This document shows, piece after piece, positions 1 to 35,314 of a stretch of DNA of 35,314 nucleotides. Under the pieces are notes generated by a model. That model was not told the DNA's origin, did no database searches, and was given only the letters and a program-made list of their open reading frames with translations. Location: contig JAUVAA010000012.1 of the NCBI GenBank assembly GCA_030591965.1, positions 1 through 35,314 of the forward strand, given 5' to 3'. Made by a program: the position numbers and the translations under genes. Numbering within the stretch: position 1 is the stretch's first letter; every line of letters begins with the position of its first letter. The DNA comes from a bacterium. Its GTDB lineage: Bacteria; Pseudomonadota; Gammaproteobacteria; Methylococcales; Methylomonadaceae.

Positions 1-1
1 G

Positions 2-106
2 CTATTTGAAACACAGGTGACGGAAGTCCATGCCCGAATAGCGGTTATGAATATCATAACCTATCTTGGTATGCCGAAATCTGTTGTGGTGGATTCCTTT
101 GCCTAA
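2..106 (+). mobile_element. Possible C-terminal remnant of a transposase
   Basis: An open frame enters from the left edge and stops with TAA at 104-106, giving 34 residues that end in LGMPKSVVVDSFA. The run AVMNIITYLGMPKS reads like the C-terminal helix of a DDE-type transposase, but I cannot name the IS family. It lies about 160 bases from the point where the neighbouring MBOAT gene is broken, which fits an insertion sequence whose 3' end lies in the window. The identification rests on general resemblance and context only. Confidence 0.35.
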
Positions 107-264
107 AAAGTGGGCCATAGGAAAGATGTGACTTTCTGTTTATTTATGCACCAACGCCCTTGGTATGCGCTTATTAAAGCGCCTGCTAAGAGAAGGTAAA
201 ACGCTGCCTCAGTTCTGCCTCACTTTATCGGGTAAGGCTTTGCTGTAAGGTGGTGAAAAGTGTA
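107..264. other. Non-coding tail of the putative insertion element
   Basis: This stretch separates the transposase-like stop codon from the last recognisable base of the MBOAT coding sequence. It contains no gene I can support. Its right end, where homology to MBOAT resumes at about 265, is the expected place for an IS terminal repeat, but the other terminus lies outside the window, so an inverted repeat cannot be tested. Confidence 0.3.
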
Positions 265-630
265 CGGTAGTGAAATAGTTTTTAAGTTAAAATCAGTGTC
301 TAGTACTAATCCTAAGTTTTGCACAAAAAAACCTGCATATTTATAATACCCTAACAATGCAAGGTTAGTGATCACACCAAAAATCAGAATATTTTTTCTA
401 GGTACACCTTCATTTTCTGAAGATAGCGAAACGCCTATTGCATAATTAAATAACATTGAAAGGATAATTAACCCTAAATAAGCAGGATTCCACCAACCGT
501 AGAAAAAAAGAGACACACCAACCAACCACACAGTTGCTATTCGATGATGCCCTCTTTTCCCAATCACAAAAAAGCCAATTAAACTAATTGGTAAAAAAAT
601 AAATATGAATATATAGGAATTAAATAGCAT
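220..630 (-). pseudogene. Truncated MBOAT (AlgI-like) O-acetyltransferase, N-terminal fragment
   Basis: The first 123 or so residues are a typical start of a membrane-bound O-acyltransferase of the AlgI type: an N-terminal hydrophobic helix, the FFYGWWNPAYLGL motif at about 42-54 and NLALLGYYKYAGFF at about 89-102. Family members are usually 450-500 residues, with the catalytic His in the second half; here only 136 residues remain. Homology ends after ISLP, at about base 265. The last 13 residues (YTFHHLTAK...) look like read-through into foreign DNA. The start at 630 is the normal family start. The intact protein would acetylate sugars of the EPS at the inner membrane. This copy has lost its active site and should be inactive, unless the rest lies beyond the insertion. 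Confidence 0.8.
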
Positions 631-712
631 TAATAAATTGTTTTTTAAGTGAGTGTAATTTTCACAACTAAATATCCATAATTTTTAAAAAAATACTATG
701 ATATTTCGCCAA

Positions 713-1312
713 TCATTGTCCTAATTTTTTTCTCAATCGTAGCAACCTCTTTGACGTAGGGCTAAACTTAAGTCCCTTTTCTATTATATTAAGTGATTCT
801 TTTTTGTTTTTTGACTTCAAATAAAGTTCAGCTAAGGCTATGTATGCATAAGTATTTTTTGATTTTATTTCAATTGCCTCTTGATAATCAGCAGCAGATC
901 TTTTAAAATCACCTTGCATTTCATAGACATTACCACGTTTAACAAGAACAGTAGACCTAATAGGAAAAACTTTCTCATGCCCCAAAACATAAGATAAATT
1001 ATTTCCAGCCTCTACTAAAGCAAATCGCTTTTCAGCTGACTTATCTCTCAAGCTTTGAGCGTGATTCAATGCATTAAGTCCTGGGCATAAATGATGCGGA
1101 TGAGGAATAGGCCCTAGCTTATTATTCCAGACTTCATATTGTAGCTTATCTTTAGCTGACGACTCCCTCGCACCTCTATACCAACTTTGACAAAAAGGGG
1201 GCAACAATTGTAATTCCAAGTAATTCATCTCATGATAATTCTTCACCGCATAACTGTTAGTGCTTATCATTAATAAAAATAAGATACTTAATAGTTTTAA
1301 TTGAATTCTCAT
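713..1312 (-). CDS. Secreted small TPR protein of the EPS locus
   Basis: A 199-residue protein with a signal peptide (hydrophobic core LLSILFLLMIS, probable cleavage after SYA at about residue 22). A middle segment carries two cysteines in the contexts LPPFC (about 41) and HHLCPGLNAL (about 76), which could form a periplasmic disulfide. At least two TPR units follow, from about residue 120 to 190 (GNVYEMQGDF, IALAELYLKSKN). TPR proteins with this Cys-containing N-terminal part occur in XrtA-type EPS loci, as far as I recall; their role is unknown and a periplasmic scaffold is a guess. It begins 5 bases after the upstream glycosyltransferase stop, so it is cotranscribed with it, and is followed by the broken MBOAT gene. 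Confidence 0.75.
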   Translation of the reverse strand: MRIQLKLLSILFLLMISTNSYAVKNYHEMNYLELQLLPPFCQSWYRGARESSAKDKLQYEVWNNKLGPIPHPHHLCPGLNALNHAQSLRDKSAEKRFALVEAGNNLSYVLGHEKVFPIRSTVLVKRGNVYEMQGDFKRSAADYQEAIEIKSKNTYAYIALAELYLKSKNKKESLNIIEKGLKFSPTSKRLLRLRKKLGQ

Positions 1313-1317
1313 TATAT

Positions 1318-2460
1318 CTATCCCATTTTTCTAGTTTTTAGCGCCACGGTATCCCAAGAACAATTAGATCTCACCCAGCCCATGGCATTTTCACTTATAC
1401 ATTTATGGAGTTCAGCATCTAACAAAAGCTTTTTTAATCCACTTATTATAGATTCTATAGAGTCCCCATCAACCCTTAATCCGGTCACTCCATCTTGAAC
1501 TGCCGAACCAGTACCACCAGCGATGCCACAAATAACTGGCTTCCCACAAGCGCCAGCCTCTATAAATACCATTCCAAACCCTTCTGTATCGCCATCGATT
1601 TCCCTATTAGGCATGGCAAAAATATCACATGCATTATACCATCTAGGTAAGTCTTCCATACTTACATGTCCTAATAAATAAACACGATCAGAAACTCCAT
1701 TTTCATCTGCTAGATTCTGCAAATATTCTTTATCTTCACCAATTCCTATTATGGCGTATTGAACACCTATTCCCTCTTTAATTAAATCGGGAAGCGCTTT
1801 AATTACTTGATCAAAGCCTTTACGTCGGCTTAATCGACCTACCGATAAAATCAGTTTCTGCCCATTTTTCAAATTAATCTGCTGATGCAAATCAGCAAAT
1901 GGTAAGCTGGGTTTAAACCTTTCTATATCTACTCCAGGCGATATAAGTATAATTCGATCACTATCTACATTGAGTTTTAATAACTTATTTTTCGTAAATT
2001 CACTATTAGCAATAATCTTATCCGCATGCCTATAAGCGAAACACATTGCTTTGAATTTCCCGGGTTGCCGCCATGTAGTTATTTCTTCTCCATGCGCATA
2101 AATAACCACTTGCTTAGTAAATAGCCGCCCTACTAGCAAAGCAACCAATCCCTCAGGCAAAACGCGACCAGCATGTATTGCATCTATCTCATTGGAAGCA
2201 CACACTTTTACTGCTTGAAACAAAAGCTTTATATACATGACTAGTGACTCTGGCTTTAGCCAAGGCACCCTCTTTAGATTTACGCGATGAATCGTATTGG
2301 GATGTGCTTTATCATAGTCCGCAGCACCTTCAACATCAGCTGTGATAATATGAATATTATTCCCACCCAGTCGATGATAAACTTCACCAAACCAAACTGC
2401 TGAACCACCTTTAGTCGGTAGAAATAACTCCGTAATGACTAATATATTTTGTGTTGCCAT
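1318..2460 (-). CDS. GT4-family glycosyltransferase
   Basis: A 380-residue GT-B fold enzyme. The N-terminal acceptor domain begins with a Rossmann strand (NILVITELFLPTKGGSAVW), and the C-terminal donor domain holds LSVGRLSRRKGFDQVI at about 205-220 and the GT4 signature EGFGMVFIEAGACGKPVICG at about 293-312, including the Glu pair of the EX7E motif. Such enzymes are retaining transferases using nucleotide sugars at the cytoplasmic face of the inner membrane. Donor and acceptor cannot be read from the sequence. It lies 3 bases after the deacetylase-like gene and belongs to the same operon. Confidence 0.85.
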   Translation of the reverse strand: MATQNILVITELFLPTKGGSAVWFGEVYHRLGGNNIHIITADVEGAADYDKAHPNTIHRVNLKRVPWLKPESLVMYIKLLFQAVKVCASNEIDAIHAGRVLPEGLVALLVGRLFTKQVVIYAHGEEITTWRQPGKFKAMCFAYRHADKIIANSEFTKNKLLKLNVDSDRIILISPGVDIERFKPSLPFADLHQQINLKNGQKLILSVGRLSRRKGFDQVIKALPDLIKEGIGVQYAIIGIGEDKEYLQNLADENGVSDRVYLLGHVSMEDLPRWYNACDIFAMPNREIDGDTEGFGMVFIEAGACGKPVICGIAGGTGSAVQDGVTGLRVDGDSIESIISGLKKLLLDAELHKCISENAMGWVRSNCSWDTVALKTRKMG

Positions 2461-2463
2461 AAT

Positions 2464-3675
2464 TTATTTACGTAGATTTTTTAAACACAGTACAGGGATA
2501 AATAAGCCACTAAGATATAACCATTTTCTGATCGTATAATTAGCCCACACCCTTTCCATATAAACTAACAAGCGAATAAAGTATGATTTCTCAATATAAT
2601 CTTTATTGCAGGAGGAATATTTATCAGCCAATTCTTCAGCAGATAAAAATGCTAAATTAGAGTACCTCTCACAAGCCCTAGCAAGTAGATAATCCAATTC
2701 TTGTAATGCGTTTTCAGTTAACTCATTATTTTGAATAAAATTGAACCGATGTATTTCAAATAAAGTCGGCTGGGCTAATTTGGTTTTTATCTCCAATGCC
2801 TTAATAGCCATTTCAGCTGTCTGACCTAAACTGGGTTCAAAATAATCATTTCTAACGAGGTAGATCAAACCTGACTTAGACACTTGACCATTAACTATTT
2901 TTTTACCGTTACCACTAGGCTTGCCTTCACTATCGCGCCCTTCAAAACATTGTCCTGGGGTAATTAAGTAATTAACCAAGTGTTTCTTCCAGCTTCTTTC
3001 TACTATCTCATTCCAAATAAATGTAGGCGGCACAACAACTTTAGGCATAAATCCAAATACCTTTGCAAATACATTTACTTCTTCTTTAACTGCTGTCTCA
3101 ATTTCATTTTGAGTCAGCGGCGTTGTTGGCAGTTTTTCAGTATTTATCCATCGACTTTGTAATGCTGAAGGCAGTGTTTCCGTTCTGGAAAGCTTGTCAC
3201 TACTTAACCATTGCCTAAGCTTTATGTTAAGTTGCAATTCTCGTATTAAGTTATCCGGCCAATAATGAGCCATGCCATGCAATTGTAAATCAAAAAAACC
3301 TTGTTCTACGCCATGGAGAATTGCAGTTTTTATAAGTAAAAAATCAGAATGATCAAGTCGTTTTGCATGATAATTTTTAAATTCTGATTTTTTAATTTTA
3401 TCAACATCAGGAACAGACATTACAACACCTAATGTCATAACGGGGTAATGGTTAGAACTATCACTATATTGACTGAGCACAGCACCTATATCATTTAATG
3501 CTTGCGACTGCTCTAAAGGTCCGGCTCCCCAATCATCACTTTCAAAAATCAACACCGGATGCTTTAAAACTGGCTCTTGCCAATAACTTTTAAGTTCTTG
3601 ATAATATCGCTTTATAATTATTAGCAGCCAAACAAGAGGCCAGAGAAATATAATTGCTAGAATATAGAAGCTCAT
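2464..3675 (-). CDS. Membrane-anchored polysaccharide deacetylase-like protein
   Basis: A 403-residue protein with one N-terminal membrane helix (residues 3-22). The following domain opens with IFESDDWG (44-50), where an Asp pair stands in the position of the NodB-type catalytic Asp, and has the metal-ligand pair HGMAH at 133-137 (HxxxH). This suggests the glycoside hydrolase/deacetylase superfamily, with the protein acting on EPS in the periplasm or at the membrane. It is clearly different from the second deacetylase of this locus at 28837. The substrate is unknown, and the C-terminal third has no motif I recognise. It is followed within 3 bases by a GT4 gene and lies 46 bases after the ligase-like gene. 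Confidence 0.65.
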   Translation of the reverse strand: MSFYILAIIFLWPLVWLLIIIKRYYQELKSYWQEPVLKHPVLIFESDDWGAGPLEQSQALNDIGAVLSQYSDSSNHYPVMTLGVVMSVPDVDKIKKSEFKNYHAKRLDHSDFLLIKTAILHGVEQGFFDLQLHGMAHYWPDNLIRELQLNIKLRQWLSSDKLSRTETLPSALQSRWINTEKLPTTPLTQNEIETAVKEEVNVFAKVFGFMPKVVVPPTFIWNEIVERSWKKHLVNYLITPGQCFEGRDSEGKPSGNGKKIVNGQVSKSGLIYLVRNDYFEPSLGQTAEMAIKALEIKTKLAQPTLFEIHRFNFIQNNELTENALQELDYLLARACERYSNLAFLSAEELADKYSSCNKDYIEKSYFIRLLVYMERVWANYTIRKWLYLSGLFIPVLCLKNLRK

Positions 3676-3721
3676 TTCCAGTACTTTCTGACTAAACTTT
3701 GTTTTTTCATTACACTTCTTC

Positions 3722-5014
3722 TTATAAATTTTGCTGACGTTTAGATAAAGGCAACTTACTTTGCCCTTCTATTCTATGGGCGTCTTGTTGCTTTTTCAGC
3801 AAAATACCACAAATAACAACCAGTGCAATTATATGATAATAAAGATCAAAATAAGCCAACCCTAAAAAAGCCCCCGATGCTGCATAACCCAGCAAACTTA
3901 CTTGTAGCATAGCTGCTAAATCAGATATCCATTTAGCTTCTTCAATTTTCTTTGCCTCTTTACTAATTCGTCCTGCTGAAAGCAATGTCACTACCCCGAG
4001 TACTAGAAATAATCCCACGCCAATAAAGCCGTGCTCTCCCATTACTTCAAAATAAACACTATGCGCATCATGAACATCGCTAGCAACTGGTGCATATCTA
4101 AGAAATGTAGGATACTTGAAACATTCAAAACCACCTCCAAAAATATTATCTTTTGCTAGATTAAAAGCCATCCACCAGGCATTAATTCTCCCCATTGCAG
4201 AACCATCCTGCTCATAAGTCTGGATAGTACTCATTCTGCTATGCCATGATTCTGGCATAAAATTTATAATCATGGGCATTAAAATAATAATAAGCAGAAT
4301 CATAAGAAATTTCTTCCTGCTCTTTAATATTAAAAATAGCCCCATAACTACAATTCCAACTAAAGCTCCTCGTGACTGCGTCCCTATCACTGAAAAAACA
4401 CACAACCACATTGTGACTAATAACCCTTGACGAATAAAGACAGATTCCGTTGTTAATTGTAAATATCTAATCAAAGGTATAATCATAATTAGTGCTAGTC
4501 CTATTTCATTATTCCCATAAATAAAGGTTCCACTTGGGCCATAAACAGCATAACCACCACCAGTTAAAATTGTAAATATCCCGCCCTTAAAACCATAAAA
4601 ACCTAATGATAGCGCAATAATCCAAACCATCGCTTGAACGCGCCATTTCTCTTGCATAAGAATAATGGTGACAAAAGTCATCAATTGAATCTTCCATACC
4701 TTATCCCATTGCTTCCAAGCTAAATCTGGATACATAGAAAAAATAGTAGTAATAAACATCCATATTATAAAAGCCATCAAAATTCGTAGCTCGACCGTCC
4801 AAGGAATTTTCTTTGATTCTTTTGCATTAAAAAGCCCTACAAGAATAACTAGCGCAGTAATTTTAGAAAATGGAAAGTCGTGAGCAAAACCATATGAAAG
4901 CTTGTGAGGATTCATATACCCTAACCACCCCCACAATAAAATACCAATGTGGGGACGCTTAAATACATAAGGTAATGTACCAAAGACCACAAGTGTGACA
5001 AAAAGATCCCTCAT
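3722..5014 (-). CDS. Putative O-glycosylation ligase / O-antigen-polymerase-like protein, XrtA-associated (TIGR03097 type)
   Basis: A 430-residue polytopic membrane protein with around ten hydrophobic segments. The N-terminus (PYVFKRPHIGILLWGWLGYM) and the GTFIYGNNEIGLAL region at about 162-175 are characteristic of the exosortase-A-associated branch of the Wzy/WaaL family. The large periplasmic loop (about 255-310) has the DVHDAHSVYFEVMGEHGFIG segment at 309-328, whose His is the usual catalytic candidate in Wzy/WaaL enzymes. It should polymerise the polysaccharide or transfer it to an acceptor in the periplasm. Its start codon directly abuts the stop of the sulfotransferase gene (5014/5015), so the two are translationally coupled. 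Confidence 0.88.
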   Translation of the reverse strand: MRDLFVTLVVFGTLPYVFKRPHIGILLWGWLGYMNPHKLSYGFAHDFPFSKITALVILVGLFNAKESKKIPWTVELRILMAFIIWMFITTIFSMYPDLAWKQWDKVWKIQLMTFVTIILMQEKWRVQAMVWIIALSLGFYGFKGGIFTILTGGGYAVYGPSGTFIYGNNEIGLALIMIIPLIRYLQLTTESVFIRQGLLVTMWLCVFSVIGTQSRGALVGIVVMGLFLILKSRKKFLMILLIIILMPMIINFMPESWHSRMSTIQTYEQDGSAMGRINAWWMAFNLAKDNIFGGGFECFKYPTFLRYAPVASDVHDAHSVYFEVMGEHGFIGVGLFLVLGVVTLLSAGRISKEAKKIEEAKWISDLAAMLQVSLLGYAASGAFLGLAYFDLYYHIIALVVICGILLKKQQDAHRIEGQSKLPLSKRQQNL

Positions 5015-5815
5015 CTATGTAAGATATTTAAATTTTAATTGCAATGAATCGCATAACGACCGAATTTTTGGATCAATAATAGGCTTCTTTCGCCTATTAA
5101 TCGAACTAGTAAAAATACCTGCAATCATACAAGGTTTATAATCAATGCCTACAAAATTACATATTTTTTTGACTTGAACTTCAGGTTGACTAACTAGGCT
5201 CTCATATGAAACCACTAAAACCTGTTTATTCTGATCAAAGTTTTGATCAAAAAATAAGACATTCCGAAAATACCACTGTACTGCTGAAGCAGATGCATCC
5301 CCCATATCACCTTTGACTAAATCAATCAACTCAATACGAGTTTTTCCTGTCATTCCTTGCCCTAACCATTCACTGCTATTTTTTTCAACGACTCTTAATA
5401 CCTGCTTCTCCATATTGCTAAAGGATTTCAACATTGATGCGACTACGTCATTATAATCCCTGTAAATCCAAATGGTTTTTGAGGGCTGAACAATCGCCAT
5501 AAGCTTATTTAAGTCTTGGAGTTCACACAGAGACTTGATAATAAATTTAGGCGACCGAGAACGCTTAATTAGTGTTTGAATGATTGATATTTCACGCATC
5601 TGGTAATTATCAAATGCCCGAGGATCACGTTCATGAAATACATCTGTTTCATAACTTTTTTCCAAAATATCCATTAACATATTGGTTCCGGAGCGCTGCA
5701 TACCGGCCACAAACACTCGCTCCTGTCCAGCATTTTTAGAATTCGGCAAAAACCAAAGAAAATATTTTGTCCAGAGAAAGATAATTCTTTTTAGTTTATT
5801 TATTAAATTTTCCAT
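5015..5815 (-). CDS. Sulfotransferase family protein
   Basis: A 266-residue protein with the P-loop-like 5'-phosphosulfate-binding motif GMQRSGTN at 38-45 and the 3'-phosphate-binding segment IWIYRDYNDVVASMLKSF at about 115-132 (Arg119 and Ser127 as expected ligands). These define PAPS-dependent sulfotransferases. Residues 10-24 are hydrophobic and may hold it at the membrane. Its place between the UDP-glucose dehydrogenase and the polymerase/ligase suggests that it sulfates a sugar of the EPS or its lipid-linked precursor; that target is inferred. No PAPS-synthesis genes are in the window. The 153 bases upstream (5816-5968) hold nothing I can name. Confidence 0.8.
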   Translation of the reverse strand: MENLINKLKRIIFLWTKYFLWFLPNSKNAGQERVFVAGMQRSGTNMLMDILEKSYETDVFHERDPRAFDNYQMREISIIQTLIKRSRSPKFIIKSLCELQDLNKLMAIVQPSKTIWIYRDYNDVVASMLKSFSNMEKQVLRVVEKNSSEWLGQGMTGKTRIELIDLVKGDMGDASASAVQWYFRNVLFFDQNFDQNKQVLVVSYESLVSQPEVQVKKICNFVGIDYKPCMIAGIFTSSINRRKKPIIDPKIRSLCDSLQLKFKYLT

Positions 5816-5968
5816 TCAAAGCCTTTAACTGAGTACTTTCCTAAATTAGATTATCGCACCAATATTAATTATGCGTGAATTCAAGTTATGTCTTAATAAA
5901 AATCGACCGACTCAAGGTGTTAATTAATCTAAGTGTATGCATTCCCATAGAAAATAGAAACAATTTAC

Positions 5969-7135
5969 TTAATCACTCCCAAACAAATCACGCGTATAAA
6001 CTTTATCAACCACATCTTTAATATCATCTGATAATCGATTAGCAACGATAACATCTGACATTTTCTTAAAGTCTTCGAGATCATTAATTACTTTCGAATT
6101 AAAAAACTCCTCCTCTTCGAGAACTGGTTCATATATTACCACTTCTATCCCTTTAGCTTTTATTCGCTTCATAATGCCTTGGATAGAAGAAGCGCGGAAA
6201 TTATCCGAACCACTTTTCATAATAAGGCGATAAATACCGACTACTTTTGGGTTTCTCTTAATTATTGAATCTGCAATAAAGTCTTTACGTGTGCTATTTG
6301 CATCAACAATAGCACCGATTAAACTATTCGGTACTTCTTTATAATTAGCTCGGAGTTGTTTGGTATCTTTTGGTAAACAATAACCGCCATAGCCAAAGGA
6401 AGGATTATTATAATGACTCCCGATACGCGGATCGAGCCCAACACCTTGAATGATCTGTTTGGTATCAAGTCTATGTGTTTCTGCATAGCTGTCAAGCTCA
6501 TTAAAATAAGACACTCGCATGGCTAAATAAGTATTAGAAAATAATTTAACCGCTTCGGCTTCCGTTGAGCCTGTAAAGAGTACGTCTATATCTTTTTTAA
6601 GCGCCCCTTCAACTAATAAATTAGCAAACTTCTCAGCTCTCTCTGAGTACTCTCCTATGATAATTCGTGATGGATAAAGATTATCATATAACGCACGACC
6701 TTCTCTTAAAAATTCAGGTGAAAAAATAATATTATCGCAGTCAAATTCTTTACTAATTTGTTCGGTATAACCAACAGGCACAGTTGACTTTATAATCATA
6801 ACGGCTTTAGGGTTAATCGCCATTACATCTTTAATCACTGCTTCAACAGAGCTTGTGTTGAAGTAATTCGTTTCTGTATCGTAGTCGGTAGGTGTGGCAA
6901 TAATAACAAAACCTGCATTTTCATAGGCTTGCGATTTATCGAGTGTTGCCGTGAAATTAAGCGCTTTGTTTTTTAAAAAATCTTCAATTTCTGTATCAAC
7001 AATTGGCGATTTTTTTGCATTTAGTAAGGCGATTTTTTCTGGGATGATGTCTAATGCAACTACTTCATTATTTTGTGCAAGTAGCATTGCATTTGAAAGG
7101 CCTACATATCCCGTTCCAGCGATCGCTATTTTCAT
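5969..7135 (-). CDS. ugd: UDP-glucose 6-dehydrogenase
   Basis: A 388-residue enzyme of the short Ugd type (as in E. coli, about 388 residues). It oxidises UDP-glucose to UDP-glucuronate with two NAD+ in the cytoplasm. Visible features: the NAD-binding GTGYVGL at 7-13 and acidic D29 after the second strand; the linker STVPVGYTE at 117-125; [11 protein letters not shown] at 139-149; and the catalytic cysteine in [14 protein letters not shown] (Cys253). The product can feed the glucuronate epimerase-like enzyme at 21127 and the glycosyltransferases. It stands apart from its neighbours by 153 bases downstream and by a repeat-filled gap upstream, so it may have its own promoter. Function is clear from all three motifs. 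Confidence 0.93.
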
Positions 7136-7189
7136 TTATTTTTCCGTTTTTATTTATACGCTTGTTTGTATAATGCTTGCTTAATATAC

Positions 7190-7220
7190 AAGCGGACTAA
7201 AGTCCGCCCTACTCTTGTTT
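7190..7220. repeat. Short intergenic repeat, copy A (partner at 8408-8438)
   Basis: Contains a perfect palindrome with 7-bp arms (7192-7198 and 7201-7207, two-base loop). The same sequence, 24 of 31 positions identical by my alignment and mostly transitions otherwise, recurs in direct orientation at 8408-8438, so that the two copies bracket the Rpn-type gene 7390-8349. The arms of the second copy have decayed. Confidence 0.65.
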
Positions 7221-7221
7221 G

Positions 7222-7331
7222 CCAAGCTCCAGCTTGGGAATACATGCATTCACAGCTCCCGCTATGACCCACACACAAATAATACACGAAGCAGAGCTTC
7301 TAACCACGTATTCCCAAACAGAGTTTGGGAA
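7222..7331. repeat. Composite palindromic element with several hairpins
   Basis: Three hairpins lie in a row: arms 7222-7228/7231-7237, arms 7288-7292/7296-7300 and arms 7311-7318/7324-7331. In addition, 7234-7243 is the perfect 10-bp inverse complement of 7308-7317, so the region can also close into one long stem with an inner hairpin. This resembles REP/MITE-like intergenic elements. It lies downstream of the Rpn-type gene and upstream of ugd and could end transcription between them, though no T-run follows. Confidence 0.6.
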
Positions 7332-7389
7332 CAAGAAATAGTGTATTTGTATTTTTTAATCTATGCGTAACATCAGATATTAAAAGAAC

Positions 7390-7674
7390 TCAGTTCTGTT
7401 GTTGACTTATCCATTCCTTAAGATCCTCAACTTCATTAAAATCCAGTAATACATCAGTCATTGATTCTAGTGTTTCAAGTGACAAGTTAGTCAATGTTTC
7501 AAGGATTGTCTCTATCTCTGGGTGTATACCTAATTTTCGTCTGAGCAAACGCGAAATGAGATTTATACATTCTTGCTGTCGGCCTTTCTCAAGCCCTTGC
7601 TCAATTCCTTGCTCAATTCCTTGTTCAAGTCCTTGATCCAGCCCTTCTTGTCTTAAAATTTGCGCTAAGCCCAT
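7390..7674 (-). CDS. Candidate intragenic antitoxin (RpnS-like) from an internal start
   Basis: The ATG at 7672-7674, in frame with the larger gene, is preceded on the coding strand by TGAGG (7680-7684) with a 5-base gap, a good ribosome-binding site. It would give 94 residues beginning MGLAQILRQEG, directly before the four-residue repeats and the DUF4351-like tail. In characterised Rpn systems the C-terminal part is made separately and blocks the toxic full-length protein. Whether this internal start is used is inference. Confidence 0.4.
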   Translation of the reverse strand: MGLAQILRQEGLDQGLEQGIEQGIEQGLEKGRQQECINLISRLLRRKLGIHPEIETILETLTNLSLETLESMTDVLLDFNEVEDLKEWISQQQN

Positions 7675-8349
7675 AATAACCTCATCTGTTGCCACATAAC
7701 TTTTTTGATATTGCTGCATTTCTTCTTCACTAAGTGCTGCATAAGCGTCAATAAAATCAGCATATTTTATTTGCATTCGCGGGTTAGTTTCCAATATTGC
7801 TAAGCCTTTCTGTGCTGCCGCGTAAATCGATAATCGAGAAGTCGCTGCATAATGCATATTGGGTAAATTTAAGCGAGCGACTATATTGTTACTCTCCATA
7901 TAATCAGCCGCATTAAGCTTTTTTAAATAACAAAATAGATATCTAAAATCTAAATAGGTTTGCCGATCACTTCCTAGTTGCAAGTGAGCCAAACATTTAT
8001 TTCCTGTACCCAAAAAAATGACTACCGGAACAACCCGAGCTGTTTCCATTAGTTCAGAGAGGTCTAAACAATAATGAGCCAATCGATAAATAGAAAAACG
8101 CCGTATTAAAGTTTCCTCTTCTAGTATAAAGAGTATACCTTCTCGTCGCCCATCAGGCCATTCAACTAATAATGGAACATCTAGCTTACGGTAACGTTCT
8201 CCAAGTTTGGATTTCAGTTGTTCTTCTCTTACTGGAATAATCCGTGCATCGAGCAGATCATGCTCTCCAATTTCTTCTTGAGCAAACAATTTCAGTGCTT
8301 GCTCGGGATATTCGAGTATTAAATTTTTGAAATTCTGGTCATGATCCAT
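7390..8349 (-). CDS. Rpn/PD-(D/E)XK nuclease-like protein with DUF4351-like C-terminus
   Basis: A 319-residue cytosolic protein. The N-terminal half has the pattern of the PD-(D/E)XK nuclease superfamily proteins annotated as Rpn or putative transposase: REEQLKSKLGERYRKLDVPLLVEWPDGRRE with candidate Asp, then FILEEET with the acidic pair (about 88-94). From about 233 to 255 come four-residue repeats (GLEQ, GIEQ, GIEQ, GLEK). The last 60 residues (RLLRRKLGIHPEIE...LDFNEVEDLKEWI) resemble the DUF4351 C-terminal domain. It is distant from the other two Rpn genes here. It lies in its own repeat-flanked interval, which suggests acquisition independent of the EPS genes. An internal start before the repeats is listed separately. 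Nuclease activity is inferred from the family. Confidence 0.7.
   Translation of the reverse strand: MDHDQNFKNLILEYPEQALKLFAQEEIGEHDLLDARIIPVREEQLKSKLGERYRKLDVPLLVEWPDGRREGILFILEEETLIRRFSIYRLAHYCLDLSELMETARVVPVVIFLGTGNKCLAHLQLGSDRQTYLDFRYLFCYLKKLNAADYMESNNIVARLNLPNMHYAATSRLSIYAAAQKGLAILETNPRMQIKYADFIDAYAALSEEEMQQYQKSYVATDEVIMGLAQILRQEGLDQGLEQGIEQGIEQGLEKGRQQECINLISRLLRRKLGIHPEIETILETLTNLSLETLESMTDVLLDFNEVEDLKEWISQQQN
7588..7647. repeat. 12-bp tandem repeat inside the Rpn-type gene
   Basis: Five degenerate 12-bp units (two adjacent ones identical, 7600-7611 and 7612-7623) encode the GxEQ-type four-residue repeats. A change in unit number would keep the frame and lengthen or shorten a helix. 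Confidence 0.75.
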
Positions 8350-8407
8350 CTATATTCAACTCTTCTACAAAATCAGTTTCTTTTTTAAGAACCCGAAAAG
8401 TTTAACT

Positions 8408-8438
8408 AAGTAAACTAAAGTCCATCCTACTCTGATTT
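8408..8438. repeat. Short intergenic repeat, copy B (partner at 7190-7220)
   Basis: A diverged direct copy of 7190-7220 lying between the Rpn-type gene and the asparagine-synthetase-like gene. A small palindrome (8399-8404/8411-8416) overlaps it. The rest of the 90-base gap shows nothing else. Confidence 0.55.
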
Positions 8439-8439
8439 T

Positions 8440-10245
8440 CTACCGTTCTTTGCCTTGAAACCAAAGCTCCAACATCATCAATATCCAGATCAATTCACCA
8501 TAATAAGCAGCATGAATGCTTTGATGCATATTAATAGTATGATCGAGAAATTCTGCTTTAAAATACGGTCGTTTTTTTAAGCTATTAATACTATCATAAG
8601 CTAATTCTTTTAAAGGCTGATAATCTTTTAACCAAACTCCAAATGGCAGGCCAAATCCGTGTTTAGATTTATTAATAATCTTTTCTGGTAGAAAACCTGC
8701 CATAGCTTGTTTATAAAATTTACGTAGCTGTTTGGCTTGTAGTTTATCGCTTGATGGAATCTTACAGGATAAATCTATAATTTCTTGGCTTAATAGAGGG
8801 TATCTAACGGTTACACCGGCCATTTCACACATTTTATTGACTTTAACCAAGTCATTATCATGCAAGGTTGTTTTCCAATCCATATATAACATACGATTTA
8901 AAGTACTGGCTTGCTCTGGTCGATGATAAGTTTCTCGTAATAAGTCTAAGGGCTGCTCAGTATTAATCTGCTGTAAAAAATCAGCTTGAAAGATTTCAGA
9001 TCCCACATGACGATGTAAAAAATTATAATCCTGCAAACGATCTGGCAAGGGTATTTTAGCTTGCTCTATATAGCGCTTAGCTTTAAAAAATAACTTTTGT
9101 TTGGCTAACAAAGCTGGCAAATGATTCAATACACCTTCCATGCTATTACCAATAATACTGGGTACTTGCTGATAATAATCAAACACAAGTTGCTGAGCAT
9201 AGCGCTCATTACCGGCAAATATTTCATCACCGCCATCACCACCTAACATAACCGATATGCCGTTATCTTTTGCTACTTTGGCACAATAATAGGCGGCTAA
9301 TGCGGATGAATTACCAAAGGGCTCATCATAATAAGCGGCAATATCAGGAATCGCTTTGACTGTATCTTCTGGAGTTAAATAATATTCAGTTTGTCGAGTT
9401 TTAAAATGATCTACCGCTATATTGGCAAATTCGATTTCATCATAGCCATCTACTGGAAAACCCATAGAGAATGTTTTGGCTTTATTAGGATAAACTTTGG
9501 ATAAAGCTCCTGTGACACTAGAGCTATCTAATCCGCCACTTAAAAAAGCGCCCGTTTCATTTTCGCCTATAGATAATCGCGCTACTGAGTCTATTAATTT
9601 TTGCTGTAACTCTTTACCCATTTCCACAGCAGAGCTAGGCATAGTTTCTTGGAATTTAGGCATCCAATAATATTTTAGCTGGATTTTCCCTTCTTGATAA
9701 ACAAGAATCTGTCCGCCTTCTAGCTTTTTAACCTGTTGGTAAATCGTGTTCGGACTAGGGCAGTGATGAAAATAAACATAATCATAAACAGATTGCGCTG
9801 AAATATCAGATTTCACTTCGGGGTGAGCAATAACACTATCAGCGGTTGTACCAAAAACCAAGCCTTTATCAGCCAAGGCATAATACAGCTGTGTTAGACC
9901 AATGGGATCTGTTGCTAGAATCAGTTTCTTTTGATCTGAATCAATAATGATCAGTGCTTGCTCAACGGGGTTCGACTCCAAAAAGGTATCGCCTTTTTGT
10001 TGATAATTACCAATAATTTCTTCAGCTGAAGTAGTTAGTTCGGTATTACCGGAATTAACTAATAATGTACCTTGCACATTATATATTTTGTGCTGATTAG
10101 CGGCTAATGCATAAAACGTTGAACTTTCAACCGTTACATCTTTCGTTGTAAAACTTGGAGCATTGTTAATATGACTTTTTAATAGTCGTTCTGCATCCTT
10201 AGTTTTTATTATTGTATCTACCCAACCCGCCAATAATGTCATCAT
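8440..10245 (-). CDS. Asparagine-synthetase homologue lacking the glutaminase cysteine
   Basis: A 601-residue protein with the two-domain layout of class II glutamine-dependent asparagine synthetases. The N-terminus begins MMTLLAGW instead of MCGI, so the nucleophilic Cys2 is missing and glutamine hydrolysis should not be possible; the remnant Ntn domain is still recognisable (LILATDPIGLTQLYY at 108-122). The synthetase domain is intact: ATP pyrophosphatase loop SGGLDSS at 236-242, then GGDGGDEIFAGN at about 333-344. It should adenylate a carboxylate and join it to an amine or ammonia not taken from glutamine. The same architecture is seen in lasso-peptide cyclases and beta-lactam synthetase. 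In this locus a sugar carboxylate (uronic acid) or a peptide are both possible substrates. It follows a GT4 gene by 39 bases. Confidence 0.8.
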   Translation of the reverse strand: MMTLLAGWVDTIIKTKDAERLLKSHINNAPSFTTKDVTVESSTFYALAANQHKIYNVQGTLLVNSGNTELTTSAEEIIGNYQQKGDTFLESNPVEQALIIIDSDQKKLILATDPIGLTQLYYALADKGLVFGTTADSVIAHPEVKSDISAQSVYDYVYFHHCPSPNTIYQQVKKLEGGQILVYQEGKIQLKYYWMPKFQETMPSSAVEMGKELQQKLIDSVARLSIGENETGAFLSGGLDSSSVTGALSKVYPNKAKTFSMGFPVDGYDEIEFANIAVDHFKTRQTEYYLTPEDTVKAIPDIAAYYDEPFGNSSALAAYYCAKVAKDNGISVMLGGDGGDEIFAGNERYAQQLVFDYYQQVPSIIGNSMEGVLNHLPALLAKQKLFFKAKRYIEQAKIPLPDRLQDYNFLHRHVGSEIFQADFLQQINTEQPLDLLRETYHRPEQASTLNRMLYMDWKTTLHDNDLVKVNKMCEMAGVTVRYPLLSQEIIDLSCKIPSSDKLQAKQLRKFYKQAMAGFLPEKIINKSKHGFGLPFGVWLKDYQPLKELAYDSINSLKKRPYFKAEFLDHTINMHQSIHAAYYGELIWILMMLELWFQGKER

Positions 10246-10284
10246 ACATCCTTTAATTTTCTTAGTAGCTTTACTGTTTTGATT

Positions 10285-11475
10285 TTAGGTTACTAGCTTT
10301 TTAAATTCATCAACCAAAATTTTTACTCGTGTATCCCATGCGTTACTCTGAGCATACTGAATAATACTATTTTTATGCCATTTTCGCTCCAATGACTGCA
10401 ACAAAGCATTAACTAACGCCGACTTATCACCAAAAGAAATAATAATACCCAATTCGTCATTATTAACCACCTCTCTATTTCCACCAACATCTGTAGTGAC
10501 AACAGGAAGACCGCATGCCATCGCCTCTAAAAATACATTTGCCCAGCCTTCATTAGCTGTGGATAACACAAACACATCAGCACTCGATAAAGGTTTGTTT
10601 AGTTCAGTAGAAGGTAGCGCACCCAAAAATCTAACATGATTTTCAAGCTTTAACATGCTCACTTGTTGTATTAAACGGTCTTTTATATTGCCTTCAGGGC
10701 TCTCGCCACCTACAATTAAATAAATTAATTCTGGGTATTGTTTTACAAGTTCAGGTAATACTTCAATCACGCGATGAAATCCTTTACGATCAACTAGAGC
10801 ACCAACAGAAATCAAGACCTTGGCATGATCGGGGATATTTAGCTCTTCTCTTTGTGTTTTTTTATCCAATGGATAAAATTTATTAATATCAACGCCATTG
10901 CCCACTACGCGTATTTTTTTTGTATCTGCACCTAACACCCCAACATGCTGCTTAAGGGAGTTGGCAACTGAAAAAACTCGTGCCGCATTGCTAATCGCTT
11001 TTAGCATTCTAACTTTACGCCCTTGCATTTTAGCCAAAGGCACTTCAGTGCCACGTAAAGTGATAGTAACCGGAACTTTAAGCCATTTCCCTAGCAACGT
11101 AGCGGCATAACCATCAGGATACGCAAAATGAGAGTCAATAATATTAAATTCATTTCTATGCTTTATAAGTATTGGCAAACTACCTAATGCCATAAAAAAA
11201 CCATCCCACGATTTAAATAGACCTGGAATTGATAAAAAACGAGGAAAATAAACCTGTACGCCCTGCTGTAGTTCAAATTTATCGGGCTGTGGTCTAAAAT
11301 GTGGTTTCCAATAGCGAATAATACCTTGAAAGGGAAACCATGGCACAGGTGAAACCACAATAATTGGTAATTCCTTCCCCACTCTGAACATTCTTTCACG
11401 AATAAAAACACCAGCATTGGGGCGCTTCTTACTTGGAAATAAAGAACAATAGACTACTAGTTTTGGCAGGCTCAT
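10285..11475 (-). CDS. GT4-family glycosyltransferase
   Basis: A 396-residue GT-B enzyme of the cytoplasm or inner-membrane face. The N-terminal domain has FPSKKRPNAGVFIRERM at about 13-29, typical of a GT4 subgroup in EPS loci. The C-terminal nucleotide-sugar site is seen in SVGALVDRKGFHRVIEVLPEL at about 223-243 and in EGWANVFLEAMACGLPVVTT at about 310-329 with the EX7E glutamates. Substrates are unknown. It starts 3 bases after the stop of the TIGR04063-type transferase, so the two genes are coupled and probably add successive sugars of one repeat unit. Confidence 0.87.
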   Translation of the reverse strand: MSLPKLVVYCSLFPSKKRPNAGVFIRERMFRVGKELPIIVVSPVPWFPFQGIIRYWKPHFRPQPDKFELQQGVQVYFPRFLSIPGLFKSWDGFFMALGSLPILIKHRNEFNIIDSHFAYPDGYAATLLGKWLKVPVTITLRGTEVPLAKMQGRKVRMLKAISNAARVFSVANSLKQHVGVLGADTKKIRVVGNGVDINKFYPLDKKTQREELNIPDHAKVLISVGALVDRKGFHRVIEVLPELVKQYPELIYLIVGGESPEGNIKDRLIQQVSMLKLENHVRFLGALPSTELNKPLSSADVFVLSTANEGWANVFLEAMACGLPVVTTDVGGNREVVNNDELGIIISFGDKSALVNALLQSLERKWHKNSIIQYAQSNAWDTRVKILVDEFKKLVT

Positions 11476-11478
11476 AAA

Positions 11479-12720
11479 CTATTTCAGCTTATTTAGTAAT
11501 GGAAAATAAACTTGCTGATAGTTGCTAACGCTTTTAACCCAATTTCTTTCTTGTTCGACATACTGCCTACCTGCTTGGCGCATTGCTGGCCAACTTTCAG
11601 GATGCTCTAATAAATCAAGAACACAACCCACTAATGAACTAGCATCATTAGCCTTAAAAAGCATACCATTTTCTTGATCTTTAATTAATTCTTTATGCCC
11701 CCCCACATCAGAGGCAATAACCAACCGTCCCTGTGCCATTGCTTCTAAAGGTTTTAAGGGAGTAACTAATTCAGTTAAGCGCATCGCCAATCGGGGATAA
11801 ACAAATATATCTACTAGGTTGTAATAATCTTGGACTTGATCGTGAGAAACACGCCCCGTAAAAATAACAAAAGATTCTAACTGTAATTGTTTAACCTTAT
11901 CCTTAATTATTTTCTCTTGAGGTCCGCCGCCAACCAATAACAAGCGCACATTGGGTTGTTGTTTCAGAATTTCAGGCAAAGCATCGAGTATTAAGGGGAT
12001 ACCTTCATAAGCATAAAAAGAACCGATAAAACCAAGGACTGTTTTATTTTGTAAGCCTAATTTTTGTTTAAGCTGAGGCTTAGCTTCTTGTCCAAAAGTG
12101 AATTTCTCTATATTCACGGCATTTGGAATGACGGTAATTTTATTTTCTGCTATGCCACGTTTAATAATATCCTGCCTCAAACCTTCGCAAATACAAGTAA
12201 TAGCTTGTGCCTGCTTAAAAACATAGGTCTCTAGCGCCTTAGTAATCCGATAACGCAAACTACCTTCACTGGTTGTACCATGATCTACAGCCGCATCCTC
12301 CCAAAAAGCACGACATTCATAAACAACGGGAATATTGTATTTTTTACCTGCTTTTATCGCTGCTAAGCCATTTAAAGCTGGTGAATGAGCATGCAAAATA
12401 TCTGGCTTTATTTCAGGGATAATTTCGTCTAATCGTACCACTAAACTTTTAACAATAGCCCATTGATTAAACACGGGGAGTTTAGCTAGCAATCCAGTAG
12501 GCTGCTGAGAACGGTAAAAACTGAACCCATCAACCTCTTCAATAGATTGCTCTGCAACAGTATGCTTTGCAGAAGTTACATGAAAGGTTTTCCAGCCCAA
12601 TGCCCTTTGTTGTTCTAAAATGGCACGCGTTCGGAAAGTATAGCCACTATGTAGTGGGATGGAATGGTCGAGAATATGTAATATTTTCAAGTTTTTGGTC
12701 AACACGTTCAGCTCTGTCAT
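11479..12720 (-). CDS. XrtA/PEP-CTERM-associated glycosyltransferase (TIGR04063 type)
   Basis: A 413-residue GT4 enzyme. The N-terminal segment LKILHILDHSIPLHSGYTFRTRAIL (about 11-35) is distinctive of the exosortase-A-associated family TIGR04063. The donor domain has LGFIGSFYAYEGIPLILDALPEI at about 229-251 and the EX7E region LTELVTPLKPLEAMAQGRLV at about 320-339. It acts on the cytoplasmic side in assembly of the lipid-linked repeat unit; the sugar is unknown. Upstream is the 571-base repeat-rich gap, so transcription of this gene and those downstream may start there, though I could not define a convincing promoter. Confidence 0.88.
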   Translation of the reverse strand: MTELNVLTKNLKILHILDHSIPLHSGYTFRTRAILEQQRALGWKTFHVTSAKHTVAEQSIEEVDGFSFYRSQQPTGLLAKLPVFNQWAIVKSLVVRLDEIIPEIKPDILHAHSPALNGLAAIKAGKKYNIPVVYECRAFWEDAAVDHGTTSEGSLRYRITKALETYVFKQAQAITCICEGLRQDIIKRGIAENKITVIPNAVNIEKFTFGQEAKPQLKQKLGLQNKTVLGFIGSFYAYEGIPLILDALPEILKQQPNVRLLLVGGGPQEKIIKDKVKQLQLESFVIFTGRVSHDQVQDYYNLVDIFVYPRLAMRLTELVTPLKPLEAMAQGRLVIASDVGGHKELIKDQENGMLFKANDASSLVGCVLDLLEHPESWPAMRQAGRQYVEQERNWVKSVSNYQQVYFPLLNKLK

Positions 12721-12848
12721 ACTATATTAATCAACTCAATCTGGTTAGAATCACATAATTTACTCTGCGAACTCAGTAAGGAATGCACATTTAATAAAAT
12801 CCGAAATTTTCAGTTATACCAACCCCAATAAATAACCACTGTAATAGT

Positions 12849-12922
12849 CGTCATTCCCGAAATATTTAATCGGGAATCCATGCCGTTACGCTAGATTCCT
12901 GCTAAAAGCATGCAGGAATAAC
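12849..12922. repeat. Two-hairpin intergenic repeat
   Basis: Two hairpins in tandem: arms 12853-12859/12871-12877 (ATTCCCG type) and arms 12895-12902/12912-12919 (ATTCCTGC type). The ends of the element are themselves roughly inverse to each other (GTCATTCC versus GGAATAAC). This kind of element, with its GTCATTCCCG ends, is a familiar dispersed repeat of gammaproteobacterial and other genomes. Confidence 0.7.
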
Positions 12923-13026
12923 AGTTTCTCTTGGTTATTAAAGGTTAAGTAAAATCTATTGCAATTGGTACTTAAGTACATATGCATAATTATTTTAACA
13001 TTTATATGTTACGTGTTTACGTGTAG

Positions 13027-13122
13027 CCGTTCACCTCCCCTTTTGAAAAATAGGGGTTGTGAAGGTTTTTTCTAATAAAACCTCCCCTAACCCCTCCTTG
13101 CTAAGGAGGGGGGACTGAACGG
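13027..13122. repeat. Palindromic repeat with outer 7-bp arms and a strong inner hairpin
   Basis: Outer arms 13027-13033 and 13116-13122 are perfect inverse complements (CCGTTCA/TGAACGG). Inside lies a perfect 9-bp hairpin with a three-base loop (13091-13099/13103-13111, CCCCTCCTT type). CCCCT motifs recur along the left half. It is of the class of dispersed C-rich intergenic repeats found in many bacteria. Confidence 0.7.
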
Positions 13123-13133
13123 TTACGTTTACA

Positions 13134-13233
13134 AGGATGGGTAGAGCATCTTTTTGCGAAACCCATCATTCTGCATAAGGTTGATGGGTTTCATTGCATG
13201 CCTAAAAAGCAGGCATTCCACTCTACCCATCCT
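13134..13233. repeat. 100-bp cloverleaf-shaped palindromic repeat
   Basis: Perfect 13-bp terminal inverted repeats (13134-13146/13221-13233) enclose an inner perfect 11-bp inverted repeat (13158-13168/13182-13192) and a 6-bp hairpin (13198-13203/13211-13216). Folded, it gives a closing stem with two side hairpins. The arms (GGATGGGTAGAG and GAAACCCATCA types) match a very common gammaproteobacterial intergenic repeat as I know it. It is MITE/REP-like, with no coding content. Confidence 0.8.
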
Positions 13234-13291
13234 ACAGAAATGTTAAATTAATTTTTATTAGGTACTTATGAAGCACGAAAACAAGAATGTA

Positions 13292-13552
13292 TTAATTTTT
13301 ATTGAGTGCATTTAACTCAACTGCACTAAGCCCTGTTATTTGAGATACTTTCTCAGTTTGCATACCAAAACTAAACAATTGTTTTGCTATTATTTTAGTT
13401 TGCTCCATTTTTCCGAGTTCCATTCCCCGTTCCATTCCCTGTTCTATTCCTTGTTCTATTCCTTGTTCCATTCCTTGCTCTATTCCCTCTTCTAGCCCTT
13501 TCTCTACTCCCATAACAAAACTGGGTAATTTTTCTATTTCAACATGTAACAT
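13292..13552 (-). CDS. Candidate intragenic antitoxin (RpnS-like), copy 1
   Basis: The in-frame ATG at 13550-13552 is preceded on the coding strand by AGGAG (13559-13563) with an ideal 6-base gap. It would give 86 residues starting MLHVEIEKLPSF, covering the linker, the four-residue repeats and the C-terminal tail but not the nuclease core. The same signal is found at the matching place in the paralogue at 20272-21114. The context QEFEM is conserved as protein too, so the match alone does not prove that the start is used. Confidence 0.45.
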   Translation of the reverse strand: MLHVEIEKLPSFVMGVEKGLEEGIEQGMEQGIEQGIEQGMERGMELGKMEQTKIIAKQLFSFGMQTEKVSQITGLSAVELNALNKN

Positions 13553-14161
13553 TTCAAACTCCTGCCGAATATCAATATCTAAATTCCGGTTACTGGCTAA
13601 AATTTCCAGCATACTGATATACTCGCGCAATTGCTGTTGATTACCTTGAGTCAAAGCAATCAAATTGCGCAATACCTCATGTACTACTTCATACTTTTCC
13701 ACACCATTAAAATCACATAAAATCGCCATGACCACAGCATCCGGTGTTTGCTGATTAAGAAACTCACGGTAATTTTTTCGATGCATATCAATGACCGAAT
13801 AACGATATTGTAATTGCTCAGTATCAATACCGTTATTCATATTTAATGGCTCGCGGCCAATATACAACAGATACTGAAATATTGTTTCGTTTGGATACTG
13901 CAAACGTAAATCGGTAAAATAACGCAACATGCGCTCGGGCATAATGCGCTGATTCTGATTTTGGATTTCTAAGTGTAGTATAAATGCTTGCTGATTTTTA
14001 TCCACAACGCGCGCACATAAATCGGCACGCCGATCCTCTATACGTTGCTGTTCAGTTTCCAGCAATTCTGCACTTTGTAATTCTAATCCAAACAGATAAG
14101 TTGCCACATCAACTAAAATGCGCTTAAAAATCTGTTTAGAAATAATATCTTTTTCACCCAT
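13292..14161 (-). CDS. Rpn-family PD-(D/E)XK nuclease (putative toxin), copy 1
   Basis: A 289-residue cytosolic protein. It opens with DIISKQIFKRILVDVATYLFGL, the usual start of this family, followed by the nuclease core RRADLCARV (Asp at about 49) and FILHLEIQNQNQ (Glu at about 66, the ExQ variant of ExK). A helical domain follows, then seven four-residue units (EEGI, EQGM, EQGI and so on, about 219-247) and a short C-terminal tail. Rpn proteins promote recombination and have been shown in E. coli to be toxic DNases acting against phage. It is about two-thirds identical, by eye, to the copy at 20272. Its ATG overlaps the stop of the nucleotidyltransferase gene by one base (TAATG), so it is translationally coupled into the EPS operon. 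An internal start is listed separately. Confidence 0.85.
   Translation of the reverse strand: MGEKDIISKQIFKRILVDVATYLFGLELQSAELLETEQQRIEDRRADLCARVVDKNQQAFILHLEIQNQNQRIMPERMLRYFTDLRLQYPNETIFQYLLYIGREPLNMNNGIDTEQLQYRYSVIDMHRKNYREFLNQQTPDAVVMAILCDFNGVEKYEVVHEVLRNLIALTQGNQQQLREYISMLEILASNRNLDIDIRQEFEMLHVEIEKLPSFVMGVEKGLEEGIEQGMEQGIEQGIEQGMERGMELGKMEQTKIIAKQLFSFGMQTEKVSQITGLSAVELNALNKN
13418..13501. repeat. 12-bp tandem repeat inside Rpn copy 1
   Basis: Seven 12-bp units of the plus-strand form TTCYATTCCYTG, two adjacent ones identical (13442-13453, 13454-13465). They encode the GxEQ four-residue repeats, and copy-number change would leave the frame intact. Confidence 0.8.
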
Positions 14162-15252
14162 TAATGCGCTGCTTTTCCAGTCAAACGCATCCAGCTTTTA
14201 CGTAATAAATGGGGAATTAATAAATGCATCGGCATACGTAACCAGTGAGAGCGAATATATAACAGCCATCGTGCTAAACCTGTCCAGCGGTCATCACAAC
14301 TATTATGATCCGGCATAAGAGCACGCAAGTAAAGAAAGTCTAGGAGCTTGCCTTCCATGCCCCCTAAACTAAGAAACTCTGAGCTAGCTAATATTTTACT
14401 AGGTATCGGTGTATTAAAAATATTTTTGGTATATCGTAATGCATAACAAAGAGCGCGCTGCTGATTAAGCTCTATTCCGCTCTTAATTAACCTATCCCAA
14501 AAACCTTCCTGTAATGAAAATTCTTTAAGCAGCAAATCTAAATCTGATAAATCACGAAAACCATGCTCTAACTCACCCTCATTAAACAAATGCGTTGCAC
14601 TATGAATCACTCTATGTTCAGGCGATAAAACCCATAAATTTTTATCGAGAATTTTAATGGTATTATCTAATAATTTTTTTGCATCGGGGTAATGTTTATT
14701 AGTTTTTGGCAAAATATTATGATGCACATCAACAGAAGTATGTCTTTGCACATGTTGCATGGGCGGTAATTCATGCATCCATTTACGATAATATTGCTGG
14801 TCATACTTACTAACGTATCCAGCTTTCCAACCTTCAATATTTAATACCCTTTCTACCTGCTGCAAATACTTTTCAGGAACCAATATATCGAGGTCAGAAA
14901 AAACTCGACCCAGTGCTGCCTTATTTTCAGCTACGCAATAAGCTGCTCCCTTTAATAAAATTAAAGGGAGATCGATGCTATCCAAAGCACGCTGAAGGCT
15001 TTGCAACTCCCAATCTAGGGATCTTGTTAGATTATTTGCTTGAACTTGTGCAGACTGAATATGTTTTAATGCCGGAGCAGGCACTTTCGTTAACAATTGC
15101 TGGCCATCTAAAATATGACCTAGTCGAGCCAAAACGCCTGCACGGCGCGCCTGTCTAATCAAAAGATCCCACTGCGCTAAAGTTAATTCTAGTGTTTTTT
15201 CAGGATTGGCTAGCGCTGTAGCTAGCAATTGAGATGAAGTATTTATAGCCAT
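14161..15252 (-). CDS. Nucleotidyltransferase-family protein (NTP_transf_5 type)
   Basis: A 363-residue protein with the polymerase-beta-type nucleotidyltransferase signature: LILLKGAAYCVAEN at about 97-110, then RVFSDLDILV with the two metal-binding Asp (120 and 122), and a third acidic position in SVDVHHN at about 174. This pattern is that of the putative nucleotidyltransferase family PF14907, which is found beside HprK-like kinases and PqqD-like proteins, including in some lasso-peptide clusters. Its substrate is unknown. It follows the HprK-related gene by 24 bases and is followed directly by the Rpn gene with a one-base overlap. Confidence 0.8.
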   Translation of the reverse strand: MAINTSSQLLATALANPEKTLELTLAQWDLLIRQARRAGVLARLGHILDGQQLLTKVPAPALKHIQSAQVQANNLTRSLDWELQSLQRALDSIDLPLILLKGAAYCVAENKAALGRVFSDLDILVPEKYLQQVERVLNIEGWKAGYVSKYDQQYYRKWMHELPPMQHVQRHTSVDVHHNILPKTNKHYPDAKKLLDNTIKILDKNLWVLSPEHRVIHSATHLFNEGELEHGFRDLSDLDLLLKEFSLQEGFWDRLIKSGIELNQQRALCYALRYTKNIFNTPIPSKILASSEFLSLGGMEGKLLDFLYLRALMPDHNSCDDRWTGLARWLLYIRSHWLRMPMHLLIPHLLRKSWMRLTGKAAH

Positions 15253-15276
15253 TTAGATACTAAAGAATTTAGAAAG

Positions 15277-16185
15277 TTATAAGTCATTTGCTAAATCTGA
15301 AAAGAGAGAAACAGCTTCTTCTAAATTGCTATATTCAAAAGAGTAGCACTGACTACGCTCTACTAGAGCACATAAACTTTCAAACCCCTGCGCACCTAAT
15401 ACATTGTAGTTAAAAGAATTCTTCGCCAACTCTATTACCGTTTCTCCTTTTGAAATTGTCGTCAAATTTGTCTCAGAACTTTCTCTATAACGCGGAAAAA
15501 CCACCCATTTAGCATTGGCTCTTAAAGTAGCCTGTGCAACACTTTCTTTATTTGGTTTCATATGACTAACCGTGCCTTTCGCGGTATCAGCAAAGGACAT
15601 TCCCATAGTGCAGTCAGGCGCAAATTGCTTAATCAAATCAATCGATTTATTCTTAAGACTAACGGGCCTCACAAAAGGAATTATTTCGTTGCTTCCTAAA
15701 TCCACAATTGCCATTTCATCTGAGAAAAGTCGCCAACCACGATTACATAAGGCAGCACACAAGGTACTTTTTCCTGCACCAGGTTTACCGCATAAAATTA
15801 ATACATGCCCCTCTTTTTCAACAACAGCCGCATGAATAATTAAATAATTATGCACCTGAGCAGCAACAACCCAATTCAAACTCCATTCAAAAAAAGGGTA
15901 AGCTTGAGAGTAAGGCAAAGGTTTAAAGGGTGTTTTACCGTCGACATAGCTTTGTACTTGCGCATTAAATAAACTACGAATACCACTCGGCTTTTTTATG
16001 GTAATATAAAAATCGACAAACAAATCAGGACTTTCTTGCAACAAAAGATAGTCCGCATAAAGCCGATCAATAGATTGCTCCACACTCTCCACCGTTGTTT
16101 CTAACTGCACAACAAAGGGCTCTATCTTAAGAAAAATCTTTTTTGCTGTAGATGTTTTCTTGAAAGCTTGATTAATAATAAACAA
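15277..16185 (-). CDS. HprK-related kinase A of the HPr-rel-A system
   Basis: A 302-residue protein with a C-terminal HPr-kinase-like domain: Walker A GKPGAGKST at 133-141 preceded by a His (HAAVVEKEG, about 118), and FSDEMAIVD at about 155-163 as the acidic metal site. The N-terminal 90 residues (IEPFVVQLETTVESV...YADYLLL) fit the HprK-related kinase A family, not classical HprK. The start is TTG at 16183-16185. No ATG or GTG occurs in frame before the conserved part, there is a TAA 24 bases upstream in the same frame, and an AAAAGGA sequence lies just before it. It overlaps the end of the PqqD-like gene by 14 bases, which makes translational coupling likely. The phosphorylated target is unknown. 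Confidence 0.85.
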   Translation of the reverse strand: MFIINQAFKKTSTAKKIFLKIEPFVVQLETTVESVEQSIDRLYADYLLLQESPDLFVDFYITIKKPSGIRSLFNAQVQSYVDGKTPFKPLPYSQAYPFFEWSLNWVVAAQVHNYLIIHAAVVEKEGHVLILCGKPGAGKSTLCAALCNRGWRLFSDEMAIVDLGSNEIIPFVRPVSLKNKSIDLIKQFAPDCTMGMSFADTAKGTVSHMKPNKESVAQATLRANAKWVVFPRYRESSETNLTTISKGETVIELAKNSFNYNVLGAQGFESLCALVERSQCYSFEYSNLEEAVSLFSDLANDL

Positions 16186-16432
16186 ATCCTTTTTTAGATA
16201 ATTCCCTTAATGCTCTCTGTAAACCTGCATTAATATCGTCCATAGCATCATCATTGTCTTGCATTAGCTTATCTAGTAGATCTTTATAAATAGTAGATTT
16301 TGTAAGCACAGCGCTTAATACATCATTGGCAAATGGACTAAGAAGAATCGTTTCACCAGTAAGAGGACTGTAAGCTAAATAATCTATGCCCACCTTATTG
16401 CAAATAACACCGCAACAACCAATAATCATCAT
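16172..16432 (-). CDS. HPr-rel-A system PqqD-family peptide chaperone
   Basis: An 86-residue protein of the PqqD/RRE fold, of usual length for the family. The core DYLAYSPLTGETILLSPFANDVLSAV (about 17-42) is the typical beta-hairpin plus helix, and the C-terminal helical part ends ALRELSKKGFVYY. PqqD-like domains bind leader peptides of ribosomally made peptides and present them to modifying enzymes. Its direct coupling to the HprK-related kinase (14-base overlap) and its position 8 bases after the RR-leader protein suggest that it escorts a peptide substrate to the kinase. The physical target is not known for this family. Confidence 0.82.
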   Translation of the reverse strand: MMIIGCCGVICNKVGIDYLAYSPLTGETILLSPFANDVLSAVLTKSTIYKDLLDKLMQDNDDAMDDINAGLQRALRELSKKGFVYY

Positions 16433-16440
16433 TAGTTCTA

Positions 16441-17103
16441 TTACACCGGATTTATAATAAAATTGACGTCAGCTACAGTTAAGATATCGTCACCAGGACC
16501 ACTCTGAATACTTAGCAAAAAATCAAACAAAGGTTGATTACCTTGCCAGCCAGCTACAATGTCTGCTGCTGAACAAGGATAGACAAACTCTGAGGATATA
16601 GCTAATAAATAAGCCGTAGCAAAATGTCTGGCTAGGGAGGCACTTTCTACTGAAGGATCATACGTTAATTGAGTATCAGCAGCCAAAACTATCTCTCCTA
16701 GAGTTGGATTGTCTAGACGTGGTGGTGGTGGTGGCATAATTATAACGGTAGGCGGGTTTAGGTTTAAGTCGGTCACAAATAAATCGTTAAACGAAACGCC
16801 TAGGTTATCAACTATAGTTGGATATAAAGAAGAAGAAGAGGATATAAGCTCTTTAAGCCCATCAGGTGATATAGAGCTAGGCACAATACTCCCACAAGCC
16901 AGGTTAGCACCCGGCGATATATTCCCTGATAGCGCCTGATTAAAAGAGCAGTTTGCTAATCCTTGCTCTGACCACGCAGGCCTACTAGCAAAGCTTAATA
17001 AAATCGGGGCCGCCATACCTGCTTTAGAAAATGACCGCCGCTTTATATCAACCCCTTCAGACGGTGTACTTAATTCTTCTTTTGTTTCATTATTTTCATT
17101 CAT
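16441..17103 (-). CDS. Unknown protein with twin-arginine-like leader, linked to the HPr-rel-A cassette
   Basis: A 220-residue protein. The N-terminus (about 1-20) is acidic and polar, followed by KRRSFSKAGMAAPILLSFASRPAWS at about 21-45, which resembles a Tat signal: Arg pair, Phe, short hydrophobic stretch and a cleavage-like AWS. The mature part has two Cys (about 52 and 69), serine-rich runs, a six-proline run at about 124-129, and no transmembrane segment or PEP motif at the C-terminus. I do not recognise the mature domain. The gene is first in the HPr-rel-A group, so it is the best local candidate for the protein handled by the PqqD-like and kinase proteins. Export through Tat, or use of the RR segment as a leader recognised by PqqD, are alternatives. 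A good ribosome site (GGGGAAGG) precedes the ATG. Confidence 0.6.
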   Translation of the reverse strand: MNENNETKEELSTPSEGVDIKRRSFSKAGMAAPILLSFASRPAWSEQGLANCSFNQALSGNISPGANLACGSIVPSSISPDGLKELISSSSSLYPTIVDNLGVSFNDLFVTDLNLNPPTVIIMPPPPPRLDNPTLGEIVLAADTQLTYDPSVESASLARHFATAYLLAISSEFVYPCSAADIVAGWQGNQPLFDFLLSIQSGPGDDILTVADVNFIINPV

Positions 17104-17199
17104 AATCCTTCCCCACTAAACTGACAAAACCAAATTAATACAAAGCACCACCCAAAGCGCCTCATATTTTCTTACTAGACTAGCATAAATTCTTATTAC

Positions 17200-17229
17200 A
17201 TTATAGCGCTTTACTTAAAAATCGCTCAA
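17200..17229 (-). promoter_or_regulatory. Candidate sigma-70 promoter for the HPr-rel-A group
   Basis: On the minus strand, TATAAT (17200-17205) matches the -10 consensus perfectly, and TTGAGC (17224-17229) lies 18 bases upstream as a 4-of-6 match to -35. Transcription would start near 17193, about 90 bases before the gene ending at 16441. Part of the box lies inside the end of the amidotransferase gene. The prediction is by eye only. Confidence 0.35.
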
Positions 17230-19090
17230 ACATTAACAGCGACCAAATAGGCGAACTGTAATCACGCAAGCCACTTTGATGTTGGCTAACAATTTTATGC
17301 AAGAAATCCTGGTCAAATAAGCCACTTTGCATCATCGTTTCACCTAACAAAGATTCCTTAACTTGTTCTTTTAACGGGCCTTTAAACCAACTGTCTAAAG
17401 GAACGGCAAAACCCATTTTGGGGCGATATAAAATATCATTAGGTAAATAACTTTCCAGTGATTTTTTGAAGATATATTTGCCTTCTCGACCCTTCAGTTT
17501 TAACTCAGGATTTAAACCTGCAATCCACTCCACTAATTGATGATCCAATAAGGGCACTCGAACCTCTAAAGCATGCGCCATACTTGCGCGATCTACTTTA
17601 GTTAAAATATCGCCCGGCAAATAGGTTTTCATATCCAAATATTGCACTAAAGATTGTGCATTATCGATGGAAGTATTTTTTGCATGTCTTCTAAAAACCT
17701 CTACCGCCTGATAACCTTGTAAATCTTGCTTTAATTGCTGACTGAATAATTGCGCTCGGAATTCATTAGATTGCACAGACACGCTATGAAAATACCCCTC
17801 CAGCGAATCACGCGCAATAGATTCAAAAGTTGATTTAGCACGAAATATTTTAGGTGCCCAATCCGCTTTTGGATAGACTTGCCCCATAAATCCAAACAAT
17901 GGCTTTCTAATGGCATCGGGCATAATGCTACGCATACGATCCTCATAAGTATGCCAGCGGTAGCGTCGATAACCAGCTAGATTTTCATCGCCGCCATCAC
18001 CGGATAACACTACGGTTGCCTGTTTTTTAGCTAGTTCACATACGCGATAGGTTGGCAATGCCGAACTGTCCGCATAGGGTTCATCATAAATACCCGCGAG
18101 CTTATCAATTAAACTAAAATCATCGGGATCAACCTGCTCTACGCGGTGCTCAGTGTGATATTGCTGCGCCACTTTTGCAGCGAATTGTGCTTCATTAAAT
18201 CTTGGATCCCCAAAAGAAATAGAACAAGTATTAACGGGGTCTTTTGATAAGCCCGCCATCATGGCAACTATCGCACTAGAATCTACTCCACCCGACAAAA
18301 AAGCGCCTAAAGGCACGTCGGCAACCGTCCGAATTTTAACGGCTTCGCGTAATTGTACGATAAGTTCTTCGCCTAATTCCTGCTCCGTACCTTGATGTTT
18401 TGTCTCAAAATGGACATCCCAGTATTGACGTGGCAGATATTCAGTATGTCCACGTTTGAGCGTTAAACAGTATCCTGGCTCTAGTTTATAGACCTCTTTA
18501 TAAATCGTTTTAGGATCAGGAATATAGCCAAAACCAAAATATTCTTCGATTGCTGTCGGGTCGATTTCTTTTGATAAGTCGGGATGCTCTTTTAAGGCTT
18601 TTAATTCTGAGGAGAAAATGAATTGACCATTTTGTAACTGAGAATAAAATAAGGGCTTAATGCCTAGCCTATCCCGCGCTAAAAATAAAGTTTCTTTATC
18701 TCTATCCCAGATAGCGAAAGCGAACATACCACGCAAACGCAAAACACAATCTTCACCCCAAGCCTGCCAAGCATAAACAATAACTTCTGTATCACAATGG
18801 GTTTTAAAGGTATAGCCTAAAGCCTCTAACTCTTTGCGCAATTCAGGAAAGTTATACACTTCACCGTTATACGTTAAAACCACATTACCATCAGCGCTAT
18901 GCATCGGCTGTTGACCACTGGATAAGTCGATAATCGATAAACGCCTATGACCTAGCCCCAAACCTGGCTCTATATGCAAGCCGCCCTCATCAGGGCCGCG
19001 ATGAAATTGACTTTCATTCATTACATGCAGCAATTCACGATTAATCTCACGCTTTCCGCTTAGATCAAAGATACCTACAATGCCACACAT
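17201..19090 (-). CDS. XrtA/PEP-CTERM system amidotransferase (TIGR03108 type, AsnB-like)
   Basis: A 629-residue class II amidotransferase. Here the nucleophile is present (MCGIVGIFDL, Cys2), followed by the glutamine-binding RGPDEGG at 31-37 and YNGEVYN at 74-80. The synthetase domain has SGGVDSS at 266-272 and SGDGGDENLAGY. It uses glutamine and ATP to amidate a carboxylate; within EPS loci of this type the target is probably a uronic acid of the polysaccharide, which fits the several UDP-sugar dehydrogenases here. Its start lies 1 base after the TIGR03088-type transferase stop. It is the second asparagine-synthetase-type gene of the window and contrasts with the Cys-less one at 8440. Confidence 0.9.
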   Translation of the reverse strand: MCGIVGIFDLSGKREINRELLHVMNESQFHRGPDEGGLHIEPGLGLGHRRLSIIDLSSGQQPMHSADGNVVLTYNGEVYNFPELRKELEALGYTFKTHCDTEVIVYAWQAWGEDCVLRLRGMFAFAIWDRDKETLFLARDRLGIKPLFYSQLQNGQFIFSSELKALKEHPDLSKEIDPTAIEEYFGFGYIPDPKTIYKEVYKLEPGYCLTLKRGHTEYLPRQYWDVHFETKHQGTEQELGEELIVQLREAVKIRTVADVPLGAFLSGGVDSSAIVAMMAGLSKDPVNTCSISFGDPRFNEAQFAAKVAQQYHTEHRVEQVDPDDFSLIDKLAGIYDEPYADSSALPTYRVCELAKKQATVVLSGDGGDENLAGYRRYRWHTYEDRMRSIMPDAIRKPLFGFMGQVYPKADWAPKIFRAKSTFESIARDSLEGYFHSVSVQSNEFRAQLFSQQLKQDLQGYQAVEVFRRHAKNTSIDNAQSLVQYLDMKTYLPGDILTKVDRASMAHALEVRVPLLDHQLVEWIAGLNPELKLKGREGKYIFKKSLESYLPNDILYRPKMGFAVPLDSWFKGPLKEQVKESLLGETMMQSGLFDQDFLHKIVSQHQSGLRDYSSPIWSLLMFERFLSKAL

Positions 19091-19091
19091 A

Positions 19092-20255
19092 TTATTTCCT
19101 TTTGAATCCTAATGAATCGTATACTTCAGTATATTTAGTAACCATGGCCTGAATCGAGAAATTCTCTATCACTCTTTGGTGGCTATTTCCACTTAATTGT
19201 AGCCTTTTTTCTTTATCTATCAATAAACTTAACATGGCTTCTGCCATTGCTTTTGGATCTGAAGGGGCCACTAATAATCCCGTTTCTCCCTGCTTTACTA
19301 ATTCTGGGTTGCCGCCCACTGCGGTTGCTATAACTGGTAATCCCGTTGCCATAGCTTCTAGTATAGTATTAGAAATACCTTCCGCTTGGGAAGGAAGTAC
19401 AAAAATATCTAATGATCGCATAATATCAGCAATATCTTGCCGTTCCCCAGGCAGCCATGCATATTGTAATAATTGATGTTTTTCCAATAAATCTATCGAT
19501 TCCTGCCTTAACGGCCCATCGCCAATCAAGATTAAATATACATGACCATTGAGTTCTTGGTGAAACTGCATTAGCCTAATAAATGCAGTTACCAAGGTTA
19601 TCTGATCTTTCACTCCATGCATTCGTCCGACCGTACCGATATAAATATTTTTTTTATCAAATGACAGCGGGCAATCAGACAACGTAGACTTTAGCATTGC
19701 AGGGTGAAACTTTTTAATATCCACACCATTGCAAATTCGCTGTATTTTATATCTTGGTATTTTTACTTTTTCGACAAGGTAACTTTGCAAATGCAAAGAT
19801 AAGGGAATAAATACTTTTATCAAAGGACTCAATAAACGCCTTAATAATTGATATTTTTTATTATTTCCTTCTGGATCGAAGGTATCCCAACCATGCTCAC
19901 TATGCACTCGATACTTTACACCTGCTAAAAATGCAGGCACTTGGTATTCTATTGCTGCTAAATTGCGAGTATGAATAATATCGACTTTATGTTGCTTAAG
20001 TATTTTATAAAACCTTCTAAATGAGCACCAATCTTGCCCATCTCTTTTTTGTAAGTCTATTATTTGTACATCTTTACGCTTTAAACGCTCACGAAACTGG
20101 GTACTTCCTTTTAAGCAAACAATAATATGCCGATATTTATTAATTGGCATATTATTAATTAAATTTATCAACCCATTTTCTAAGCCACCCACACCTAAGC
20201 GGTATATTACATGGGCAATTAATGGGGGATATTGTACATTTTTTTCCACAGTCAT
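19092..20255 (-). CDS. XrtA/PEP-CTERM-associated glycosyltransferase (TIGR03088 type)
   Basis: A 387-residue GT4 enzyme. The N-terminal PPLIAHVIYRLGVGGLENGLINLIN (about 10-34) is characteristic of the family next to the XrtA amidotransferase. The donor domain shows IGTVGRMHGVKDQITLV at about 206-222 and EGISNTILEAMATGLPVIAT at about 291-310 with the EX7E pair. It is thought to add one sugar of the EPS repeat unit on the cytoplasmic face; the donor is unknown. It lies between the second Rpn gene and the amidotransferase. Confidence 0.9.
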   Translation of the reverse strand: MTVEKNVQYPPLIAHVIYRLGVGGLENGLINLINNMPINKYRHIIVCLKGSTQFRERLKRKDVQIIDLQKRDGQDWCSFRRFYKILKQHKVDIIHTRNLAAIEYQVPAFLAGVKYRVHSEHGWDTFDPEGNNKKYQLLRRLLSPLIKVFIPLSLHLQSYLVEKVKIPRYKIQRICNGVDIKKFHPAMLKSTLSDCPLSFDKKNIYIGTVGRMHGVKDQITLVTAFIRLMQFHQELNGHVYLILIGDGPLRQESIDLLEKHQLLQYAWLPGERQDIADIMRSLDIFVLPSQAEGISNTILEAMATGLPVIATAVGGNPELVKQGETGLLVAPSDPKAMAEAMLSLLIDKEKRLQLSGNSHQRVIENFSIQAMVTKYTEVYDSLGFKRK

Positions 20256-20271
20256 TCCTAATACTACTGGG

Positions 20272-20505
20272 CTAGTGGATTAGTGTTTCAAGTTCGCCCA
20301 GCGATAAATCTGTAATTTCAGAAACTTGCTCCATTGACATACCTGCTCCTAGCAATTTTTTAGCAATGAGCATCGCTTTTATTTTTTCACCGCGTTTTTC
20401 ACCGCGTTTTTCACCGCGTTTTTCACCACGTAGCTCACCTTGACTCTCGCCTCTTTTCATACCTATTCTATAGCTAGGCAGTTGCTCTATTTCTAAGTTC
20501 AACAT
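20272..20505 (-). CDS. Candidate intragenic antitoxin (RpnS-like), copy 2
   Basis: The in-frame ATG at 20503-20505 has AGGAG (20512-20516) 6 bases upstream on the coding strand, the same arrangement as in copy 1. It would give 77 residues beginning MLNLEIEQLPSYR, with the basic GEKR repeats and the C-terminal tail. Use of the start is unproven. Confidence 0.45.
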   Translation of the reverse strand: MLNLEIEQLPSYRIGMKRGESQGELRGEKRGEKRGEKRGEKIKAMLIAKKLLGAGMSMEQVSEITDLSLGELETLIH

Positions 20506-21114
20506 CTCAAACTCCTGCTGTATATCTATATCTAAACTCCGATTATTAGCTAAAATTTCTAACATCGAAATATATTCTCTTTGCTCTCTGGAGCTGTGCT
20601 GAGTTAAATTCAACAACTTATTTAATAACTCATGAACAATTTGTTTTTCCGGCACACCTTTAAAATCACATAAAATTGCCATAACAATCGCATCGGGCGT
20701 ACTTTGTGTAATAAATTCTTGGTAATCAATAGCATGCATATCAATCACAGTATATTGATAATCAAGCTGTTGACTTTGCATACCATTAGCCATAGCGAGC
20801 TTGTCACGACCTATGTAAAGCAAATATTGGAACACTGTTTCATCAGGATGATTCAGCTTGATATCGGTTAAATACCTCAACATCCTTATTGGCATTATCG
20901 ATTGATTTTGGTTTTGTATTTCAATATGCAAGATAAAATTATTTCCTGCTTCATCCTGTACTCTAGCGACTAAGTCTGCACGTCGATCCTCTATTCTTTG
21001 CTGTTCAGTATCAAGCAACTGTACATCATGTAATTTTAAACCAAACAAATAAGTCGCAACATCAACAAAGATACGCTTTAAAATACTTTTAGAAATAACA
21101 TCCTGCTTACCCAT
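20272..21114 (-). CDS. Rpn-family PD-(D/E)XK nuclease (putative toxin), copy 2
   Basis: A 280-residue paralogue of 13292-14161: the same opening (DVISKSILKRIFVDVATYLFGL), nuclease core RRADLVARV and FILHIEIQNQNQ, and the same QEFEM region. The C-terminal repeat differs in sequence (GEKR units, strongly basic, instead of acidic GIEQ units), so the two copies share the enzyme part and differ in the helix that in known Rpn proteins forms the regulatory interface. It is inserted between the epimerase gene (12 bases before) and a glycosyltransferase (16 bases after) without disturbing either. It has an internal start of its own. Confidence 0.85.
   Translation of the reverse strand: MGKQDVISKSILKRIFVDVATYLFGLKLHDVQLLDTEQQRIEDRRADLVARVQDEAGNNFILHIEIQNQNQSIMPIRMLRYLTDIKLNHPDETVFQYLLYIGRDKLAMANGMQSQQLDYQYTVIDMHAIDYQEFITQSTPDAIVMAILCDFKGVPEKQIVHELLNKLLNLTQHSSREQREYISMLEILANNRSLDIDIQQEFEMLNLEIEQLPSYRIGMKRGESQGELRGEKRGEKRGEKRGEKIKAMLIAKKLLGAGMSMEQVSEITDLSLGELETLIH
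20384..20431. repeat. 12-bp tandem repeat inside Rpn copy 2
   Basis: Four 12-bp units of the plus-strand form TTTTCACCGCGT. The first three are identical and the fourth has one substitution. They encode GEKR repeats. The perfection of three units suggests recent expansion or gene conversion, in contrast to the more degenerate repeats of the other two Rpn genes. Confidence 0.85.
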
Positions 21115-21126
21115 TTTGATATATGC

Positions 21127-22131
21127 TTATGTGTAATAACTATTATACCAAGCAGCAAATCTTTCTATACCCTGCTCAATCGTGGTATTTGGCTTATAAC
21201 CTACATCTTGCACTAAAGCCTCAACATCGGCATAAGTATCAGGTACATCGCCAGGCTGTAATGGCAGTAATACTTTTTCTGCTTTTTTACCCAAAAATTT
21301 CTCTAAAGTTTCAATGTAGTCCATTAGTTCAACGGGGCTCTGATTCCCTATATTATAGACTCGCCAAGGTGCTTTACTAGTACCTGGATCTGGATTTTTA
21401 CCACTCCAATCGGGGTTAGGCTGAGCAACATGATCTAATGTTCGAGTAATACCTTCGACGATATCATCAATATAGGTAAAATCACGGCGGTGTTTACCGT
21501 AATTAAACACTTGTATGGGCTTACCATCCTGAATTGCCTTAGTAAATAAAAATAAGGCCATATCAGGACGCCCCCAAGGACCATATACAGTAAAAAAACG
21601 TAAACCTGTCGTTGGTAAGTTATATAAATTACTGTATGTATGTGCCATCAATTCATTCGACTTCTTTGAAGCGGCATACAAACTTAAAGGGTGGTCGACA
21701 TTGTCATGCACGGAAAAAGGCATGCTTTCATTAGCGCCATAAACAGAGCTACTAGACGCATAAACTAAATGCTCGACATTATTATGACGACAGCCTTCTA
21801 AGATATTTAAAAATCCGACTATATTACTTTCAATATAAGCGTGTGGATTTTCTATAGAATATCGAACGCCAGCCTGTGCAGCTAAGTTAACAACACGCTG
21901 TGGCTGGTGCTCCTTGAAAAGCGCTTCCATTCGCTTTCTATCAGAAATATCAGCTCTGACATCAGTAAAGTTTGGATGATCTTTTATTCTATCTAAACGT
22001 GCTAATTTTAAATTAACATCGTAATAGTCATTTAAATTATCAATACCAATAACTTCATCACCTCTTTCTAATAATTTTATGGCGAGGTGATTGCCTATAA
22101 ATCCAGCTGTGCCGGTAACCATTATTTTCAT
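21127..22131 (-). CDS. UDP-glucuronate 4-epimerase-like NAD-dependent epimerase
   Basis: A 334-residue extended short-chain dehydrogenase. It has the NAD-binding GTAGFIG at 7-13, D31 at the end of the second strand, [15 protein letters not shown] at about 82-96, the SSSS stretch at 126-129 and the catalytic Tyr152-X3-Lys156 (LYAASKK). The AQAGVRYS and [14 protein letters not shown] regions are those of CapI/LpsL-type UDP-glucuronate epimerases, converting UDP-GlcA to UDP-GalA. The donor would come from the dehydrogenase at 5969, although a UDP-GlcNAcA substrate from the neighbouring TviB-like enzyme is an alternative. It starts 3 bases after that dehydrogenase gene ends. Confidence 0.85.
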
Positions 22132-22134
22132 CGT

Positions 22135-23409
22135 TTATAACCGCTCATCTGTGAGTTCAGCAGGAAATAGATACTTAAGATCATAAATAACTGAGTCTGG
22201 CTTACCCAATGCCCTGACTTGCTTAATATCCATTTGTTTAAATTGTTCATGAGAAACGGCTAATACAATAGCATCAAACTTACCATCCTCTAATGTTGCT
22301 ATCGGGTTTATACCATATTCTGCTACTGCTTCTTCTGGATCTACCCATGGATCATAAACATGAATATTAACACCATAAGTTTCTAATTCTTTGATGATAT
22401 CCACTACCCGCGTGTTACGTAAATCTGGGCAATTTTCTTTAAAGGTTAAGCCCATAATCAACACATCAGACTGTTGTACATGAATACGTTTTTGTAACAT
22501 TAACTTGATCAACCGCGATACTACATATTCACCCATGCCATCGTTAATGCGTCGTCCGGATAAAATAATTTCCGGATTATAGCCAATCGATTGTGCTTTA
22601 TAGGTCAAATAATAAGGATCAACACCAATACAATGCCCACCCACTAGGCCAGGACGGAAAGGTAAAAAATTCCATTTAGTTCCTGCAGCAATTAATACTT
22701 CTTCGGTATCAATGCCTAAGCGATTAAAAATTAAGGCTAACTCATTAATTAAAGCGATATTGACATCACGCTGAGTGTTTTCAATGACTTTCGCTGCTTC
22801 AGCTACTTTAATACTACTAGCTTTATGCGTACCGGCAGTAATAATACTTTTATAAAGCTGGTCAACTTGTTCAGCGATAGCAGGCGTTGACCCCGATGTC
22901 ACTTTCAAAATATTGGTAACTCGGTGCTCTTTGTCGCCGGGATTAATACGCTCCGGACTATAGCCAACGTAAAAATTTTCGTTAAACTTCAGACCAGAAA
23001 CCTGCTCTAAAATAGGTATACAAACTTCTTCTGTTGCACCGGGATAAACAGTTGATTCGTAAATAACTATATCATTCTGTTTAATCACCTTACCTAGTAA
23101 AGCACTCGCTTTTTCTAGTGGACTCAAATCAGGCTGCTTATACTCGTTAATGGGCGTTGGCACAGTAACAATATAAATATTACAGCTTTTAATTTCTTCA
23201 ATATCAGCGGTATAACTTAGTTTATCAGCTTCGGCTAATTCTTCATCGCTCACCTCTAAAGTATGATCATGGCCTGATTTTAATTCATCAATACGCGGCC
23301 TGTTAATATCAAAACCAACTGTTGTGTATTTTTTACCAAATTCAACTGCAAGAGGTAAGCCCACATAACCTAAGCCAATCATGGCAATTTTTGTATTTTC
23401 TAACACCAT
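22135..23409 (-). CDS. tviB: Nucleotide-sugar dehydrogenase, TviB/WbpA-like (UDP-HexNAc 6-dehydrogenase)
   Basis: A 424-residue enzyme of the UDP-glucose/GDP-mannose dehydrogenase family. Features: NAD loop GLGYVGLP at 12-19, D34, [14 protein letters not shown] at about 82-95, [12 protein letters not shown] at 117-128, [12 protein letters not shown] at 151-162 and the catalytic Cys260 in [14 protein letters not shown]. The SPERINPGD motif and length are those of the TviB/WbpA/WbpO group, which oxidises UDP-GlcNAc or UDP-GalNAc to the uronic acid. The gene symbol is at family level. It abuts the WecC gene exactly (23409/23410). Confidence 0.82.
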
Positions 23410-24666
23410 TTAATCCTGTTCCCAGATGCCACGAGCATCAATAATAATTTTTTCCTGCAAAACTGACTGTTTTACCTGTTTAAAAACTGCATGATCCGTT
23501 AATGTTACAACGATATTTGCTTTTTCAAGACTTTCGGCCAAGCTTACTAAGCTCACATTATCTGCTTGTAATTTAGAAGGTAACTCTCTGATATGCGGTT
23601 CAGAAATAAAGACCTCTCCAATCGCTTCTTGTATCACTTTTTGCGCAATGCCAATAGCGGGACTCTCTCTTAAATCATCAATATCTGCTTTAAAGGCTAA
23701 ACCTAATAAAGCTATTTTAGGATGCTTAAACTCTTCGGCTACTTGTCTAATTTTATTCAATACAAACTTAGGCTTACTATCATTGACTTCTCTAGCCGTA
23801 CGAATTAAACGTGCTTCTTCGGGTGCAGAGTCAACAATAAACCATGGATCTACGGCAATACAATGACCCCCAACACCAGGTCCAGGCTTTAGAATATTAA
23901 CACGCGGATGTCGGTTAGATAATTTAATTAGCTCCCAAACATTAATATTTAATTTATCACAAATAATAGATAACTCATTTGCAAAAGCAATATTCACATC
24001 TCTAAAAGAATTTTCCGTTAATTTTGCCATTTCTGCAGTACGTGCATCAGTAATAATGCAATTAGCTTTAACAAAAATATCATATAAAGCTTTCGCTTTT
24101 TCAGCACAATAAGGAGTTAGACCACCAATTACTCTATCATTCGAAACCAACTCCTGAATAACATAGCCCGGCAAAACACGTTCTGGACAATGAGCCACTT
24201 GAATATCCGCTTGCTCACCTGTTTGGTGAGGAAATTTCAAGTCAGCGCGTATCTCGCTCATCCATTGAGACATTTTTTCGGTTGTGCCAACGGGTGAAGT
24301 AGACTCTAAGATAACTAAATCACCTTTTTTCAACACAGGGGCAATTTTTTTAACAGCCGCTTCTATATATGAAACATCTGGTTTATGCCCATCGGTAAAA
24401 GGCGTTGGCACCGCAATCATAAAAACATCTGCTGGCTCAGGCTCTATCGTGGCACGCAGTTTCCCTGTCGTAACAGCACTTTGCACCAACATATCTAAAT
24501 CAGGCTCTACAATATGAATTTTACCTTGATTTATGGTATCCACAGCATCCTGAGAAACATCAACACCAATCACCTCAACACCTCGCGAAGCTATAACCGC
24601 AGCCGTTGGCAACCCAATATAACCTAAACCTATCACCGATACTTTATTAAACACGGTTTTATGCAT
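23410..24666 (-). CDS. wecC: UDP-N-acetyl-D-mannosamine dehydrogenase
   Basis: A 418-residue enzyme (E. coli WecC is about 420). It oxidises UDP-ManNAc to UDP-ManNAcA. Visible: GLGYIGLP at 13-20, D36, [17 protein letters not shown] at 85-101, [13 protein letters not shown] at 120-132, [10 protein letters not shown] at 160-169 and catalytic Cys269 in [14 protein letters not shown]. The CPERVLPG and AVDPWFI motifs separate it from the TviB-like neighbour. It overlaps the end of wecB by 8 bases, so the epimerase and dehydrogenase that act in sequence are coupled. Confidence 0.93.
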
Positions 24667-25783
24667 ATGCTGCGACTCCCTCTATAATTCGCTGACTAGC
24701 TTGACCATCCCCATACGGGTTATGAGCAAATCTCATTTTTAGATATTCATCTTGATCATCTAAAAGTAATGAAACATTCTGAATAATTTTTGTTTTATCT
24801 GCACCCACCAATTTTACAGTACCTGCAACGACAGCCTCTGGCCTTTCCGTGGTATCACGCATAACTAGCACTGGCTTACCTAAAGAAGGAGCTTCTTCCT
24901 GCACTCCACCTGAGTCGGTGAGAATAATATGCGCAATACTCATTAAATAAACGAATGGCAAATAATCTTGTGGCTCTATAAGGTGCACATGTTCAATATC
25001 TTTTAATAATCTATTCACTGGCTCACGTACATGTGGGTTAAGGTGTACTGGATAAATAATTTGTATATCATCCCGCAAAGCTAATTCTCTTAGTGCTTGG
25101 CAAATATTTTCAAAACCATCACCAAAACTTTCACGTCGATGACCAGTCACTAAAACAATTTTCTTTTTAGTGTCTATAAATGGAAATTGACTCGCTAACT
25201 GCGACCTTAATTCTGTATTATTTTGTATCGATTCTTGCACATGCTGCAAAGCATCAATAACCGTATTTCCAGTAACAATAATATTTTTCTCAGCAATATT
25301 CTCTTGTAACAAATTATCACGTGATGCACTGGTCGGTGCAAAATGTAAATCAGTTAAAACAGCTGTTAATTTCCGGTTTGCTTCTTCAGGCCATGGCGAA
25401 TAAATATTATGCGTACGCAACCCTGCTTCAACATGTCCAACAGGAATCTTTTGATAATAGGCAGCTAAACTAGCGGCAAATGTAGTCGATGTGTCGCCAT
25501 GCACTAAAATTCTGTCGGGTGAAAACTCTTGCAGTATAGGTTCTAGGCCCATCAATATAGAACATGTAATCCCTGTTAAGCCTTGATTTTGTTTCATAAT
25601 ATCTAAATCGTAATCAGGCTTAATGGCAAATAGCTCCAAAACTTGATCTAACATCCCCCTATGTTGGGCAGTCACACATACTTTTGTTTCAAAGCGCATA
25701 TCACTTTGAAAGGCTTTAACAACAGGTGACATTTTGATGGCTTCAGGTCGCGTACCAAAAATAATTAAAATTCTTTTTTGCAT
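24659..25783 (-). CDS. wecB: UDP-N-acetylglucosamine 2-epimerase (non-hydrolysing)
   Basis: A 374-residue cytoplasmic enzyme interconverting UDP-GlcNAc and UDP-ManNAc. Motifs of the family: [13 protein letters not shown] at 9-21, VHGDTST at 94-100 (Asp97), HVEAGLRT at 117-124 (Glu119), WPEEANRK at 131-138 and [10 protein letters not shown] at 212-221 (His215), together with a late [19 protein letters not shown] segment. These residues correspond to the catalytic acidic residues and His of characterised WecB. It is the first of the ManNAcA branch genes and lies 17 bases after the TIGR03087-type transferase. Confidence 0.95.
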
Positions 25784-25800
25784 TCTTTCAAACCTTGGGT

Positions 25801-27000
25801 TTAATCAGTAGTTACTGTTTCGATTATGTGTGTTAACTGCTTAAGACTCGCATCCCAGCTGAAATTCTTTTGTACAAACTGACGATTTTCTTCTACATAT
25901 AGATTTGTCTGAGTATTATCTAAAAGCAAAAGTATTTGCTTTGCAAAACCTTCAGCACTTTCTTCTATATAAACCTCTTGATCGACTATCTTTATTCCTT
26001 CAATTGCCTGTGGCGTAGCAACTATTTTTTTACCCATTGCCATAGCTTCCAATACTTTATTTTGAATACCTCGCGCAATAAGTAAGGGTGCAACAACAAT
26101 AGATGAAAACCTCAAATAGGGCCGAATATCTTCAACTCTTCCAGTAACAAAGACACCTTCCGTACTAGCTAAATGCATCACTTGTTTTGTTGGTTTGGAG
26201 CCCACTATATAAAACCGTGCATTTCTACACTGCTGTTTTATTATTGGAAAAACTTCACGCACAAACCAAGTAACGGCATCAACATTAGCCCAATAGTCCA
26301 TTGCTCCCGTGAAAACAATGATATTTTCGTGCTCATTATAAGGCGTATTATAAGGTTCATTAATACTAAAATATTCCGTATCAACGCCATTATTAACAAA
26401 GCTGACTTTTTTAGAATTAATATCGACTAAGCTGGTAAATAATTGCGATTCTTCCTGAGAAACAAAAATATTCATCTTCGCTGATTTAGCAACCCTAGAA
26501 TCAAACTCTAACAACGTCTTTGCTTCACGCTTATAAACCCAGTTCATCGGCCATTTTTCTTTTTGTGAATATTGTAACCATTTATCAGAGTCAACATCTA
26601 CAAAATCAATCACACAATCGGTTTGATGTTTCTCAACATATTGAGCCATAACCGAAGAAAAAATAAATATTTTTTCTATTTTATTATCCCTAATCGTTTT
26701 ATCAACCCATTTCTGTACTTTATAGTTATGATAAAAAGGTACAGAAAGTGCTTTATTTGTAATTAATCCAGATAAACTCTTTATTTTAGCTAAAGATGGA
26801 TTAAGATTAACAAAAAAAGAGCTCGCAGTTAAATCTTCAACTTTATCAATATACTGATAATCTTCTGCATCATCGATAAATGCGGCCAAATGAATATTAT
26901 AATCTTTACTTAGGCCTTTAAGAAAATTATATGAGCGAATTTTATCCCCTTTATTAGGTGGGTAAGGGATTCGATGCGCTAGGAATAATAAATTTTTCAT
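25801..27000 (-). CDS. XrtA/PEP-CTERM-associated glycosyltransferase (TIGR03087 type)
   Basis: A 399-residue GT4-like enzyme. The N-terminal [20 protein letters not shown] (5-24) is the hallmark of this XrtA-associated family. The C-terminal half has [18 protein letters not shown] at about 230-247 and [20 protein letters not shown] at about 312-331 in the place of the EX7E region. In many XrtA loci the exosortase gene is close to this gene; here the neighbour on one side is wecB and on the other the divergent plus-strand gene at 27058. Only 57 bases separate the two start codons, so both promoters must overlap or lie close together. Confidence 0.9.
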
Positions 27001-27021
27001 ACAGCTTCTCTTTTCTAATTT

Positions 27022-27050
27022 TTTACAAAATACATTTAAAGCGATACAAT
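27022..27050 (+). promoter_or_regulatory. Candidate sigma-70 promoter for the plus-strand gene, possibly leaderless
   Basis: TTTACA (27022-27027) and TACAAT (27045-27050) each match five of six consensus bases and are separated by 17 bases. The expected transcription start, about 7 bases after the -10 box, falls at or next to the ATG at 27058. No Shine-Dalgarno sequence is present in the short gap, so a leaderless transcript is the simplest reading. Confidence 0.5.
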
Positions 27051-27057
27051 CAAAACT

Positions 27058-27762
27058 ATGAAAAAACCCCGCTCCAACATAGTTCTTTCCAAGCTAATCA
27101 GCTTCCTTTTATTTCTTGTTTTACCTGTTTTTGTAAGCGCAGCATTAGTGACAGTTGATCCTCAAGTTGACTTTCCTGTACAGCCATCAATAGCTCAACT
27201 CAACGCCAGTTCAATCAAGTCGAAACAGATAGGACCCTATCACCCCAAAAGTTATAACACTACTGATTACTCACCACTCTTTCTTACCCCAGCAAAAACT
27301 GAACAAGTACCACAAAAAACAAAGCTCTATGACCTCAAAACCCAAGGTAAAAAATTATTAAATGATTATCAGGACAACGAGCTTCTATTCGAATCTTTAA
27401 AGACACTATCCCAAGCAAAACAACTATGGAGTGATGCAGACTCATTAGCCACTGACTTCGCTCACGATATTATATTTTCCTTAGAACTGGATACCTTAAT
27501 ACATTCTGAAATATCTGCAACACCCACACTACAAAATCACAAAACAGGATTTAACACTCAAAACACAAATGCAGTGAATTACAAGCTCTACAATACAAAT
27601 CAAGATGGATCAGAAAATGCATCGGTACAAGCCTCCGATGAAGTTAGTATTTTTTTAAGTGGCTTGCTACATATAAATACACTGTACTATCTAGCAGCCA
27701 TATTAATCTTATTTAGTTTTTTACAGTGGCTTATACCTTTTATATTGCGTCTTTTTCCTTAA
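27058..27762 (+). CDS. Unknown secreted protein with C-terminal membrane helix
   Basis: A 234-residue protein, the only gene on the plus strand apart from the left-edge remnant. It starts with a clear signal peptide (MKKPRSN, hydrophobic core to about 27, VSA cleavage site) and ends with a hydrophobic segment (about 205-230) closed by a basic residue and a short tail (LRLFP). The middle is polar and has no domain I recognise; it includes a helical stretch at about 92-140. A C-terminal helix followed by a basic residue is reminiscent of sorting signals, but no PEP-type motif precedes it. Its stop codon shares TTAA (27759-27762) with that of the convergent FemAB-like gene. It occupies the spot where related loci often carry the exosortase gene. 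Confidence 0.65.
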   Translation: MKKPRSNIVLSKLISFLLFLVLPVFVSAALVTVDPQVDFPVQPSIAQLNASSIKSKQIGPYHPKSYNTTDYSPLFLTPAKTEQVPQKTKLYDLKTQGKKLLNDYQDNELLFESLKTLSQAKQLWSDADSLATDFAHDIIFSLELDTLIHSEISATPTLQNHKTGFNTQNTNAVNYKLYNTNQDGSENASVQASDEVSIFLSGLLHINTLYYLAAILILFSFLQWLIPFILRLFP

Positions 27763-28781
27763 CCTAAATCCTTTGCTAATAAAGGTCCTATCATTTGACT
27801 CATTCCCAAAGGAAGCCTTTTCCAAGCCGCAATAAAAAACCGGTACTTCGGATTTAAAGGGTTAATATCTGGCATTGAATCCGCTTTAACCAGCTCGAAT
27901 TCATAAAATAATGGTGCCTCTTCAAACCCCCAGTGCTTTTTAAATCGATAGGAACCTGTACCAATTTTACTACGCCCATAATCAAAAATTTTCACTCCCT
28001 TTTCAACTGCTCGGCGCATTACTTCCCAATACATAAAATCATTAGCATACAATTTTCTAGCTTCAGCTGTGCCGCCACCATAATACGGCAATACTTCATC
28101 TCTAAAGTAGAAATTCATCACACTGGCAATCAATTTCCCTTCGTGCTCAATAGAGATCACTTCGCATTGCTCTTTAAATACCTCTTTTAGTATTTTAAAG
28201 TATTTTTTAGGGAAAACTGGCGTACCAAGATTGCGCACACTTTCTGAATAAGCCTCAAACAAGCGATCAGCATCATTATCAATCACACTAACTAAACCTG
28301 CTTTTATGCCTTTTCTAACAACTGCACGCTGTTTTCTAGGAATAGCAGCTAAATTCTTATTTACATCAGGATCTAAATCCTTTCTAAAGGTAACATACAT
28401 GCCTTCTTTATAAGGTCTATCCGGATTTGTACGCTCTCTATTTCTAAACTCAACATGATCAACACCTAGTTCCTCCCCCAATCGACAAGCCTCTTGGTCA
28501 AGTGCTAGTACCGCATCAGCATTACCAGCAACTATGCCACCATAAACACAAAAAGCATTAGATACCAAGGCATTACCAAATAACGGGCTTTTAATATGCA
28601 CTAAAGGCAAAATACCAGTTATCTGACCTTGCTGCCACGCATAAAGGTAATAAGTTTTATGTCCAAAAGCACGTTCAATCACTTCTTGCCATTCAACTTG
28701 ATGAAAAAAGGTTGCTGCAGGGGTTTTCTCTACATATTGTTGCCAGAGAGATTTTTCTGAATTGCTTAGAATTTTTATCAT
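27759..28781 (-). CDS. FemAB-family XrtA/PEP-CTERM system-associated protein (TIGR03019 type)
   Basis: A 340-residue protein of the GNAT/FemAB fold. It opens with WQQYVEKTPAATFFHQVEWQEVI (about 13-35), typical of the XrtA-associated FemAB family, and has the second GNAT half with SVMNFYFRDEVLPYYGGG at about 222-239, YANDFMYWEVMRRAVEKG at about 247-264 and the terminal YRFKKHWGFE at about 280-289. FemAB proteins transfer amino-acyl groups to cell-wall precursors; in this setting an acyl or aminoacyl transfer to the polysaccharide or its precursor is assumed. It lies 55 bases after the deacetylase. Confidence 0.88.
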   Translation of the reverse strand: MIKILSNSEKSLWQQYVEKTPAATFFHQVEWQEVIERAFGHKTYYLYAWQQGQITGILPLVHIKSPLFGNALVSNAFCVYGGIVAGNADAVLALDQEACRLGEELGVDHVEFRNRERTNPDRPYKEGMYVTFRKDLDPDVNKNLAAIPRKQRAVVRKGIKAGLVSVIDNDADRLFEAYSESVRNLGTPVFPKKYFKILKEVFKEQCEVISIEHEGKLIASVMNFYFRDEVLPYYGGGTAEARKLYANDFMYWEVMRRAVEKGVKIFDYGRSKIGTGSYRFKKHWGFEEAPLFYEFELVKADSMPDINPLNPKYRFFIAAWKRLPLGMSQMIGPLLAKDLG

Positions 28782-28836
28782 GTTAGGAAGTTATTAACTG
28801 GTCTTGTACGGGCTATTTATAAATTATAATGTGAAT

Positions 28837-29667
28837 TTATGGCTTTAAAAAAATAGATTGCATCGTATCCCATTCGAAATCAGTTAATAAAGATTTAATA
28901 CGCCCTTCCATTCGCTGTAAATTCAAATAGTGTCGAAATTTTGCTTTGAATGCTAAATTTTCTTGCCTAGGCTGCTTCGCATCAATTTCCCAAGGATGGA
29001 AATAAAAAATCCCAGGTTGTTGCTCAGTATTATTAACTCTGTTAAATGCCCAGCGAGAAATAAAATACGGATATAATCTAAAAAAACCACCACCGCCACA
29101 AGGATAGTTCTTACTACCCATTTTTAATGTGCTAATGGGTATTTCCTTAAAATCACTGTCTTCTATAGGGTGATAAGCAAAACGCGGCGCTTCCGGCATG
29201 CCATATAAATCATGCTTTACTGGGTAAATACTAGAGCTGTATTTATGCCCTTCTTCAGCCAAAATATCTAGCGCCCAAAGGTTGTCGCGACCTATAGAAT
29301 AACTTGCGGCTCGATAGCCTTTTATTTCTACACCACCGATCTCTTCTAACAATTTCTTCGTTTTACGTACATCAACTCGAAATTGCTCAGGCGTTTGCTC
29401 TGTTACACGAATATGTTCATAGCCATGACTGGCAAGCTCATGCCCTTCGTTAACGATTCGTTTAACGAGCTCAGGATATCGTTCTGCCACCCAGCCCAAA
29501 GTAAAAAAAGTGGCTTTAACATTATGCTCAGCAAAAACATCAAGAATATGTTGAGTATTATTTTGTACTCGATGCTCTAATGTATCCCACTGTGATTTTT
29601 TGATATACGATTCAAATGCAGAGACCTGAAAATAGTCTTCTACATCAACTGTCATGGCATTTTTCAT
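28837..29667 (-). CDS. XrtA system polysaccharide deacetylase (TIGR03006 type)
   Basis: A 276-residue NodB-type deacetylase. The motif TVDVEDYFQV at 6-15 gives the catalytic Asp and metal Asp, SHGYEH at 80-85 gives the HxxxH metal ligands, and FYFHPWEID (about 225) carries the late motif with His. It removes acetyl groups from N-acetylated sugars of the EPS. No signal peptide is visible, as usual for this family. The start at 29667 (MKNAM) is preferred, and a start at the internal Met5 is possible. It follows the barrel gene by 28 bases; an XrtA-associated ATPase gene usually found in this neighbourhood is absent. Confidence 0.92.
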   Translation of the reverse strand: MKNAMTVDVEDYFQVSAFESYIKKSQWDTLEHRVQNNTQHILDVFAEHNVKATFFTLGWVAERYPELVKRIVNEGHELASHGYEHIRVTEQTPEQFRVDVRKTKKLLEEIGGVEIKGYRAASYSIGRDNLWALDILAEEGHKYSSSIYPVKHDLYGMPEAPRFAYHPIEDSDFKEIPISTLKMGSKNYPCGGGGFFRLYPYFISRWAFNRVNNTEQQPGIFYFHPWEIDAKQPRQENLAFKAKFRHYLNLQRMEGRIKSLLTDFEWDTMQSIFLKP

Positions 29668-29695
29668 ATTACTTTATTATCAGACCTTGTATTTT

Positions 29696-31279
29696 TTAGA
29701 AATTCATGAATAAGCTAGCTGTTACTCTATTTTCCATATACGTGTTTACTGCTAAATCCGCTTCTTGCTGCACAAAACGATATTCTATACTTGCATTTAA
29801 GAGTCGACTCCTACCGAACCGCAGAGGCATAGTGCGGGTCATCCTTGCTATAAACTGATAACGGTCTTGATTCACACTAACATCAGTAGGTACTTCTACG
29901 GTATCTCCGGTAATGCGCTGCCATGACGGAGAAAGAAGAAGGCCTGTTCTTAACGAAAACTGCCAATTCCATGATGCATCTGCCCCATAAACAGTTTGCT
30001 GATCAGCAGTTGAGTTTTGATACTCTCTTTTTTCATAAAACCCACCCAACTGAAAACTACTTTTTCCTGTTGTATAGGACACTGAAGCATTTGCAACTCT
30101 TCTAACTAGCACATCATTCGTTAAGGTAGGCAAACTTGCATTGAAAATAATAGGCTGCCCGTCATTACCTAGCAGCGGATTACCCCCTGCATCAACAAAT
30201 ATAAATGGGGTATCTTCTAATAATATTTGCTGAACGGTTGTTGTGTCTTCTGAATACGTAAAGTTCCATGATGATCTTTTTGTACTATGATTCAAAGAAG
30301 CATTCCATGCCCCTCCCGTATTTAAACCTACAGAACGATCATTATAACCAGCACTTAAGTGTGTACGTCGGCTCAAACTAAGATTAGATACCACATGCCA
30401 GTTATTACCATAACCCGCTTCAACATCAAAATACCAGTTCGGTTTCCATTGCGCTCCTACCGTATAAAAAACACCATTCGTGTTAGTATCTAGATTTTGA
30501 AAACTATTATTAGCATAGCCAACTGTGCCAAAGAAATTAAATCGCCTATCCACCCAGGCTCTTATCGTGGCGGTAGTATTTTGAAAACTCACATTATCTT
30601 CATTATCTCGGAACTGGGTCGAATTATCAAAATTGGCATTCCAAGTGATATGCTTAAAATCACTGCCACTGATTAAACTTATGGACTCACTCAGGTTCAT
30701 GGAATTGGCTAGCTGTTCAGCATTATCATTACCTACATAATCAAAATCTATACTGACATTAGCATCAGCAAACTGCCCAAAATGTGGGGTCCAATTTACT
30801 GAAGTACCCGCTGTCCATACATTTGTTCGAGTATCCAAGTTATTAATATTATCACCGCCTCTCAAGTTACTAATATTTGCCTGACTATAGCTACTTCGAG
30901 CGGCGACATTAAGCCGGTTACGTATAACTTGGTAATCGGTATCAAGTTGCAACTGATGATTAATTTGTGCCTGCCTATCTCCTCCAGCATTAAAGAGATT
31001 TTGCATGCGATAATCAAAATTAGCATTTAAACGTCCACCATTAATACCTCTTACAGAAATACCTGGACTAATTTCTGTAACAAATGCACCTTTTTCTAGC
31101 CCTTTAGGCGCTAAGTTTATATTATCTGAATAAGTTTCTTGAAATGTTAGGCTAGGCGTAAATCGAAAGTCAATGGCTGATACTGACGTTTGAGCAAATA
31201 TAGTATAAGTAGCGCCAATTAACACGATAAGTCTACGCACTTTATTATAGTTTTGCCTTTTAGTGCCCATACTGCCCAT
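29696..31279 (-). CDS. TIGR03016-type PEP-CTERM system-associated outer-membrane protein
   Basis: A 527-residue protein with a signal peptide (about 1-35, VSA cleavage), then long alternating beta strands rich in aromatic residues and Asn, and a C-terminal Phe (SLFMNF), the usual end of outer-membrane barrels. The opening of the mature part (FRFTPSLTFQETYSDNINLAPKG) is typical of the family, which looks like a BamA-assembled porin for the EPS. Two starts, 31279 (ATG) and 31270 (ATG), are possible, and the first overlaps the tyrosine kinase gene by 20 bases. Function by analogy only. Confidence 0.85.
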   Translation of the reverse strand: MGSMGTKRQNYNKVRRLIVLIGATYTIFAQTSVSAIDFRFTPSLTFQETYSDNINLAPKGLEKGAFVTEISPGISVRGINGGRLNANFDYRMQNLFNAGGDRQAQINHQLQLDTDYQVIRNRLNVAARSSYSQANISNLRGGDNINNLDTRTNVWTAGTSVNWTPHFGQFADANVSIDFDYVGNDNAEQLANSMNLSESISLISGSDFKHITWNANFDNSTQFRDNEDNVSFQNTTATIRAWVDRRFNFFGTVGYANNSFQNLDTNTNGVFYTVGAQWKPNWYFDVEAGYGNNWHVVSNLSLSRRTHLSAGYNDRSVGLNTGGAWNASLNHSTKRSSWNFTYSEDTTTVQQILLEDTPFIFVDAGGNPLLGNDGQPIIFNASLPTLTNDVLVRRVANASVSYTTGKSSFQLGGFYEKREYQNSTADQQTVYGADASWNWQFSLRTGLLLSPSWQRITGDTVEVPTDVSVNQDRYQFIARMTRTMPLRFGRSRLLNASIEYRFVQQEADLAVNTYMENRVTASLFMNF

Positions 31280-32093
31280 AACCGTAATAATCTAACTTAA
31301 GCTCATGCTTAGATTTATTCAATAATGCTAAGACTACATCGACAGATTCTAGTTTTTTAATGGCATCCTGCACTGTACTTTGCATTGTAGTCTCTGCACT
31401 AATCACAAAAACAACCTGCCCTACTAAACTAGCCAGTACCTCTGCTTGTGTCGCTGCTAATAAAGGCGGAGAATCGAAAATTACAATACGATCAGGATAA
31501 CGCTGACTCAATTCATCAACAAATTCCGCCATTTTATTACTGCTCAATAACTCTGTCGAAAAGGCATGACGCTTTCCTGCAGGGATAACTTGTAGACCAG
31601 GTAAATCCGTTTTGAAACATATATCAGAAAAGCCTACATCATCACTTTCCAGGTACTCTATAAGCCCTAGTGATTCAGTAATTCCCAGTCGCTTAGCTAA
31701 AGTAGGCTTGGAAACATCAGCATCAATTAATAAAACATTTTTATCTCTTTCATTAGCAATACTGAGTGCTAAATTAATAGCACTAAATGACTTGCCTTCT
31801 CCCGGTATGCTACTTGTCACTAGAATAAGATTTGCTCGCTTTATTCCTTTAGCACCCTTACTAAACGCATTAGTAATTAAGGGGCGTTTAATCATTCTAT
31901 ATTCTTCAATCAAAGCTGAATTCACTTGCTCACGAGATAAATACCCATCAGCAGCCAGCGTATCCCAATCAAGACCAAACGTTTGCTGTTTATTTTCTAT
32001 ATTTGATTGCAGTCTAACCTTGCTTTCTGATTTTTTATTTTCGATACTTTCATTTTGTACAGATTTTTCTAAGGCCTTCTCTAAAATATCCAT
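31260..32093 (-). CDS. XrtA-associated bacterial tyrosine autokinase (TIGR03018 type)
   Basis: A 277-residue BY-kinase. Walker A SIPGEGKS at 95-102, Walker A' LLIDADVSKP at 121-130 and Walker B IVIFDSPP at 203-210. The C-terminus is the tyrosine cluster DYYGYGQYGH (Tyr269, 270, 272 and 275), the autophosphorylation tail that regulates EPS length in this family. It works with the chain-length protein encoded just upstream (13 bases apart), whose C-terminal cytoplasmic side activates it. The N-terminal 60 residues with SREQVNSALIEEYRMIKRPL are the usual family extension. Confidence 0.93.
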   Translation of the reverse strand: MDILEKALEKSVQNESIENKKSESKVRLQSNIENKQQTFGLDWDTLAADGYLSREQVNSALIEEYRMIKRPLITNAFSKGAKGIKRANLILVTSSIPGEGKSFSAINLALSIANERDKNVLLIDADVSKPTLAKRLGITESLGLIEYLESDDVGFSDICFKTDLPGLQVIPAGKRHAFSTELLSSNKMAEFVDELSQRYPDRIVIFDSPPLLAATQAEVLASLVGQVVFVISAETTMQSTVQDAIKKLESVDVVLALLNKSKHELKLDYYGYGQYGH

Positions 32094-32106
32094 TCCATTT
32101 CCTCCT

Positions 32107-33657
32107 CTATCGAAAACTCAATACATTACTCATTACCAAAAAGTAAGCGAGTAAAAGTCCAAAAAAAGAAAACCAAAACAAAATTTGATTGGTTTTCGTA
32201 GACTTTTCTCCCTCTTTTAACTGCATAGATACACTACCCAACACTGGTAAGCCAGTTACTGTTCTAACTTGCCGAGTCGACATAAAAGTTGGTCTAATAA
32301 AATAAATTAAAAAAGCCAAAACCAGCCCTATGAGCAAACTCACTATAAGCGCAGCTGAATTAAAAAGCTTACGATTAGGTCCAGAAGGGGACAGCGCTTT
32401 ACTCGGTGCATCAACAACTTTAAACCTTAAGATACCTTGACTACTGTCTGCTTTTTCGGTCATAGAAGCTTGCTCTCTTCGCTGAATTAACGACATATAG
32501 TTAGATTTAATAACCGAATAATCTCGATCAAGGTTTTGCATTTCTGTTTCTATGCTCAACCTAGTATCCATTCCCTTTTGTATTTCATTTTTCCTTTGAG
32601 ATAATAAACCTATTCTTGAACGTAAAGAAGCATGTTGAGCTTCAGCGTTATTTAAAGCAATTTTTAAAGATTGTATGTACGGGTTATTAATAGCTCCAGA
32701 ACTCATAATACTAGTAGACTCAGGCATGCTCTCTAAGCGCTGCATTTTACTTTTCTGCAAGTCTTGAATTGTAGCCTTTATACTTAATACATCTGGGTGC
32801 TTTTCCGTATATTGCAATAAAAGCTCACTCATTCTTCCTTCTAATATAGAAATTTTAGCATCCTCTGGAGTAGATTGAGCACTTCCTGTATCAGAAAGCC
32901 CCCATTCATCCTCGGCTTCATCACCTAATTCCAGCGCTTCATCCATCTGATTTTTTAACACATGTAGCCTTGAGTTAACTTCACTCAAAGCCATCTGAGT
33001 TTCCTGAATCTGCGTTTTGATAGAGCTTAACGCCCCTAACTGTCCTCCTCCTTGGTTCGGTAAAAGACCAGCATTAATTCGCTTAAAATTTTCTCTAGCT
33101 TTCTCTGCATTCTTTAATCGAGCTTCATATTCACTAATTTGCTCTTCAATAAACTGCTGTGCAGAACCCGTATCAGATATTCCTCTTTGCTGCGTCTGCT
33201 CAGAAAAAACAGTCAGTACAGCGTGAACAATATCCTGCGATTTTTTAGGGTCGGAGGATTCATAAGAAATGGTAAATATGTCATTTCTTCCACCTGAAAT
33301 CTTAACATTGCTTTTTAAATCCTGAATGATAGATTGCTTTTCTGCTTCGCTCTTAGAATCAATATCTAACTCACCCAATTGGGCAATTTTCTCCAAGTTA
33401 GGTCGCGTAAACATAAGTTGTTGCATTACTTGAACTAATCCACGCGTATTAGACTGTATTGCCATACCACGCAATAAAGGCCTCAGCATCGAACCACTAT
33501 CAACACTCACTTTTGCCTCAGAGCTGTATTTATCAGGCATAGTACTGACAAACACCCACCCAGCACTACTAATAAACCAAGCAGTAATAATGATCAGCCA
33601 TTTATATTTTAATGTCCCTTTGACATAAAATAGAATTTCAGATAATTGATCTTGCAT
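32107..33657 (-). CDS. XrtA system polysaccharide chain-length determinant (Wzz-like, TIGR03007 type)
   Basis: A 516-residue inner-membrane protein. It has an N-terminal membrane helix at about 19-37 (WLIIITAWFISSAGWVFVS), a periplasmic domain with long coiled-coil segments (about 160-400), a P-rich LSPSGPNRK before the second helix at about 430-448, and a further C-terminal hydrophobic helix at about 490-512. This fits the polysaccharide co-polymerase role: setting chain length and contacting the kinase. The 144-base gap to the export gene upstream (33658-33801) shows a small AT-rich palindrome but no convincing promoter. Confidence 0.92.
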   Translation of the reverse strand: MQDQLSEILFYVKGTLKYKWLIIITAWFISSAGWVFVSTMPDKYSSEAKVSVDSGSMLRPLLRGMAIQSNTRGLVQVMQQLMFTRPNLEKIAQLGELDIDSKSEAEKQSIIQDLKSNVKISGGRNDIFTISYESSDPKKSQDIVHAVLTVFSEQTQQRGISDTGSAQQFIEEQISEYEARLKNAEKARENFKRINAGLLPNQGGGQLGALSSIKTQIQETQMALSEVNSRLHVLKNQMDEALELGDEAEDEWGLSDTGSAQSTPEDAKISILEGRMSELLLQYTEKHPDVLSIKATIQDLQKSKMQRLESMPESTSIMSSGAINNPYIQSLKIALNNAEAQHASLRSRIGLLSQRKNEIQKGMDTRLSIETEMQNLDRDYSVIKSNYMSLIQRREQASMTEKADSSQGILRFKVVDAPSKALSPSGPNRKLFNSAALIVSLLIGLVLAFLIYFIRPTFMSTRQVRTVTGLPVLGSVSMQLKEGEKSTKTNQILFWFSFFGLLLAYFLVMSNVLSFR

Positions 33658-33801
33658 TCTTTACCTTTCAAATAATCTACATTTACAAAAAATAACAAGT
33701 CAACTACCTATTATTTCAATATCAAAAACGAATTATCAAATTTTCCATAACTGAAAAACATGATAAGCAACCCAAAGCTACTAAGGAATATTCCTTTTTA
33801 T

Positions 33802-34458
33802 TTAAAAGAAGGCTTCCGGAATTACTAAAATATCACCTGGCATAATTTTAACATTAAGAGACATGTCTGCATCTTCAATTAAATCATCCATTTTCACGCC
33901 AAACTGTTGTGGCTTACCATTAACATTTCGAATAATACTTGCTCTATTACCATCAGCATACTGCCCTATCTGACCAATAATAATAACTAGGTCTAATAAT
34001 GTCATTCCTTTTTCATAAGGAACAGTTTGACCACTATAACGACTACCACCGCCACCGCCACCGCCACCGCCACCGCCACCGCCACCAATTTGACCCACTA
34101 TTCGTACTTGCTGCTCATACACGCCTTGAAACCCTGTCACCATAACAACTACTTTGGGGTCTCTAATATAAACACCTAACTCCTTCTCCATAGTTCGTGC
34201 CATTTCATACGGTGTTTTACCGATAGCAACTACATCCTCAACAAGAGGAAGTGTAATTTTACCATCAGGTCGCACAGGAACGGACATAGAGACATCTGGA
34301 TGCCCCCAAACAAAAATATTAACATTATCCCCTGGACCGATTATATAAGTGTAATCATCCGATAGTGTTGCATCATTTTTTAATGGGGGATACGAGCACC
34401 CTGCAAATACTAAAGAACACATGATTAAAATCAGAACCTTATAACTAGGTTGTGCCAT
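33802..34458 (-). CDS. XrtA system exopolysaccharide export lipoprotein (Wza-like, TIGR03027 type)
   Basis: A protein of 218 residues from the ATG at 34456-34458. This start is preferred because it follows AGAGG at a suitable distance and gives a lipoprotein signal with lipobox LVFAGC (Cys21). An upstream reading from TTG at 34506 or ATG at 34488 would add residues not typical of a signal sequence. The mature protein has the polysaccharide export domain (YIIGPGDNVNIFVWGHPDVS...VRPDGKITLPLVEDV, about 38-82) and an SLBB-like part (VRIVGQIG then PYEKGMTLLDLVIIIGQIG). It forms the outer-membrane secretin-like ring. Between the two halves of the SLBB part lies a run of 14 glycines, unusual for the family and encoded by a simple repeat. 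Confidence 0.9.
   Translation of the reverse strand: MAQPSYKVLILIMCSLVFAGCSYPPLKNDATLSDDYTYIIGPGDNVNIFVWGHPDVSMSVPVRPDGKITLPLVEDVVAIGKTPYEMARTMEKELGVYIRDPKVVVMVTGFQGVYEQQVRIVGQIGGGGGGGGGGGGGGSRYSGQTVPYEKGMTLLDLVIIIGQIGQYADGNRASIIRNVNGKPQQFGVKMDDLIEDADMSLNVKIMPGDILVIPEAFF
34045..34086. repeat. Six-base microsatellite coding for 14 glycines in the export gene
   Basis: Plus strand: ACCACC followed by six GCCACC units, 42 bases in all, coding on the minus strand for glycine only. Copy changes of 3 or 6 bases would keep the frame. Confidence 0.95.
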
Positions 34459-34545
34459 TTTTTTTCCTCTATATTTTATATAATTCATATTATTACTAAA
34501 GAGCAAAGGGGAGGTAGTAATACTTGATCCTAAGCACTGATAAAG

Positions 34546-35314
34546 CTAATGTCCACGCATTGTATTAATAATTTTCTGCTTCATTTGTTCTGCTACTTTA
34601 CGTTCTGGAAATAAAGCACCTTGCTTTGCTAATTCAATAGCCTGATCTACCTGCACCAAGGCAGTACTATTATTACCATTTTTATATTCAGCTATACCTA
34701 AATGATACCTAAAGACAGGAGTATTAGGAGACTTAATAATGAGTTGTTTAAATATTTTTACTGAACCCTTTATATCACCATTATGTAATAAAACCCATGC
34801 ATATGTATCTTGATAATAAGCCTGTTCAGAATTAGCAAATGATTCAGTTAATTGCTGAGCGCGCTTTAAATTTTCTGCTGTAGGATAGTGATCAACCAAT
34901 AAAGTAGCTAAGTTATTAGTCGCAACATCTAATTCAGGGGCATTAGCAATAAGTTGCTCATAAATACCTACAGCTAACTTAAACTTTTTTTGCTGTTCAT
35001 AGAGTGATGCTAGTGCTAAAGATAACCTTATATTCTTAGGGTGCGCTTTTAAACCGTCTTGGTAAACAGATATTGCTTTATCAGTTTTACCCATAGCTAT
35101 ATACACTTTAGCTAAATAATGTTGAGCTAAAGCGATTTGAGGTTGAGACTTTATTAATTTTTTTAATAAAGAGGTAGCTTTAGTGTACTTTTTATCTTTT
35201 ACATATAATTCGGATAATAATAAAACAGCGGCCACATTACCTTTATTTTCTTTAATTTGGTTCTGCAGAAAACTGAGCATTTTTGACCGTTTATTAAGTT
35301 TTTCATAGCATACA
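34546..35314 (-). CDS. prsT: PrsT-like XrtA/PEP-CTERM system TPR-repeat protein, C-terminal part
   Basis: The first Met in the window is at 35280, but the frame stays open to the right edge (11 more codons, VCYEKLNKRSK), so this is most likely the 3' part of a longer gene. The 244 residues after that Met consist of TPR units (LLLSELYVKDKKYTKATSLLKK, LAKVYIAMGKTDKAISVYQ, LASLYEQQKKFKLAVGIYE), then the sequence NNLATLLVDHYPTAENLKRAQ and DTYAWVLLHNGDIKGSVKIFK typical of the end of PrsT-type proteins (family TIGR02917, about 900 residues). It would be a periplasmic scaffold of the EPS machinery. It is the most upstream gene of the visible operon. Confidence 0.8.
   Translation of the reverse strand, partial: VCYEKLNKRSKMLSFLQNQIKENKGNVAAVLLLSELYVKDKKYTKATSLLKKLIKSQPQIALAQHYLAKVYIAMGKTDKAISVYQDGLKAHPKNIRLSLALASLYEQQKKFKLAVGIYEQLIANAPELDVATNNLATLLVDHYPTAENLKRAQQLTESFANSEQAYYQDTYAWVLLHNGDIKGSVKIFKQLIIKSPNTPVFRYHLGIAEYKNGNNSTALVQVDQAIELAKQGALFPERKVAEQMKQKIINTMRGH

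Follow-up and report, generated by a model that had tools for sequence, protein, structure and literature searches.

The 35,314-nucleotide stretch of DNA analysed here, referred to as the window, carries a gene for a protein of 234 aa, the orphan, that is read on the plus strand within an otherwise collinear series of minus-strand EPS genes. It is a real, selected and narrowly spread lineage-specific gene, and its family is fast-evolving and stands in an unusual antisense position. We tentatively propose, with a probability of about 0.42, that the orphan encodes a Sec-exported, inner-membrane-anchored accessory of an XrtA-type EPS machine, placed in a noncontiguous-operon-like arrangement and translated from a leaderless mRNA. 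A leaderless start is plausible, and the mechanism set out below is drawn mostly from sequence. We read the carriers as some deep-sea methane-oxidising bacteria, including a mussel endosymbiont.

Position and relatives of the orphan

The orphan, its neighbours and the sequences between them are located as follows.

27058..27762, plus strand: orphan gene, 234 aa (ORF list, relatives, purifying selection, hydropathy, low-confidence structure model)
27759..28781, minus strand: femAB-like gene, TIGR03019 (478 bits), upstream of the interruption
25801..27000, minus strand: glycosyltransferase, TIGR03087 (507 bits), downstream of the interruption
27759..27762, no strand: TTAA in which the orphan and femAB stop codons overlap (ORF ends; 4 bp)
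27001..27057, no strand: 57 bp that separate the start codons of the divergent orphan and glycosyltransferase genes, holding the orphan promoter and CTCTTTT
27022..27050, plus strand: sigma-70-like promoter of the orphan, TTTACA (27022-27027), 17-nt spacer, TACAAT (27045-27050), 10/12 matches
28837..35280, minus strand: remaining XrtA-type EPS locus on the femAB side, with TIGR03006, TIGR03016, TIGR03018, TIGR03007, TIGR03027 and a TPR gene (profile matches)

NCBIfam matches of the neighbours identify the host locus as an XrtA-type EPS locus. At its far end the TPR gene runs off the window, and its match to TIGR02917 (PrsT) stayed below the cut-off. The sequence-only reading that preceded this study had described the orphan as opposed to all its neighbours and as sharing its stop with the FemAB-like gene, and both statements are correct. 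All window ORFs of at least 150 aa lie on the minus strand except the orphan and a TTG ORF at 31612-32154, which overlaps a kinase gene. CTCTTTT was found in five of five gaps between the orphan and the glycosyltransferase and is read as the putative ribosome site of the latter. Elsewhere in the window, an HprK-related kinase A gene with a TTG start (15277-16185, TIGR04352, 376 bits) lies in the EPS region; relatives of this gene and of the gene next to it are also present in G002 (L027). Positions 3722-5014 encode PEP_O_lig_1, a putative O-glycosylation ligase of the exosortase A system (TIGR03097, 540 bits).

A profile search found relatives of the orphan in seven genomes, out of 237 scanned for the family and 311 for the order. 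Six of these carriers, the window's own genome included, belong to one genus, which we read as Methyloprofundus; the seventh (G019) belongs to another genus. Among the carriers, G012 is read as Methyloprofundus sp. Kmv24 and G005 as the methanotrophic endosymbiont of Bathymodiolus puteoserpentis. In a class sample of 369 genomes, the only matches besides the own genome were three weak ones (E 0.003-0.009); these were considered as distant relatives and taken as noise, two of them having internal stops. The orphan has no searchable name, and no mention of it was found among the titles and abstract beginnings returned from the open-access library searched.

In G005, G011, G012 and G014, likewise of this genus, a full-length relative is found at the corresponding place, so that slot and direction are identical in the five genus genomes in which both flanks are readable. 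In the sixth, G008, only the femAB side is visible, since the contig ends inside the orphan. The 4-bp overlap of the orphan and femAB stops is present in all six genus carriers. In the G008 copy (L011, 12147-12631) the frame is interrupted by a TAG close to the helical segment and at the contig end, which reflects either a broken gene or an assembly error.

The sequence-only reading had suggested a new locus-specific factor and, as a check, a search for homologues beside TIGR03087 and FemAB genes. Within the genus the suggestion was borne out: femAB is present in 8 of 18 genomes, and the orphan was found in six of these eight and in none of the ten without femAB (several genomes being incomplete), with the genus carriers linked to the EPS locus. 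The opposite case, a homologue with no link to EPS, was encountered once. The relative in G019, which matches the orphan at 64.4 bits versus at most 10.3 in 2000 shuffles, is 24-28% identical to the genus orphans and lies in a different genomic place outside the EPS locus. It is located 91 bp upstream of a 1275-aa gene that appears NRPS-like by eye and has the same direction (L014, 3736-8401), near pterin-cofactor (tetrahydromethanopterin-type) genes.

The promoter-like sequence and the start of the transcript

A well-spaced -35/-10 pair and the lack of a Shine-Dalgarno sequence had been noted for the window, and both were confirmed. TTTACA-17-TACAAT has 10/12 matches and ends 7 nt before the ATG, and no Shine-Dalgarno match of at least 3 nt precedes the window's orphan within the stretch tested. 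The transcript that might begin at the start codon, as suggested from these two features, received a more divided answer from the relatives. The same hexamers at the same distance to the ATG are present in G005, and these two putative promoters share descent. In G019 we found TTTACA-18-TAAAAT, likewise 7 nt before the ATG; the recurrence of this spacing in a distant relative from another genus and another place speaks against pure chance. However, the arrangement is absent in three relatives. TACAAT is kept in G012 and the -35 element is gone, by eye through a deletion, whereas TTTACA-17-TAAAAT ends 65 nt before the ATG in G011 and TGATACAAT ends 42 nt before it in G014. As the promoter is missing or moved in these three genus relatives, leaderlessness is plausible rather than established. 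Leaderless translation is likely in the window and G005 and possible in G019, and judged by these sequences a leaderless start is not a fixed trait of the orphan family.

Loss of the -35 element in G012 and the distant pairs in G011 and G014 would also fit an ordinary mode of expression, with a leadered transcript from an unrecognised start and a promoter-like pair that arose by chance in AT-rich DNA. We regard this explanation as possible, though less likely than not. Bare promoter matches in the region are unremarkable, with 6 observed versus 8.5 expected in shuffles. Nevertheless, the exact spacing to the ATG in the window, in G005 and in the distant G019 argues against it. We scanned 146 gene starts, taken from mechanical ORFs of at least 150 aa in ten loci, several of which are homologous. 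Only three of these starts have a 10/12 pair that ends 5-9 nt ahead of them, and they belong to the orphans of the window, G005 and G019; a 9/12 pair at that distance preceded three further starts, all of other genes. Of 5411 ATGs in eight loci, 12 reach 10/12. Moreover, a Shine-Dalgarno sequence of at least 4 nt occurred in the tested stretch of none of six orphan relatives versus 64 of the 146 gene starts, where G019 is to be read with its AAGGT immediately before the ATG, closer than the stretch tested.

Selection and history of the junction

In the three closest carriers, the window, G005 and G012 (thus not G011 or G014), dN/dS of the orphan was 0.28-0.35 by NG86 and 0.40-0.68 by YN00. The values of six neighbour genes, namely femAB, the glycosyltransferase, the deacetylase, TIGR03016, the wecB-like gene and the chain-length gene, were 0.04-0.15 and 0.03-0.12, respectively, which makes the orphan the fastest-evolving and least constrained of the seven genes compared. 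NG86 dS of the orphan was 0.68-0.98 versus 0.55-0.96 for the neighbours. Because dN/dS is below 1 and dS resembles that of the neighbours, the orphan is coding and seems to have been inherited together with the locus. We infer that it is translated, that purifying selection on it is weak and that it has been in its slot for about as long as the genes around it. Its GC content is near that of the neighbours in the window, G005, G012 and G014, lower in G011, and in G019 lower than that of its own contig. A mobile or phage origin is unsupported: besides the GC content, which is mostly near that of the neighbours, the orphan had no match at E up to 0.01 in plasmids and phages, a pattern-based search of viral contigs gave no relative, and PHROGs gave no significant match.

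Where the orphan is absent, its flanks are adjacent. In G009 and G002 femAB is directly followed by the glycosyltransferase, with gaps of 26 and 16 bp, and the orphan profile had no match in either genome (G009, two contigs, 100% complete; G002, 77%). A search of the family gave 86 genomes above the TIGR03019 cut-off, eight of the orphan genus included, and 30 femAB loci of other genera were fetched. In 27 of these 30 the TIGR03087 glycosyltransferase lies 3-39 bp after femAB; in the remaining three (L034, L044 and L049, all of genus g3) it is outside the fetched stretch. One genome of another genus, G223, has three TIGR03019 genes above the cut-off (C62, C193 and C206), two of them at 263-268 bits.

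The description of the orphan's slot as the usual place of the exosortase is not supported in these Methylomonadaceae loci. A glycosyltransferase 3-39 bp after femAB leaves no room for an exosortase in the 27 loci, and in G009 and G002 there is none between the two genes either. The exosortase-like gene of the window's own genome lies on another contig (C120) and scored 154 bits against XrtA, below the cut-off of 208, and above the cut-off of the general model. This match (L015, 577-2068) is the only one of its genome and adjoins a 217-aa ORF. Other members of the genus have similar exosortase-like genes whose open frames span 287-306 aa, and an exosortase-like gene is present in all eight femAB-holding genus genomes.

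The locus tree covers only two of five genes for its four outgroups and no glycosyltransferase for G008 and G011. In it, G009 stands next to the window's clade (support 72), and support near G002 is 48. Forcing the six carriers into one clade was rejected (AU p 0.0034), and with it one gain in an ancestor common to the six and not to G009. The orphan may therefore have been lost in G009, which would be the simplest reading; alternatives are that it was gained more than once or that the locus was exchanged.

With the TAG in G008 counted, three of the eight loci have no orphan or an interrupted one. This leads to the main rival of a role in EPS, namely that the orphan is a dispensable lineage-specific passenger, an exported membrane protein unrelated to EPS that is tolerated at the junction and is being lost in some lineages. 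We consider this possible, if somewhat doubtful. Its absence from two of eight loci and the in-frame stop in a third would be expected of a passenger, as would the weakest constraint of the seven genes and a relative beside an NRPS-like gene in G019. However, dN/dS is below 1 and the frame is kept in five of six carriers. Moreover, position and overlap remain unchanged across lineages of the genus whose orphans share about 30% identity.

Protein features and proposed role

The orphan protein consists of a signal-peptide-like segment, a linker, a helical segment (about residues 93-153), a second linker and a C-terminal hydrophobic helix. Its two ends are encoded as follows.

27058..27144, plus strand: residues 1-29, a Sec signal-peptide-like segment whose likely cleavage site reads V-S-A-A (alignment, hydropathy)
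27673..27759, plus strand: C-terminal hydrophobic, probably transmembrane helix, residues 206-234, ending LRLFP (alignment, model, hydropathy)

The signal-peptide cleavage rule was applied to V-S-A-A, and A29 at the likely cleavage site is invariant in six of six aligned sequences. Established topology rules predict an N-out, C-in orientation that leaves about 175 residues in the periplasm. A secreted protein held by a C-terminal helix had been proposed before; by hydropathy, a hydrophobic N-terminal segment and a hydrophobic C-terminus recur in all six relatives examined, the window's included, and anchoring by the latter is probable. Even the best AlphaFold model has a poor mean pLDDT of 52.6; it shows helices at residues 6-29, 93-103, 108-143, 146-153, 188-203 and 206-232 and no structure elsewhere.

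That the protein has no known domain was confirmed in Pfam, NCBIfam, PHROGs and PDB sequences, none of which gave a significant match. The window protein matched no Pfam family at E up to 1 and had only two weak NCBIfam matches (E 0.02 and 0.075), while the G019 protein had none there at 0.001. Across six members, Pfam returned only two families, each for one member (E 0.099 and 0.17), and the best E in PHROGs was 0.019; a profile search of the PDB gave none at E up to 1. A regulator was one of the functions suggested earlier; a DNA-binding one is unsupported, as the protein is apparently exported and no regulatory domain was found. An exosortase was rejected, since there is no family match and only two hydrophobic regions are present, in contrast to the multi-spanning EpsH enzyme.

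We propose that the orphan entered the junction of femAB and the glycosyltransferase backwards and may now be the opposed member of a noncontiguous-operon-like arrangement. No terminator-like site was found between 26500 and 28900 (1.4 expected). Towards the glycosyltransferase, the window and G005 have no promoter-like site, whereas G012, G014 and G011 have weak ones. The EPS transcript would read through the orphan in antisense to reach the glycosyltransferase, and the EPS and orphan mRNAs could pair over the whole orphan and restrain each other. The orphan transcript would start at or next to the ATG and be translated leaderless. Its product would be a Sec-exported, periplasmic and mostly disordered protein with one helical segment and a single C-terminal helix in the inner membrane, most likely an accessory or tuning part of the surrounding XrtA-type EPS machine. 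This role in EPS we infer from the position of the gene alone. In Methylomonas sp. LW13, another methanotroph, disruption of epsH was reported to lower EPS (PMC11072679), so that such systems can matter in this group.

A stronger form of this proposal is a two-way switch gained in deep-sea methanotrophs including the mussel endosymbiont, in which the leaderless antisense mRNA would silence part of the EPS operon and the anchored product would retune the EPS machine. We consider it unlikely.

Less likely still is that an exosortase-like enzyme cleaves the C-terminal helix as a non-canonical sorting signal, which would place the protein outside the cell to anchor EPS. The orphan sits in an XrtA-type locus, and an exosortase-like gene occurs in each of the eight genus genomes with femAB. 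Besides, PEP-CTERM matches are fewer in genomes with the orphan (1-5) than in those with empty sites (11 in G002 and 22 in G009), a contrast of six versus two genomes whose completeness varies from 63 to 100%. All these counts are of PF07589 matches at E up to 0.01; the orphan-bearing genomes had 2 in G000, 1 in G012, 4 in G005, 1 in G008, 3 in G011 and 5 in G014. The orphan resembles PEP-CTERM proteins in its signal-peptide-like N-terminus and its C-terminal helix. It differs from them in that a PEP motif is absent, that the helix is not followed by a basic cluster, with one Arg in the tail, and that there is no match to PF07589 or another PEP-CTERM family at E up to 1; we therefore rejected it as a PEP-CTERM protein. 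The terminal LRLFP (LRFFP in G014) is kept within the genus, but the tail is not conserved in G019.

A spurious ORF without product, to which the opposed direction and the lack of a known domain might point, is extremely improbable and was rejected on the codon-change pattern of the dN/dS analysis, as full-length frames are conserved and third-position changes are in excess.

Close relatives that have this operon junction with and without the orphan offer a natural test of the effect of an antisense gene on the series that it interrupts. Moreover, the family is small and uncharacterised and has a clear genetic context, so that a deletion test would be simple wherever a carrier is culturable. 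If read-through takes place, it would add a noncontiguous operon in a methanotroph EPS locus, with a mussel symbiont among the carriers.

The host locus of the orphan is of the known XrtA/PEP-CTERM-associated EPS kind (TIGR03087, 03019, 03006, 03016, 03018, 03007 and 03027). The orphan itself, however, matches none of the curated families of this locus and occurs, among the genomes searched, only in some members of one genus and in one outlier. With leaderless mRNAs (PMC9031893) it shares a promoter that ends 7 nt before the ATG and the lack of a visible Shine-Dalgarno sequence; the orphan differs in that its arrangement varies among relatives and is known here from sequence. A further parallel is the noncontiguous operon, such as menE-menC-MW1733-ytkD-MW1731 of Staphylococcus aureus; for operons of this kind, reciprocal control by transcriptional collision and RNase III is described (PMC7154746). 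In both cases one gene on the opposite strand interrupts a collinear series, and the mRNA of the orphan would, as in S. aureus, pair lengthwise with the operon transcript. In contrast to the staphylococcal operon, the arrangement described here is known from DNA alone, lies in the EPS locus of a methanotroph and is possibly combined with a leaderless start.
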